From positions 416 to 50,178 of the forward strand of contig PLYC01000023.1 of assembly GCA_003151625.1 (NCBI GenBank): 49,763 nucleotides of DNA, read 5' to 3'. The notes under the pieces were generated by a model that was given only the letters and a program-made list of their open reading frames with translations, ran no database searches and was not told where the DNA came from. Numbering within the stretch: the first letter of the stretch is position 1; each line of letters starts with the position of its first letter. Made by a program: the position numbers and the translations under genes. This document shows, in pieces, positions 1 through 49,763 of this stretch. This DNA comes from Candidatus Doudnabacteria bacterium. GTDB taxonomy: Bacteria; Patescibacteriota; Doudnabacteria; UBA920.

Positions 1-226
1 AATTGATTTATTTTCCACGTGCTACTGAGATGTTTCACTTCGCACGGTTCCCGCATACTATACCCCACGGCATAGCAGCATGTACTCTTCCAGTACATGG
101 GTTTCCCCATTCGGACATCCACGGATCAAAGCTTATTGCCAGCTCCCCGAGGCTTTTCGCAGGCTATCACGTCCTTCATCGGCTCATATTACCTAGGCAT
201 CCACCGTATACCCTTATATATTTTAT
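1..226 (-). rRNA. 23S rRNA, 5' end (partial)
   Basis: The reverse complement reads as the 5' domain of 23S rRNA: the conserved block GTATACGGTGGATGCC, then GATGAAGGACGTGATAG, CCGAATGGGGAAACCCA and GAAACATCTCAGTA follow in the usual order and spacing. The 5' end near 226 is estimated by alignment in memory with the E. coli start, 15 nt before GTACACGG. The gene runs off the left edge. No 16S rRNA or tRNA lies directly upstream, so it appears to be transcribed separately from 16S. Confidence 0.95.
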
Positions 227-365
227 ATTCTACATTCAATATTAACTAGCAATTTGTGACCGCGATTTTTCAATCACGATTAAACTGCGTAAGGATACAA
301 TGTTACTTACTACTTATAACTCATAAAATTTCGGCAAGAAATTTAATGAGTGAATGAACTTATTT

Positions 366-463
366 ACCCAGCACCAATTTTAGCCTTTTTTAAAAGCCAA
401 AATTATTCCGAATTTTCACAAACTTATCAATAAAGATAAATTGATGAAAATTGGTGCTAGGGT
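366..463. repeat. inverted repeat, ACCCAGCACCA family
   Basis: Arm 366-381 (ACCCAGCACCAATTTT) is complementary to 447-463 with one extra base. The same arm sequence recurs near 7694 and 10508/10594, so this is one copy of a dispersed palindromic family, here inside the 23S leader. Confidence 0.7.
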
Positions 464-775
464 TTATCTACCCATAAGTCAACCAAGTCTGATTCTATAC
501 TTGGCGACTTATTTTATTTAATTTTTAAAGATCGTGTTGTGTAATCCGCTGATTTACTTATTCAATATGGGATTGTCTGTAGGTGGACTAACAACCAAAT
601 AGCTACTGCCCCGCGAGAATCTGCGAGCCTGATACCCAAAGTAAATTGGTATGCTGAGATCTGTGAGCAGTATTTATTTAGTTGCTATTTTAGTTAAAGA
701 ACTTGATTTTATATTCGCAGCCATTCATTGATTAGTTTCATTGATTAGTTTCATTCGCAGATCGATACATTTCAA

Positions 776-797
776 CAAAAAAACCGCTTTCGCGGTC
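776..797 (-). terminator. rho-independent terminator in 23S leader
   Basis: On the minus strand ACCGC-GAAA-GCGGT is followed by seven T. The stem is short but has a stable GNRA-type loop and a good U tract. It lies between a minus-strand promoter (900-928) and 23S. It therefore either ends a small transcript or acts as an attenuator that an antiterminated rRNA transcript would have to pass. Confidence 0.6.
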
Positions 798-824
798 ATG
801 TAGGGCACAATTTAAATTGGCCGT

Positions 825-869
825 TTACATAAACCGCAGATTGCTTAAGATTAAGTTTAGTTTTAACAT
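825..869 (-). CDS. possible 14-residue leader peptide
   Basis: A minus-strand ATG at 869 is preceded by a strong Shine-Dalgarno (AAAGGAG, 878-884) with 8 nt spacing and encodes MLKLNLILSNLRFM before TAA. It lies 31 nt below a good sigma70-type promoter and just above a terminator hairpin. Promoter, SD, tiny ORF and terminator together look like a leader-peptide unit. The ORF is far too short for homology and its translation is inference. Confidence 0.35.
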   Translation of the reverse strand: MLKLNLILSNLRFM

Positions 870-899
870 AGACTTTGCTCCTTTATTAAGCGTATAGCT

Positions 900-928
900 A
901 TTTTAAATCATTCGGGCTTTGGTGTCAA
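900..928 (-). promoter_or_regulatory. sigma70-type promoter upstream of 23S leader
   Basis: TTGACA (923-928), a 17-nt spacer and TAAAAT (900-905) on the minus strand. This is one of the best promoter matches in the window. It drives the small leader ORF and possibly the 23S transcript. The predicted start is near 893. Confidence 0.6.
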
Positions 929-961
929 GGGGAATTTGATTAAAAAAATGTTATTATTTTT

Positions 962-982
962 GCCTTATTTAAAGGCTTTTTT
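962..982 (+). terminator. hairpin with T tract
   Basis: GCCTT-(5 nt)-AAGGC followed by seven T on the plus strand. No plus-strand gene lies upstream in the window, so its role is unclear. Confidence 0.35.
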
Positions 983-1023
983 TAAGCCCTAAAAAGACTC
1001 TTCCACACCTTTCCCACAGTTTC

Positions 1024-1097
1024 AAATGCAGAATGTTGAATGATGATTTCAGAATGACTGCAATTATGCTGCATTCTGCATTCTAAATTCTGCATTT
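1024..1097. repeat. inverted repeat (AAATGCAGAAT arms)
   Basis: AAATGCAGAAT near 1024 and its complement ATTCTGCATTT near 1087 flank further GCATTCTGCATTC copies. It is an AT-rich palindromic patch between the 23S promoter and the STAS pseudogene, with no coding potential seen. Confidence 0.5.
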
Positions 1098-1154
1098 CTT
1101 GTATTTGACTCTCTCTGCGTTCTGTATTATTTTTCGCAGAAGGAGGACGCAAAC

Positions 1155-1553
1155 ATGAGCGTCAAAATCGACTTTCGCACAGTCAACAACGGACTGTGCT
1201 GGATATGGCCGGACGGATCACCTTGGGTGAAGGATCGCGTCTTTTTCGCGAAGCCATACAAACCGCGGTCTTTGGAAGGCCATTGACCGAAGCATAATTC
1301 GAAGGAAAAGCTGCAAAGCCACCCGGTAAGGCAGTTAATTTACTGCTCAATCTTTCTTTCGGACGTGACCTACATGGACAGTTCCGGAAAGGGGGAGTTG
1401 GTCTCCGGCTTCACATTAGTCGTCAATAATGGTGGCCAGCTACAACTGCTCAACCCTGTCGGGCGTGTCAGGGACGAATTGCAAATGAGCAAATTCAATA
1501 CCGTCTTCAAAATCCACAAAGACGAAGCCGCCGCAATCCGCTCCTTTCAGTAG
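1155..1553 (+). pseudogene. STAS-domain anti-sigma-factor antagonist, broken
   Basis: Parts of a SpoIIAA-like STAS domain are spread over two frames. Frame 1 gives MSVKIDFRTVNNGL from an ATG with an AGGAGG SD. A second frame from about 1199 gives LDMAGRITLGEGSRLFREAI and, later, AVNLLLNLS. The first frame then resumes with DVTYMDSSGKGELVSGF to the end FNTVFKIHKDEAAAIRSF. Joining them needs one missing G near 1196, passing a TAA at 1295-1297, and removing an apparent 4-nt duplication in CTTTCTTTC near 1352-1360. Three different lesions argue for real decay rather than one base-call error. The region is clearly more GC-rich than its neighbours and the domain style recalls Acidobacteria-type STAS proteins, so horizontal origin is likely. 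DSSG marks the phospho-acceptor Ser region. Confidence 0.75.
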
Positions 1554-1583
1554 GAGCACGCTATGACCCCCGTACCGCAAACC

Positions 1584-1627
1584 GCGGGCCGCAAGCATCA
1601 CCCCGATGTGCGGCCCGCTTTACTTTT
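1584..1627 (+). terminator. rho-independent terminator after STAS pseudogene
   Basis: A perfect 10-bp GC-rich stem (GCGGGCCGCA 1584-1593 with TGCGGCCCGC 1609-1618) is followed by a T-rich tract. It belongs to the GC-rich imported segment. Confidence 0.85.
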
Positions 1628-1646
1628 TTTCAAACTAATATATAAC

Positions 1647-1689
1647 GACCTGTAAAATTCACGGCCGTGAAAATCACAGGTCTTTTTTT
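1647..1689 (+). terminator. rho-independent terminator
   Basis: GACCTGT pairs with ACAGGTC around an inner palindrome TTCACGGCCGTGAA, followed by seven T on the plus strand. It lies between the STAS remnant and the convergent proA and may stop readthrough into the pro operon. Confidence 0.7.
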
Positions 1690-1703
1690 GACTTCTAATT
1701 TTA

Positions 1704-1741
1704 TTTTACGTTTTAGATACAATTGTAGCTAAAACGTAAAA
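1704..1741. repeat. 13-bp perfect inverted repeat downstream of proA
   Basis: TTTTACGTTTTAG (1704-1716) and CTAAAACGTAAAA (1729-1741) with a 12-nt loop lie 6 nt past the proA stop. There is no long U tract on the minus strand, so a 3' stabilising hairpin or weak terminator is likely. Confidence 0.6.
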
Positions 1742-1747
1742 AGGTTA

Positions 1748-3049
1748 TTATTGCTTCCTTACCAGCCAATCCCCTTTAGCCACCCACTTGTACGACGTTA
1801 AAGCTTCCATCCCCATTGGACCGCGGGCGTGGAGTTTTTGAGTGCTTATGCCCGCTTCCGCGCCCATGCCGAATTCCCCACCATCGGTAAAACGGGTAGA
1901 GGCGTTTTGGTAAACCACAGCCGCGTCAACTTCGTTTAAAAAGCGCGCGATGTGTTTTGGGTTTTTGGATAAAATACTTTCGGAATGCCCGGAAGTCTTT
2001 TGTTTAACAAAGGCCAAACCTTCCTCAAAACTCCCAACCGTTTTTATGGACATTTTTAAAGACAAAAATTCTTTGCCAAAATCTGTAGGCTTGGCTTTGC
2101 GCAGGAACTTCATCGGATAAACATTCTTTAATATCCGATACGATTCGTCATCGGCAAAAATCTCCACGTATCGTTGCCCAATGGGCACCATTGCGCAGCG
2201 CAATGGTGCCCATTGGCTGAAAGCGATAAACTTTTTTGCCAATTCCGACATAACCGCGTTCAAAGATTTACGATGAATAACCACAGTATCCAAAGCATTA
2301 CAAACGTCCGGGCGCTGGGCTTTAGCGTTCACGATTATGTCCGCAGCTTTGGCAACATTTACATCGGCATCCACAAAAATGTGGCAAACGCCGGCGCCGG
2401 TTTCTATAATCGGCAGGCGAGAATTTTTTATTACCCATTCAATAAGGCCTTGGCTCCCGCGCGGAACGAGCACATCTACCAAACCGTGCGCGTTTAACAA
2501 AACTTTTTGCCAATTTTCTTTTGAATCAATCAAACAAACCAAATTAGGCGACAGTCGATGTTTTGCCAAAGCTTGATGTATGAGCGAGACCAAAACTTTA
2601 TTGGTCCGATAAGCCTCGCTTCCGCCTTTTAAAACCAAAGCATTGCCTGTCTTTATGGCCAAGGCCGCCAAGTCTATTGTCACATTGGGTCTGGATTCGT
2701 ATATTACCGCGACCACCCCCAAAGGCACGCTAATTTTGGAAAGATGAAGCCCATTTTTTAAATCTTTCTTTTCCAAAATTTTATTTAACGAATCCGGTAG
2801 CTTAGTTAAAGCTTGTAGACCTTGTTCCATCGATAACAATCGTTTGTCGTTTAAAACCAACCGATCATGCATGTCCACGCGCTGCAAATTTTTTAAATCC
2901 TGGTCATTGGCAGACAAAATCTTTCTCTTATTTTTTTCCAATAATTCCGCCGCGCTAATTAAGATTTTATTCCTTTCGGCCAAACTTAAAAGCGCCAAAC
3001 TCGGTTGGTATTTTTTTGCATTCTGTAATTTAACCAACAAATTATTCAT
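1748..3049 (-). CDS. proA: gamma-glutamyl phosphate reductase (glutamate-5-semialdehyde dehydrogenase)
   Basis: Second enzyme of proline synthesis: NADPH-dependent reduction of gamma-glutamyl phosphate to glutamate-5-semialdehyde. The 433-residue protein has the family landmarks: VPLGVVAVIYESRPNVTID at about 108-126, LKGGSEA at 140-146, VPRGSQGLI at 195-203 and the catalytic Cys250 in RPDVCNALDT. The ending TSYKWVAKGD is typical. Residues about 279-292 have no counterpart that I recall in the family and are encoded by a perfect 39-bp palindrome (2178-2216). The insertion is in frame, between the helix after the active-site segment and the VEIFAD strand. It overlaps proC by 8 nt and forms a proB-proC-proA unit. 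The otherwise intact sequence suggests a working enzyme. Confidence 0.95.
   Translation of the reverse strand: MNNLLVKLQNAKKYQPSLALLSLAERNKILISAAELLEKNKRKILSANDQDLKNLQRVDMHDRLVLNDKRLLSMEQGLQALTKLPDSLNKILEKKDLKNGLHLSKISVPLGVVAVIYESRPNVTIDLAALAIKTGNALVLKGGSEAYRTNKVLVSLIHQALAKHRLSPNLVCLIDSKENWQKVLLNAHGLVDVLVPRGSQGLIEWVIKNSRLPIIETGAGVCHIFVDADVNVAKAADIIVNAKAQRPDVCNALDTVVIHRKSLNAVMSELAKKFIAFSQWAPLRCAMVPIGQRYVEIFADDESYRILKNVYPMKFLRKAKPTDFGKEFLSLKMSIKTVGSFEEGLAFVKQKTSGHSESILSKNPKHIARFLNEVDAAVVYQNASTRFTDGGEFGMGAEAGISTQKLHARGPMGMEALTSYKWVAKGDWLVRKQ
2178..2216. repeat. palindromic element inserted in frame in proA
   Basis: A perfect palindrome with 19-bp arms around a single central A; the arm begins CCAATGGGCACCATTGCG. 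It adds about 13 codons to proA. The same core (CAATGGGCACC) forms the palindrome at 31168-31210 beside purA and a variant at 13175-13264, so it is a dispersed element. Confidence 0.85.
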
Positions 3050-3815
3050 TACTAATCTCCCTGGCTCTTTTTTGCGCCGCTGTTACGGCTTTTAAAATTA
3101 TTTTGTGCAGGTCTTGTTTGCTAAAAACTTTTAAAGCCTGCTCTGTAGTGCCTCTTTTAGAAGCCACTCTTTGGATTAAATCTGCGTAACTGTTTCCCCG
3201 CTGGAGCATTGCCGAGGCCAAAAAAGTTTTTTCCGTAATTTCCCTGGCCTGCTTTGGGCTGAAACCTAAATTTAAAGCGGCTTTTTCCAAGCCCTGGGCA
3301 AAATAGAAAAAATAAGCCGGTCCGCAGCCTGAAATAGCGGTAACGGCGTCAATTTGGGACTCGGTTTTAACTTCAAAATTTTGGCTAATGCTGTCTAAAA
3401 CTTTTTTTACCGAGGCTTTTTCGCTTTTTTGCAAATCGGAAGCTTTCCAACCCGCCACGCCCAAACCAACCGACAAACCTAAGTTAGGCATTAACCGAAT
3501 AACTTTCTTGTGGGAAAAAAGTTTTTGAATGGTGCTAATTTTTACGCCGGCGGCTATGGAAATTAAAACAGCGGGAGATTTAAGTCCGGCTTCAATACTC
3601 AAATCGGCAAGCTGATAGGGTTTAACGGCCAAAATTACGTAATCGGCCTGTTTAAGATTCTCCAAACTTTTGACCGCGTAAATTTTTGCATTTTTCTCCA
3701 AATCTCGGGCTTTAACGTACGTCTTATTATAGACAAAAACCTTTTGGCCTTTTTTGGCCAAATTCTTAGCAATCGCGCTACCCATCACGCCTGTCCCAAT
3801 AATGTAAATAATCAT
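3042..3815 (-). CDS. proC: pyrroline-5-carboxylate reductase
   Basis: Last step of proline synthesis, reducing pyrroline-5-carboxylate to proline with NAD(P)H. The N-terminal Rossmann motif IIGTGVMGSAIA (5-16) is clear. The family signature region reads AISGCGPAYFFYFAQGL near 160, and the C-terminal helix contains the conserved RGTTEQAL stretch. The length of 257 aa is slightly below the usual 265-275. It overlaps proA, and only a 7-nt tandem repeat plus a short gap separates it from proB, so all three genes are probably co-transcribed and supply proline autonomously. Confidence 0.95.
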   Translation of the reverse strand: MIIYIIGTGVMGSAIAKNLAKKGQKVFVYNKTYVKARDLEKNAKIYAVKSLENLKQADYVILAVKPYQLADLSIEAGLKSPAVLISIAAGVKISTIQKLFSHKKVIRLMPNLGLSVGLGVAGWKASDLQKSEKASVKKVLDSISQNFEVKTESQIDAVTAISGCGPAYFFYFAQGLEKAALNLGFSPKQAREITEKTFLASAMLQRGNSYADLIQRVASKRGTTEQALKVFSKQDLHKIILKAVTAAQKRAREISNE

Positions 3816-3854
3816 AAGTTGAAAGTTGAAAGTTGAAAGTTGAAAGTTGAAAGT
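3816..3854. repeat. heptanucleotide tandem repeat (AAGTTGA)x5.6
   Basis: Five full copies and a partial copy of AAGTTGA start immediately upstream of the proC start codon. A related heptamer, AAGATTA, occurs inside ligA, guaA and a pilin gene. This copy replaces the expected ribosome binding region of proC, so slippage here could alter proC translation. Confidence 0.9.
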
Positions 3855-3886
3855 AACTTATTACTTACCAACTTATTCACTTACAA

Positions 3887-5011
3887 CTATTTAAGAATTA
3901 TCATATAATCGCAATGGATGACTTCTTTTTTAATAACAACTTTAACAGATCCGCCGCTGTGTTTTAACAATAGCGCTGCTTGTAAATCTTTATCGCTATA
4001 ATTTATTTTGCCATAACTTACAATTTCCCCGCCCGAAGCGACTTCCACAATTGAGCCGGGCTCAAAAAACCCTTTTATTGCCAAGACACCGGGCATTAGC
4101 AAACTCTTGCCCTGGCGCAGAGCATCGGCCGCGCCGGAATCTACAATAATTTGTCCAAACCCCTTACTGGCCATAAGCCAGCGCTTTTGTTCGTTTAAAT
4201 TTCCTACCGCGCAGGAAATAAAACGCGTGCCGACAATTTCCCCGCCTTCCAAAATCCGTTTAATAATATGGCGCTCCCGGCCGTCGGCAATAAAAGTAGT
4301 CACGCCCGCAAACACAGCCTGCTGGGCGGCTTTAACTTTGCTAATCATTCCTCCCCGGCCGGACTCCGACATTGTCTTACTGCACAAACGCTCTATTTCC
4401 TTGTCGACTCTGGTGACAACGGAAATAAGTTTGGCGTCCTTATCTTTATGTGGATCTCCCGAAAGTAAACCGGGTTGGTTGGTTAGGAGCAAAAGAACAT
4501 CTGCCTTAACCGCAATAGCCAGCATTGCCGCCAGGGAGTCGTTGTCGCCAAAATTTAAAGATGACGCCGCGACCACATCATTTTCATTAACCACGGGAAT
4601 TACGCCAGCCTCAAAAAAACCGGTTAAGCTGGCTGTGGCGTTATTATACATTTCGCGGCTAAAAAAATCACTTTTGGAAAGCAGGCACTGCCCGGTTTGA
4701 AGGCCAACAGCCTTAAAACTTGTTTCGTAAGATTTCATTAAAAGCGGCTGGCCAATAGCCGCCAAAACTTTCCGATGCACGGAACTTAAAGCTGGGGCCA
4801 AAATTTTGCCGGCCGCTACCGCTCCCGAAGTTATTAAAACCACTTCGTGCCCGCTATTCTTTAAACTTAATACATCCTGGGCAATATCCAAAAGCTTGCC
4901 CGTATCCAAACCGCCCTTTGGGGTAATTATTACATTTGTTCCGATTTTGAGGACTATTCGTATAAATTTATAATTAAAAATTCCTATAAATATTTTCGTT
5001 GCGCAACCCAA
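3887..5011 (-). CDS. proB: glutamate 5-kinase (with PUA domain)
   Basis: First enzyme of proline synthesis, ATP-dependent phosphorylation of glutamate. An amino-acid kinase domain begins at RIVLKIGTNVI, followed by ITSGAVAAGK, VNENDVVA and the DNDSLAA segment. A PUA domain follows (GFGQIIVDSGAADALRQGKS to the end), as in full-length bacterial ProB. The start is unusual. The only non-ATG start in frame is TTG at 5011, inside the end of the upstream toxin gene, adding about 16 residues before the conserved RIVLKIGTN. Otherwise translation would have to begin at an ATA near 4966. Translational coupling to the toxin-antitoxin pair is possible. It heads the proB-proC-proA unit. Confidence 0.93.
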   Translation of the reverse strand: MGCATKIFIGIFNYKFIRIVLKIGTNVIITPKGGLDTGKLLDIAQDVLSLKNSGHEVVLITSGAVAAGKILAPALSSVHRKVLAAIGQPLLMKSYETSFKAVGLQTGQCLLSKSDFFSREMYNNATASLTGFFEAGVIPVVNENDVVAASSLNFGDNDSLAAMLAIAVKADVLLLLTNQPGLLSGDPHKDKDAKLISVVTRVDKEIERLCSKTMSESGRGGMISKVKAAQQAVFAGVTTFIADGRERHIIKRILEGGEIVGTRFISCAVGNLNEQKRWLMASKGFGQIIVDSGAADALRQGKSLLMPGVLAIKGFFEPGSIVEVASGGEIVSYGKINYSDKDLQAALLLKHSGGSVKVVIKKEVIHCDYMIILK

Positions 5012-5216
5012 CTTCCAAAACAGATAAACCTTCGCGATTCATCCTAAAAATAATTCTCAGTCTGCCGTGTTTAACCCGAAAGACATCCTTATGACCTTTT
5101 AGTTTTGCCAAATCCAAACCCAAAAAATTCCTCTCGTATAATCTAACCATTAAGGAATCAAAGACCGCCCTATGTTCTTTGGCCAGCTTTGCTATGGCTT
5201 TTTGGAGTTCGTCCAT
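4974..5216 (-). CDS. RelE/ParE-type toxin
   Basis: An 80-residue protein with the RelE/ParE superfamily pattern: an N-terminal helical part, then LAKLKGHKDVFRVKHGRLRIIF, where the GHKDVFRVKHGRLRI stretch matches the beta-sheet core, and a terminal LEVGLRNENIY strand. The family cleaves mRNA on the ribosome or poisons gyrase; which one cannot be told here. It overlaps the antitoxin gene by 47 nt and its stop region overlaps the proB N-terminus. Its place directly upstream of proB suggests the pair was inserted at the head of the proline operon. Confidence 0.8.
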   Translation of the reverse strand: MDELQKAIAKLAKEHRAVFDSLMVRLYERNFLGLDLAKLKGHKDVFRVKHGRLRIIFRMNREGLSVLEVGLRNENIYRNF

Positions 5217-5442
5217 AATGTATAGCCCCTAGAATTTCTTCAACAGGGACTCCACCTTTTTTTATTTTTGTAAAGTCTATTAAGGTTTCCCAGTTTTCTT
5301 CTTCGTCAACAGGAGTAATCCTAAATAAAGGTTTGGACTGCTTAACTACAATAAAAGATTCGCCCCGCGCCACCTTAGTAGCATACTCGCCCATTTTTTC
5401 CCTTAAAAGCTTTAAACCAATAATTTTTGGAGAATATTTCAT
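5170..5442 (-). CDS. Phd/YefM-type antitoxin
   Basis: A 90-residue protein with the Phd/YefM N-terminal DNA-binding pattern: GLKLLREKMGEYATKVARGE (8-27) followed by SFIVVKQSKPLFRITPV. The acidic EEENWETLIDF segment would lie in the toxin-neutralising tail. It is encoded before the toxin and overlaps it, the usual antitoxin-first order. A palindromic operator-promoter sits immediately upstream, consistent with autoregulation. Confidence 0.85.
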   Translation of the reverse strand: MKYSPKIIGLKLLREKMGEYATKVARGESFIVVKQSKPLFRITPVDEEENWETLIDFTKIKKGGVPVEEILGAIHYGRTPKSHSKAGQRT

Positions 5443-5457
5443 AATTGTAAAATTAAT

Positions 5458-5497
5458 AGATTATCTTTAGTTTATCTTAAGATAATCTTTATGTCAA
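5458..5497 (-). promoter_or_regulatory. promoter-operator of toxin-antitoxin pair
   Basis: On the minus strand TTGACA (5492-5497), a 17-nt spacer and TAAACT (5469-5474). The promoter is overlapped by a perfect inverted repeat AGATTATCTT (5458-5467) / AAGATAATCT (5479-5488) whose centre is a second palindrome, TTATCTTAAGATAA. This arrangement is expected for Phd-family autorepression. Confidence 0.7.
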
Positions 5498-5563
5498 AGG
5501 CATTTTTTATTATCATCCTGATCCACAGCGCTTCGAAACTCTTTAGCCAGATTTTAAATACCT

Positions 5564-7633
<2,070 letters not shown>

Positions 7634-7693
7634 TTACTCAATAATTATAGCATTTTTTGGTTTTTTTGATAATTACCAGTTGTAGTTAGGTTT

Positions 7694-7733
7694 ACCCCCA
7701 CACCAATTTGTTCAGACAAATTGGTGTGGGGGT
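7694..7733. repeat. 18-bp perfect hairpin between ligA and LysM gene
   Basis: Arm 7694-7711 (ACCCCCACACCAATTTGT) and arm 7716-7733 are perfectly complementary around the loop TCAG. It lies in the divergent intergenic region and is related to the ACCCAGCACCA family at 366 and 10508. No T tract flanks it, so a repeat element is favoured over a terminator. Confidence 0.85.
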
Positions 7734-7828
7734 TTATCCACAATGCAAGGCTCTCCAATTTGTGGTAGAATAGAGTTAAAGTGAGTGTTAAAATGATAAA
7801 ATTTAAAAAATAAACAGGACTTTATAGA

Positions 7829-8221
7829 ATGCCTTTCCGCAACAAAAAATTTGAACTTTCACCCAGGCTCAAACTCGGCATTGGCAGAGGCTATTCTCAA
7901 AACCAAATACTCAAATTTTCCGCTATTGTTTGTTTAACGTTAGCCCTTGTGCTAACTGCCAATGCTTTTAGACTGGTGCTTAAAGATAAAAGCCACGCGG
8001 ATAGCAACTCACAGAACCCCCAAGTTTTGGGTGCCACGGACGTTAAACAGCCAAATAGCCAAAGCGGGATGCAGTTTACAGCCTACAAGGTTTTGCAAGG
8101 AGATACTCTGTTTAACATCAGCCAAAAATTCAATATTGACTGGACCACGCTGGCAACCCTAAATAACCTTAAAAGTCCCTTTACCCTCAAACTCGGACAG
8201 ACTATCAACATTCCAAAATAA
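7829..8221 (+). CDS. membrane-anchored LysM-domain protein
   Basis: A 130-residue protein: basic N-terminus, one membrane segment at about 29-47 (ILKFSAIVCLTLALVLTANA), a Ser/Gln-rich linker, and a C-terminal LysM domain at about 86-130. The LysM domain begins YKVLQGDTLFNISQKFNI and ends LGQTINIPK. LysM binds peptidoglycan or other GlcNAc polymers. The protein is probably anchored in the membrane with the LysM facing the wall. It stands alone on the plus strand between ligA and the pilus locus; a wall or pilus-anchoring role is inference. Confidence 0.85.
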   Translation: MPFRNKKFELSPRLKLGIGRGYSQNQILKFSAIVCLTLALVLTANAFRLVLKDKSHADSNSQNPQVLGATDVKQPNSQSGMQFTAYKVLQGDTLFNISQKFNIDWTTLATLNNLKSPFTLKLGQTINIPK

Positions 8222-8376
8222 TTCCAGCACCTTTTTGTCCGGATATTACACCCCCGCAGGAAGATTATTACTCAACCATTCATCCCCGCAGCAGAGCTAC
8301 GGGGTATTTTGGAAGGTGTGGGATAAAAGGAGACTAAAGCATGGGACTGTTAACTGAATCTGTTGGTGGATAAATC

Positions 8377-8404
8377 AAAATCGCCTGTAGCTACAGGCGA
8401 TTTT
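8377..8404. terminator. bidirectional terminator, 28-bp palindrome
   Basis: AAAATCGCCTGTAG and CTACAGGCGATTTT form a perfect 14-bp palindrome with A/T flanks on both sides. It lies between the converging LysM gene and the pilin operon. Confidence 0.8.
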
Positions 8405-8443
8405 GTGTATTTTCAGAATACTATTTTATTTAATTACAACTCA

Positions 8444-9820
8444 TCAATTAGGAACAAAGGTCACATCTGCCTGGCCTAAGGTTTGGGAGTTGTAGGCGTT
8501 TATCGGGAAGGTATTATTGAACAAAGAAATACGTTCTTCGTTAATAGTAATATCGCTTGTAGTCACCGGAGTTGCTATATTGGAATTATTAACATAGAAC
8601 GAGCCACCACTTTCAGCCACCACATACGAAGTTCCGGCAGTTACATTGACCGGAGTAATGGATGATGAAACCCAGGTATAGGTCACGCTGGATATTGTAG
8701 TGCTGGCCAAGACTGTGCCGCTTATATTATACAAATAAACAGTATGAGAACCGGTGTCCGCGCCTCTGACCCAAAGCTTGGTAATTTGTCCGTTCTTGTT
8801 TGGGGTAAATTTATAGCCATATGTACCGCCCCCAAAGATTCCGTTGGAAGCGGCACCAGCAAGGGTAGTAAGTGGAGTTTGAGGCGGACCTCCAGTAGAG
8901 CCAGTCGAACCACCGTTATTGTTAGGCACCTCCACCTGAATTTTCCTGCCTATCGCCGCGTTTATGGTATTAATACTAACGGCGGTTTTCCCAGTATACG
9001 GCAAACCCTTCCCAACCAAACCAAGCTGGTCGGCATAAGTACTAATTTTTACATAAATGTCTGCACTGCCGCTGGGGTTGATTAAAATTAATTGTTGCTG
9101 TAAATTAGGATTTAAAGTCCAGTACTCGGAAGAATTATACCGGGTCATAGCCACACTGCCGTCGGTAAGTAGACTGCCGATGCTTGAGCCGTCTGGCGCA
9201 TTCCAATAACCCTGGGTCTTGTCCGGCTGAGTACATGGGATGGTTGGATAAGGCGTGATAGCTTTAGGGTCAAATTCGCACAAATAAGCATAAAGAGCAT
9301 CGTCACTGCCGTTGGTGGTAATATAGTTTACGGTTACCAACCCATAATTGCACGGTCCTGATCCGGCGGTAACATCACAAAAATCATATTTATTTAACGT
9401 AGTATTAAAAACGGAGCCTGCCTTAACAACAACGGTAACTATGGGTGTAGACGTAGCAAGTACTGTTGGAGTTCCATTTAGAGTTACATTGTTGGAAAAA
9501 TTGCTTATGTAGCAACTAGAGGTGCCGCTCGGGCAGGCATGCCTTTCTAAGTTAAAAAAGGCCTGCTCTCCTACTCCGGTCGCGGCATAGAGCGCTGGTT
9601 CGGTTTTTAGCAAATCACCCGAAGACCTGACTTCTATAAACATTATTGTCGCCAAACTAAAACTTATGGCCAAAACCGAAGACAAAATTAAAATCGCCAA
9701 GAGCAACGTTACCCCCGCTTGTCGAGAATCTTTAATCTTTAATCTTGGCACAGTCATTCGACGTGCCACCCCGACTAATGACTGGGGTGAATCTTGAATC
9801 CTATTGGTTTGGTATATCAT
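8444..9820 (-). CDS. PilX-like minor pilin fused to a DUF4082-like domain
   Basis: A 458-residue protein. After a basic leader, a pilin-like hydrophobic N-helix begins at GVTLLLAILILSSVLAIS (about 35) and runs into LYAATGVGEQAFFNLER, the pattern of PilX N-terminal domains, which lack Glu5. The middle is Ser/Thr/Asn rich. After a GGSTGSTGGPP linker the C-terminus (about 310-458) matches DUF4082: GYKFTPNKNGQITKLWVR, GSHTVYLYNISGTVLAST, TAGTSYVVAES and FPINAYNSQ. DUF4082 is a secreted beta-sandwich found in sugar-associated surface proteins. As the last gene of the pseudopilin cluster, this could be a tip adhesin (inference). A heptamer repeat codes residues near 25. Confidence 0.75.
   Translation of the reverse strand: MIYQTNRIQDSPQSLVGVARRMTVPRLKIKDSRQAGVTLLLAILILSSVLAISFSLATIMFIEVRSSGDLLKTEPALYAATGVGEQAFFNLERHACPSGTSSCYISNFSNNVTLNGTPTVLATSTPIVTVVVKAGSVFNTTLNKYDFCDVTAGSGPCNYGLVTVNYITTNGSDDALYAYLCEFDPKAITPYPTIPCTQPDKTQGYWNAPDGSSIGSLLTDGSVAMTRYNSSEYWTLNPNLQQQLILINPSGSADIYVKISTYADQLGLVGKGLPYTGKTAVSINTINAAIGRKIQVEVPNNNGGSTGSTGGPPQTPLTTLAGAASNGIFGGGTYGYKFTPNKNGQITKLWVRGADTGSHTVYLYNISGTVLASTTISSVTYTWVSSSITPVNVTAGTSYVVAESGGSFYVNNSNIATPVTTSDITINEERISLFNNTFPINAYNSQTLGQADVTFVPN
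9728..9746. repeat. heptamer repeat in the pilin-DUF4082 gene
   Basis: ATCTTTAATCTTTAATCTT encodes RLKIKD just before the hydrophobic helix. It is the same AAGATTA heptamer as in ligA and guaA. Confidence 0.65.
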
Positions 9821-10559
9821 ATTTGTTCTCTGATACTGCCGTTTGATAATACATTGACACCTGTTCTCCTGTCGGTAATAAAACCATAAACTTAATAATG
9901 ATTACTACCGTTGGCTGAATTTTGGGCACCGAGCCGCCGGCGGGCTTGGTATAAGGATCTTTTTGCGGACGGACTATAAACATTAAGTTATCAATACGCG
10001 CATTGGGCGGATTTAATTTTTGAATTGCGGTTATATTATCCTTTTCCATAGCTAAAGTGCTGCCCCCGTTATTAGTGGAATCAAAATGGCTCGGAATGCT
10101 CCCTATGGTATCTACATAAATGACCCCATCGGCTTTTGCGTAATAAAAACACTCTTTAACGTTATCGGTATTAATAATCCCCAGCCAATTGCTTTTTGTA
10201 TTATAAATCGGGCTATCGCCTACCGAGACAGTACTACCGGGAGGCAAAGGAGGGCGACATGGGGCTTGGGGAGAATCATTGTTAATGCGAGGACCGTATT
10301 TCACATTACCGCTGTCCACATAATAATCGATTTGGCCGTTACGGACTTCCTTGACTAAAAATTCCACAAAATCGCGTGAATCCTGGGTAGCCTGCCTTAA
10401 AGCCTCCCCGCGTCGGTTGATTTTTAAAACATAATTAAACAAAGACAGTAAAGCCACTGCCACAATGGCAAAAATTACCGTGGCTACCATTATTTCCATC
10501 AATGTAAACCCAGCACCACTTTTCACTGATTGAATTTGTTTAACAGATTTAATTGGCAT
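9801..10559 (-). CDS. PilW/PulJ-like minor pseudopilin
   Basis: 252 aa. The class III prepilin leader ends in KSGAG, and cleavage is expected before FTLMEIMVATVIFAIVAVAL, with Glu5 present. The extended helix continues LFNYVLKINRRGEALRQATQ, then a soluble region of beta type with two Cys (APCRPP, NVKECFYY). Length and helix suit PilW/PulJ minor pilins that prime filament assembly. It overlaps the following PilX-like gene by 20 nt. The prepilin cleavage site itself is encoded by one arm of an inverted repeat whose other arm lies in the 5' untranslated region. Confidence 0.85.
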   Translation of the reverse strand: MPIKSVKQIQSVKSGAGFTLMEIMVATVIFAIVAVALLSLFNYVLKINRRGEALRQATQDSRDFVEFLVKEVRNGQIDYYVDSGNVKYGPRINNDSPQAPCRPPLPPGSTVSVGDSPIYNTKSNWLGIINTDNVKECFYYAKADGVIYVDTIGSIPSHFDSTNNGGSTLAMEKDNITAIQKLNPPNARIDNLMFIVRPQKDPYTKPAGGSVPKIQPTVVIIIKFMVLLPTGEQVSMYYQTAVSENKYDIPNQ

Positions 10560-10609
10560 AACAATTTTAATTTCCCTACTATTTATATTAGAAAAAAGTG
10601 GTGCTGGGT
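10508..10609. repeat. inverted repeat spanning the PilW-like start
   Basis: ACCCAGCACCACTTTT (10508-10523, inside the gene) and AAAAGTGGTGCTGGGT (10594-10609, upstream of the start) are perfect complements. In mRNA the start codon at 10559 would lie in the loop. The arm sequence is shared with the repeat at 366-463. Confidence 0.8.
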
Positions 10610-10629
10610 AAACCCTTTTTCCGCGGTAG

Positions 10630-11382
10630 CTAAAAATTCTTCCAGTTAGTTAAATAAGTATCCAGTTCCAACCTGCAAGACACCGATGCGCTGGAAAAAT
10701 CGGACGCCGCAGGGCATTTTTTGTCTACCCACCAGACCTGTGACTGTACTTTTAACATAGAAAGATTCGCGTCATTATTATAAGGAGCGTCGGTAGTATC
10801 ATTTGTAATTATAATTTTTCGGCAATAACCGGAGTTGCTGTTTAGACAGGTTACGCCGCTTCCCGGGCTGTAAAAACCGGTGGTACCGGAATTGTTGGCG
10901 TTAAAATTTAAGCCGTAATATGAATTATTGTCTTTTTTTAAAATCCAAAGATTTGCGGCCGAAGAATCAAAACCCAAGTAATAAAAATTTCCCGCGGTTG
11001 TGCCTGTGCCATTACAATTGTTGGTAGAATTATCGGACGAATTTAAACAGAAAGTTTTATTCAGCCAATTAACATAACAATCGGCAGTCAGCTGGCCAAC
11101 GGGACTTGAGGCAAAATTATAGCATCCTGGGGGGTTGGTAAGAGGATCTTTTATGGTGTCCTGCAACCAATTAGTGTCGCGCATATTCCTGACCGCTTCC
11201 AGACCTTCCCGAGCCAAGCCAGTGGCGATAATTTGTTTTACAATGCCCCCTGAAGAATTAAAAGCGTAAATGGCCAAACCGACAGAGGCGGTTAAGCCCA
11301 TTGTTAAAATAAACACGGCCGCCAAAGTTTCAATTAAAGTCTGTCCTGCTGAATATATTTTGTTTTGCCTTTTAATTTTCAT
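10630..11382 (-). CDS. PilV-like minor pseudopilin
   Basis: 250 aa. The prepilin-type N-terminus is SAGQTLIETLAAVFILTMGLT with Glu near +5 and a short basic leader (MKIKRQNKIY). GIVKQIIATGLAREGLEAVRNMRDTNWL follows, the PilV-type helix seen in many CPR pseudopilins. The soluble part contains several Cys (CYNF, CYVN, CLNS, CRKI, CPAA, CRLE), so disulfides are plausible; a VKOR is encoded at 35390. It is a probable subunit of the pilus-initiating minor pilin complex. Confidence 0.83.
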   Translation of the reverse strand: MKIKRQNKIYSAGQTLIETLAAVFILTMGLTASVGLAIYAFNSSGGIVKQIIATGLAREGLEAVRNMRDTNWLQDTIKDPLTNPPGCYNFASSPVGQLTADCYVNWLNKTFCLNSSDNSTNNCNGTGTTAGNFYYLGFDSSAANLWILKKDNNSYYGLNFNANNSGTTGFYSPGSGVTCLNSNSGYCRKIIITNDTTDAPYNNDANLSMLKVQSQVWWVDKKCPAASDFSSASVSCRLELDTYLTNWKNF

Positions 11383-11436
11383 TTTTATGAGACTTAAACG
11401 TTTAAGGAGAGCGTCCTCAGTCAGCCAAATGTAGTA

Positions 11437-12198
11437 TTAATTGAAAGTTACCGAACCAGTTATCGCGTTTATAGTGACGGTTTTAAAAACAGTTTTGCCG
11501 GTATCGCTTAGAGTGATTGTCATTATAGAGTCGGTGCTGGCGCTACAGGGCGGTGGATTTCCACTGCTGTTGCAAGAAACGTTATTCTGGAAGTTAATAA
11601 TTTTTTCATAATCATTTGAGTCATCCGATGAAGGGATTGTGTAAGGCATACTGGCAGGGTTTAGCGGATTGCATCCCTTGTCAAGAATTACTTTGGCAAA
11701 AGGTGCGGCGTAAACCAAGAACGCGCAGGTTGGAGTTTGTAAATATTGATTGGGGGGACTATATTGATTTGCCGCGTCGCCAGCCGCGGAACGGTCGATG
11801 GTTATGGGATAGGTAGCGGGAGTAATTGTGGCAATTTGGATATTTGCGGGCAGATTTATGGTTTGAATGTCCACAAGCATGGGTGCGCTGCTAACATTAT
11901 ATATTGCCTCAAGAGTATATTGTGTGGGTTTGGATAAATCGAATTTGAGTACATAAAACTGAACCGATTGGCCTCCGGACAAAGTTCTGGCAGATAGTGT
12001 GTAGCTTTGGGCCAATCTAATGTTGCTGACCAGCTCATTTTGAGCAATCTTAACATTTCGCCCCGCCCTTTGCCCGGCTAAATTTATAACCATAGCCGTG
12101 GCCAGCATAACCATAATCACCAAAACCACCATTAGTTCCATAAGGGTGAATCCGGAATCAGGTTTTAGATTTAAGGTTTTAGATTTAAGGTTTAACAT
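11437..12198 (-). CDS. GspH/FimT-like pseudopilin
   Basis: 253 aa. Leader followed by SGFTLMELMVVLVIMVMLATAMVI with Glu5, then AQNELVSNIRLAQSYTLSARTL, the GspH/FimT signature helix. The first 13 codons (LNLKSKTLNLK) are translated from a 14-nt-period repeat at 12161-12195, so the natural start may have been altered by repeat insertion or expansion. It is first of the four minor pseudopilins after the prepilin peptidase gene. Confidence 0.85.
   Translation of the reverse strand: MLNLKSKTLNLKPDSGFTLMELMVVLVIMVMLATAMVINLAGQRAGRNVKIAQNELVSNIRLAQSYTLSARTLSGGQSVQFYVLKFDLSKPTQYTLEAIYNVSSAPMLVDIQTINLPANIQIATITPATYPITIDRSAAGDAANQYSPPNQYLQTPTCAFLVYAAPFAKVILDKGCNPLNPASMPYTIPSSDDSNDYEKIINFQNNVSCNSSGNPPPCSASTDSIMTITLSDTGKTVFKTVTINAITGSVTFN
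12161..12195. repeat. tandem repeat at start of FimT-like gene
   Basis: GGTTTTAGATTTAA occurs about 2.5 times in tandem (period 14, i.e. two heptamers). It encodes the N-terminal residues of the prepilin leader, and the leader length would change with copy number. Confidence 0.75.
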
Positions 12199-12342
12199 TT
12201 CAAAAATTTTTGTTTCAAAACCGAATGAACGAAATTTAAACTGAAATTAGGGAATTGTGAAATTAATTAGAGCAAACGATACCCCCACAATTTCTCTAAG
12301 TTCCATATAATTTCATAATTTCTTTTGTACTCTTATTATGCC

Positions 12343-13146
12343 TTAAAAACCCAAAATTGCCAAATACCAATTTAGCACTTTGTCCCCATAAAACAAGGCC
12401 AAAACAGTGCCCAAAGCCAAAAATGTGCCAAAAGGAATCTGACTTTTTAAGTTTTTTCCCATAAATATGAGCAAAAATGCCGAAACTACCCCGCCTAACA
12501 ATATTGCCAGCATAAAACCTACTAAAATTAGTGGCCATCCTAAAGCCAAACCAAGCAAAATTGCTAGTTTAACATCGCCAAAACCCAGCCAAAGCCCTTT
12601 GGAAAAAAACCAGACCAGATAAAAAAACACCCAGAGGACTGCCGCTGCTATAAGCCCAGATAAAAAGTTACTATGCGGGCTAAAAATATTTATTTTCAGG
12701 CAAACATCTAAAATTATATTTAATAAAAATATGGCGCCGGAGACCGGGAAGATTACTTCGTCTAAAATTAAAAAATGCTCCAAATCAACAACAAAAATTA
12801 CGACGAGAGCAGCCAAAATTATCCAATATTTTAAAAGCTGTATTGCCGGTACCAAATTTTGCGGTTGTATATAATAATAGGAGACGGCAAACAACAGCCC
12901 GGTAATGGCTTCTAAAATAAAATAGCGCGGAGAAATTTTTACTTTACAATATCGGCAATTTCCGAATAAAAACAAATAACTTAGTAAAGGAGCCAAATCC
13001 AAAACCCCCAGCGTGTGCCCGCATGAGATGCAGTGAGAACGTCCGTTTAGGGATTGATTCGCCGGCAAACGCAATATGATCACGTTTAAAAAACTGCCGA
13101 TTATTGAACCAAAGCAAAACGCTAAAAAAGTTAAAATTAATTGCAT
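12343..13146 (-). CDS. pilD: prepilin peptidase
   Basis: 267 aa membrane aspartyl protease that cleaves, and usually N-methylates, prepilins. FGSIIGSFLNVIILRLP at about 13-29 is the conserved start. A cytoplasmic zinc-binding segment has two CxxC pairs (CISC, CRYC). Eight or so membrane helices follow, with the catalytic Asp residues in VVDLEHFLILDE and GFGDVKLAILLG (the GxGD protease motif). It lies between the O-antigen-ligase-like gene and the pseudopilins and would process all pilins encoded here. Confidence 0.95.
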   Translation of the reverse strand: MQLILTFLAFCFGSIIGSFLNVIILRLPANQSLNGRSHCISCGHTLGVLDLAPLLSYLFLFGNCRYCKVKISPRYFILEAITGLLFAVSYYYIQPQNLVPAIQLLKYWIILAALVVIFVVDLEHFLILDEVIFPVSGAIFLLNIILDVCLKINIFSPHSNFLSGLIAAAVLWVFFYLVWFFSKGLWLGFGDVKLAILLGLALGWPLILVGFMLAILLGGVVSAFLLIFMGKNLKSQIPFGTFLALGTVLALFYGDKVLNWYLAILGF

Positions 13147-13163
13147 AAATTTTGTTTATAAAT

Positions 13164-13264
13164 CTTGTCCGGTTGATGGGCACCATCAGGGATAAATCTT
13201 TTATTTAAGTTGACGATAATTACCGGACAAGCCTGGTTTTTTAAACTCCCTGAAGGTGCCCATC
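13164..13264. repeat. two interlocking inverted repeats
   Basis: CTTGTCCGGT (13164-13173) pairs with ACCGGACAAG (13222-13231). GATGGGCACCATCAGGGA (13175-13192) pairs with TCCCTGAAGGTGCCCATC (13247-13264, one mismatch). The pairs cross instead of nesting, so one element may have inserted into another, or a pseudoknot could form. The second arm shares TGGGCACC with the proA and purA palindromes. Confidence 0.75.
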
Positions 13265-13289
13265 AGGAAACCGCGACTTAGCCTTAACT

Positions 13290-15278
13290 TTATTCCAAAT
13301 GAGCGGCTTGGGGGGCGATTTGGAAAGGCACTTTTTTAATATCGGCTTGATGTTTGACCAGATATAAATAATATTCCAGTTGAGGAATATCAGGCCTGGT
13401 CTTAAAAGCCCTGGACAAAGCCTGAATAGTTGCCGATCTGTTGTTTTCCAACTGATAAATTTTTGCCAGCAAAACCCAAGGGGCAAAATTACTGTCATCC
13501 AGCGTTAAATTTTTAATGACAGCCGATTTGGACGCATTTAAGTCGCCAAGCTGATAATAATACAAAGACTCCTGACCGTACCTGTCCGCAAAATATTTAT
13601 CTATACTCAATGAATGGTTCATTTCGTCTATGGCGAATTGCAAATAAATTTTATTCCCGGTGGATATATAAAGTAAATTATACATATTGCTGGCTTCCAG
13701 GTATGTGCCGGCCTGTGCGGGATGAATGGCGGTAAATTTTTTAATATCATTACTAATAACATCTGGGTCGGTTTTTAAACCAATCTCTCCGCCTATCCTG
13801 TAAATTTCATAAAGCTGATTTGTCGGATTAACTTTTTCCGCCAACGAGCTAAGCTTCAAAGAACGCTGGTAATCCCCGTTTAAATACCCCTGTTTGGCAA
13901 AGCCGAACAAGTATTCGGAAAATACCAAGTCAACTCCAAAAATTATTAATACGATTCCCAAAGCATATCCTGCCCATTTAAGCCTGTTAACGAGCGAGAA
14001 GCTTTTGGTGCGGGTGTATTCAACCAGCAACCCAGAGAGAATAACAGCTAGCAGTAAAAACATCGGGATAGGCGCCGGGTTAAAACTCACGCCAACACAC
14101 CAAGCGACGAGCGCAGACAAACTGGCTATTGTAAGCAAGTCTTTATCCGTTTGTAATTTTTTTACACCGCAATACCCCGATGTTGCCAGGAGGCCTAAAA
14201 AAATTAAAAGGAACGGCAAACCGCCGGTTACGGCCAAACGCAAAAATAAATTGTGGGGATCGTCAAAAACCCCAATTTGAGGTCTGGCCGGCCTATTCTG
14301 CTCAAAAAATAATGAAAAAGTTCCAAGCCCGCTTCCCAAAACAGGATGCAAAGCCACGCCGTGAAGCGATATCTGCCAGGCCGCCAGCCTGGAAGTTGTG
14401 TTGGAATCTGCGTTTTGAATAACCGAAGCAACAGCCAAAGGGCGACTCACATCCAAAAAAATATTCCCGAAACCCAAGCCCAGCAAAACCACTACAAGTA
14501 AACCAAAAAAGATTTTTTTTGGGAAACGAAAAATCAACAACAAAACCAATGTTGTGCAAGCAAAGGCAAACATCGCCAAAAGCGCGCCCCGGCTGGCTAA
14601 AAACAAATTAGCCGTAAAAATTATAAAAACGCATAAGCCGAAGTAAATTTTAGAAGGGAATTTTTTGGCCTGGAGCCAAAAATACAAAACAAAGGGCATA
14701 ATGGCGGCCAAAAACATGGCACTAAAATCGGGGTTTCCCAAAAGGCTGGGTCCCTGGACAAAGCCTGTGCCAGTACCCGCGAAATAGGTAATGTTAAAAG
14801 CCTGCAGGCAGGCAATTACAGAAACCGCCAGAGCATCAAAAACCAAAATTTTTAATAAAAAAATAAACTTGTCTTTGTCCAGCGTGTTTACCAACAATAT
14901 TAAAAAAATAATTAATGCGGAGTAAAAAACCAAGCTGTCTGTAAAACGGTAATACGTGCCAAAAACGCTGTACAAAACATCAATGGAAAAAATTGTGGAA
15001 AGCAACGCCCAAATAAAAAAACCCGCCATTAAATAAAAAAAGGCTTTATTGAATTTCCAATCCCCGGAATTTTTTAACTGGTGATAAAGAAAAGACAATA
15101 AAGCACAGCCAACCAAAACCAGCATCAGGCTGAATTTGATTGTTTCAAAATTTTCATTGGTCAGTAAAATAAAGGCCAATGGGCAGATAAAAACCAAAAA
15201 ACTCAAGCAACTGAATGTTGAGTCTTCGCGATACGGCAAACGAAGTTTTTCTAAGTTGAACATCATTAGTAATGACAA
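13290..15278 (-). CDS. O-antigen ligase-like membrane protein with C-terminal TPRs
   Basis: 662 aa. The first 460 residues hold about 12 membrane helices with Wzy/WaaL-type features: LASRGALLAMFAFACT, and the periplasmic-loop motif HPVLGSGLGTFSLFFEQNRP followed by DDPHNLFLRLAVTGG. Residues about 480-650 form TPR-like helical pairs (GYLNGDYQRSLKLSSLAEKV, YYQLGDLNASKSAVIKNLTL, YQLENNRSATIQALSRAF). In pilus loci such proteins may be pilin glycosyl-ligases (PglL/TfpO-like) instead of lipopolysaccharide ligases; CPR bacteria generally lack an outer membrane, so pilin or S-layer glycosylation is the better guess. The start is uncertain: TTG at 15278 or ATG at 15266/15263. Confidence 0.8.
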   Translation of the reverse strand: MSLLMMFNLEKLRLPYREDSTFSCLSFLVFICPLAFILLTNENFETIKFSLMLVLVGCALLSFLYHQLKNSGDWKFNKAFFYLMAGFFIWALLSTIFSIDVLYSVFGTYYRFTDSLVFYSALIIFLILLVNTLDKDKFIFLLKILVFDALAVSVIACLQAFNITYFAGTGTGFVQGPSLLGNPDFSAMFLAAIMPFVLYFWLQAKKFPSKIYFGLCVFIIFTANLFLASRGALLAMFAFACTTLVLLLIFRFPKKIFFGLLVVVLLGLGFGNIFLDVSRPLAVASVIQNADSNTTSRLAAWQISLHGVALHPVLGSGLGTFSLFFEQNRPARPQIGVFDDPHNLFLRLAVTGGLPFLLIFLGLLATSGYCGVKKLQTDKDLLTIASLSALVAWCVGVSFNPAPIPMFLLLAVILSGLLVEYTRTKSFSLVNRLKWAGYALGIVLIIFGVDLVFSEYLFGFAKQGYLNGDYQRSLKLSSLAEKVNPTNQLYEIYRIGGEIGLKTDPDVISNDIKKFTAIHPAQAGTYLEASNMYNLLYISTGNKIYLQFAIDEMNHSLSIDKYFADRYGQESLYYYQLGDLNASKSAVIKNLTLDDSNFAPWVLLAKIYQLENNRSATIQALSRAFKTRPDIPQLEYYLYLVKHQADIKKVPFQIAPQAAHLE

Positions 15279-15283
15279 AATTT

Positions 15284-15533
15284 ACCTGCCCGCCATGCCA
15301 TAATTTCGATGGCGAGAATGCCAGATTAAATAATTAGCTTTAATAATTAGCACCTTGCGCCAAAGCAGGCTTGGCAGGCGGGAAAAATTGACATAATTGA
15401 CAAAACGATAAGCTTTATTTTCATTTATAGCTATCATCCCGAGCCCGATTTGTCGGGAGAGGGATCCCTCACTTCGTTCGGGACGGCAGTAAACTGCCGA
15501 TTTTGTCAATTTTTTAAATTTTGTACATTTTTG
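15284..15533. repeat. intergenic palindromic repeat region
   Basis: No credible gene. CCTGCCCGCC near 15283 has its complement GGCGGGC near 15376, and CCCGATTTGTCGGG is followed by GATCCCTCACTTCGTTCGGGA near 15442-15482. Such hairpin patches are common between CPR genes. The weak minus-strand ORF across it (PERSEGSL peptide) is a translated repeat. Confidence 0.5.
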
Positions 15534-15962
15534 TCATTTCCCAATACTGTTCCACCCCGCCTTATATCCTCCCTCCGCCGTCGGCAAGCAAAAGCTTAAC
15601 TGGAAAGTTACCGGATCCGGTCTTTTATAAACAAAACTTTGGCTGCAGTTAGATGACGAATAATTGGGCAGAGGAAAATTGCTCATATAGGTTAACATAA
15701 GATTTTGATTGTCAAATTCCGTGGCTGTTGGGTAGCGGTTTTGGTCCTGATAAAAAAATTGCAGGGCTTGCGCCGCGCTCTTGGCGGTTTGAATGACTAT
15801 TTTGGCCTGGGAAATTTTTTGCCCCATGGAATTTCCCCAAGAAATGACCAATAATAAAACAACAGCCGCTAACAGGCTGCTAAATAAAATTTTGATTTTG
15901 TTTGAAAAATGAAAATCCACTTTGATATTTGACTTTAACTGACGGACATCCGCCAATAGCAT
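15534..15962 (-). CDS. pilin-like membrane protein without a prepilin cleavage site
   Basis: 142 aa. One membrane helix at about 24-45 (KILFSSLLAAVVLLLVISWG) is followed by AKSAAQALQFFYQDQNRYPTATEFD. This closely resembles the segment after the N-helix in the neighbouring major pilin (LASAMELYFNDQNSYPTQ). No Gly-Phe-Thr-Leu-x-Glu processing site is present. It is probably a pilin paralogue that stays membrane-bound, for example a pilin-like regulator or assembly factor (inference). Two Cys (NCSQ, SFCLP) match those of the pilin tail. Confidence 0.65.
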   Translation of the reverse strand: MLLADVRQLKSNIKVDFHFSNKIKILFSSLLAAVVLLLVISWGNSMGQKISQAKIVIQTAKSAAQALQFFYQDQNRYPTATEFDNQNLMLTYMSNFPLPNYSSSNCSQSFVYKRPDPVTFQLSFCLPTAEGGYKAGWNSIGK

Positions 15963-16021
15963 TTATTTCAATATTTTCTATCCCGCCCCACTTCTGGGAC
16001 GGGATAGAAAATTAAACTAAA

Positions 16022-16534
16022 CTATTGAATACCAGCTGGGGTCAAGGTATGCTGACCTGCGGAATAACCGCCTGTCACTGCTCCTAAACAGAAAGTAAGG
16101 GCATAAACATTTGTCGTGTTAGTTGCGTTGTTGGCTACCCAGACATAATCACCGTTATTGAAGTTTGTGCAAGTACCGTCTGCCGGAGCAGGCGCCGTAG
16201 GAAGCAAACCTATATAATTCGGAGCGATATTCGGTAAACCAAGATTGGTGTTAGTTTTACCGCTTCCTGGAGATCCCATAGTACCACCGGCTTGGGTCGG
16301 ATAACTGTTTTGGTCGTTAAAATACAACTCCATAGCTGAAGCTAACTGCCTGATATCGGCAATTCTTTTTGCGTCCCTGGCCTTGGCTCGAGCCCCATTT
16401 AAGGCCAATAAGACCACAGAAGCTAAAAGACCGATAATGGCAATAACTACCAGCAATTCGATTAAAGTAAATCCAGATTTATTTTTGTTTCTCAATGTTT
16501 TCACCCCCAATCTTAGTCTAAAATAACCCTTCAA
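16022..16534 (-). CDS. pilA: type IV major pilin
   Basis: 170 aa. The leader ends KNKSG; cleavage is expected before FTLIELLVVIAIIGLLASVV with Glu5. The helix then continues into NGARAKARDAKRIADIRQLA, then AMELYFNDQNSYPTQ, all typical of CPR and Gram-positive pilins. Two Cys toward the C-terminus (GTCTNF, LTFCLG) may form the D-region disulfide. It has its own strong promoter upstream, as expected for the most abundant filament subunit, and lies between pilC and the pilin-like paralogue. Confidence 0.93.
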   Translation of the reverse strand: MKGYFRLRLGVKTLRNKNKSGFTLIELLVVIAIIGLLASVVLLALNGARAKARDAKRIADIRQLASAMELYFNDQNSYPTQAGGTMGSPGSGKTNTNLGLPNIAPNYIGLLPTAPAPADGTCTNFNNGDYVWVANNATNTTNVYALTFCLGAVTGGYSAGQHTLTPAGIQ

Positions 16535-16641
16535 GTTCCCGCCGAACGTTAAGCCAGAAAAAACCAGCTTAAGCTCTTTGTTCCCTCCAACTTAAGTTAC
16601 GACTTTTTTAGAAAATGAAGGATAATATTTAAGTTAAGTTT

Positions 16642-16669
16642 ATTATACCATTTTTCATACAAACAGCAA
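16642..16669 (-). promoter_or_regulatory. promoter of the major pilin gene
   Basis: Minus strand TTGCTG (16664-16669), 16-nt spacer ending TGG, and TATAAT (16642-16647). The extended -10 and consensus hexamer suggest strong, independent expression of pilin with a 5' leader of about 100 nt. Confidence 0.7.
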
Positions 16670-16693
16670 GGAAAGTTATGCACAGAGAATAAC

Positions 16694-16771
16694 TAATAAT
16701 CGGTAATTTATAACCCATAACAGGAACACGCTACTAGAGTTATAGGTTATAAATTATTAATTATCAGTTAC
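16694..16771. repeat. imperfect inverted repeat between pilC and pilin
   Basis: TAATTTATAACCCATAAC near 16704 is complementary to GTTATAGGTTATAAATTA near 16740, extended by AT-rich flanks. It could slow readthrough from pilC into the pilin transcription unit. Confidence 0.6.
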
Positions 16772-16774
16772 TGT

Positions 16775-17980
16775 CTATCCAGAAGTGCTAGCCAGATTAT
16801 AAATTGGCAACAAAATACCCGCAACCAATATACCCACGCCAATACCTAATATAATCATAATTATAGGTTCTAGAAGCGTAGTCAAGGTCGAAACTTTGCT
16901 GTCCACTTCTTTTTCATAAAAATTGGCCAATTTTGCCATAATGTCGTCCAGCTGGGCGGTTTGCTCCCCCACCCGAACCATCTGCGTCACAATGCTGGGG
17001 AACTCGGGGTGGCCGGTTAGCCCTTCGCTAATGCTTTTACCTGCCTGAATTTTAACAACTGTGTCTAAAATAATTTCGCGATAAATAGTGTTGTTAATTA
17101 TTTCCGCTACAATCTGCAGGGCTTTAATAATCGGGATGCCGCCGATTACCAACGTTGACAAATTCCGAGCAAACCGGGCCAGGTAAATTTTTTGAAAAAT
17201 ATCGCCAATTATGGGGAATTTGATTTTTACAATATCCCAGTTTCTCCTGCCGCCTACAGTTGAAATGTAATACCTAAAACCCAAAATTAATCCGGCAATT
17301 ATTATTAAAACTATCCACCAAAAGTTATTAAAAAAGTTAGTCGCGGCTATGAGCCAAATAGAGACAGTAGGCAAAGTCCCCCCCTGTTCCTGCAGCACAA
17401 TAGTTAAATTAGGCAAAACAAACTTAAACATTAACATACCAATGCCGAGTAAAGCCGACAATACGAATATCGGATAAGTCATGGCACTTTTAACTTTGCC
17501 GCCGAGTTCATAATCTTTTTCCAACTGATCGGCCAAATAAACCAAAGATTTATCCAGTGAGCCGGAAACTTCACCGGACATAACCAAACTGATATAAACG
17601 TTTCCAAAAACGTTCTGGTATTTGGCCATGGCGTTACTCAAGCTGTCGCCGTTTTCCACTGCGGAAATTAAATCGGAAATTACGCTTAATAGATATTTTC
17701 CGGTAATTTGCTCCTGCAAAATCCTTAAAGACTGGATAATCGGCACGCGCGCGGAAATTAAAGTGGCTAACTGGCGCGAAAACAAAACCAGTTCCTTATT
17801 TTTAACCGATTTACCAAACGGATTATATTTAACAAAAATATTACCCTGTTCCTGCTCCAAAGAAATAATCACCAAACCGTTTTCCGCCAGCAGGCCTTCC
17901 GCCTTGTTCTGATCTACCGCGACCACTGCTCCGCTTTGGATATTACCCTCTTTATTTTTGGCTTTATAATTGAATTTCAT
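16775..17980 (-). CDS. pilC: type IV pilus inner-membrane platform protein
   Basis: 401 aa, full length for PilC/GspF. The N-terminus FNYKAKNKEGNIQSG is typical. The two GspF domains carry LVLFSRQLATLISARVPIIQSL (about 64-85) and ARFARNLSTLVIGGIPIIKAL (about 268-288), each followed by a membrane helix pair. The C-terminal EPIIMIILGIGVGILVAGIL helix is also standard. It recruits PilB and PilT and transmits their motion to pilins. It lies directly downstream of pilT in the same direction. Confidence 0.95.
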   Translation of the reverse strand: MKFNYKAKNKEGNIQSGAVVAVDQNKAEGLLAENGLVIISLEQEQGNIFVKYNPFGKSVKNKELVLFSRQLATLISARVPIIQSLRILQEQITGKYLLSVISDLISAVENGDSLSNAMAKYQNVFGNVYISLVMSGEVSGSLDKSLVYLADQLEKDYELGGKVKSAMTYPIFVLSALLGIGMLMFKFVLPNLTIVLQEQGGTLPTVSIWLIAATNFFNNFWWIVLIIIAGLILGFRYYISTVGGRRNWDIVKIKFPIIGDIFQKIYLARFARNLSTLVIGGIPIIKALQIVAEIINNTIYREIILDTVVKIQAGKSISEGLTGHPEFPSIVTQMVRVGEQTAQLDDIMAKLANFYEKEVDSKVSTLTTLLEPIIMIILGIGVGILVAGILLPIYNLASTSG

Positions 17981-17986
17981 ATATTG

Positions 17987-18080
17987 TAGAAGCGAAAATT
18001 TGCGCGTATCAGTGAGCGAAGATAAACGCGAATTCGCGTTTTTATTCGCGCTACCGTCCTCGCGTCTAACTTCGCTTCTA
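17987..18080. repeat. palindromic repeat between pilT and pilC
   Basis: TAGAAGCGAA (17987-17996) pairs with TTCGCTTCTA (18071-18080). Inside is an 18-bp palindrome, AAACGCGAATTCGCGTTT (18024-18041). The element fills the whole spacer between the two genes. Confidence 0.8.
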
Positions 18081-18082
18081 TT

Positions 18083-19153
18083 TTAAGATATTAAAGAGAG
18101 AAAGTACTCGTTGTCTGAAACAAAATTTTGAGCGACTTCAAACTCCACCTGCCCCTGTTTAACCAAAAGTGCCAGTGTTTTATCCAGCGGTACCATGCCT
18201 TCTTCCAAACTGGTGTGAATAATGTTGGAAATTTCGTAAATTTTATTGTCCCTAATAACGTTTCTGACGGCATGATTGACCATCATAATTTCATAGGCCG
18301 GCACCCGACCCCCTCCAACTTTGGGGAGCAAACGCAAACTCACTATACCCACCAACACCGAGGCGAGCTGGCTGCGGATTTGTTGCTGCTGGCCGGAAGG
18401 AAAAACATCCACAATACGGTCTATACTTTGACCGGCGTCGTTGGTGTGCAAAGTTCCAAACACCAAATGTCCGGTTTCGGCAACTGTTAACGCGGCGGAT
18501 ATGGAATCTAGATCGCGCATTTCACCCACCAGCACCACGTTAATGTCTTCGCGCAAAGCCGAGCGCAGAGCATCCGCAAAGGTTACGGTGTCCAAATACA
18601 GTTCTCTTTGAGATATTATGGACTTATCCGGCGTAAACACAAATTCTATCGGGTCTTCAATGGTTAAAATGTGTTCGGCTCTGGTAGTGTTTATTTCGTT
18701 AATTAACGCCGCGAGCGCCGTAGATTTGCCGTGCCCGGTTGGACCGACCATAAGCACCAAACCCTGTTTTCTGTCAATAAATTTTCTAAAAGTTGAAGGC
18801 AAATTCAACTCTTCAATGGTTTTTATATGGTTTGGAATAACTCTTAAAGCAATGCCTAAAACTCCTTTTTGCTTATAAGCGTTAACGCGGAAACGGATGT
18901 TGTCTTTAAAAGCATAGGAAAAGTCTATCTGCAAATCTTTCTCAAACATTTCCTTTTGCTGAGGGGAAAGTAAGACGTTGAGCAGGTCGTTAATATTATC
19001 ATTGCTTAACACCTGATAATTATCCAGGCGAATAAGCTGGGTATCGACGCGAATAACCGGCGGCTCTCCGACCATTAAATGCAAGTCTGAGGAGTCGCGC
19101 TCCAAGACTATGGAAAGCAGTTTATTTAATTCAAGTTCGCTGGCTTTATACAT
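18083..19153 (-). CDS. pilT: pilus retraction ATPase
   Basis: 356 aa from the ATG at 19153, which gives the normal PilT N-terminus MYKASELELNKLLSIV and the SDLHLMVGEPP motif. The open frame continues 35 codons further upstream, but those are translated repeat sequence. Walker A is GPTGHGKST, with His where Ser/Asn is usual. The Asp box is TIEDPIEF, Walker B LREDINVVLVGEMRD and the His box TGHLVFGTLHTN. The AIRNLIRE-type C-terminal motif appears as HAVRNVIRDNK. It powers pilus retraction, hence twitching and DNA uptake. Confidence 0.95.
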   Translation of the reverse strand: MYKASELELNKLLSIVLERDSSDLHLMVGEPPVIRVDTQLIRLDNYQVLSNDNINDLLNVLLSPQQKEMFEKDLQIDFSYAFKDNIRFRVNAYKQKGVLGIALRVIPNHIKTIEELNLPSTFRKFIDRKQGLVLMVGPTGHGKSTALAALINEINTTRAEHILTIEDPIEFVFTPDKSIISQRELYLDTVTFADALRSALREDINVVLVGEMRDLDSISAALTVAETGHLVFGTLHTNDAGQSIDRIVDVFPSGQQQQIRSQLASVLVGIVSLRLLPKVGGGRVPAYEIMMVNHAVRNVIRDNKIYEISNIIHTSLEEGMVPLDKTLALLVKQGQVEFEVAQNFVSDNEYFLSLIS

Positions 19154-19262
19154 AAATATATCGAATTTACGAATTAGGCGAATCTGCGAATGTTCTACGA
19201 ATCTGCGAATTCGTATATTCGCCCGCCTCGCATCGGCGCGAGTCGAGGCGGGTTCCATTCGT
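19154..19262. repeat. repeat region upstream of pilT
   Basis: A direct repeat GAATCTGCGAAT occurs twice (near 19180 and 19199), plus a GC-rich hairpin CCCGCCTCG (19222-19230) / CGAGGCGGG (19243-19251). It is translatable in the pilT frame but does not resemble PilT. Confidence 0.75.
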
Positions 19263-19281
19263 TGATTCGATTTATTAATAA

Positions 19282-19710
19282 TTATACTTGTAATATTGTT
19301 TTTACTAAAATCGGGATATCCTGTGGTCGGCTTAGATTACGGTTTAGGTGGCCTAATACCCCGGCGTCCATAAGATCTTTTGTCCCCTGATATCCTAAAT
19401 CACGCGCTGTTGTCAGGAGACTCAATTCCGGAAACTTACGGTTTAATGCGGAAATTAGGCTGGGAGCTTTAAAAGGGGGAGTTATCCCGTCGGCGCAAAA
19501 AATTAACAAGTGCGGCTGGAAACTTATTATCATATCGGTAACTTCACTCAAATTCGGGCAGTGCTTTATATCAAAATTGTGCATGCGCAAATAGTGAGCA
19601 TAAAGCGCGGCTAAGTACGTTTCCGGTTCATAAATTAAAATCCTTTTGGGAACAACGGTTACCCCGGCTAAATCCGCCAAATTAAGTTTTTGTTTAAATA
19701 GATAAGCCAT
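19282..19710 (-). CDS. degenerate CheY-like receiver protein in the pilus operon
   Basis: 142 aa with a receiver-like fold pattern: KRILIYEPETYLAALYAHYL (beta1-alpha1), DIKHCPNLSEVTDMIISFQP, HLLIFCADG (beta3), LSLLTTARD (beta4) and a final DIPILVKTIL helix. The conserved phospho-acceptor Asp at the end of beta3 appears to be replaced (LLIFC), although an acidic residue remains at the start as E in YEPE. Lying between pilB and pilT, it could be a phosphorylation-independent regulator of the pilus motors; that function is inference. Confidence 0.6.
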   Translation of the reverse strand: MAYLFKQKLNLADLAGVTVVPKRILIYEPETYLAALYAHYLRMHNFDIKHCPNLSEVTDMIISFQPHLLIFCADGITPPFKAPSLISALNRKFPELSLLTTARDLGYQGTKDLMDAGVLGHLNRNLSRPQDIPILVKTILQV

Positions 19711-19813
19711 TTTTTGTATTAACTAAAATTAAGTAAAAAATAATTAAAATTAAATAAAATTTACTGCACCGATTTTTATTTAATTTTACTTAATTTTGGT
19801 CAATTTTATTTAA

Positions 19814-21574
19814 TTATTCTGTTGTTACTCTAATTATTTCTTCGATACTGGTGTCGCCGCGAAGGACTTTAACCATTCCGTCCTGTTTTAAGCTTATCAT
19901 CCCGATTTTTTGTGCTTCTTCGTAAATTTTATGCGCGGAGTTTTTTCCCAGAATCAAATCCTGAATTTCAATTGTAGTGGGCAAAACTTCAAATATCCCC
20001 ATACGGCCGCTGTAGCCGGTATGCCCGCATTTTTCACAGCCCTCACCTTTAAAAACTTTTATTTTTTTTCTGTCTAAACCTTCAAAATAATCGTCGGGAA
20101 TTCCAATGAGTTCTTTCTGGATAACCTCTTCCACGGCTTTGGTCAAAACTACTTCTTTGCGGCAATACCCGCAAATTTTTCTGACTAGGCGCTGCGCGCC
20201 GACCACATTTATTGAGGCTACCAGTAAAAATGGTTCCATCCCCATATCTATTAAGCGGGGAATAGCGCCAATGGCGTTGTTGGTATGCAGGGTGGAAAAA
20301 ACCAAATGGCCGGTCAGCGCCGCCTGCACGGCTAATTCCGCCGTTTCTTTATCGCGAATTTCCCCCACCATAACAATGTTAGGGTCTTGGCGCAAAATGC
20401 TTCTCAACCCGGCGGAAAAAGTCAGGCCAATGTCCGGATTAATCTGGCTCTGGTTAACTCCCTCAATAAAATATTCCACCGGATCTTCCAAAGTCACAAT
20501 ATTTACCGAGGTGGTGTTTAGGATAGATAATATGGAATAAAGCGTGGTGGATTTTCCACTGCCTGTCGGTCCGGTAATTAAAAAAATGCCGTGGGTTTTT
20601 TTTAGGTTATCATTAACCCAAGTCAATGCCCTGCCGCGTACGCCCAACTGGTCTAAAGTCGGAGCCTTGGTGCTTTTGTCCAAAATACGCATGACAATTT
20701 TTTCACCGTAAATAAGAGGCAAAATTGAAACACGCAAATCCACGGATTTTTTTCCGACTTCCATGTGGAACCGTCCGTCTTGGGGTAAACGGGATTCGTC
20801 TATTTTTAAATTGGACAAAATTTTAATTCTGGTGACTATGGAGGGCTGGACACTCTTCGGCAACATCAACGAGGTATGCAAAATACCGTCTATTCTGTAG
20901 CGAACCCGCACGTCCTTTTCCGATGGTTCAATGTGGATGTCCGAAGCATTGGCTTCAATGGCATTGGTTAAAATTACTTCTACAATCTTAATTATTGGCG
21001 CTTCCTCAATAACCGCGGGTTTTTGCTCCTTTTTGGTTTCTGCAGGTTTCAGTGATGCCGTTTCCTTGGTTTGGATGTCCTTTAAGGCCTCGCCTACAAC
21101 TTTCTTTAAATTCTGTTTTTTTCCAATAACCACCCCGACAGAAGTCTCCGAAGCCAAATATAGCTGCACCTGCAGATTTTGTTTTTGACCTAAAAATTCC
21201 AGAGCTTCCAAAGCCGACAGGTTGGTTGGGTTGGTAATAGCTACTTTTAAATTTCTGCCGGTAAGTTCAAACGGTACAAAATTGTAAAAATTAACAGACT
21301 CGCTTGGGATTAAAGCCAAGACCTGGGGCGGAACCGAAAATTGTCGTAAATCTGTATAAGGCAAATTAAAAAAAGCCGCTTTGGCCTTGGCTAAATCTTC
21401 CTCATCCAAAGCTTTTTGGCTGATTAACAGCTGCCCAAAATCCTGTCCGGTTTTTTGCTGTAATACCTGGATTTGCGCGGCAATTTGGGATTTGATAAAT
21501 CCGTTGTCTACCAAAAATTTTTCGAAACCCAAGGATGCGGCAGGCGTGGGACTGGTTTTTATTGGCGTATCCAT
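19814..21574 (-). CDS. pilB: pilus extension ATPase
   Basis: 586 aa, full-length PilB/GspE. An N-terminal MshEN-type region (about 15-150) includes FEKFLVDNGFIKSQ and FFNLPYTDLRQF. The ATPase core has Walker A GPTGSGKS at 335-342, Asp box TLEDPVEY at about 361, RQDPNIVMVGEIRD (Walker B) near 395-408 and His box TGHLVFSTLHTN at 421-432. The zinc-binding tetracysteine CGYC...CEKCGHTGYSGR is present. It provides energy for pilin polymerisation at the PilC platform. Confidence 0.96.
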   Translation of the reverse strand: MDTPIKTSPTPAASLGFEKFLVDNGFIKSQIAAQIQVLQQKTGQDFGQLLISQKALDEEDLAKAKAAFFNLPYTDLRQFSVPPQVLALIPSESVNFYNFVPFELTGRNLKVAITNPTNLSALEALEFLGQKQNLQVQLYLASETSVGVVIGKKQNLKKVVGEALKDIQTKETASLKPAETKKEQKPAVIEEAPIIKIVEVILTNAIEANASDIHIEPSEKDVRVRYRIDGILHTSLMLPKSVQPSIVTRIKILSNLKIDESRLPQDGRFHMEVGKKSVDLRVSILPLIYGEKIVMRILDKSTKAPTLDQLGVRGRALTWVNDNLKKTHGIFLITGPTGSGKSTTLYSILSILNTTSVNIVTLEDPVEYFIEGVNQSQINPDIGLTFSAGLRSILRQDPNIVMVGEIRDKETAELAVQAALTGHLVFSTLHTNNAIGAIPRLIDMGMEPFLLVASINVVGAQRLVRKICGYCRKEVVLTKAVEEVIQKELIGIPDDYFEGLDRKKIKVFKGEGCEKCGHTGYSGRMGIFEVLPTTIEIQDLILGKNSAHKIYEEAQKIGMISLKQDGMVKVLRGDTSIEEIIRVTTE

Positions 21575-21601
21575 ATTGTTATCTCACTTTTAAGACAGCT
21601 G

Positions 21602-21907
21602 CTACTTCGTGGGCTGGGCCACTACCGGAGTGGGGACAATTAGCGCGTCTGGGGAAATACCGACGTCATTTTGAGGAACGAGCTGCGGATAAACAATTTG
21701 ATTATACTGAAAACGATTTGAATCCAATGCTTTACTAAAATCTAAAGTATCGCCGTAGGGCAAAATATTTTTTACGGAAGCGGCCTGGGATGAAGCTGCC
21801 GGAATCGGCGCCGAACTATTGCTAAACAGACCGTTATACAAAACCAAACCCGCGGCTCCAAAAGCCACGACAATAATTACCAGTTGAATTATTGTTTTCT
21901 TGTTCAT
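21602..21907 (-). CDS. small membrane protein of the pilus operon
   Basis: 101 aa, not recognised. One N-terminal membrane helix (TIIQLVIIVVAFGAAGLVLYN, about 5-25), then an Ala/Ser/Pro-rich extracellular stretch ending in a Pro/Val-rich tail. Its position between pilO and pilB and its bitopic shape suggest a companion of the alignment complex, perhaps standing in for PilP. No PilP domain is visible. Confidence 0.6.
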   Translation of the reverse strand: MNKKTIIQLVIIVVAFGAAGLVLYNGLFSNSSAPIPAASSQAASVKNILPYGDTLDFSKALDSNRFQYNQIVYPQLVPQNDVGISPDALIVPTPVVAQPTK

Positions 21908-21950
21908 CTTGTCAAAATTTAAATAATAAATTCGTTAAAATAAAAACCAA

Positions 21951-22571
21951 TTAAGGAGCCAGATAATATGTCTTAAAAGTGACCGTCATATTTAAATTAC
22001 CCGCGGATCCCTGAGTAATTGCCAGGGAATCTACATCTATAAGCCTCCCGCTGCTTTCAAATTTTTCCAGCAACGCCTGTAGCTGGTTAAAGCTCCCAAT
22101 AAGATAAATAGACCCATCCAAAGTTTGAACCGTGCGTGTGACACCAAAAGGGTTGGCCAAAAGCGCCTTATCGCCAGCCGCCACCCCGTCTGGATTGCCT
22201 GAAATATTTATGTTGCCCACGGTTGCACCTACGGATTGCGCAAGACTTTGAATTAGAAGTTGTAATCTAACCGTATTTCCGTCCAAAGGCAGAGCCTGGT
22301 CTAACATGGTTATATTCTGACTATTTGAAGACAGGCTCTTAATTAAACTTTGCAATTGAGTTAGCTGGCCTTTTGTTTGGCTTTGTTGTGCTTGAACTTT
22401 GGCTAAATCGCCGTTTTTCTGGTCAATTTCCGCCTGTTTAGGCAAAAGGAGAAACCAAACAAATAACACACAAATAATTATTAAAAGGCCGGCCTCAAAC
22501 AAAGGGTTGCGGGCGGATTTGGCCTGAGACTGAAGGCTCATGCTGATATTTTTTGTAAAATTAACCGGCAT
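21951..22571 (-). CDS. pilO: pilus alignment protein PilO-like
   Basis: 206 aa from the ATG at 22571, which lies within the pilN stop region (11-nt overlap, coupled translation). The longer frame to 22628 would overlap pilN further and is less likely. One membrane helix (LFEAGLLIIICVLFVWFLLL), a coiled coil (QAEIDQKNGDLAKVQAQQSQ), then a ferredoxin-like domain (LQLLIQSLAQSVGATVGNI, IYLIGSFNQLQALLEKFESS). This is the PilO architecture; it pairs with PilN around the PilM ring. Confidence 0.82.
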   Translation of the reverse strand: MPVNFTKNISMSLQSQAKSARNPLFEAGLLIIICVLFVWFLLLPKQAEIDQKNGDLAKVQAQQSQTKGQLTQLQSLIKSLSSNSQNITMLDQALPLDGNTVRLQLLIQSLAQSVGATVGNINISGNPDGVAAGDKALLANPFGVTRTVQTLDGSIYLIGSFNQLQALLEKFESSGRLIDVDSLAITQGSAGNLNMTVTFKTYYLAP

Positions 22572-23145
22572 TGTTGCTTTGTGGTTGATATTGAATGATT
22601 TTTGGATCAAATTGCATTTGGACTTCAAACTTGACGCTGGTAGAATTTTTATCCTGCACTTTGCTGAAACCCCCTATGCGCACATCACTAAAATTTTGGT
22701 CAAATCCGGGCAGGTTAAAAATTTGCATATATTTATCCAGGTCTTCCAAAGTCGGAACTGTAACGTTTAAGACTAACCCATTATCTTTACCCACAGTTAG
22801 GCTGCTATAATTGGCATTTTTTAAAGTCGCATCCGCCAATGGTTTGAATAATTGTGACCAATAGGTATGCGGACCAATTAAACCGCTAAGTGTCTGCAAC
22901 TGCTGTTGCCTGGTTAAAAGTTCATCCCTGCCTTTGGCATCCAACGCGGATTGGTTATCGGTGTTAATTTGGGCTTCCGCCGCAACCGTTTTATTGTCAA
23001 TGCTCTTGGATTCAATAAATAACCAGCCATAATAAGCCACCAATAATACCAGCACAGTCAAAAGACCCCTAATTAAAAATTTAGAGCTGTTTTTCTTTAA
23101 ATTACTCCCGCCTGAACTTTGTTTTAATAAATTTATTTCTGCCAC
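22561..23145 (-). CDS. pilN: pilus alignment protein PilN-like
   Basis: 194 aa. The extreme N-terminus MAEINLLKQ carries the INLLP-like motif that docks into the PilM groove. It is followed by one membrane helix (LIRGLLTVLVLLVAYYGWLF), a coiled-coil segment and a Fimbrial assembly (PilN) domain. It links cytoplasmic PilM to PilO in the alignment complex. Confidence 0.88.
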   Translation of the reverse strand: MAEINLLKQSSGGSNLKKNSSKFLIRGLLTVLVLLVAYYGWLFIESKSIDNKTVAAEAQINTDNQSALDAKGRDELLTRQQQLQTLSGLIGPHTYWSQLFKPLADATLKNANYSSLTVGKDNGLVLNVTVPTLEDLDKYMQIFNLPGFDQNFSDVRIGGFSKVQDKNSTSVKFEVQMQFDPKIIQYQPQSNNAG

Positions 23146-23244
23146 TTTTTTTAAATTCCCTATTTAAATTTATAAATTTCAAATGAATGTCAATTGTCAC
23201 AATTTTGAAATTTAAAAATTTGGATTTTATTTGATATTTATAAT

Positions 23245-24261
23245 TTATGTTTGATTTCTTAATGCCAAACCAATTGCAATGGGTAAGCTTAGAGAGTAAC
23301 GCTTTAATACCGGCTCTAAGCTTTGGGCGTAGCCTACCGCCCCTAAAGGGTTACCCAGTTCCACCTTTATTTTTAAATCTTCAAAAAAACCTTCAATACC
23401 TGGCAAATTACTTCCCCCGCCTACCAGTAAAATTTTTTCCACTTGGACATTTTGAGACTGGTAAAGGGTTAACAACTGTTTTACTTCATTCTTAATCAGA
23501 TTTAATACCGGCTTTATTGTCTCCGGGATAAAAGTGGAATTACTGATGCCGAAATCCTTTTTAAACTGCTCGGCTCGGAATATGCTAATGTTCAGGGCTT
23601 GGGCAATTTTGTCGGTAATGGTATCCCCGCCGATGTTAAGGTTCCTACTTAGCCTTAAAAACCCATTCTCTATAATATTCAATCCGGTACTTCTTGCGCC
23701 TATATCTATTATAACACAATTCATAGGCACACTTCCAATTAAAGAGCGGATAAGTGCCAAAGCTTCGATTTCGCCGACTTCCGGTTCCAATCCGGCCAAA
23801 CCAAACATTCTCATGTAATTCTGGGTTATTTGTTTGGGTACGGCTGTAAGTAATATTTGCTGTAAATCTTTGGGTCCCGCGGTATCTCCCGTAACAGTCC
23901 AGGATAGATCTATTTCAGAAAGTGCCAGAGGTACGTACTTTTTTGCCTCAAACTCCACGGCCGTGCTCAATTCGCTCTCTTCCATTTTGGGCAACTGAAT
24001 TACCGAGGTAAATACGGCGCTGTTTGGAAAACTGATTACACACCGCTTGGCTGTAACACCGGCTTTTTGGATTAAGGCCTTTAAGGTATTTGCCATTTGC
24101 TCAATGGCTACCATATCGTTTCCGCCTCCCAGCTGATAACTAATATTAACTATGCCATAAGTATCTAAAATTGTCTTATCCCCATGGGAAACCTGGGCAA
24201 TTTTAATATTCGCGGTGCCGATATCCACTCCCAAAATAGATTTTTTTTTGGAAAACAACAT
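23245..24261 (-). CDS. pilM: pilus assembly actin-like ATPase
   Basis: 338 aa. FtsA/actin-like fold: phosphate-1 motif LGVDIGTANIKIAQV (10-24), CVIIDIGARSTGLNII (phosphate-2) and ILLVGGGSNLPGIEGF (adenosine motif) are all present, as is the usual end LPIAIGLALR. It forms the cytoplasmic ring that binds the PilN N-terminus. First gene of the pilus operon, with a good promoter about 65 nt upstream. Confidence 0.95.
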   Translation of the reverse strand: MLFSKKKSILGVDIGTANIKIAQVSHGDKTILDTYGIVNISYQLGGGNDMVAIEQMANTLKALIQKAGVTAKRCVISFPNSAVFTSVIQLPKMEESELSTAVEFEAKKYVPLALSEIDLSWTVTGDTAGPKDLQQILLTAVPKQITQNYMRMFGLAGLEPEVGEIEALALIRSLIGSVPMNCVIIDIGARSTGLNIIENGFLRLSRNLNIGGDTITDKIAQALNISIFRAEQFKKDFGISNSTFIPETIKPVLNLIKNEVKQLLTLYQSQNVQVEKILLVGGGSNLPGIEGFFEDLKIKVELGNPLGAVGYAQSLEPVLKRYSLSLPIAIGLALRNQT

Positions 24262-24325
24262 TTATTTAACTGCTATTTTGGTTTCTAAGTTGAAATACGG
24301 TCCGATTCGGACTTTTAACTTAATT

Positions 24326-24354
24326 ATAATAATACATTTTACTCCAGTTGTCAA
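24326..24354 (-). promoter_or_regulatory. promoter of the pilus operon
   Basis: Minus strand TTGACA (24349-24354), 17-nt spacer and TATTAT (24326-24331). The leader to pilM contains a small palindrome, GTCCGATTCGGAC, near 24300. It is the only strong promoter seen before pilM and probably drives pilM through pilC. Confidence 0.65.
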
Positions 24355-24498
24355 AATCTAAAAAATTTGATAAGATTACCGAAGTTTCCTAAAATTATCA
24401 TATTTCGCAACGTGAGTTTATCCTCCAAAGAAAGAAAGTGGATACCAGCCACGATAGGGCTTCCCCTTCGTAGCTATCGCGAAGCGAAAGCGAAGCAG

Positions 24499-24573
24499 GG
24501 GTGTGTAGCTCAGTGGTAGAGCACGTCACTGATAATGACGGGGTCGCAGGTTCGATCCCTGCCACACCCACCA
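24499..24573 (+). tRNA. tRNA-Ile(GAT)
   Basis: Full cloverleaf: acceptor GGGTGTG/CACACCC, D arm GCTC/GAGC, anticodon stem CGTCA/TGACG with loop CTGATAA (anticodon GAT), T arm GCAGG/CCTGC with TTCGATC loop, encoded CCA. This is one of the two tRNAs classically found between 16S and 23S, but here it is on the opposite strand to both rRNAs. Confidence 0.97.
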
Positions 24574-24644
24574 TGTACCATTCGCTCCGCTCAGGTACAT
24601 GGCGCGGCCACGCGCCATATTCATAAGCAGAGCGAATGGTACAT
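24573..24644. repeat. palindromic element abutting tRNA-Ile
   Basis: Perfect 15-bp arms ATGTACCATTCGCTC (24573-24587) and GAGCGAATGGTACAT (24630-24644) enclose an inner GGCGCG/CGCGCC hairpin. The first arm starts at the final A of the tRNA CCA end, so the element sits exactly at the tRNA 3' terminus. A second hairpin (GCCCTG...CAGGGC) follows to about 24685. Confidence 0.8.
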
Positions 24645-24715
24645 GCCCTGCACCGGAGGCCTTCAGGCCGACTGGTACAGGGCCAGTCAACAACACTAAA
24701 ATAAACAACCCCCTT

Positions 24716-24985
24716 ATGCGCTTTTTTTTCTCCCCTCTCATTTTTATTGCCGGTATTTTGTTTATGAAATATTCGGTAACTATTACCGACCAAATTTCCG
24801 GCAAAATAGATTTAGCGGAAAAATATTTGGGCACCGGCGTTGGCGCCGGCACTTATACCTGGTGGAAGCTTTTTGGCCTCATACTATGTATTTTGAGCGT
24901 GCTTTGGCTGTTCAATAAACTTCCGGGCGCCAACAACGCGCCAAACATTACCCCAACCTCGATGATAATCCGAATGATGACATAA
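24716..24985 (+). CDS. small two-helix membrane protein
   Basis: 89 aa from the ATG at 24716; the longer frame upstream is translated palindromic repeat. Helix 1 is RFFFSPLIFIAGILFMKYSV, then a loop with KIDLAEKYLGTGVGAGTYTW, then helix 2 KLFGLILCILSVLWLF. I recognise the general type (short proteins with an AEKYLG...TYTWxK loop in Patescibacteria) but no function is known to me. It lies between tRNA-Ile and tRNA-Ala on the same strand. Confidence 0.65.
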   Translation: MRFFFSPLIFIAGILFMKYSVTITDQISGKIDLAEKYLGTGVGAGTYTWWKLFGLILCILSVLWLFNKLPGANNAPNITPTSMIIRMMT

Positions 24986-25058
24986 TCCTCCCGAGGCCAT
25001 CCTCGGGATTTTTATAGCCGGTGTTAATTGTCAATTGTTAAAAATTAATAGTTCCCCT

Positions 25059-25134
25059 GGGCCGTTAGCTCACTTGGTAGAGCGCCACATTTGCAATGTG
25101 GAGGCAACCGGTTCGAATCCGGTACGGTCCACCA
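25059..25134 (+). tRNA. tRNA-Ala(TGC)
   Basis: Acceptor GGGCCGT/ACGGTCC, D arm GCTC/GAGC, anticodon stem CCACA/TGTGG with loop TTTGCAA (anticodon TGC), T arm ACCGG/CCGGT with TTCGAAT loop, encoded CCA. With tRNA-Ile(GAT) it forms the classical spacer tRNA pair. Confidence 0.97.
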
Positions 25135-25167
25135 AAATAAAAACAGCCGATCGGCTGTTTTTATTTT

Positions 25168-25206
25168 GTCCTGAGCGAGTCCCGCGAAGCGTGGCACGTC
25201 GAAAGG
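25168..25206. repeat. CTGAGCGAGTCCCGCGAAGC-type repeat
   Basis: CCTGAGCGAGTCCCGCGAAG followed by CGTGGCACGTCGAAAGG. A relative, CCCGAGCGAGAAGTCAGACG ACGAGTCGAGAAGC, occurs at 27726-27760. It is a short dispersed GAGCGAG...GTCGA element in intergenic DNA. Confidence 0.6.
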
Positions 25207-25226
25207 TAAAGCATTCAAATTATAAC

Positions 25227-25439
25227 TTAAGCTAACACCTTGAGCTTACTAGTCTGCGGCATCTTCCAGGGTTTGGAGGCATCTAAAACTTCTATACCAA
25301 CAATTGTCCCTTTTTTGTTAACATCAAATAACACTCGGCTATTGAGTTTAATAGTCTTATGGACTTTTCCTTTAGAAGCATAAATATACAATGCGTCTAC
25401 GGAATCGTCATATTCAACTTTTTGTAATGGTGATTTCAT
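25227..25439 (-). CDS. DUF2283 family protein (putative antitoxin)
   Basis: 70 aa. The pattern VEYDDSVDALYIYASKGKV..TIKLNSRVLFDVNKKGTIVGIEVLDAS is the DUF2283 signature (YD...DALYI and D..G.IVGIEIL.AS). Its start overlaps the stop of the DUF4258 gene by 4 nt (ATGA). Such pairs behave like toxin-antitoxin modules in comparative surveys; biochemical activity is not established. Confidence 0.8.
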   Translation of the reverse strand: MKSPLQKVEYDDSVDALYIYASKGKVHKTIKLNSRVLFDVNKKGTIVGIEVLDASKPWKMPQTSKLKVLA

Positions 25440-25651
25440 AAATAATATAAAGTAATGACAATAATTTTACTGCTCTCTATCACATAAATAACTTCTAGTG
25501 TCCGAATCCCAAACTTCTTCTGTACGATTACTCGGTTTCTGTCGGTCAGTGTTTGTTTATTTGGACTCTTGATGGTAAGAGTTACGGCAACTTTTGAAAT
25601 TTTACGCTCACGTAGCCTCTTTTGAGCATGTGGGCTATAAATAACTTCCAT
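25436..25651 (-). CDS. DUF4258 family protein (putative toxin)
   Basis: 71 aa. YSPHAQKRLRERKIS, followed by a strand-rich region ending LEVIYVIESSKIIVITLYYL, matches DUF4258, a RelE/BrnT-like small fold. It is translationally coupled to the DUF2283 gene. A toxin role is inferred from size, pairing and fold resemblance. Confidence 0.75.
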   Translation of the reverse strand: MEVIYSPHAQKRLRERKISKVAVTLTIKSPNKQTLTDRNRVIVQKKFGIRTLEVIYVIESSKIIVITLYYL

Positions 25652-25840
25652 ATTTGCATTATATCATAAAGCCCTCACTAAATATAATGAGCGTGAACTT
25701 TTTTCTGCCTTTGTTTTAATTCCCTTATTAAATCGGATAGAGGCCACAATTATACCAAATTAAGCAGGGTTATTGAAGATTACGCTTTAGATACGACAGT
25801 GACGCTTTTATTGTGCCTTGTGAAATTGTTTAACTAAAAA

Positions 25841-25850
25841 GGTGTATAAT
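25841..25850 (+). promoter_or_regulatory. extended -10 promoter
   Basis: TGTATAAT (25843-25850) with no good -35. It overlaps the first possible ATG (25849) of the next gene, so transcription would start near 25857 and translation at the ATG at 25870. Confidence 0.5.
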
Positions 25851-25869
25851 GCTTTTAAGAAATAAGCTT

Positions 25870-26919
25870 ATGTTAAAAAGAGAAGCTGCCAGAGAATATA
25901 ACAAACTAACCCCTGACGCGGGAGATTTTTCAAATGCTAAAAATGAGAGTATTGAAACTGCTTCCACGAAAGTTAATACTGATAAAGCCGTACCTGAAGC
26001 ACAGCAAAGAAATGGGGAGAGCGTTGTAGAAAAAACAGAAGGTTCTGAAAATGAACATCAATATACCCAAGAGGGTATACGGGAAGAAATTCATCATAAA
26101 GCAGAAAAAATTCGGGGATGGACAAAAGAGATGGGGTATAAAGAAGGTGAAGATTTTTTAATCATTGAAGACATCAGGCAAGCTGCACAAGAAGGCGAAC
26201 AAATCGCTCCACACGAATTAAAACAATTTTTTGTTATTATTTTGGAGGACCGCTATCCGCAATTTCGTGAATATCTATCAGGCAGATATGCCCAAGAACG
26301 CGCGGCCGAAAACCCCAAAGGGAAAGTTAAATTTGACTATAGTTGGGGCGGGCGTTTTCTTGTTGGTGGGGATGGCGTGCCTTTTGATACTGTCGCGGCC
26401 AAAGATATTAAAAATTTAACCGTTGACACTCACCATAATGAATTCAAAAAATTCTTTAAAATTAAAGCAGGTTTTGAATTCCCTTCCCAGGAAGTACTTA
26501 ATCCAATATTACGGGAAATGGCTGATACAGGGCTAGATTATTATGAACAAGCTTTGGCCAAATTAAAGGCCTTACGGGATAATAAACAGCTACCCCGAGA
26601 CGGCTACGGATTGATTGACACCTTGGAGCACGCTACAATTATTCTTAAAAATGCAAAGTCAGGTGAAGCGGTTATTGAATTACCAGATACTATTGGCAAA
26701 GAAGGTATGCCCCCTAAAATGAGGCATTATGCAGATTTAACTTATAATGCCGAAGACATTAAAAATTTTGACAGAGTGTATGAAATCACAGGGGTGAAAA
26801 TACCGGATGAATCCAGAATGGATAAAATTTTTGACCAATTTGGTTTTGACAGAAATAAAATGGAAGAAATTTGTAAAAACTTCTCCGATTATATAATGGC
26901 AAAAAAGACATTAAAATAA
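25870..26919 (+). CDS. hydrophilic protein of unknown function
   Basis: 349 aa from the ATG at 25870 (seven codons more if the ATG at 25849 is used). Not recognised. There is no signal peptide or membrane helix. The first 65 residues are low-complexity and polar (TDKAVPEAQQRNGESVVEKT), followed by a charged helical region and a globular part with WGGRFLVGGDGVPFDT and YNAEDIKNFDRVYEITGVKI. It is followed at 31 nt by another unknown gene on the same strand; both look like cytoplasmic proteins of a small accessory island flanked by a TA-like pair and repeats. Confidence 0.6.
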   Translation: MLKREAAREYNKLTPDAGDFSNAKNESIETASTKVNTDKAVPEAQQRNGESVVEKTEGSENEHQYTQEGIREEIHHKAEKIRGWTKEMGYKEGEDFLIIEDIRQAAQEGEQIAPHELKQFFVIILEDRYPQFREYLSGRYAQERAAENPKGKVKFDYSWGGRFLVGGDGVPFDTVAAKDIKNLTVDTHHNEFKKFFKIKAGFEFPSQEVLNPILREMADTGLDYYEQALAKLKALRDNKQLPRDGYGLIDTLEHATIILKNAKSGEAVIELPDTIGKEGMPPKMRHYADLTYNAEDIKNFDRVYEITGVKIPDESRMDKIFDQFGFDRNKMEEICKNFSDYIMAKKTLK

Positions 26920-26950
26920 ATCTATTAAAATTATAATTGAATTATAAAAA

Positions 26951-27623
26951 ATGTTTAATCCATTAGAAAGAGGCAGCGAGTGGCTGCAAAACAGGCAACA
27001 CAGCAACAAATTAAGAGAGAAGGAAGTTAGGGAAAAATATCTGACTGAATTATCGAAAATTGTTTTTCTCCCTCAAGTTGTAAAACTTATATATGGCAAA
27101 GAAGAGCAAGAACGGCTTAACTCATTATTAGCAAATGCATCAGCAAAAGATATAAAATTGGTTGCTGCCGCACAAAAATTCCAAGAGTCAAGGTTCACTG
27201 ACCCTAATATTTCAGTTCTCGGAGAAGCAAAAAATAAAAAACAAAGATATAATCTTCTTGAGGAAGCTCCTGATAATGACCCATATTTAGAAATGGCAGT
27301 TCGAAGACAACAAGAAGTTTGGGTAATAAAAATAGTCAAACCGCAACATACCAAGAATCAAAAAGGAAGAATAGAGCTAAAGGCCAAGGAAAAATCCAAG
27401 AAATTAGACAGCAACTTGGTATTGCTAACCAACCAGAAAAAGAAGAAAAACCGGAAGACCCGTTTGCAGTAGATGAAAAACATATTATGCAGAACAAACA
27501 GCGACCCATCACTTAAGAGAACTTACTGCGGACGGAGCAGATGGGCAAATTGCAAAAGAAATGGATCAAATGGGTAAAAAGTTGGGTATGAGGCCAATTG
27601 CAAAGAAAAATCCAGTTGAATAA
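26951..27623 (+). pseudogene. unknown cytoplasmic protein, two frameshifts
   Basis: Not recognised. The frame opens at MFNPLERGSEWLQNRQHSNK and is protein-like to about EMAVRRQQEVW. Good coding character then moves to a second frame (GKIQEIRQQLGIANQPEKEE, DPFAVDEKH). Near 27480 it moves to a third frame (YAEQTATHHLRELTADGADG, then MGKKLGMRPIAKKNPVE and TAA at 27621). Each change is consistent with loss of one base (near 27325 and near 27478), the second close to an A run. It is either a recently broken gene or a pair of sequencing errors; the intact product would be about 224 aa. Confidence 0.6.
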
Positions 27624-27686
27624 TATCCTAAAATTAAGCGTATGTTTTGGCTATTTCCGTCCGAACATTGTTCCATAAGCTCCACC

Positions 27687-27724
27687 AAATAAAAAATATC
27701 CCGTGCATAGGATATTTTTTATTT
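27687..27724. terminator. bidirectional terminator
   Basis: AAATAAAAAATATCC (27687-27701) and GGATATTTTTTATTT (27710-27724) form a 15-bp stem with A and T flanks. It closes the unknown-gene pair before guaA. Confidence 0.75.
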
Positions 27725-27797
27725 GTCCCGAGCGAGAAGTCAGACGACGAGTCGAGAAGCAAAAAACCTTCTGTTAAGCCCACCTGATTGAACCGTT

Positions 27798-27826
27798 TTG
27801 ATTATCTCCTAAATTTTCTATATAAT
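27798..27826 (+). promoter_or_regulatory. guaA promoter (leaderless transcript predicted)
   Basis: TTGATT (27798-27803), 17-nt spacer and TATAAT (27821-27826). The guaA ATG at 27834 begins only 8 nt after the -10, so the mRNA should start at or within 1-2 nt of the start codon. There is no Shine-Dalgarno. Confidence 0.65.
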
Positions 27827-27833
27827 GTAACAA

Positions 27834-29462
27834 ATGCTCCAAACTTTCAAAAAAGCTATGGCTGATGCCTTGGCGGAAATTCGCGAGGAAAAAAAGATTC
27901 GCTCCACGACCGAGCTTTTTTTGTTGTTTAGTATGGGCAGCCAGTTTGACCATTTAATTAAGCAAAAGCTGGACGCTTTGGGGGTTTTTTGTTTGGTGGC
28001 AGATCCTGCTTCCGTGACGGCTGATGATGTTCTGATGATAAAACCAACAGGCATAATTCTTTCCGGCGGACCGGCTTCTGCTTACGAAAACCCGCCCTTT
28101 GACGGCAAAATTTTTGATTTAGGCGTTCCGCTTTTAGGCATTTGCCTGGGCTACCAAATGTGGGCGCATCATATTGGAGTGCCGGTCACGTCATCGGATA
28201 AGCGCGAATTTGGCACTCATACATTTACCATTACAAAACCATCGGCCTTATTAAAAAATCTTCCGAAAAAATCCAAGGTCCTGGAAAGCCACGGAGATAA
28301 AATTTACGTGGATGATAAATTAAATATTTTTGGTACCACAGATAACGCTCCGGCCGCGGCCGGCAACCATAAGCACTTATGGGGCGTGCAATTTCACCCC
28401 GAAGTCACCGAAACCGAATATGGGGAAAAAATTTACGAAAATTTCTGTTTTGGGATTTGCGGCGCCAAAGACAAATTTCCGGCTTCCAAAGTAGCAGATA
28501 AGAAGATTAAAGATTTAAGATTAAAGATTAAAGATAAAAAAGTATTATTGGCTCTTTCAGGTGGCACGGATTCTTCCATTGTCGCCTACCTATTAAAACG
28601 TTCCCTTGAAGATTCCCATCAAGAATTCCCGCATGGGAATCTTCAAGGGAATCAAATCCTGGGAGTCTACATAAAAGGCATTGACCGGCCTGATGATGAG
28701 TCTAATGTAATTAAATATTTCGGGGATGAAAGTTGGATAAAAGTTAAAATCGTGGACGCGACGGACAAATTCCTGACCGCTCTAGCGGGTAAAATTTCTA
28801 TGAAAGACAAACGCCTGGCTATGCGCGGCGTATATAAAGAAATTTTGGAAAGCGAGGCCAAAACTTTTGGCGCAGATTTTATTGCCCAGGGCACGCTCTA
28901 CACAGATGTTTCCGAAACCGGCGGCGGCTACGACTCGGGTTCCAAAAAAGCCCAAATAAAAATTCACCACAATGTGGGTTTAAAATTCAGCCTGCCGGAA
29001 ATTCAACCCCTTATAGACTGTGTTAAAGACACCGGACGCAACATCGGACGCTCCATTGGAGTTCCCGATGAATTGTTAATCCGCCATCCCTTCCCGGGTC
29101 CGGGGCTGGTCGTGCGGATAGAAGGCGAGGTAAATAAAGAAAAACTGATAATCGCGAGAAAAATTGACGGAATTTATATAAAAGAGCTAAAAAAGTGGGG
29201 CTTTTACCAAACCGTCTGGCAGGCCGGCGCTGTGGTAACATCGTCAACAACAACCTGCACCAAAGGCGATGACGCGAGTGATGGGCACGTAATCGCGTTA
29301 TGGGCCGTCTGGAGCGTCAACGGCTTCACCGCCCGCGCGGCGGAACTGCCCTATGATTTTCTTAAACACGTTTCCCAGCGTATGACCAACGAAATCCGCG
29401 AAGTTGGCGCCGTTGTTTATCGCATATCTGATAAACCGCCGGTCACTATTGAATGGGGATAA
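27834..29462 (+). CDS. guaA: GMP synthase (glutamine-hydrolysing)
   Basis: Converts XMP to GMP using glutamine and ATP. The class I glutaminase domain has catalytic Cys104 (GICLGYQ), His188 and Glu190 (FHPEVTE). The ATP pyrophosphatase P-loop is SGGTDSS (242-248). The C-terminal dimerisation domain ends KPPVTIEWG as usual. At 542 aa it is longer than the common 510-525. Three local reasons are visible: about 26 extra N-terminal residues, a heptamer repeat in the interdomain linker ([14 protein letters not shown], 223-236), and a palindrome-encoded insert of about 17 residues (257-273) right after the P-loop helix. All are in frame. Convergent with guaB, which makes its substrate XMP. Confidence 0.97.
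   Translation: MLQTFKKAMADALAEIREEKKIRSTTELFLLFSMGSQFDHLIKQKLDALGVFCLVADPASVTADDVLMIKPTGIILSGGPASAYENPPFDGKIFDLGVPLLGICLGYQMWAHHIGVPVTSSDKREFGTHTFTITKPSALLKNLPKKSKVLESHGDKIYVDDKLNIFGTTDNAPAAAGNHKHLWGVQFHPEVTETEYGEKIYENFCFGICGAKDKFPASKVADKKIKDLRLKIKDKKVLLALSGGTDSSIVAYLLKRSLEDSHQEFPHGNLQGNQILGVYIKGIDRPDDESNVIKYFGDESWIKVKIVDATDKFLTALAGKISMKDKRLAMRGVYKEILESEAKTFGADFIAQGTLYTDVSETGGGYDSGSKKAQIKIHHNVGLKFSLPEIQPLIDCVKDTGRNIGRSIGVPDELLIRHPFPGPGLVVRIEGEVNKEKLIIARKIDGIYIKELKKWGFYQTVWQAGAVVTSSTTTCTKGDDASDGHVIALWAVWSVNGFTARAAELPYDFLKHVSQRMTNEIREVGAVVYRISDKPPVTIEWG
28503..28537. repeat. heptamer tandem repeat in guaA linker
   Basis: AAGATTA/AAGATTT units repeat about five times with 7-nt period and encode [12 protein letters not shown]. 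Three units are 21 nt, so copy-number changes by three keep the frame. Confidence 0.85.
28601..28651. repeat. palindromic element inserted in frame in guaA
   Basis: TTCCCTTGAAGATTCCCAT (28601-28619) and its perfect complement (28633-28651), 13-nt loop. The 51 bp equal exactly 17 codons. It sits between the P-loop helix and the next strand (QILGVYI) of the ATP-pyrophosphatase domain. Confidence 0.88.
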
Positions 29463-29488
29463 ACCTCTACTAAATACTAAAGTTACTA

Positions 29489-29527
29489 AAAATACTAAAT
29501 CCCATTTAACAGGATTTAGTATTTTTG
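29489..29527. terminator. bidirectional terminator between guaA and guaB
   Basis: AAAAATACTAAATCC (29489-29503) and GGATTTAGTATTTTT (29513-29527), perfect 15-bp stem, between convergent genes. Confidence 0.85.
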
Positions 29528-29550
29528 GATTGTTTAATATTTAGTAAAAG

Positions 29551-31008
29551 TCATTCCTGGTGATAGTTCGGCGCTTCTTTGGTAATGGCCACGTCGTGGA
29601 CATGGGATTCTTTTAATCCGGCGTTGGTAATGCGGACAAATTGGGCTTTTTTGTGGAAATCGGCTAAATTTTTAGCGCCGCAGTAACCCATCCCGGCGCG
29701 CAGGCCGCCTATAAGTTGATTTACAACATTCGCCAGCGGACCTTTGTAAGGTACACGGCCTTCTATGCCTTCGGGAACCAATTTTTGCATATTCATTTCA
29801 TTTTCCTGGCCGTAGCGATCCTTACTTCCCTGCTTCATTGCACCCAAAGATCCCATTCCGCGATAAGTTTTAAAACTTCTGCCCTGGTATAAAATCAGTT
29901 CTCCCGGACTTTCGTCCGTGCCGGCAAATAAACTGCCTATCATCACGCTGTCCGCTCCCGCGGCCAGGGCTTTAGCTACATCACCCGAAAATTTAATTCC
30001 GCCATCAGCAACCAGCGGCACCTTGGCTTTGAAGGCTACAGACGAACACTCCATAATCGCGCTAATTTGCGGCACACCGGCGCCGCTAACTATGCGCGTG
30101 GTACAAATACTCCCCGGCCCCATACCTACCTTTATGGCGTCCACGCCGGCCGCTATAAGCGCCCGGGCGCCTTCGGCTGTGGCCACGTTGCCGACCATCA
30201 GTTCTGTCTTCGGGAATGCTTTTTTAATTCTCCTTGTCGCCTCAATCACCCGCTTGGTATGGCCGTGGGCGGTATCTATAACCAAAACATCCACTTTGGC
30301 TTTGACCAAAGCACTCGCCCGGTCAAAATAATCACCCGTCGCGCCAATGGCCGCGGCGGCTAGCAAGCGGCCCAAGCGGTCTTTGGAGGCGTTGGGATAT
30401 TGAATGGTTTTTTGAATATCTTTTACCGTAATTAAACCCTTTAAGATACTATTGGAATCTACCACCGGCAATTTTTCCACGCGATTCTGTTGAAAAATCT
30501 TTTTGGCCTGCTCCAAACTGGTGCCGACGGGAGCGGTAATTACCTTTTTAGTCATTAAATCCCTTACGCGCAACTGCAGGCGCGATTCAAACCGCAAATC
30601 GCGGTGAGTCAAAATGCCCACCAGCTTATTTTTTTCATCCACAATCGGAAAACCTGAAATGCCTCGCTTGGCCATAATTTGCAGGGCATGGGCTATGGTA
30701 TCGTCCGGAGATAAAGTTATAGGATCCACAACCATCCCACTTTCAAAACGTTTCACAGCGCCGACTTCCGCAGCCTGTTCCTCTATGCTCATATTTTTAT
30801 GGAGTACGCCAATGCCGCCCTGCTGTGCCAAAGCTATAGCCAGAGCGCTTTCCGTAACCGTGTCCATGGCACTGCTCATTATAGGGATGGCCAAAGAAAT
30901 ATTTTTGGTCAGCCTGGTTTTTGTCTCCGTCTCGGCCGGCACAACCTCGCTAAAACCTGGCTTAAGCAAAACGTCGTCAAAAGTTAGGGATTGAATAATT
31001 GGTTTCAT
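29551..31008 (-). CDS. guaB: IMP dehydrogenase
   Basis: 485 aa. Oxidises IMP to XMP with NAD+, the committed step to GMP. The N-terminal TIM-barrel start is [15 protein letters not shown]. Two CBS domains (about 95-200) contain [20 protein letters not shown] and [18 protein letters not shown]. The catalytic loop is [13 protein letters not shown], followed by the [20 protein letters not shown] phosphate site and [10 protein letters not shown] flap. No missing residue is seen. It faces guaA across a shared terminator. Confidence 0.97.
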
Positions 31009-31021
31009 AGAATTCCAAATA

Positions 31022-31110
31022 TCAAATTACAAATTTCAAATAAAATCCAAATGTCCAATTGCTAATTTAAGAATTGGACATTTGTTTGATATTGAAGTTG
31101 GAAATTTGAA
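31022..31110. repeat. long AT-rich inverted repeat upstream of guaB
   Basis: AAATGTCCAATT (about 31050) pairs with AATTGGACATTT (about 31072), extended outward by CAAATTTCAAATAA-type flanks to about 31022 and 31110. It lies in the guaB 5' region. Confidence 0.65.
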
Positions 31111-31167
31111 ATTAAAAAATAATTTCAGTTAGTATACTCACTTTGTAACAAATTGTCCAGCGTCGAT

Positions 31168-31210
31168 GGACAATGGGCACCGTTGTGCAGCACAACGGTG
31201 CCCATTGTCC
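31168..31210. repeat. perfect palindrome abutting the purA stop codon
   Basis: Arms of 21 bp (31168-31188 and 31190-31210) around one central A; core CAATGGGCACCGTTGTGC. It is the same family as the proA insert. The last base of the purA stop codon is the first base of the palindrome. Confidence 0.88.
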
Positions 31211-32712
31211 TACTGTCTGACAACTATATCTTCCCTTCCCGAGCCAGTTCCGACCAGCAAGATATGTGTTCCAACGTGTTTTTCCAAACGCTGTAAAAAT
31301 GCTTTGGCGGATTTTGGCAAGGAAGATTCATTGTCGGTTCCGTAAATATTTTCGCTCCACCCCGGCCACTGTTCAAATACCGGCACAACTTTTTCCATAT
31401 CCCACGGAGTAGGAAGCTGGCCGGGTAAAAGTTTTTTTCCATTTAACTTATAACCAACCACAACCGGCAATTTTTTTATTCCGGAAAGCATATCGAATCT
31501 GGTCAACGCGAGCCATTTTGGACCATTTACACGAATAGCGTAAGTCAGCCAAGGGATATCTATAAACCCTACGCTCCTGCCGCGACCGGTTGTAGCGCCA
31601 CGCTCATCCCCCAAAACCTGGAAGTACTGGGACAGTTCGGCATTCGATGCTTTTTGAGCATTAATTTTTTGCAGGCGCTCTTGTAAAAATTCCGCCTTTT
31701 TTTGTTTGTCAGTAAACAATCCAATATTTTTTTTAACAAACTCCATGGCCTCCTGTCTCTGCCACATTTCCGAGGGGAACGGCCCGGCGCCAACGCGGGT
31801 CGGCAGCGTTTTTACCACCATTAGTGTGACGTCAAAATTTTGCATGGGCAGCCCGGTGCCAACGGCCGCGCCAAAAGCTGCGGAATTACCAGACGAAACA
31901 AACGGGTAAGTGCCAAAATGGCTGTCCAGCCCCAAAGCCTGCGCGCCTTCAAACAACATTCGCTGATGTTTTTTTGAGGCTTGGTGCAGTACAAAAGAAG
32001 TATCGGCAATAAATGGTTTTATTTTTGGCGTAAACGCCAAAAGCATATCGGCAACATCGGTCGGAGTGGGTATAGAACCGCTGATGAGATTCTTGGCCTT
32101 CATGTCCTTAAATACCGGCAATAAAGTTTTATGCAAAAGTTCCAAAATACCCACCAATTCCTTTTTTCCCAAAAAAATCTGTCCAACTAAAGGTGATATA
32201 CGAAGTTTATACAAACCCTCTAGCGGCCCAATGCCCTTGCCCGTAGTGCCGACCTTCCCTTTGCCGCGAACATACTCCAGCCAAGCCTCCAATAGCCCGT
32301 GCCAAGGCGTCCAGACCGGCGACATTTGGTCTAAATAAATTTTTGGCAATTTACCGCCCAAAACTTTTTTACTTTGTTCCAACTCTTCCAAAAATAAACG
32401 CAAGTCCACCAACTCTCCCCTGCCCATAACGCACTCCTTGCCCTGAGCCAGACCGCACGGAATAAGGTGGCTTACTAACTTTTGGCCATCCGATGTAAAC
32501 ACCGTATGCCCGGCATTGGCGCCGCCGGAAAAACGCACCGTTACCTCGTAATGCGCCATTACGAGGTCTATAATTTTCCCCTTGCCCTCATCCCCCCAAT
32601 TCCCCCCAACCACGACTAAATTTCGGTAAGGAGCAAGGACTTTTTTAAGTATCTTACCGGCGTTTGATGTCTTTGCAGATGATTTTATCATATTGATTAA
32701 TTTACTTTCCAC
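31210..32712 (-). CDS. purA: adenylosuccinate synthetase
   Basis: Joins IMP and aspartate using GTP, the first step from IMP to AMP. The GTP-binding loop is GNWGDEGKGK (usual QWGDEGKGK, so Gln is replaced by Asn). FSGGANAGHTV with the catalytic His, TGKGIGP, ALGLDSHFGTYPFVSSGNS and GATTGRGRSVGF are all present. At 500 aa it is longer than the usual 420-430, with about 29 extra N-terminal residues and expanded C-terminal loops. The start could be GTG at 32712 or ATG at 32691; neither has a clear SD. Together with guaA and guaB it lets imported or salvaged IMP feed both purine nucleotides. Confidence 0.94.
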   Translation of the reverse strand: MESKLINMIKSSAKTSNAGKILKKVLAPYRNLVVVGGNWGDEGKGKIIDLVMAHYEVTVRFSGGANAGHTVFTSDGQKLVSHLIPCGLAQGKECVMGRGELVDLRLFLEELEQSKKVLGGKLPKIYLDQMSPVWTPWHGLLEAWLEYVRGKGKVGTTGKGIGPLEGLYKLRISPLVGQIFLGKKELVGILELLHKTLLPVFKDMKAKNLISGSIPTPTDVADMLLAFTPKIKPFIADTSFVLHQASKKHQRMLFEGAQALGLDSHFGTYPFVSSGNSAAFGAAVGTGLPMQNFDVTLMVVKTLPTRVGAGPFPSEMWQRQEAMEFVKKNIGLFTDKQKKAEFLQERLQKINAQKASNAELSQYFQVLGDERGATTGRGRSVGFIDIPWLTYAIRVNGPKWLALTRFDMLSGIKKLPVVVGYKLNGKKLLPGQLPTPWDMEKVVPVFEQWPGWSENIYGTDNESSLPKSAKAFLQRLEKHVGTHILLVGTGSGREDIVVRQ

Positions 32713-32757
32713 CTTCTACTCGAAACACTTTACTAATTTAATATACCATACCCACAA

Positions 32758-32789
32758 AAAAACCGCCAAGCGATTGCTTAACGGTTTTA
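32758..32789 (-). terminator. rho-independent terminator
   Basis: Minus strand ACCGTTAAGC-AATC-GCTTGGCGGT followed by seven T. It ends the small gene at 32800-33024. Confidence 0.85.
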
Positions 32790-32799
32790 ACCTACTAGT

Positions 32800-33024
32800 T
32801 TATGATTCCTTATCGTTTCCCCTAACAATTCCCCCAAATTTATCAATTTTTACTCTCTGGTGTCCCTCTGCCTCATCTGTACCTTCTGTTTTGCCAGTCA
32901 GTTCACTAGTATCAATTGGCGTAGAGTTTTTTAATTGCCTGGCAATCTCTTCCGCCGTTAAGTCTGGCTTGCTGATTTCCCACCCTCCTCTCACATCACT
33001 AATATTTCCAATTTTTTCTCCCAT
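32800..33024 (-). CDS. small acidic hypothetical protein
   Basis: 74 aa, not recognised. Polar, no membrane helix. Begins MGEKIGNISDVRGGWEIS; contains PDLTAEEIARQLKN (a likely helix) and a Thr/Glu-rich stretch. It has its own terminator directly downstream, which supports expression as a separate short transcript. Confidence 0.5.
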   Translation of the reverse strand: MGEKIGNISDVRGGWEISKPDLTAEEIARQLKNSTPIDTSELTGKTEGTDEAEGHQRVKIDKFGGIVRGNDKES

Positions 33025-33133
33025 AAAATTTCAAATTAATATTTAGAGTGTTAAATGTCAATTGTTTCCGGCCGGAGGCGGATCCGCCTTTGGCGGAAAT
33101 TGTTATTGTTATAACTTGTTAGTTGCCATCCCC

Positions 33134-34501
33134 TCACCTCACCATCCACATTAAACAAGCGAAAATGACCACAAAACTGCTGTTGGCAATAAGAGAGAGA
33201 TGTTGGATGTGGCGTTTAAAGGCTATGGCAAGAATTAAGCTGGAAAGCAGTCCCGCCATAAAGAAAAGATAAAATCGGCTCTCAAAAGTATTGGGATTAA
33301 AAGTCTGACCCATAAAAGTTACGTAGCTGGCTGGCGTGGTTCCGGACAAATTATAGTTGGCCTGGGTATTGGCGGAAAAATCCGCGAGCTGCAGCTGGTT
33401 GGTTTGACCCTGCATGCCAAAGGCTTCAAGCCGGACAGTAGTGTTGGTTTGAGCTAAATCGGAAGCTTGAGCTTGGCCGCTCCAGGTAGTTTGATCTTTA
33501 GGCGAAAGCATTACTGCTTCCTGTCCAAAATAGGCCAGAACTTTTATTGCCGGTCCGCTGACTTGGGCGTTTATTTGAACACTGTCCCCGACCAACTGAA
33601 CGTTGCCGTCCAAAACCGACACAGGCGGTGGCGGCTGAATTTGAGTAGCGGCCAGGGGTTGAACCGGAGTCTGGCTATTTAAAGTCTGCTTGGCTTTGGG
33701 CGGTTGCGCGGCCAAAGCAGCTGAAGCGGCGGCCGGCACGCTGGCACTTTTAACTTGAGTCGGCGCCTGGGCAGGAACAGATAAAACCGCGGGCGCTGGC
33801 GCGGAAGCGGGCTGGACTTGAGTTGGAGTATTTGAAAGGGTTATTTGTTGGGCGGCGGGAGTGCCAAATTCCTGAACTACAAAAGTTGCAGTATGTCCCT
33901 GGTACGTTCCCTGGGAAATGCCGATACCAATGTCCTGAAAGTTTTTATTTAAAATATTAGCTTTGTGCCCGGGGCTGTTCATCCAGGCGGTCTCCACACT
34001 TTCGGCTTCTGTGAAATTTACCGCTAAATTTTCGCCGGCCATTATATAACTGTATCCGGCGCCTGTAATAAAATCCCACGGCGTGTGGCCGTCGGGCGTG
34101 TTGTGAGCAAAATAACCTTTGGCCAGCATATCATCGGCTTTGGCCTGGGCGGCTTTATCTAATATTTGATTTTCGCTTAAGGCCGCAACAGTAAATTCCT
34201 GCCGCGACTCATTAGTAAGGTTAATAATATTATCCACGGTGATTGCCGAAGAAAATGCCGGGGCTATTGGGCCAAAGGACAACAGGGCTAAAGTAAAAAT
34301 TCTCACGGCAACTAAAAGACCCGACATTAAAGCCAGGCTTCTGTGCCCTAAAACATGAGGATGGTAATTATTCCGGGCGTGGGGAATAAAATGATCTTGC
34401 AGGTGCCTCCCCAAAGCCACCACAGGAGAAAAAACTCTCTTGAGGCTTGGGGACTGAAAGCCAATAACGTTTAAAACGTATTCCATTTGTGTTTTGTCCA
34501 C
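33134..34501 (-). CDS. membrane-anchored CAP/SCP-domain protein
   Basis: 455 aa (or 450 from the ATG at 34486). A membrane segment near 57-80 is followed by a CAP domain (about 92-220). The CAP domain has YFAHNTPDGHTPWDFITGAG, AGENLAVNF and AWMNSPGHKANILNKNFQDI, which include the usual His and Glu cavity residues, and ends FVVQEFG. A Pro/Ala/Gln-rich linker (about 220-300), a beta-rich domain (about 300-395) and a final membrane helix (FFMAGLLSSLILAIAFK) follow. It is a surface protein of the YkwD type; the substrate is unknown. A 13-bp inverted repeat covers its start region. Confidence 0.82.
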   Translation of the reverse strand: MDKTQMEYVLNVIGFQSPSLKRVFSPVVALGRHLQDHFIPHARNNYHPHVLGHRSLALMSGLLVAVRIFTLALLSFGPIAPAFSSAITVDNIINLTNESRQEFTVAALSENQILDKAAQAKADDMLAKGYFAHNTPDGHTPWDFITGAGYSYIMAGENLAVNFTEAESVETAWMNSPGHKANILNKNFQDIGIGISQGTYQGHTATFVVQEFGTPAAQQITLSNTPTQVQPASAPAPAVLSVPAQAPTQVKSASVPAAASAALAAQPPKAKQTLNSQTPVQPLAATQIQPPPPVSVLDGNVQLVGDSVQINAQVSGPAIKVLAYFGQEAVMLSPKDQTTWSGQAQASDLAQTNTTVRLEAFGMQGQTNQLQLADFSANTQANYNLSGTTPASYVTFMGQTFNPNTFESRFYLFFMAGLLSSLILAIAFKRHIQHLSLIANSSFVVIFACLMWMVR

Positions 34502-34525
34502 AAATCACCAATAACACAAATGGAA
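34481..34525. repeat. inverted repeat over the CAP gene start
   Basis: TTCCATTTGTGTT (34481-34493) and AACACAAATGGAA (34513-34525), perfect 13-bp arms. One arm contains the candidate ATG at 34486. It may be an operator or a translation-masking hairpin. Confidence 0.6.
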
Positions 34526-34677
34526 ACAAATCCGCGATTTGCAGTATTTGTCTTTATTCGTGATTAGTGAATGATTTTTATTTTTGTTTCAAAACCGATG
34601 CTAGTTTTGGCAACGATTTAGTCACTTAACTTAAATATATTATAGCACATCTAACTTTTTTTGTCCAGTAAAATTTT

Positions 34678-34714
34678 AAAGCCCCGTCCCGAAAAATCGG
34701 GAACGGGGCTTTAG
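34678..34714. terminator. GC-rich terminator hairpin
   Basis: AAAGCCCCGT-CCCG...CGGG-ACGGGGCTTT, nearly perfect, downstream of the small gene ending at 34737. Confidence 0.8.
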
Positions 34715-34736
34715 ATTGACCTTAAAAAACCCAAAA

Positions 34737-34919
34737 CTATTTAACGGGTACTTTGTGATGAGCTACTACAATAGGGCTAACTGAATCATTAGTGCCATCG
34801 CCGCTTAGAGTAATATAGCTGACCAAAGAAATACCGGTGACAACCAAAAAAACTATTGTCCAAATAAACCATCTTGAATCGTAATTGTTTTTTGGTATTT
34901 GAGAATTTGAGATTGGCAT
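34737..34919 (-). CDS. small single-helix membrane protein
   Basis: 60 aa from the ATG at 34919, which has AAGGA six nt upstream; a longer in-frame start lacks this. Polar N-terminus, one helix (WFIWTIVFLVVTGISLVSYI), then a short polar tail. No family recognised. Confidence 0.55.
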   Translation of the reverse strand: MPISNSQIPKNNYDSRWFIWTIVFLVVTGISLVSYITLSGDGTNDSVSPIVVAHHKVPVK

Positions 34920-34981
34920 ATTTTTCCTTTTTGTTTTGTTCCCCGCCAATGGCGGAATCCGCCTGGACGGATTTATTTTAT

Positions 34982-35305
34982 CTATTTATTTACTAAATTT
35001 GTAACTTCTTTTTTTGCCGAACGGATGGCAAAAATTGCAAAAAATAAACTTACGATCCATAAAGCCACAATGGGCAATAAAACAACCGAGCCCTTTGGAT
35101 AAAAGAAAAGGAAGGCATAGCTTACCACCCCCAGAGAATACAGTTCTATTAAAAAAACCACCACCAGTGCTTTAACCAATTTGCCGACAATGGATTCAGC
35201 AAAAAGTTTGTGAACTTTATAACCCTCTACTATTAAATAAATACTGCCAACAGCCAAAACTACCAAAGCCAGCCATAAATAAGTAGTTAAATCTGCAAAA
35301 TTCAT
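34982..35305 (-). CDS. three-helix membrane protein
   Basis: 107 aa, not recognised. Hydrophobic segments at about 7-27, 43-70 and 72-96; basic C-terminus. It lies between the small single-helix protein and VKOR on the same strand and may be co-expressed with them. Confidence 0.6.
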   Translation of the reverse strand: MNFADLTTYLWLALVVLAVGSIYLIVEGYKVHKLFAESIVGKLVKALVVVFLIELYSLGVVSYAFLFFYPKGSVVLLPIVALWIVSLFFAIFAIRSAKKEVTNLVNK

Positions 35306-35389
35306 ATATCTAATTTTGATTTTTATATCTTTAGGCTGTCTAAAACTATTTAATATAATATAGCATAATTTTAGCCAAATGGCAAAAAT

Positions 35390-35800
35390 CTAAGGCCTAT
35401 GCTCTATATTTATATCCAGAATAAACAGTAAAATGCTTAAAAGGTCGGTAGTTAAGCAATATTGGCAAACTTTTTTTATGACAAAAAACTGCAGGGACAA
35501 AAAGACCAAAGCCGCCAAAGTACCCAAAGACAGCAAACCTGTAAGAATTTTTTTCCACAGCAAATAACTGTCGGCTAAAAGCGCGGAGATAATTACTGCG
35601 GTAAAGTAAGCTGCGCCCCAGACCCCAAGCGGAAAGCCAAAAAGAACGGAATATTTGCTGGTTAATACCGCCTCACAGCCGTGAGTTATGTCGCAGGGAA
35701 CCGTATAGCCAAAATAGTGAGCCAAAGCCAAATACAAGCTTACGCCAAAGCCCAAAACCGCTAAAATAACAATAATATCGTGTTTATGTTTTCTGTACAT
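35390..35800 (-). CDS. vitamin K epoxide reductase (VKOR) family protein
   Basis: 136 aa, four membrane helices. The VKOR hallmarks are present: a loop Cys pair in VPCDITHGCEAVLTSKYS, with the conserved Ser/Tyr, then FGFPLGVWGAAYF, and the quinone-side active site CQYC near residue 112. The family reoxidises a thioredoxin-like partner to make disulfides in exported proteins. No partner (DsbA-like) is fused or adjacent. Likely substrates in the window are the Cys-containing pilins. Confidence 0.92.
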   Translation of the reverse strand: MYRKHKHDIIVILAVLGFGVSLYLALAHYFGYTVPCDITHGCEAVLTSKYSVLFGFPLGVWGAAYFTAVIISALLADSYLLWKKILTGLLSLGTLAALVFLSLQFFVIKKVCQYCLTTDLLSILLFILDINIEHRP

Positions 35801-35977
35801 AAGGACATTATATCAGAAAATCGGAAGTCGGAAAAATCGGAAGTCGGAACGTCGGATAGTGAGCAATCCGATTTTTCCGACATTCCGACCTTATGACTTT
35901 CCGTCAACACTAATAAAAATCCCCCACTTTCTGGGAAAGTGGAGGATAAAAAATCAGAGTTAGATTTTAAAGCGCGC

Positions 35978-36340
35978 CTAGTAGCGGTCGTTTCTGCCAC
36001 CGCCGTAGCCGCCGCTATTGCCGCCACCACCGTAACCACCACCACTGCCGCCGCGTCCGCCGCGGTCGCCAAAGCTTCTTTTGGGGCGATCTTCCAACGG
36101 TCTGGCTTCCTTGACTACCAAGGTCCGGCCGTTGTAATCGGAGTTATTTAAAGCCGCTGTTGCAGCGTCTGCTTCAGCGTCGTTTTCGAATTCAACGAAT
36201 CCAAAACCTCTGCTTCGACCAGTCATTTTGTCGGTTATCACGGTCGCGCTGGCGACTGTGCCGTGCTGGCTGAATAATTGCTGAAGGTCATCGGAAGTGG
36301 TAGCCCAGGGGATACCGCCGACGAAAAGTTTCTTAGCCAT
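35978..36340 (-). CDS. RRM-type glycine-rich RNA-binding protein
   Basis: 120 aa from the ATG at 36340 (a TTG eight codons upstream is less likely). One RRM at 3-80: RNP2 KLFVGGIPW, RNP1 SRGFGFVEF. It is followed by an Arg/Gly-rich tail (GGRGGSGGGYGGGGNSGGYG). It resembles the cyanobacterial Rbp proteins, which bind single-stranded RNA and are cold-regulated. It has a strong promoter and a leader of about 340 nt with a long hairpin ending 20 nt before the start codon and no SD, suggesting post-transcriptional control, perhaps autoregulation (inference). Confidence 0.93.
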   Translation of the reverse strand: MAKKLFVGGIPWATTSDDLQQLFSQHGTVASATVITDKMTGRSRGFGFVEFENDAEADAATAALNNSDYNGRTLVVKEARPLEDRPKRSFGDRGGRGGSGGGYGGGGNSGGYGGGRNDRY

Positions 36341-36360
36341 TTTATTATTAGAATCAGTCT

Positions 36361-36504
36361 TCAAAATTCTTTTTTGTCTGCAATTGCATAATTTCGTCCG
36401 CTGATCGCAAAAAATTTTTCCGCTTAGCCTTTTTGGCTAAACATCAAAATTTATTTACGCCCATCGGCCTAAGATTCTGCAATTTCGACTAAAAAATAAT
36501 TCTT
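36361..36504 (-). ncRNA. long structured leader element of the RRM gene (hairpin copy A)
   Basis: On the minus strand the segment folds into one long, nearly continuous stem: TTTTTTAGTC with GACAAAAAAG, AATTGCAGAAT with ATTATGCAATT, and CCGATGGGCG with TGCGATCAGCGG. The apex is TTTAGCC-AAAAA-GGCTAA flanked by TTTTGATG and GCGGAAAAA. A homologous hairpin lies at 38166-38331 with the same apex and compensatory stem changes (AATTGCA/TGCAATT here, AATTCCAG/CTGGAATT there). Confidence 0.6.
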
Positions 36505-36683
36505 CAGCTAGATTCTGGCTTTCTATTGAAGAGCTCACCTTACACTCTTACTGACTATTTAAATGGAACTTTAAATGCTACTCTACAGCGCTCTTAAAAA
36601 GAAAGCCTTGCGAGGTCTTCTGTCTATTTTCATAGACCGAAGTCCCGCCTGAGGCGGGAACACTTAAACTTAAGATGATAAAA

Positions 36684-36714
36684 CTATTATACACTAAATA
36701 TCCTATAATAGCAA
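36684..36714 (-). promoter_or_regulatory. promoter of the RRM gene
   Basis: Minus strand TTGCTA, 17-nt spacer ending GTG, then TATAAT. It lies just past the stop codon of the ZIP gene and predicts a 5' leader of about 340 nt. Confidence 0.7.
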
Positions 36715-36727
36715 GGCTCTATTTAAA

Positions 36728-37453
36728 TTAAACAAACCTGGTAATCGCAAATGTTAAAACCACGCCGAATAAAGTCAGACCAATGAGTTTTAAGGAACTG
36801 TGCTTGCTGTGGGCTTCGGGGAGAATATCGCTGACTCCAATATATAACAAAAAGCCGGCAAAGAAGCCCAAATACCAAACCAAAAAATGTGGAGAAACAC
36901 GGAATAACAAAGTAGACAAAGCGCCTAAAACCGGCGCCACGGAATCCACGAGCAAGAATATTTTGGACTTTTTGGTACTGTTGTTGTTGGTTAGCATCAA
37001 GGTAATGGTATTCATGCCGTCCGTAAAATCGTGGGATATTACAGCTATAGCCACTAAAAGCCCGACCGCGGGATTTACCTGAAAGCCCAAACCAATGCCC
37101 ACTCCGTCCATAAAACTGTGTCCGGCCAAAGCCAAAGCGGAAAGAACGCCCACATGCGGGTGTTTGTGGTCGGCGTAATCCGTTTCGTGCGCATGGTGAA
37201 CCACGATAACTTTTTCCAAAATATGAAACAGCATAAAGCCAATGACCAAGGCCACCATTGGCTCTATGGGTTTGTAACCCCCGGCATTAACCTGGGAGAT
37301 TATTTCCGGAAAAATATCAAACGCCACCACACCCAATAAAACTCCTGCAGTAAAGCCCATTATTAAATGCAGTTTATTTTTATACCTTACCGCAAATAAC
37401 CCGCCAAACAGCGTAGAAAAAAATGTGGCAATGGAAAGAATTACGGCTTCCAT
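36728..37453 (-). CDS. ZIP family metal transporter
   Basis: 241 aa, about eight membrane helices. Metal-site motifs of the ZIP family are visible: HSFMDGVGIGLGF in helix 4 and SHDFTDGMNTITL in helix 5, and a His-rich cytoplasmic loop (VVHHAHETDYADHKHPHVG) before helix 4. It probably imports Zn or another divalent metal. The stop lies just upstream of the RRM promoter. Confidence 0.92.
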   Translation of the reverse strand: MEAVILSIATFFSTLFGGLFAVRYKNKLHLIMGFTAGVLLGVVAFDIFPEIISQVNAGGYKPIEPMVALVIGFMLFHILEKVIVVHHAHETDYADHKHPHVGVLSALALAGHSFMDGVGIGLGFQVNPAVGLLVAIAVISHDFTDGMNTITLMLTNNNSTKKSKIFLLVDSVAPVLGALSTLLFRVSPHFLVWYLGFFAGFLLYIGVSDILPEAHSKHSSLKLIGLTLFGVVLTFAITRFV

Positions 37454-37465
37454 AATATTATTTAT

Positions 37466-37502
37466 TAAAACCCCGATCCCGATGACCGGGACCGGGGGTT
37501 TT
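37466..37502. terminator. GC-rich terminator hairpin
   Basis: AACCCCGATCCCG...CGGGACCGGGGGTT with T flank, between the 37513 gene and the ZIP gene. Works in either direction. Confidence 0.75.
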
Positions 37503-37512
37503 TTAGATTTCC

Positions 37513-38145
37513 TTAAACTGTTTTCGAAGAGTCTCCGGTAAGCTTTACATCCAAAGTAAGCTCCTCCACAACGCGCGATTTTAAAGATTTATTGGTAAAA
37601 TACAACAGTACAATAAATGTCAGAACCAAGGCAATTAATCCGGCCATCGCCGATAAAAATTCGGTTTGCTTTTCACGAATTTCGATTTCTTTTAACGATC
37701 GGCCGACAACCAAAAAACCCGAACTGCCGCCGGAATAAGGAACCACGACTACGGCTTCGCGCACCCCGTTTGCCGGCTGCCAGGTTTGGCGCCACTCGCC
37801 ATGAGCCCGGACATAATCAAACACCGAAGTTGGAAAAGATGGATTTTTGCCGTCGAGCAAAGCCGAAGAGCCAATTAACGTGCTGGTAGCATTGTAGATC
37901 ATTACAAAAGGCGAAAGTGTTCCCGCAATTTCCGTGGTCCCCTGTGCCGGAACTATTTGACCCGGTTGAGCCTGACCCTGGGCAATTGCGGTAGCTAAAT
38001 CTTCGGCAATTTGAATTTGCGGATCATTTGCCGATTGGCGGTAAGATTGCTGAACCGTGGCATATGCCAACCCCGAAAAAATTATTATTATTATTGCAAA
38101 CGGGAGCCAGGCGTTGAACGTTGCGCACAAAACTTTTTTTGTCAT
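37513..38145 (-). CDS. membrane protein with extracytoplasmic sensor-like domain
   Basis: 210 aa. Two membrane helices (LPFAIIIIIFSGLAYATVQQ at about 14-33 and FLSAMAGLIALVLTFIVLLY near 165-184) enclose a PAS/Cache-like exterior domain with IAEDLATAIAQG, FVMIYNATSTLIGSSALL and SGFLVVGRSLKEIEIRE. The architecture is that of a sensor kinase input module but no HAMP or kinase follows; only a short cytoplasmic tail. Function unknown. Confidence 0.65.
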   Translation of the reverse strand: MTKKVLCATFNAWLPFAIIIIIFSGLAYATVQQSYRQSANDPQIQIAEDLATAIAQGQAQPGQIVPAQGTTEIAGTLSPFVMIYNATSTLIGSSALLDGKNPSFPTSVFDYVRAHGEWRQTWQPANGVREAVVVVPYSGGSSGFLVVGRSLKEIEIREKQTEFLSAMAGLIALVLTFIVLLYFTNKSLKSRVVEELTLDVKLTGDSSKTV

Positions 38146-38165
38146 ATTTAAAGGATTAATACTTA

Positions 38166-38331
38166 TTAGAAGATAACTTAAAAATAATTTGTAGGCGAAA
38201 TTCCAGAATTTTGAGCGGATTGGCTCTTAATAAATTTTGACGTTTAGCCAGAGCTAAGCGGAAAAATTTTTAAGACCAAGACGCCAAAATGCTGGAATTG
38301 CAGCCCAAAGGATTTTTAAGATAGCTTCTAG
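38166..38331 (+). ncRNA. long structured hairpin, copy B
   Basis: A 166-nt nearly continuous hairpin: TAGAAGATAACTTAAAAAT (38167-38185) with ATTTTTAAGATAGCTTCTA (38312-38330); AATTCCAGAATTTTG with CAAAATGCTGGAATT; TTGGCTCTTAATAAATTTT with AAAATTTTTAAGACCAA. The apex is TTTAGC-CAGA-GCTAAGCGG. It is homologous to the RRM leader hairpin (36361-36504). The apex motif here reads on the plus strand, while flanking genes are on the minus strand, so it is either an ncRNA or a mobile palindromic element. Confidence 0.5.
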
Positions 38332-38346
38332 TTGCTTGTCGTTTAA

Positions 38347-38352
38347 TTATAC
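38347..38352 (-). promoter_or_regulatory. -10 element upstream of hairpin B
   Basis: Minus strand GTGTATAAT (TATAAT at 38347-38352) without a clear -35. Transcription from it would pass through hairpin B into the 37513-38145 gene. Confidence 0.45.
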
Positions 38353-38387
38353 ACCAAAAATAAAAAATTGCCACTGATTTTAGTATT

Positions 38388-39068
38388 TTAGGACTTAAGT
38401 CCTATATTTAACTTTTGAAATTCATTTCCCACGCTTTTGCCTATGGCATATCCAATAAACGCGCCGGCCACAGCATCGGACAGCCAATGGATGTTAACCG
38501 AAACCCCTAAGCCAATTAAAAGCGCAAAAATCCACGCGCCAATTTTCACCATTTTATTATTCGGATAGAATTCCGCTAAAGTTATGGCCGCGGCAAAAGC
38601 CACTGTTGTGTGACTACTAGGCCAGCCGTTAAACCAGCCGCCACGGTAAAAACCAAACTGAAAACCACTACTGTTGTTTAATAAGCCAGCGAAGTGTTCC
38701 GGCGGCAGACGGCCGGTGAAAACTTTTATGACGGTTGATATTATCCAGCCCAAAATTGCCGCCTGGCCCACAGCCAAACCCCTAATTTGCCAAAGAGGTT
38801 TTTGATCTGCGCGGCCAAAAATATACAGTCCGAGCGGAATTATTATGGGTAAAAACATTCCGGCAACTACGGAAATAAACCCAAGATTAAAAACCCATAA
38901 GTGGCCGGCGGAATATTTGTACCAAGCCCAATCCAAACCGATTTTTACAATTATCCAAGTTATTGCCGCAGCCAATAAATAATTTAAGCCATAATTGTAT
39001 TTGACGGATTTGCCAATGTGGTTGAATATTCTATAAAAAATTTTGCTAACCGGTTGTTCTTTTCCCAT
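38388..39068 (-). CDS. PAP2-family membrane phosphatase
   Basis: 226 aa from the ATG at 39068 (an earlier in-frame start lies in repeat-like sequence). Six helices. The three phosphatase motifs are KVFTGRLPPE (K-x6-RP type), GWPSSHTTV (PSGH variant, PSSH) and SVNIHWLSDAVAG (SR-x5-H variant with the catalytic His). PAP2 enzymes dephosphorylate undecaprenyl pyrophosphate or phosphatidyl substrates; recycling the lipid carrier is a sensible guess. Confidence 0.88.
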   Translation of the reverse strand: MGKEQPVSKIFYRIFNHIGKSVKYNYGLNYLLAAAITWIIVKIGLDWAWYKYSAGHLWVFNLGFISVVAGMFLPIIIPLGLYIFGRADQKPLWQIRGLAVGQAAILGWIISTVIKVFTGRLPPEHFAGLLNNSSGFQFGFYRGGWFNGWPSSHTTVAFAAAITLAEFYPNNKMVKIGAWIFALLIGLGVSVNIHWLSDAVAGAFIGYAIGKSVGNEFQKLNIGLKS

Positions 39069-39132
39069 ATTGATACTTGAATTATAACCTATTGTTCTAC
39101 TTATGCCGAATTCGTTTTTAAAAATTAAACAA

Positions 39133-39169
39133 CAAAATGCACTGCCAATAACTGGCCGTGCATTTTGCG
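39133..39169 (-). terminator. hairpin terminator
   Basis: CAAAATGCAC-GGCCA-GTTAT-TGGC-AGTGCATTTTG on the minus strand, then TTGTTTAATTTTT. It ends the coiled-coil gene before the PAP2 gene. Confidence 0.7.
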
Positions 39170-39197
39170 ATAACACAAATTTGGTTATAAACAAGCC

Positions 39198-39512
39198 TTA
39201 TTTTGTATTTTTCTCTAACCGCTCGATTTCATCGGTTAAAAATTCTTCCATAACTTTTAAGTCTCTCTTCAACTGTCTGAAAATTTTCATTTCCTCGCTG
39301 GTCAATTCGCGATTCATTTTTGTGCTTTCCAGCAGTCTAATTTGCTCTTCCATGTTCTCCCTTAGCGTATGGAAAACTTCATGCATCGCCGCTTCGGTCT
39401 CCCCGACATCGCGCCTTAGTTTCTTTTTAAGTTGCCTAAACTTTCGCCAGATGTACCAAAGAATTAGTAGGAGAAGGATAATCAAAAAAATTGCCGGCAT
39501 AAAAATTTCCAA
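39198..39512 (-). CDS. membrane-anchored coiled-coil protein
   Basis: 104 aa. One helix (MPAIFLIILLLLILWYIW) followed by a long charged coiled coil to the end (FRQLKKKLRRDVGETEAAMH, RQLKRDLKVMEEFLTDEIER). The TTG at 39512 has GAGGAG four nt upstream and is preferred over the ATG at 39500. No family recognised. A promoter with three operator-like repeats lies upstream. Confidence 0.6.
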   Translation of the reverse strand: MEIFMPAIFLIILLLLILWYIWRKFRQLKKKLRRDVGETEAAMHEVFHTLRENMEEQIRLLESTKMNRELTSEEMKIFRQLKRDLKVMEEFLTDEIERLEKNTK

Positions 39513-39593
39513 AAATCTCCTCGCCGCACTTTTTGCCTTTATAATAAACTTTCTTGATTATTTTTAACATAAGAATTTCTCTCTTATTAAGAC

Positions 39594-39648
39594 ATGTATC
39601 GTTTATAGCTAAAACGATACATTAGTCGAATAGATGTATCGTTTTAAT
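39594..39648 (-). promoter_or_regulatory. promoter with three AACGATACAT operator-like repeats
   Basis: ATGTATCGTTT (39594-39604) and its complement AAACGATACAT (39612-39622) form an inverted repeat; a third copy ATGTATCGTTTT starts at 39634. On the minus strand TTCGAC and TATAAA with 17-nt spacing lie within the cluster. This looks like a repressor-controlled promoter for the coiled-coil gene. Confidence 0.55.
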
Positions 39649-39735
39649 AAAGGTTCCTCGGAGCTTAAGCTCTCGAGCTATTAGTGCAATGAGCTGCCTG
39701 CATTTCGCAGTCCCGCCATCGGCGGGACGAAGTAT

Positions 39736-39811
39736 TGAACCTGTATTAAGACTCCTTGGGCTCGGAAATGATATGCTGCATATCATTTCTCTCGCTCTAC
39801 GTCGCTAATAA
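39736..39811. repeat. repeat element with conserved ends, copy A
   Basis: Starts TGAACCTGTATTA and ends CTCGCTCTACGTCGCTAATA; between them is a palindromic core (GAAATGATATGC/GCATATCATTTC). The same ends with a different core occur at 46888-46954 on the same strand. The rest of 39513-39897 is intergenic, with only short hairpins (for example CCCGCCATCGGCGGG near 39712). Confidence 0.75.
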
Positions 39812-39897
39812 AAACGTTAACTTAAAATCCTTTCTCGCTTACTTGCGGGGCGGCCAGAAGTTATTCGCACCAAATGGTTACGAACCGTGGTTCGCTA

Positions 39898-40164
39898 CTA
39901 TCTTTTTAATACACCCTTAGCAATATACTGCTTCATTAAGGTTTGGTAAGGTACATCTAACTCGTTAGCCTGCATCTTAATACGGGCCATAATATGCGCT
40001 GGCATGCGGAGGGAAACAGACTGGGACGAGGGCTTTAAATTAGGAAAAACGCCACGGGGGGCTTTCAACCAATCAATATATTCAGTGGTATCGTGAGTAT
40101 GCCAAAACTTAGCCTCTTCGGCTTCGGTTTTAAATTTAGGGATTATTTTTAAGCGCTTGCTCAT
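39898..40164 (-). CDS. CopG/BrnA-type antitoxin (orphan)
   Basis: 88 aa. Begins with the typical IPKFKTEAEEAKFWHTHDTT segment and DTTEYIDW, then a ribbon-helix-helix end SVSLRMPAHIMARIKMQANE and VPYQTLMKQYIAKGV. Antitoxins of this type normally follow a BrnT toxin gene. Here the toxin reading frame overlaps by 29 nt but lacks its start. A retained antitoxin could still act as a DNA-binding protein. Confidence 0.8.
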   Translation of the reverse strand: MSKRLKIIPKFKTEAEEAKFWHTHDTTEYIDWLKAPRGVFPNLKPSSQSVSLRMPAHIMARIKMQANELDVPYQTLMKQYIAKGVLKR

Positions 40165-40399
40165 ATATATTCCTTTCTTTCTTATTGGCTAACCGAGAGG
40201 AAATTACTCTCGCTTTATTATTTCTTGTGGTAAAAGCTATAACCAAAATTTTGTTGCTATTGGTTCTGCCCAACAATCGATAACGTTTCTCGTGCTGGCT
40301 ATGAACCGGATCAAATGATATAAAGTTGAGATTATAGAATGTTTCTTCGGCTTCCAGGACGGTTTTATCAAATAATGTGTCCGTAAATATTTTGCTTAA
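40136..40399 (-). pseudogene. BrnT-type toxin, 5'-truncated
   Basis: An 88-codon frame with no start codon gives VLEAEETFYNLNFISFDPVH, EKRYRLLGRTNSNKILVIAF and TTRNNKARVISSRLANKKER, the central and C-terminal BrnT pattern. The N-terminal helix-strand part (the F.WD..K......HGV motif) is missing. An in-frame stop lies at 40400-40402, immediately beside the end of the ABC permease gene. Truncation by insertion of the efflux cassette is likely. Confidence 0.7.
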
Positions 40400-40402
40400 T
40401 TA

Positions 40403-41179
40403 TTAAATTACGACTTTGGGATACATCCAGGCGCTTATTATGGAAATAATAAGAGTGGCAACGGCCAGTACCAGAATGTCAAAAGGCAGTTGCACCATAT
40501 TGCCAGTGATAATCAACCCCCTCAATCCGTCTACCATATAGCTTAAAGGGTTAACGTTCGCCACTACCTGAAGCCAATGAGGCATAATGGATATCGGGTA
40601 AATGGCGCTGGAGGCAAAAAACAGCGGCTGTGTAATGACCTGGCCAATGCCCATAAAGCGTTCGCGGGTTTTGACAATAGAAGCGATAATCATAGACAGG
40701 CCGGTAAAAAATCCGGCGCCGAGCATAATAATAACAAAAACGCCGAGCAACGACCAAAGCGTTACGTGCAGCTGAATGCGCAGGATTAAAGCAAACAAAA
40801 ATATAATAATGGCCTGCGACAGGCCGCGCACTCCGGCTGAAATCATCCTGCCCCAAACCAGAGCCAGGCGCGGAGTTGGGGTAACAAGCAATTTTTGCAA
40901 AATGCCGGTATCGCGATCCATAATTATGTATAGTCCATAAAAAATGGCAACGAACACCACTGACTGCGTCAAAATACCCGGGGTAAGGAACTGCAAATAC
41001 GTATAGCCCTGGGTGGGAATGGCGCGAATTTTGCTTAATGCTTCCCCAAAAATACCAAGCCACAAAATAGGCTGTAGAGCGCGGGAAATAAGTTCGGTGG
41101 GGTCGTGCAGTAGTTTGCGAACTTCCATTTCCGCTAAGATGTAAGATTTACTGATGGTTTTGATAATGTAGTTAAACAT
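40403..41179 (-). CDS. ABC-2 type efflux permease
   Basis: 258 aa, six membrane helices, DrrB/ABC-2 family: N-terminal amphipathic segment (AEMEVRKLLHDPTELISRAL), LTPGILTQSVVF, and the C-terminal family signature region FFASSAIYPISIMPHWLQVV with NPLSYMVDGLRGLI. It partners with the adjacent ATPase (2-nt gap) for export of a drug, lipid or polysaccharide; the substrate cannot be told. Confidence 0.92.
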   Translation of the reverse strand: MFNYIIKTISKSYILAEMEVRKLLHDPTELISRALQPILWLGIFGEALSKIRAIPTQGYTYLQFLTPGILTQSVVFVAIFYGLYIIMDRDTGILQKLLVTPTPRLALVWGRMISAGVRGLSQAIIIFLFALILRIQLHVTLWSLLGVFVIIMLGAGFFTGLSMIIASIVKTRERFMGIGQVITQPLFFASSAIYPISIMPHWLQVVANVNPLSYMVDGLRGLIITGNMVQLPFDILVLAVATLIISIISAWMYPKVVI

Positions 41180-41181
41180 AA

Positions 41182-41982
41182 TTAGTGGAGTCTTTGTTCC
41201 GTTTTTCTGGCACGGCGGATTTCGCGAAAATTTCCGCTAGTTTCCAGCTGGTTGCCTGTAAAATAAATAAACGCGTCATCCAGGCTGGCATCGGGTTTGC
41301 CGGTTTTAGCTTTGAGTTCGGCGACCGTGCCGATGACGGCAATTTTTCCCTGGTTCATAATGGCTACGCGGTCGGCCACCAAATCGGCTTCTTCCATATA
41401 CTGAGTGGAAAAAAAGATGGTGATGCCAAAAGTTTTACGCAGTTCCAGCACGCGCTGCCAGACGTTTTGGCGGGCTATTGGGTCAAGACCCGTGGTAGGT
41501 TCGTCCAAAAATAAAACGTGCGGCCGATGGAGCATAGCTTGGCCTATTTCCATTTTACGGATCATACCGCCGGAAAACGTTCTGACTAAGGAGTCGGCAT
41601 GGTCTCCCAAACCGAGAAAATCCAAGACTTCTTTAATGCGCGTTTTTCTTTCTTTTCTTGGCACTTCGTAGAGCCGTGCCATAAGCATTAAATTCTCGTA
41701 AGCCGTTAGCGTACCGTCAACGGAAATGCTTTGGGGAACGTAGCCGATAGCATTGCGGACATCAGCCGAGTGAGTAACTACGTCATATCCATCTACAGCG
41801 GCTTGCCCGCTGGTCGGTTTCAAAAGCGTAATTAGCATTTTAATTGTTACGCTTTTGCCGGCGCCATTTGGCCCCAAAAACGCGAAAATTTCCTGCGGCA
41901 TAACGCCAAAGGAAATATTATCGACGGCTGTAAAGTCGCCAAACCTCTTGGTTAAATTTTTTACGTCAATAATGTCTGACAT
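41182..41982 (-). CDS. ABC transporter ATP-binding protein (DrrA-like)
   Basis: 266 aa. Walker A GPNGAGKSVT (34-43; Ser-Val where Thr-Thr is common), Q-loop YVPQS, signature FSGGMIRKMEIGQAML, Walker B VLFLDEPTTGLD, H-loop region FFSTQYMEEAD. It pairs with the ABC-2 permease and follows a MarR regulator by 9 nt: a self-regulated efflux operon. Confidence 0.94.
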   Translation of the reverse strand: MSDIIDVKNLTKRFGDFTAVDNISFGVMPQEIFAFLGPNGAGKSVTIKMLITLLKPTSGQAAVDGYDVVTHSADVRNAIGYVPQSISVDGTLTAYENLMLMARLYEVPRKERKTRIKEVLDFLGLGDHADSLVRTFSGGMIRKMEIGQAMLHRPHVLFLDEPTTGLDPIARQNVWQRVLELRKTFGITIFFSTQYMEEADLVADRVAIMNQGKIAVIGTVAELKAKTGKPDASLDDAFIYFTGNQLETSGNFREIRRARKTEQRLH

Positions 41983-41991
41983 ATTAAACTT

Positions 41992-42417
41992 TTAGATTAA
42001 GAGTCTGGTAAGAGAGTTGAGTAGCTGAGCCCTTTGTGTTTTATCCAGCCGCGACAGGCTAACAGCAAACGAATCCGATTTACTGACTTTAGGCACTTTT
42101 TTTAATACCGCGTGGCCGGCTTTGGTAATCTGCAACGGTGTTCGCCGCCGGTCTTTCATATCCACTGTTCTTTTTAAAAATCCTTTATTTTCCAAAATGT
42201 CGGTGGCAGCCACTAGCGTTGGGGGATTAATTTCCATTTCCAGGGCTATTTCTTGTAAAGTCAGGTTGCGGATTGCCAATAGCGCCAGCAGGTTATACGG
42301 CAGCGGCATGATGCCGAAGCCGGATTTGGCCAGCCTTTTTTTTAGGCTACCCCGCAGTTTTCGGGACAGTCTGATAATCATGTCGCGGATATTTTCAATC
42401 TCTTGTAAAGAATCCAT
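41992..42417 (-). CDS. MarR-family regulator of the ABC-2 efflux operon
   Basis: 141 aa. Winged-helix pattern: LTLQEIALEMEINPPTLVAATDILENKGFL (recognition helix in the middle) followed by the wing TVDMKDRRRTPLQITKAG (DRR motif). First gene of the operon with operator-like repeats in its promoter; probably a repressor lifted by a small ligand. Confidence 0.9.
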   Translation of the reverse strand: MDSLQEIENIRDMIIRLSRKLRGSLKKRLAKSGFGIMPLPYNLLALLAIRNLTLQEIALEMEINPPTLVAATDILENKGFLKRTVDMKDRRRTPLQITKAGHAVLKKVPKVSKSDSFAVSLSRLDKTQRAQLLNSLTRLLI

Positions 42418-42430
42418 TAAATTAATTCCA

Positions 42431-42481
42431 TAATTTAATCATTAACCATGATAATTATTACATATCCCAATTAATTGTCAA
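42431..42481 (-). promoter_or_regulatory. promoter and operator of the MarR-ABC-2 operon
   Basis: Minus strand TTGACA (42476-42481), 17-nt spacer and AT-rich -10 ATAATT (42453-42458). An inverted repeat AATTTAATCAT / ATGATAATTATT (42433-42460) overlaps the -10 and transcription start. Confidence 0.6.
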
Positions 42482-42549
42482 CTTTCTTGCCTATTTAATC
42501 ATGCCAAAAGATGCTAAAATAGTTATATTAATCTTTAATACGCAAACCA

Positions 42550-42975
42550 ATGGACGTAAAAGATAAAATTATGGATACCCATAATATAAAACAGCCTCTG
42601 GTAACTTGGACTTATATAGTTATTGGGTTGTTAGCAGCGGCACTTTTGGCCGTTGTGGTTTGGTTTGGTTTGGATGTTTTTAACCTCTATAAATTGGGCG
42701 TAATCAGACCCGCAGTATCCCGTATACGCAGACGGCCCGGTAGCCGGCCAACACTTGTTGCAAATCAAATTCAAGGTTGGATGACTTTTAGGTACATAGG
42801 GTATGTTTTCCATTTGCCGACAAATTATTTGGCGACAAATCTGAAAATTACCGACCCTAATTATCCAAACATTACTCTAAACAAGTACGCGAGCGGGCAG
42901 AACCTCAATGGCGCAACTTTTGTGCAATCAATCAGAGGGGCGGTAGCGGCTTACGAGGACGGTAACAGGCCATGA
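42550..42975 (+). CDS. single-helix membrane protein coupled to DedA
   Basis: 141 aa. Helix TYIVIGLLAAALLAVVVWFG (about 21-40), a basic patch (SRIRRRPGSRP), then an exported domain of unknown family with GYVFHLPTNYLATNLKITD. Its stop overlaps the start of the DedA gene (ATGA), so both are co-translated. Function unknown; probably an accessory of the DedA protein. Confidence 0.6.
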   Translation: MDVKDKIMDTHNIKQPLVTWTYIVIGLLAAALLAVVVWFGLDVFNLYKLGVIRPAVSRIRRRPGSRPTLVANQIQGWMTFRYIGYVFHLPTNYLATNLKITDPNYPNITLNKYASGQNLNGATFVQSIRGAVAAYEDGNRP

Positions 42976-43583
42976 ATTCACTTTTTCAGACAATCGTCAG
43001 TTACATCCTGATTTATCGGTATGTCACTATATTTGTCATTTCGTTTCTCTCAAGTCTTGGCGTCCCTTTGCCTGCCGCGGCCAGCACCGTTGCGGCCGCT
43101 GCTTTTGCGAGCCAAGGTTACCTGAATTTGCTTTTACTCGTGTTCTTTGGCGCGATTGGTAACATCGCGGGCGACTTGACCATGTATTGGCTTATGCGTC
43201 GCTACGGAAAAAAATTATTATTGTGGCTGCACTTGCGCAAACTGGCTGAATCTCCGTTGTTGCGCAATGTAGAAGAGACAGTGGAAACTTATAAGGCCGC
43301 GGTAATAATGGCCAGTCGTTTCCAGGATCAGGCGACTACTTTGGTGAACATAATTTCAGGTTTAGGCAAGATGGACATTAAGCGCTTCGCGCTGTTTGCC
43401 TCCATAGGAGACATTCTCCAAATCGTATTTTATGTTGCTATTGGTTTTGTATTTGCCGACAACTGGCAATCTGTATACAGCGCGGTCGGAAAATTTGGTT
43501 GGATAATTGCCCTAGTGCTTGCGATAGCAATCACCATAATTTCAACGCAAACGATTAAAAAGGTGCTTAAAAATAAAATATAA
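42972..43583 (+). CDS. DedA-family membrane protein
   Basis: 203 aa. SNARE-associated/DedA domain: VISFLSSLGVPLPAAASTVA at about 16-35, GNIAGDLTMYWLMRRYGKKL, and SRFQDQATTLVNIISGLGKM, where DedA usually has R..P..R.......G. DedA proteins flip lipid carriers such as undecaprenyl phosphate or phosphatidylethanolamine. Co-translated with the preceding gene. One of few plus-strand genes here. Confidence 0.87.
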   Translation: MNSLFQTIVSYILIYRYVTIFVISFLSSLGVPLPAAASTVAAAAFASQGYLNLLLLVFFGAIGNIAGDLTMYWLMRRYGKKLLLWLHLRKLAESPLLRNVEETVETYKAAVIMASRFQDQATTLVNIISGLGKMDIKRFALFASIGDILQIVFYVAIGFVFADNWQSVYSAVGKFGWIIALVLAIAITIISTQTIKKVLKNKI

Positions 43584-43590
43584 GTTATGC

Positions 43591-43622
43591 AAAAATCCTT
43601 AATAAAATATTGAGGATTTTTG
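43591..43622 (+). terminator. terminator after DedA
   Basis: AAAAATCCTTAA and TTGAGGATTTTT form a stem ending in T5, 7 nt past the stop codon. Confidence 0.75.
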
Positions 43623-43731
43623 GTTAGCTCAGGGTCGCGTATATTGTTAGAACATTGCTTGTAGAGAATAGCTAACTTTTTTTGTAGATAAAAAACAAGC
43701 GCACACCGTCAGCAGTTAGTGCAGGGATGGG

Positions 43732-44109
43732 TTACACCAAGACTGAAAAAATTGAGATTACTACCCCAATCAAAACAGCATATAAGGTAATTTGGTTTCC
43801 TCTATTTTTATCCTTTATTTTCGATGATTCGTCGCCAACTTGCTGCGTAGTTCCGGGCGAGCCGAAATTGAAAACTCCTTTGCGGGCAAAACCAAAACAG
43901 AAGTGAAAATATGCCTGCAAAAAACCGGATGCGGACATAACCGCCGGGAAGAAAACAAACAATCGCCACCAAGAATTGACCCGTGCCCACATCAGCGCGG
44001 CGAGCAACACAACAGAAATTGCAAGACTAACCCAGCCAAACATTCGCCGACGAGAGATTTCCCCCGGTCCTATATTACAAACACCGGGAACATATTTGAT
44101 TTCAGTCAT
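43732..44109 (-). CDS. small integral membrane protein
   Basis: 125 aa. The N-terminus YVPGVCNIGPGEISRRRMFG is distinctive: I have seen this CNIGPxEIxRRR opening in uncharacterised membrane proteins. It is followed by helices VSLAISVVLLAALMWARV and LFVFFPAVMSASGFLQAYFH, then HFCFGFARKGVFNFG and a last helix at the C-terminus. The Cys/His residues could bind a metal. No function known to me. Confidence 0.65.
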   Translation of the reverse strand: MTEIKYVPGVCNIGPGEISRRRMFGWVSLAISVVLLAALMWARVNSWWRLFVFFPAVMSASGFLQAYFHFCFGFARKGVFNFGSPGTTQQVGDESSKIKDKNRGNQITLYAVLIGVVISIFSVLV

Positions 44110-44145
44110 ACGCGTGATTTATTTAAAAGTTTTTATGGTTGCGAA

Positions 44146-44748
44146 TTATTTTTTCGCGGCCTTCAGAGTTTGAGCGAGATAAATTAATTCGTTAAAGAAT
44201 GCCTCAAGGCGATCTCCCCTCATGCCTTCTCTTAGCGGTTTAAATAGCTCCGGGTTGGCAGGAACCTTTTCGTTCATAACGGCCATATAGACCTCTACGG
44301 GGATATGAATAGCACTCTTGATCGGATGCATTTGCAACTCAATGACTACTTGGCGCAATTGTTCAATGGAGCGGGCGCCTCCGGCATTACCGAAGCTCAT
44401 AAAGCCAACGGGTTTGTTGCCCCATTCAGGAAAAATGGAGTCTAAAGCATTTTTTAATACTCCCGGATAACCGTGGTTATATTCCGGAGCCACTATAATA
44501 AAAGCATCACCGTCTTTAATTTTTGCCGCCCATCTTTTAACGACCTCATTTGAATAGTTTTCTTTGGCCATAGCCGGAGACATCGGCTCGTCAAAAAATG
44601 GCATCGGGAAATCGCGCAGGTCAAGAAGTTTCGCTTCCACGCCCTCTTTCTTTTTGAGTTCATCAAAAATATAGCGCGCAGGTTTTTCGCTAAATCTGTT
44701 CTTCCTGGTACTGCCGATAATGATTTTAATTTTTAGTGTTGTATTCAT
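44146..44748 (-). CDS. NADPH-dependent FMN reductase family protein
   Basis: 200 aa flavodoxin-like fold. FMN phosphate loop IIIGSTRKNRFSEK (9-22), PEYNHGYPGVLKNALD with the family-specific YNHGYPG, and GFMSFGNAGGARSIEQLRQV. These enzymes reduce flavins, quinones, azo dyes or chromate and often sit near drug-response genes. It is downstream of, and probably co-regulated with, the MarR-ABC exporter cassette. Confidence 0.92.
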   Translation of the reverse strand: MNTTLKIKIIIGSTRKNRFSEKPARYIFDELKKKEGVEAKLLDLRDFPMPFFDEPMSPAMAKENYSNEVVKRWAAKIKDGDAFIIVAPEYNHGYPGVLKNALDSIFPEWGNKPVGFMSFGNAGGARSIEQLRQVVIELQMHPIKSAIHIPVEVYMAVMNEKVPANPELFKPLREGMRGDRLEAFFNELIYLAQTLKAAKK

Positions 44749-44827
44749 ATTAATATTTTTAATTAATAAATTTTTGGCTTCGCACTCGGGTATGAGACCG
44801 AGAGATTTTTCAATTTAAAAGTTAGGC

Positions 44828-46864
44828 TTACTCAGCCGAGCCTGCAACAAATTGGCTGTTGTATAACGATGCGTAAAAACCGTTTTTCGCAAGCAGCTCT
44901 TTATGATTTCCCTGCTCGACAATATTGCCGTCATTCATTACTAAAATTAGGTCGGCATCGCGAATGGTTGAAAGACGATGGGCAATAACAAAGCTGGTTT
45001 TGCCTTTCATCAGGTTTTCCATGGCTTTTTGGATCAACAGTTCGGTGCGCGTGTCAACCGAGCTCGTTGCCTCGTCCAAAATCAACATTGGGGTCTTAGC
45101 CAACATCGCTCTGGCAATTGTCAGCAGTTGTTTCTCGCCTTGGGAAATATTATCCGCTTCTTCGTTTAATTCCAAACCATAGCCCTGGGGCAACGCGTGG
45201 ATAAAGTGATCGGCATGGGCGGCTTGGGCGGCGGCAACTATTTCCTCATCAGTTGCATCCGGTTTGCCGTAAGCAATATTTTCACGGATCGTTCCATTAA
45301 ACAGCCAAGTGTCCTGCAACACCATGCCAAATAATTTTCTGACTTCCGCGCGCTTCATATCGCGGGTGTCAACTCCATCAATCTTAATCGCGCCTTTATT
45401 AACATCGTAAAATCGCATTAGCAGATTTACGATTGTAGTTTTGCCCGCACCGGTAGGACCGACAATAGCAATTCTTTGCCCCGGTTTAATATCGGCGCTA
45501 AAGTCCTTAATAATGATTTTGTCCGGGTTGTAGCCAAACACTACCTTGTTGAAATCCACCGCACCCTTTGAGCCTTCAAGCACGATATTTTTTTCATCTT
45601 CGGCGCTTTCTTCTTTCTCATCCAAAAATTCAAATACGCGTTCTGCGGCGGCGGCCGTTGACTGCATCACATTAGCGATGCTCGCCGTTTGGACTATTGG
45701 TTGATTAAACTGGTTGACATATTGAATGAATGCCTGGATATCGCCAATCTGTATTGTGCCCTTAATCGCCAGCCAGCCGCCAACCACCGAAACTCCCACA
45801 AAACCCAAATTGCCGACGAAGGTCATAATCGGCATCATTAATCCTGACAAAAATTGCGACATCCAGGCACTGCTGAAAAGCTTTGTGTTAATCTTTTCAA
45901 ATTTCTCGATTGACCGCTGCTGCCCGTTAAAAACACGCATAACATTGTGGCCGGCGTACATCTCTTCTATATGGCCGTTAAGCTCACCGAGGGAGTCCTG
46001 CTGTTCTTTAAAATAGTGCTGTGATTTTTTGATAATTACCGCAATTAAGATAAAGCTAAGCGGAACGAGTACCAACGAAACAAGCGTCATTTGCCAGGAG
46101 ATTGTAAACATCATAATCACAATCCCGATAATCATCGTGATTGAGGTGACAATTTGAGTCAAGCTCTGGTTTAGGGTTTGGCTCACGGTATCAACATCGT
46201 TTGTTACCCGCGACAAAGTTTCGCCGAAAGTTCTTTTGTCAAAATATGTCAAGGGCAGGCGGTTAATTTTTTCCGAAATGTCGCGTCGGAACTGATAGGT
46301 AATTTTCTGCGAAACGCCGGTCATAATCCAGCCCTGAATGTAGCTAAAAAGCGCGCTTAAAATGTAAAGGAGCAAAAGTTCAATAACAAAATACTTCAGC
46401 TTGCCAAAATTGATTTGCGGTCTTACCGAAAAATCCAAACTTTTAAGGCGATCAAGAATACTTGAAGAAATCTGCGCAAGCCTCGCGGGCGGCACATTTT
46501 GAAGCAACTGCGCGCCGGTCGTCCCGGGTGCAATCTTAAAAGTCTTGGGAAGAATGGCAATAATCTGGTCGTACGATTTCATATCAATAAAATCACTAAC
46601 AACCTGATTGGTCATATTGCCGAGAATTTTAGGGCTGGCGATGGCAAAAACCGTGCTGGCGATGGCAAAGACAAAGACAAAAATTATTGAAATCCAAAAC
46701 GGCTTCATATATGAAACCAGTTTTTTCATCGTCGCTGAAAAGTTTTTTGGCTTTTCAACCAGCGCCATTGCGGCGCGCCCGGCCCCGCCGGGCCCCATTG
46801 GCATTGCCGATTTTGGTTGGTTTGCGCCGGTCTTGGCTGATTGCAATTTAGGATCTTCGCTCAT
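44828..46864 (-). CDS. ABC exporter, half-transporter 2
   Basis: 678 aa. A polar, Pro/Gly-rich N-terminus of about 40 residues (KSAMPMGPGGAGRAA), a six-helix type I exporter membrane domain, and a nucleotide-binding domain with Walker A GPTGAGKTT, signature NISQGEKQ (degenerate from LSGGQ), Walker B MLILDEATSSVD with the catalytic Glu, and H-loop IAHRLST. Paired with the next gene it should form a heterodimeric multidrug exporter like BmrC/BmrD or LmrC/LmrD. Confidence 0.94.
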   Translation of the reverse strand: MSEDPKLQSAKTGANQPKSAMPMGPGGAGRAAMALVEKPKNFSATMKKLVSYMKPFWISIIFVFVFAIASTVFAIASPKILGNMTNQVVSDFIDMKSYDQIIAILPKTFKIAPGTTGAQLLQNVPPARLAQISSSILDRLKSLDFSVRPQINFGKLKYFVIELLLLYILSALFSYIQGWIMTGVSQKITYQFRRDISEKINRLPLTYFDKRTFGETLSRVTNDVDTVSQTLNQSLTQIVTSITMIIGIVIMMFTISWQMTLVSLVLVPLSFILIAVIIKKSQHYFKEQQDSLGELNGHIEEMYAGHNVMRVFNGQQRSIEKFEKINTKLFSSAWMSQFLSGLMMPIMTFVGNLGFVGVSVVGGWLAIKGTIQIGDIQAFIQYVNQFNQPIVQTASIANVMQSTAAAAERVFEFLDEKEESAEDEKNIVLEGSKGAVDFNKVVFGYNPDKIIIKDFSADIKPGQRIAIVGPTGAGKTTIVNLLMRFYDVNKGAIKIDGVDTRDMKRAEVRKLFGMVLQDTWLFNGTIRENIAYGKPDATDEEIVAAAQAAHADHFIHALPQGYGLELNEEADNISQGEKQLLTIARAMLAKTPMLILDEATSSVDTRTELLIQKAMENLMKGKTSFVIAHRLSTIRDADLILVMNDGNIVEQGNHKELLAKNGFYASLYNSQFVAGSAE

Positions 46865-46887
46865 ATTGGATTTTGGGATAAAGGTTC

Positions 46888-46954
46888 TGAACCTGTATTA
46901 GTTCCTCGGCTCGCTCGGCCATAAATGGCCGGACTCGCTCTACGTCGCTAATAA
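46888..46954. repeat. repeat element with conserved ends, copy B
   Basis: TGAACCTGTATTA at the left and CTCGCTCTACGTCGCTAATA at the right, core CGGCCATAAATGGCCG. The right end supplies the last codons (SLLAT) and the TAG stop (46940-46942) of the upstream ABC exporter gene. Confidence 0.75.
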
Positions 46955-48742
46955 GGATGGGTTTTCTTTGCTTTCAATTTCGGCTTTCTCGCGATTAACG
47001 TCAATTTGGTAAGTTTCCAATTCGTCCTCCGAAAGTTGCGAGTAAGCAATTTCGCGATAAACGTCGCAGTCTTTGAGCAGCTGTTGATGAATCCCAACGC
47101 CTGCGATCTTGCCGTCGTCCAAGACAATAATTTTTTCCGCCGACAAAATAGTGGAAATTCTCTGCGCCACAATTAAAACGGTTTTATTTTGGGTTTCGCC
47201 TTTCAGAGCCTGGCGAAGCATTGCGTCCGTTTTAAAATCAAGCGCCGAAAAACTGTCGTCAAAAATGTAGATCTCGGGTTTTCTGACAATCGCCCGCGCA
47301 ATCGAAAGCCGCTGCTTCTGTCCGCCGGAGACATTAGCTCCGCCTTCGGCAATTGGCGCATTAAATTTACCCTCAAGATTATTAATAAATTCTTCAGCTT
47401 GTGAAGTCTCGGCAGATTTTTTCACTTCACTGTTGCTAGCCTCCGGCGCGCCGTATTTAATATTTGATTCCACCGTTCCGGAAAACAAAACGCCCTTTTG
47501 CGGTATAAAGCCTATCTTGGCATAAAGATCTTCTAACTTGTATTGGCGCACATCAACTCCATCAAGAAGAATTTCGCCGGAACTGACATCGTAAAACCTG
47601 GGAATTAAATTTATTAAAGTCGATTTGCCCGAACCGGTTGAGCCAATAAAAGCCGTTGTCTCGCCGGGGCTGGCTTTAAAAGAAATATTTTCCAATACCG
47701 GGGTATCGGCGCCGGGATAACAAAAAGTGACATTTTTAAATTCAACCACCCCGCCGTGGAAATTCTTGGCAGAAATTGGGTTTTTAGAATCTTTAATAAT
47801 CGGCTCCGTGTCAATTACTTCGTTGATCCGTTCTGCCGAAACCGAAGCGCGCGGCACCATAATAAAAACAATGGAAATCATCAGGAATGACATAATTATT
47901 TGCATTGCGTATTGGATAAACGCAATCATATTGCCGATTTCCAAATTGCCGGAATTAATCAAACCCGCTCCCATCCAGACAATTAGTACCGAGGTCAGGT
48001 TTAAAATCAACATCATCACCGGCTGCATAACCACCATCAGCCGGTTTACAAAAAGATTGGTTGCCGTCAAATCAACATTAGCTTTTTCAAATTTTGCCTG
48101 TTCAAGCTTTTCGTTGTTAAAAGCGCGGATGACGCGCAAACCGGTCAAGTTTTCCCTGGTTACCAGGTTGAGTCGGTCTACCAGCTTTTGTAAAATCTTA
48201 AATTTAGGCAGAGCAACGGCAAACATTACAAAAATTATCCCGAGCAAAATAGCGACAGCGAGAGCAATAATCCACGAAAGTGACGAAGCCAGATGATAAG
48301 CCTTGAAGATAGCCCAAATTCCCATAATTGGAGCCTGCAGTACCATTCTAAGAAGCAAAACCATTACCGTTTGGATTTGTTGAATATCATTGGTTGAACG
48401 GGTTATTAGCGAAGCGGTTGAAAATTTATTTATCTCAACCAGCGAAAAGCTTTCCACTCGGGAAAATACTTTGTTTCTAATGTCCCGGCTAAAACCGGTG
48501 GCAATTTTTGAAGCCAGGAAGCCGACTCCGACCGTACAGACGGCGCCGCCCAAAGCTATCAGGAGCATCAAAAGTCCGTTGTGAAAGATTAAGCCGGTGT
48601 CCGACTTGGCAATGCCGTCGTTGATAATCGCGGCCATATAGTCCGGCAACTCAAGCGTTGCCGCGACTGTGCCAAAAACCAGCGCGATCAGCGCTATCAT
48701 CTGGAGAGTGTACGGTTTTAAGTATTTAAAAAGTTTAAGCAT
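46940..48742 (-). CDS. ABC exporter, half-transporter 1
   Basis: 600 aa. Six-helix exporter domain and NBD with Walker A GSTGSGKST, canonical signature NVSGGQKQR and H-loop VAQRIST (Gln in place of the usual His). Walker B is YIFDDSFSALD, where Asp replaces the catalytic Glu. The degenerate Walker B Glu and H-loop here, with the degenerate signature in the partner, place one weak ATP site at their interface, typical of heterodimeric exporters. The C-terminal five residues come from a repeat element. The MarR gene is 5 nt upstream. Confidence 0.94.
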   Translation of the reverse strand: MLKLFKYLKPYTLQMIALIALVFGTVAATLELPDYMAAIINDGIAKSDTGLIFHNGLLMLLIALGGAVCTVGVGFLASKIATGFSRDIRNKVFSRVESFSLVEINKFSTASLITRSTNDIQQIQTVMVLLLRMVLQAPIMGIWAIFKAYHLASSLSWIIALAVAILLGIIFVMFAVALPKFKILQKLVDRLNLVTRENLTGLRVIRAFNNEKLEQAKFEKANVDLTATNLFVNRLMVVMQPVMMLILNLTSVLIVWMGAGLINSGNLEIGNMIAFIQYAMQIIMSFLMISIVFIMVPRASVSAERINEVIDTEPIIKDSKNPISAKNFHGGVVEFKNVTFCYPGADTPVLENISFKASPGETTAFIGSTGSGKSTLINLIPRFYDVSSGEILLDGVDVRQYKLEDLYAKIGFIPQKGVLFSGTVESNIKYGAPEASNSEVKKSAETSQAEEFINNLEGKFNAPIAEGGANVSGGQKQRLSIARAIVRKPEIYIFDDSFSALDFKTDAMLRQALKGETQNKTVLIVAQRISTILSAEKIIVLDDGKIAGVGIHQQLLKDCDVYREIAYSQLSEDELETYQIDVNREKAEIESKENPSLLAT

Positions 48743-48747
48743 AACGG

Positions 48748-49185
48748 TTATTTAGTAAATCCTCGAAACTCGGACATTTTTTTAACCAAACGAATCAGTT
48801 CCTTCGTGTCCTTTTCTCCCAGAAATTCAGCAAGGATTTGGGTTTTTTTGGCAAATTCTTTTTTTAATGCCACTACTTGCTCACGCCCTTTTTTAGTCAG
48901 CTCAATAAGGACGACCCTTCTATCACCGCTGTCAGATAGGCGCTTTACTAAATCCTGTTTTTCCAGGGTATTTATTTGGTGGGTAACCGCCGCCAGAGTG
49001 ACACCGATCTTGTTGGCGATTTCCGATATCGTAATCGGCTGGCCACTCTTTAGTTCGTAAATCAAAAACAGGACGTGCTTTTCGGCACCCTTTAAATTTG
49101 AACAGTCGTGCTTTAACGTATTTGACCTTTTTAGCTGACCAACAACGTTTTGCAGCTCAAAAGCTAATTCTTGGCTGGATTGCAT
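48748..49185 (-). CDS. MarR-family regulator of the ABC exporter pair
   Basis: 145 aa. HTH ITISEIANKIGVTLAAVTHQINTLEKQDLV, wing SDSGDRRVVLIELTKKG (DRR motif) and the long dimerisation helix to the end. First gene of the cassette MarR - exporter 1 - exporter 2 - FMN reductase. Its promoter carries a perfect inverted repeat, strongly suggesting autorepression. Confidence 0.92.
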   Translation of the reverse strand: MQSSQELAFELQNVVGQLKRSNTLKHDCSNLKGAEKHVLFLIYELKSGQPITISEIANKIGVTLAAVTHQINTLEKQDLVKRLSDSGDRRVVLIELTKKGREQVVALKKEFAKKTQILAEFLGEKDTKELIRLVKKMSEFRGFTK

Positions 49186-49246
49186 ATACTTTACTTGATA
49201 AAAAGTTTACTAAGTAAAGTATATGGTAAAAAAAATAATCTGTCAA
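49184..49246 (-). promoter_or_regulatory. promoter and operator of MarR-exporter cassette
   Basis: Minus strand TTGACA (49241-49246), 17-nt spacer, TATACT (49218-49223). A perfect 13-bp inverted repeat ATATACTTTACTT (49184-49196) / AAGTAAAGTATAT (49212-49224) overlaps the -10 with one arm and the start codon with the other. Confidence 0.8.
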
Positions 49247-49363
49247 ATATTACTATAACTTTCCTGTAGGAATACCATTATGCATTGGCCGGCATGAGGT
49301 GCGTTAATTTAGAAAAATTGTCGCAGGATGTGTCTCGTCCAGCGATAATCTCTTCATTCCAAC

Positions 49364-49392
49364 AAAAAAACCGCCCATGGGGCGATTTTTTA
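49364..49392 (-). terminator. rho-independent terminator downstream of 16S rRNA
   Basis: Minus strand AAAAAATCGCCCCATGGGCGGT followed by seven or more T, about 175 nt past the 16S 3' end. It would end the 16S transcript before any other RNA gene. The rest of 49257-49563 has no gene. Confidence 0.8.
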
Positions 49393-49563
49393 CATACATT
49401 TTAACCTTTAACGGCTAAATAGTGATTAGAAGGTACAACACCAATGCTTACATCAAAAGTTGATTCAAGAAGCGCTAATTTTCGAAAAAATTAACGACGA
49501 CCTATGGAATGTATGACAACAGGCACCTTCGAAAAGGTATCAGGTCATATATTTTATTCCTTA

Positions 49564-49763
49564 GAAAGGAGGTGATCCATCGACAGCTTCCGCTACCGAT
49601 GCCTTGTTACGACTTAGCCCCAGTTATGAGCTTCGGCTTAGGCCACCTTACGGTGAACTTTAGCCGCTTCCCACTTCCATGGCTTGACGGGCGGTGTGTA
49701 CAAAACCTGAGAACGTATTCACCGTAACGAGGCTGATTTACGGTTACTAGCGATTCCGGCTTC
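49564..49763 (-). rRNA. 16S rRNA, 3' end (partial)
   Basis: The reverse complement contains TTGTACACACCGCCCGTCA, AAGTCGTAACAAGG and the terminal GGATCACCTCCTTT with an intact anti-Shine-Dalgarno. The gene runs off the right edge. The bases before TTGTACAC (CTCAGGT instead of the usual CCCGGGC) show a divergent lineage. Confidence 0.96.

Follow-up and report, generated by a model that had tools for sequence, protein, structure and literature searches.

Bacterial MITEs such as Correia/NEMIS, ERIC, RUP and the Rickettsia palindromic elements (RPE) are about 100-200 bp long, carry terminal inverted repeats, are flanked by target duplications, lie mainly between genes and form a long stem-loop with A-G mispairs; insertion of RPE in RNase P RNA has been described (PMC2229807). 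REPINs are dispersed extragenic palindromes of conserved length with compensatory stem changes (PMC3116915). The hairpins described here share all of these features with the two groups. They differ from the MITEs of PMC2229807 in lineage and sequence, in combining one core with duplications of at least two lengths, in keeping their length and loop layout across families of a phylum, in their strand-specific loops, and in that we found no partner transposase. They differ from REPINs in their greater length (about 165 bp) and their terminal repeats with 3- or 5-bp duplications; in addition, we saw no REP doublet organisation and no correlation with the presence of Y1 genes. Integron attC sites, with R boxes at the stem base, cassette arrays and an integrase, would also differ in anatomy, as the copies studied here are single, dispersed and flanked by target duplications. 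We consider it very likely that the hairpins at this locus are two copies of a non-autonomous MITE, and the family is probably selected to fold on one strand.

The window, that is, the whole 49,763-nt stretch of DNA that we analyzed, is positions 416-50178 of contig C29 of the host genome G000, a 1.5-Mb MAG resembling Candidatus Doudnabacteria. Copy A occupies positions 36350-36516 on the minus strand (167 bp), with bounds set by its terminal inverted repeats AGAATC/GATTCT, and copy B occupies positions 38168-38329, approximately, on the plus strand (162 bp), with terminal repeats TAGAAG/CTTCTA; with its flanking TA/TTA, copy B extends from 38166 to 38331. The core of copy A, with conserved G-A loops and apex (36375-36490, minus strand), and that of copy B (38193-38306, plus strand) matched our covariance model with scores of 109 and 120.9 bits, respectively. 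The predicted RNA fold of copy A was -48.0 kcal/mol versus -29.1 for dinucleotide-preserving shuffles (z -5.8), and that of copy B was -72.7 versus -30.4 kcal/mol (z -12.5); none of 200 shuffles folded as well as either real copy. The two copies matched each other with an E value of about 1e-17. Both contain the apex GTTTAGCC..GGCTAAGCGGAAAAA and the motif TAAATTTTGA, and their stems, AATTGCA/TGCAATT in copy A and AATTCCAG/CTGGAATT in copy B, differ in sequence but retain pairing. An earlier note on this DNA had reported two homologous long hairpins with just these shared parts and compensatory changes, and all of this proved to be real; copy A is slightly wider than it had given. The note had recognised no known RNA family in them, and our search of Rfam agreed, yielding no match for either hairpin at the gathering score and only unrelated sub-threshold matches at permissive thresholds. 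Elsewhere in the window, the 3' end of a 16S rRNA gene (from 49565; 49565-49763) and the 5' end of a 23S rRNA gene (to 227; 1-227) lie 49 kb apart on the minus strand, and tRNA-Ile(GAT) at 24499 and tRNA-Ala(TGC) at 25059 lie on the strand opposite to these rRNA ends; this layout reflects either unlinked rRNA genes or an assembly join.

Copy A lies in sense orientation between the native leader and the start codon of a gene for an RRM-domain RNA-binding protein (MAKKLFVGG..., with a Gly/Arg-rich tail; 35978-36340, minus strand; Pfam RRM_1, E 1e-22). The protein is closest to those of Candidatus Doudnabacteria, and its gene is a neighbor of copy A, outside the element. The inverted repeat stops 9 nt before the start codon, not 20 nt as previously noted. 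The native leader (36517-36680, minus strand) is conserved in orthologues within Doudnabacteria, as judged from an alignment of 11 leaders (TATCATCTT..., GTAAGAGTGTAAGGTGAGCTCTT, GAAAGCC), and the host leader keeps the motif GTAAGAGTGTAAGGTGAGCTCTT...GAAAGCC upstream of copy A, separate from the element. An apparent long-range pairing, AAGGCTTTC/GAAAGCC, was seen within this native leader, and a sigma-70-like promoter, TTGCTA-17-TATAAT, is predicted upstream of it (36686-36714, minus strand). In the orthologous leaders GAAAGCC is followed by a few bases and ATGGC, while in the window GAAAGCC is followed by copy A and then AATAATAAAATGGC. As the hairpin is missing from these orthologous leaders, whose RRM proteins are up to 97% identical, we conclude that copy A is an insertion and that the orthologues represent the empty site. 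Copy B lies between a PAP2 gene and a gene for a 210-aa membrane protein, antisense to both. A second predicted sigma-70-like promoter, GTGGCA-17-TATAAT (38346-38374, minus strand), would put the minus strand of copy B into the leader of the 210-aa gene.

These two copies belong to a larger family. BLAST with copy A matched nine places in its own genome, which holds about 10 copies overall rather than the two previously noted, and matched 13 of 60 relatives, the own genome being excluded as separate evidence. With a covariance model built from 17 cores, carriers amounted to 12 of the 22 genomes of the family and 14 of the 49 of the order; at the level of the phylum there were 21 carriers among 333 genomes in all, those members found in other families being much more diverged. 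The match counts in the genome tables register a palindrome on each of its strands, and distinct sites are therefore fewer than matches. About 86 copies from the own and related genomes were fetched and examined; two pairs have a flank in common, so the sites are slightly fewer than the copies. Only one of the 86 overlaps a called ORF, in the first residues of a frame of 823 aa with a likely signal peptide that begins later, an apparent 5' over-extension, and about 13% of the surrounding DNA is without an ORF of at least 70 aa. Several contigs of G003 begin inside or near copies, as expected of recent near-identical repeats. In G013 one copy lies, in the transcribed orientation, inside the sole RNase P RNA gene detected in that genome (L207, about 2469-2631, G013:C8), at a place where the RNase P RNA of relatives has a short hairpin. 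A search of viral contigs for the apex pattern gave no match. Several copies of G009 (L179-L182, L211) have a common insert near the 3' arm (GGCTCTGCCAGTTGCCAGCTTAACCCC) and apparently form a subfamily. Isolated exact GGGACTGTTGCCGAATG ends with no second arm nearby were seen at L225 1763 (G000:C32) and L226 1608 (G001:C60), and are possibly solo ends or remnants of larger elements.

The whole element, about 160-167 bp in length and without coding capacity, is one long imperfect palindrome with nearly perfect terminal inverted repeats of up to about 20 bp (end sequences GGGnCTGTTGCCGAATG and GAGGTGGTCTAAAAACTC). Copies with GGGnCTG ends were flanked by an exact 5-bp target duplication in 13 of 23 cases (shuffle mean 0.9, maximum 4), and those with GAGGTGG ends by an exact 3-bp duplication in 9 of 11 (shuffle mean 1.1, maximum 5). 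A third, mixed end class of 41 copies showed no significant target duplication; copies A and B both belong to this class, so that the duplications characterize two end classes of the family and not the one that holds the copies in the window. G003 contains 73-bp derivatives which keep both ends, have lost the apex and are inserted at other sites, and of the eight short derivatives seen in G003 and G016, five are flanked by an exact 5-bp duplication. As these apex-less derivatives have duplications of their own, the ends suffice for movement and the apex is not needed. The family has several of the properties by which bacterial MITEs are recognized: it is short (<200 bp), non-coding, dispersed and multi-copy, with terminal inverted repeats, target duplication in two end classes, and an empty site at the RRM leader.

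The earlier note had called for a test of covariation, and the outcome bears out its view that the structure is probably a selected one. In an alignment of 31 full-length, non-redundant copies, pairing holds in 91.8% of cells and 45 of 68 pairs show changes on both sides, a value reached by none of 500 shuffles; double-change cells numbered 305 versus 94 in shuffles, and slid partners gave far lower values. Some mismatches are kept: tandem G-A at GCG-GA-TTGG/CCAA-GA-CGC, tandem G-A near the apex in TTTT-GA/GGA-AAAA, and a GA/GCA loop near the base. A U-G pair is kept in 28 of the 31 copies. Together, the G-A loops and the U-G pair favor one strand, the plus strand with GTTTAGCC...GGCTAAGCGG. 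In a strand-neutral alignment of the arms, G-T outnumbered A-C by 191 to 51 and purine-purine outnumbered pyrimidine-pyrimidine by 516 to 79, counts that are not independent since the copies are related. The plus strand was the better folder in 59 of 60 copies and in all 25 of a set including 14 elements from more distant genomes, most of them 160-167 nt in length; in this set we compared the phylum-wide layout visually and through fold energies. When counted by parsimony as evolutionary events, there were 138 changes from one Watson-Crick (WC) pair to another, 45 from WC to GU versus 28 from WC to AC (p 0.06), and 48 versus 21 events for purine mismatches; the strand argument is weaker in these terms, since many copies repeat the same few fixed features. 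The plus-strand mismatch loops (alignment columns 20, 32, 53 and 74) are spaced by about 11-12, 21 and 21 nt, which is close to whole turns of the helix and could place them on one face of it.

Which single-stranded molecule would be folded was approached through the orientation of the copies. If the fold acted in host transcripts, with the hairpin processed, for example by RNase III, or altering mRNA stability, and were selected for that reason, the sense orientation should be enriched. Instead, copies between tandem genes were antisense in 35 cases and sense in 18 (p 0.027). Orientation followed GC skew rather than coding direction: the plus strand had negative GC skew, that is, was the C-rich strand, in 59 of 82 flanks, and in 20-kb windows plus-strand skew was negative in 38 of 52 (p 0.001) and in 18 of 21 where skew was strong, whereas coding direction gave 29 of 52 in the same windows. 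This test pools several copies per contig, was one of more than one such measure looked at, and assumes that GC skew marks the direction of replication; read with these provisos, the bias hints at a link to replication and argues that host mRNA is not where the fold is selected. On the other side are the conserved U-G pair, the sense orientation of the G013 copy within its RNase P RNA gene, an insertion of the kind made by RPE, and the precedents of NEMIS and ERIC, for which such a role has been proposed (PMC2229807). We regard a role in host transcripts as rather unlikely, although it is the best placed of the alternatives. Given that the copies are oriented with GC skew and not with the direction of the genes, our guess is that the selected molecule is single-stranded DNA in replication or transposition rather than host mRNA.

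Quasi-palindrome template switching, in which changes are copied from one arm to the other, is the main alternative source of covariation, and would make the complementarity of the arms a product of mutation in a plain MITE rather than of selection. It would yield double changes such as the 138 WC-to-WC events in any long palindrome, but it should also erase mismatches, and many copies have kept the tandem G-A loops and the U-G pair; nor does it offer a reason why one strand should fold better. We therefore think it unlikely that template switching accounts for the arms. A plain MITE-like repeat was also what the earlier note would have read from further copies scattered with no covariation and no link to RRM genes; the copies are indeed scattered and lack such a link, but they do covary.

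For a non-autonomous MITE selected to fold on one strand, the ends would be acted on by a transposase supplied in trans, most likely of the DDE type, and the two duplication lengths imply different enzymes. The ends, which begin with GAGnCTG/GGGnCTG, may resemble those of IS5-family transposons; we take this as a lead, the likeness concerning the starts of the ends. When six carriers, all incomplete MAGs, were searched with DDE_Tnp_1 and DDE_Tnp_1_2, one DDE_Tnp_1 gene of the IS5 type, in G003, and no DDE_Tnp_1_2 gene were detected. This G003 transposase has weakly similar ends (TAGACYTGTT), but no relatives of it were found in the other rich carriers, including the richest, G009 and G016, and its absence from these two led us to reject it as the general mobiliser. 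A 2.3-kb pair of ends in G016, a candidate parent transposon that came from following paired and unpaired end patterns, was likewise rejected, as what lies between the ends is a RecA-like gene and a second gene of host type, not a transposase. Within these incomplete MAGs and the few transposase families tested, no matching autonomous element was found.

Movement as single-stranded DNA by a Y1 (RAYT) transposase would make the family REPIN-like. In its favor, REPINs too are palindromes whose stems carry compensatory changes (PMC3116915), most genomes tested have Y1 genes, in G009 an element and a Y1 gene are about 0.7 kb apart, and selection on a folded strand fits a single-stranded intermediate. 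Y1 genes are, however, alike in carriers and non-carriers, being equally or more abundant in the element-free G002 and G005, so that we rejected Y1/RAYT as the mobiliser. To our knowledge, target duplications are not expected from Y1 enzymes, and the clear 3- and 5-bp duplications thus disfavor membership among REPINs; we judge a REPIN-like origin improbable. The G009 Y1-type gene (L278 10907-11527, G009:C3; element at about 9934-10180) adjoins, by eye, an RNase H-like ORF, and this was the only such adjacency seen.

That copy A is a cis-regulatory RNA which the RRM protein binds to control its own expression, as the earlier note had proposed, and that copy B is another of its targets, is in our judgment very improbable: the sense orientation of copy A in the RRM leader, its position 9 nt from the start codon and its covarying stem would suit such a role, but orthologous leaders are without the hairpin, no RRM gene lies within about 2.5 kb of any other fetched copy of the family, copy B runs antisense to the genes on either side, and between tandem genes the antisense orientation is the commoner. 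The covariance-model search that the note had suggested brought further copies in the own and related genomes but no link to RRM genes, as an element lies near only 2 of 80 RRM loci, both in distant Falkowbacteria; in one it is upstream and antisense, in the other downstream, and these differing placements led us to treat both as chance insertions. If the RRM gene is autoregulated, the native leader is more likely than copy A to mediate this. The upstream flanks of the own-genome copies are essentially unrelated and therefore hold no shared external promoter, and we rejected on this ground the suggestion that copy B is a free-standing ncRNA gene.

We propose, then, that a MITE of this family would have inserted as copy A between the RRM leader and the start codon and as copy B between two other genes, and that the folded strand with GTTTAGCC...GGCTAAGCGG would be under selection to fold, as a single strand, at some stage in the life of the element. 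The element fits among the known bacterial MITEs that form long RNA-like stem-loops; its phylum-wide variant may be new, in that a search of an open-access library found no paper joining Candidate Phyla Radiation and MITEs, or Doudnabacteria and inverted repeats, an absence that is no proof of novelty. More tentatively, and with some doubt, it is possible that Patescibacteria harbor phylum-wide mobile hairpins in which a folded strand of fixed length (about 160-167 nt) with regular purine loops is the selected entity, recognised as single-stranded DNA or RNA, and able to use terminal repeats that vary (3- or 5-bp duplications) while the core stays the same. Covariation and a position in a leader are insufficient to call a riboregulator, because a transposable hairpin would look no different. 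Small mobile elements have hardly been described in Patescibacteria, and with a strongly covarying alignment and a clear strand preference, the question why many MITEs of bacteria form long hairpins becomes testable, the candidate answers being an RNA effect, a DNA intermediate or an artefact of mutation.
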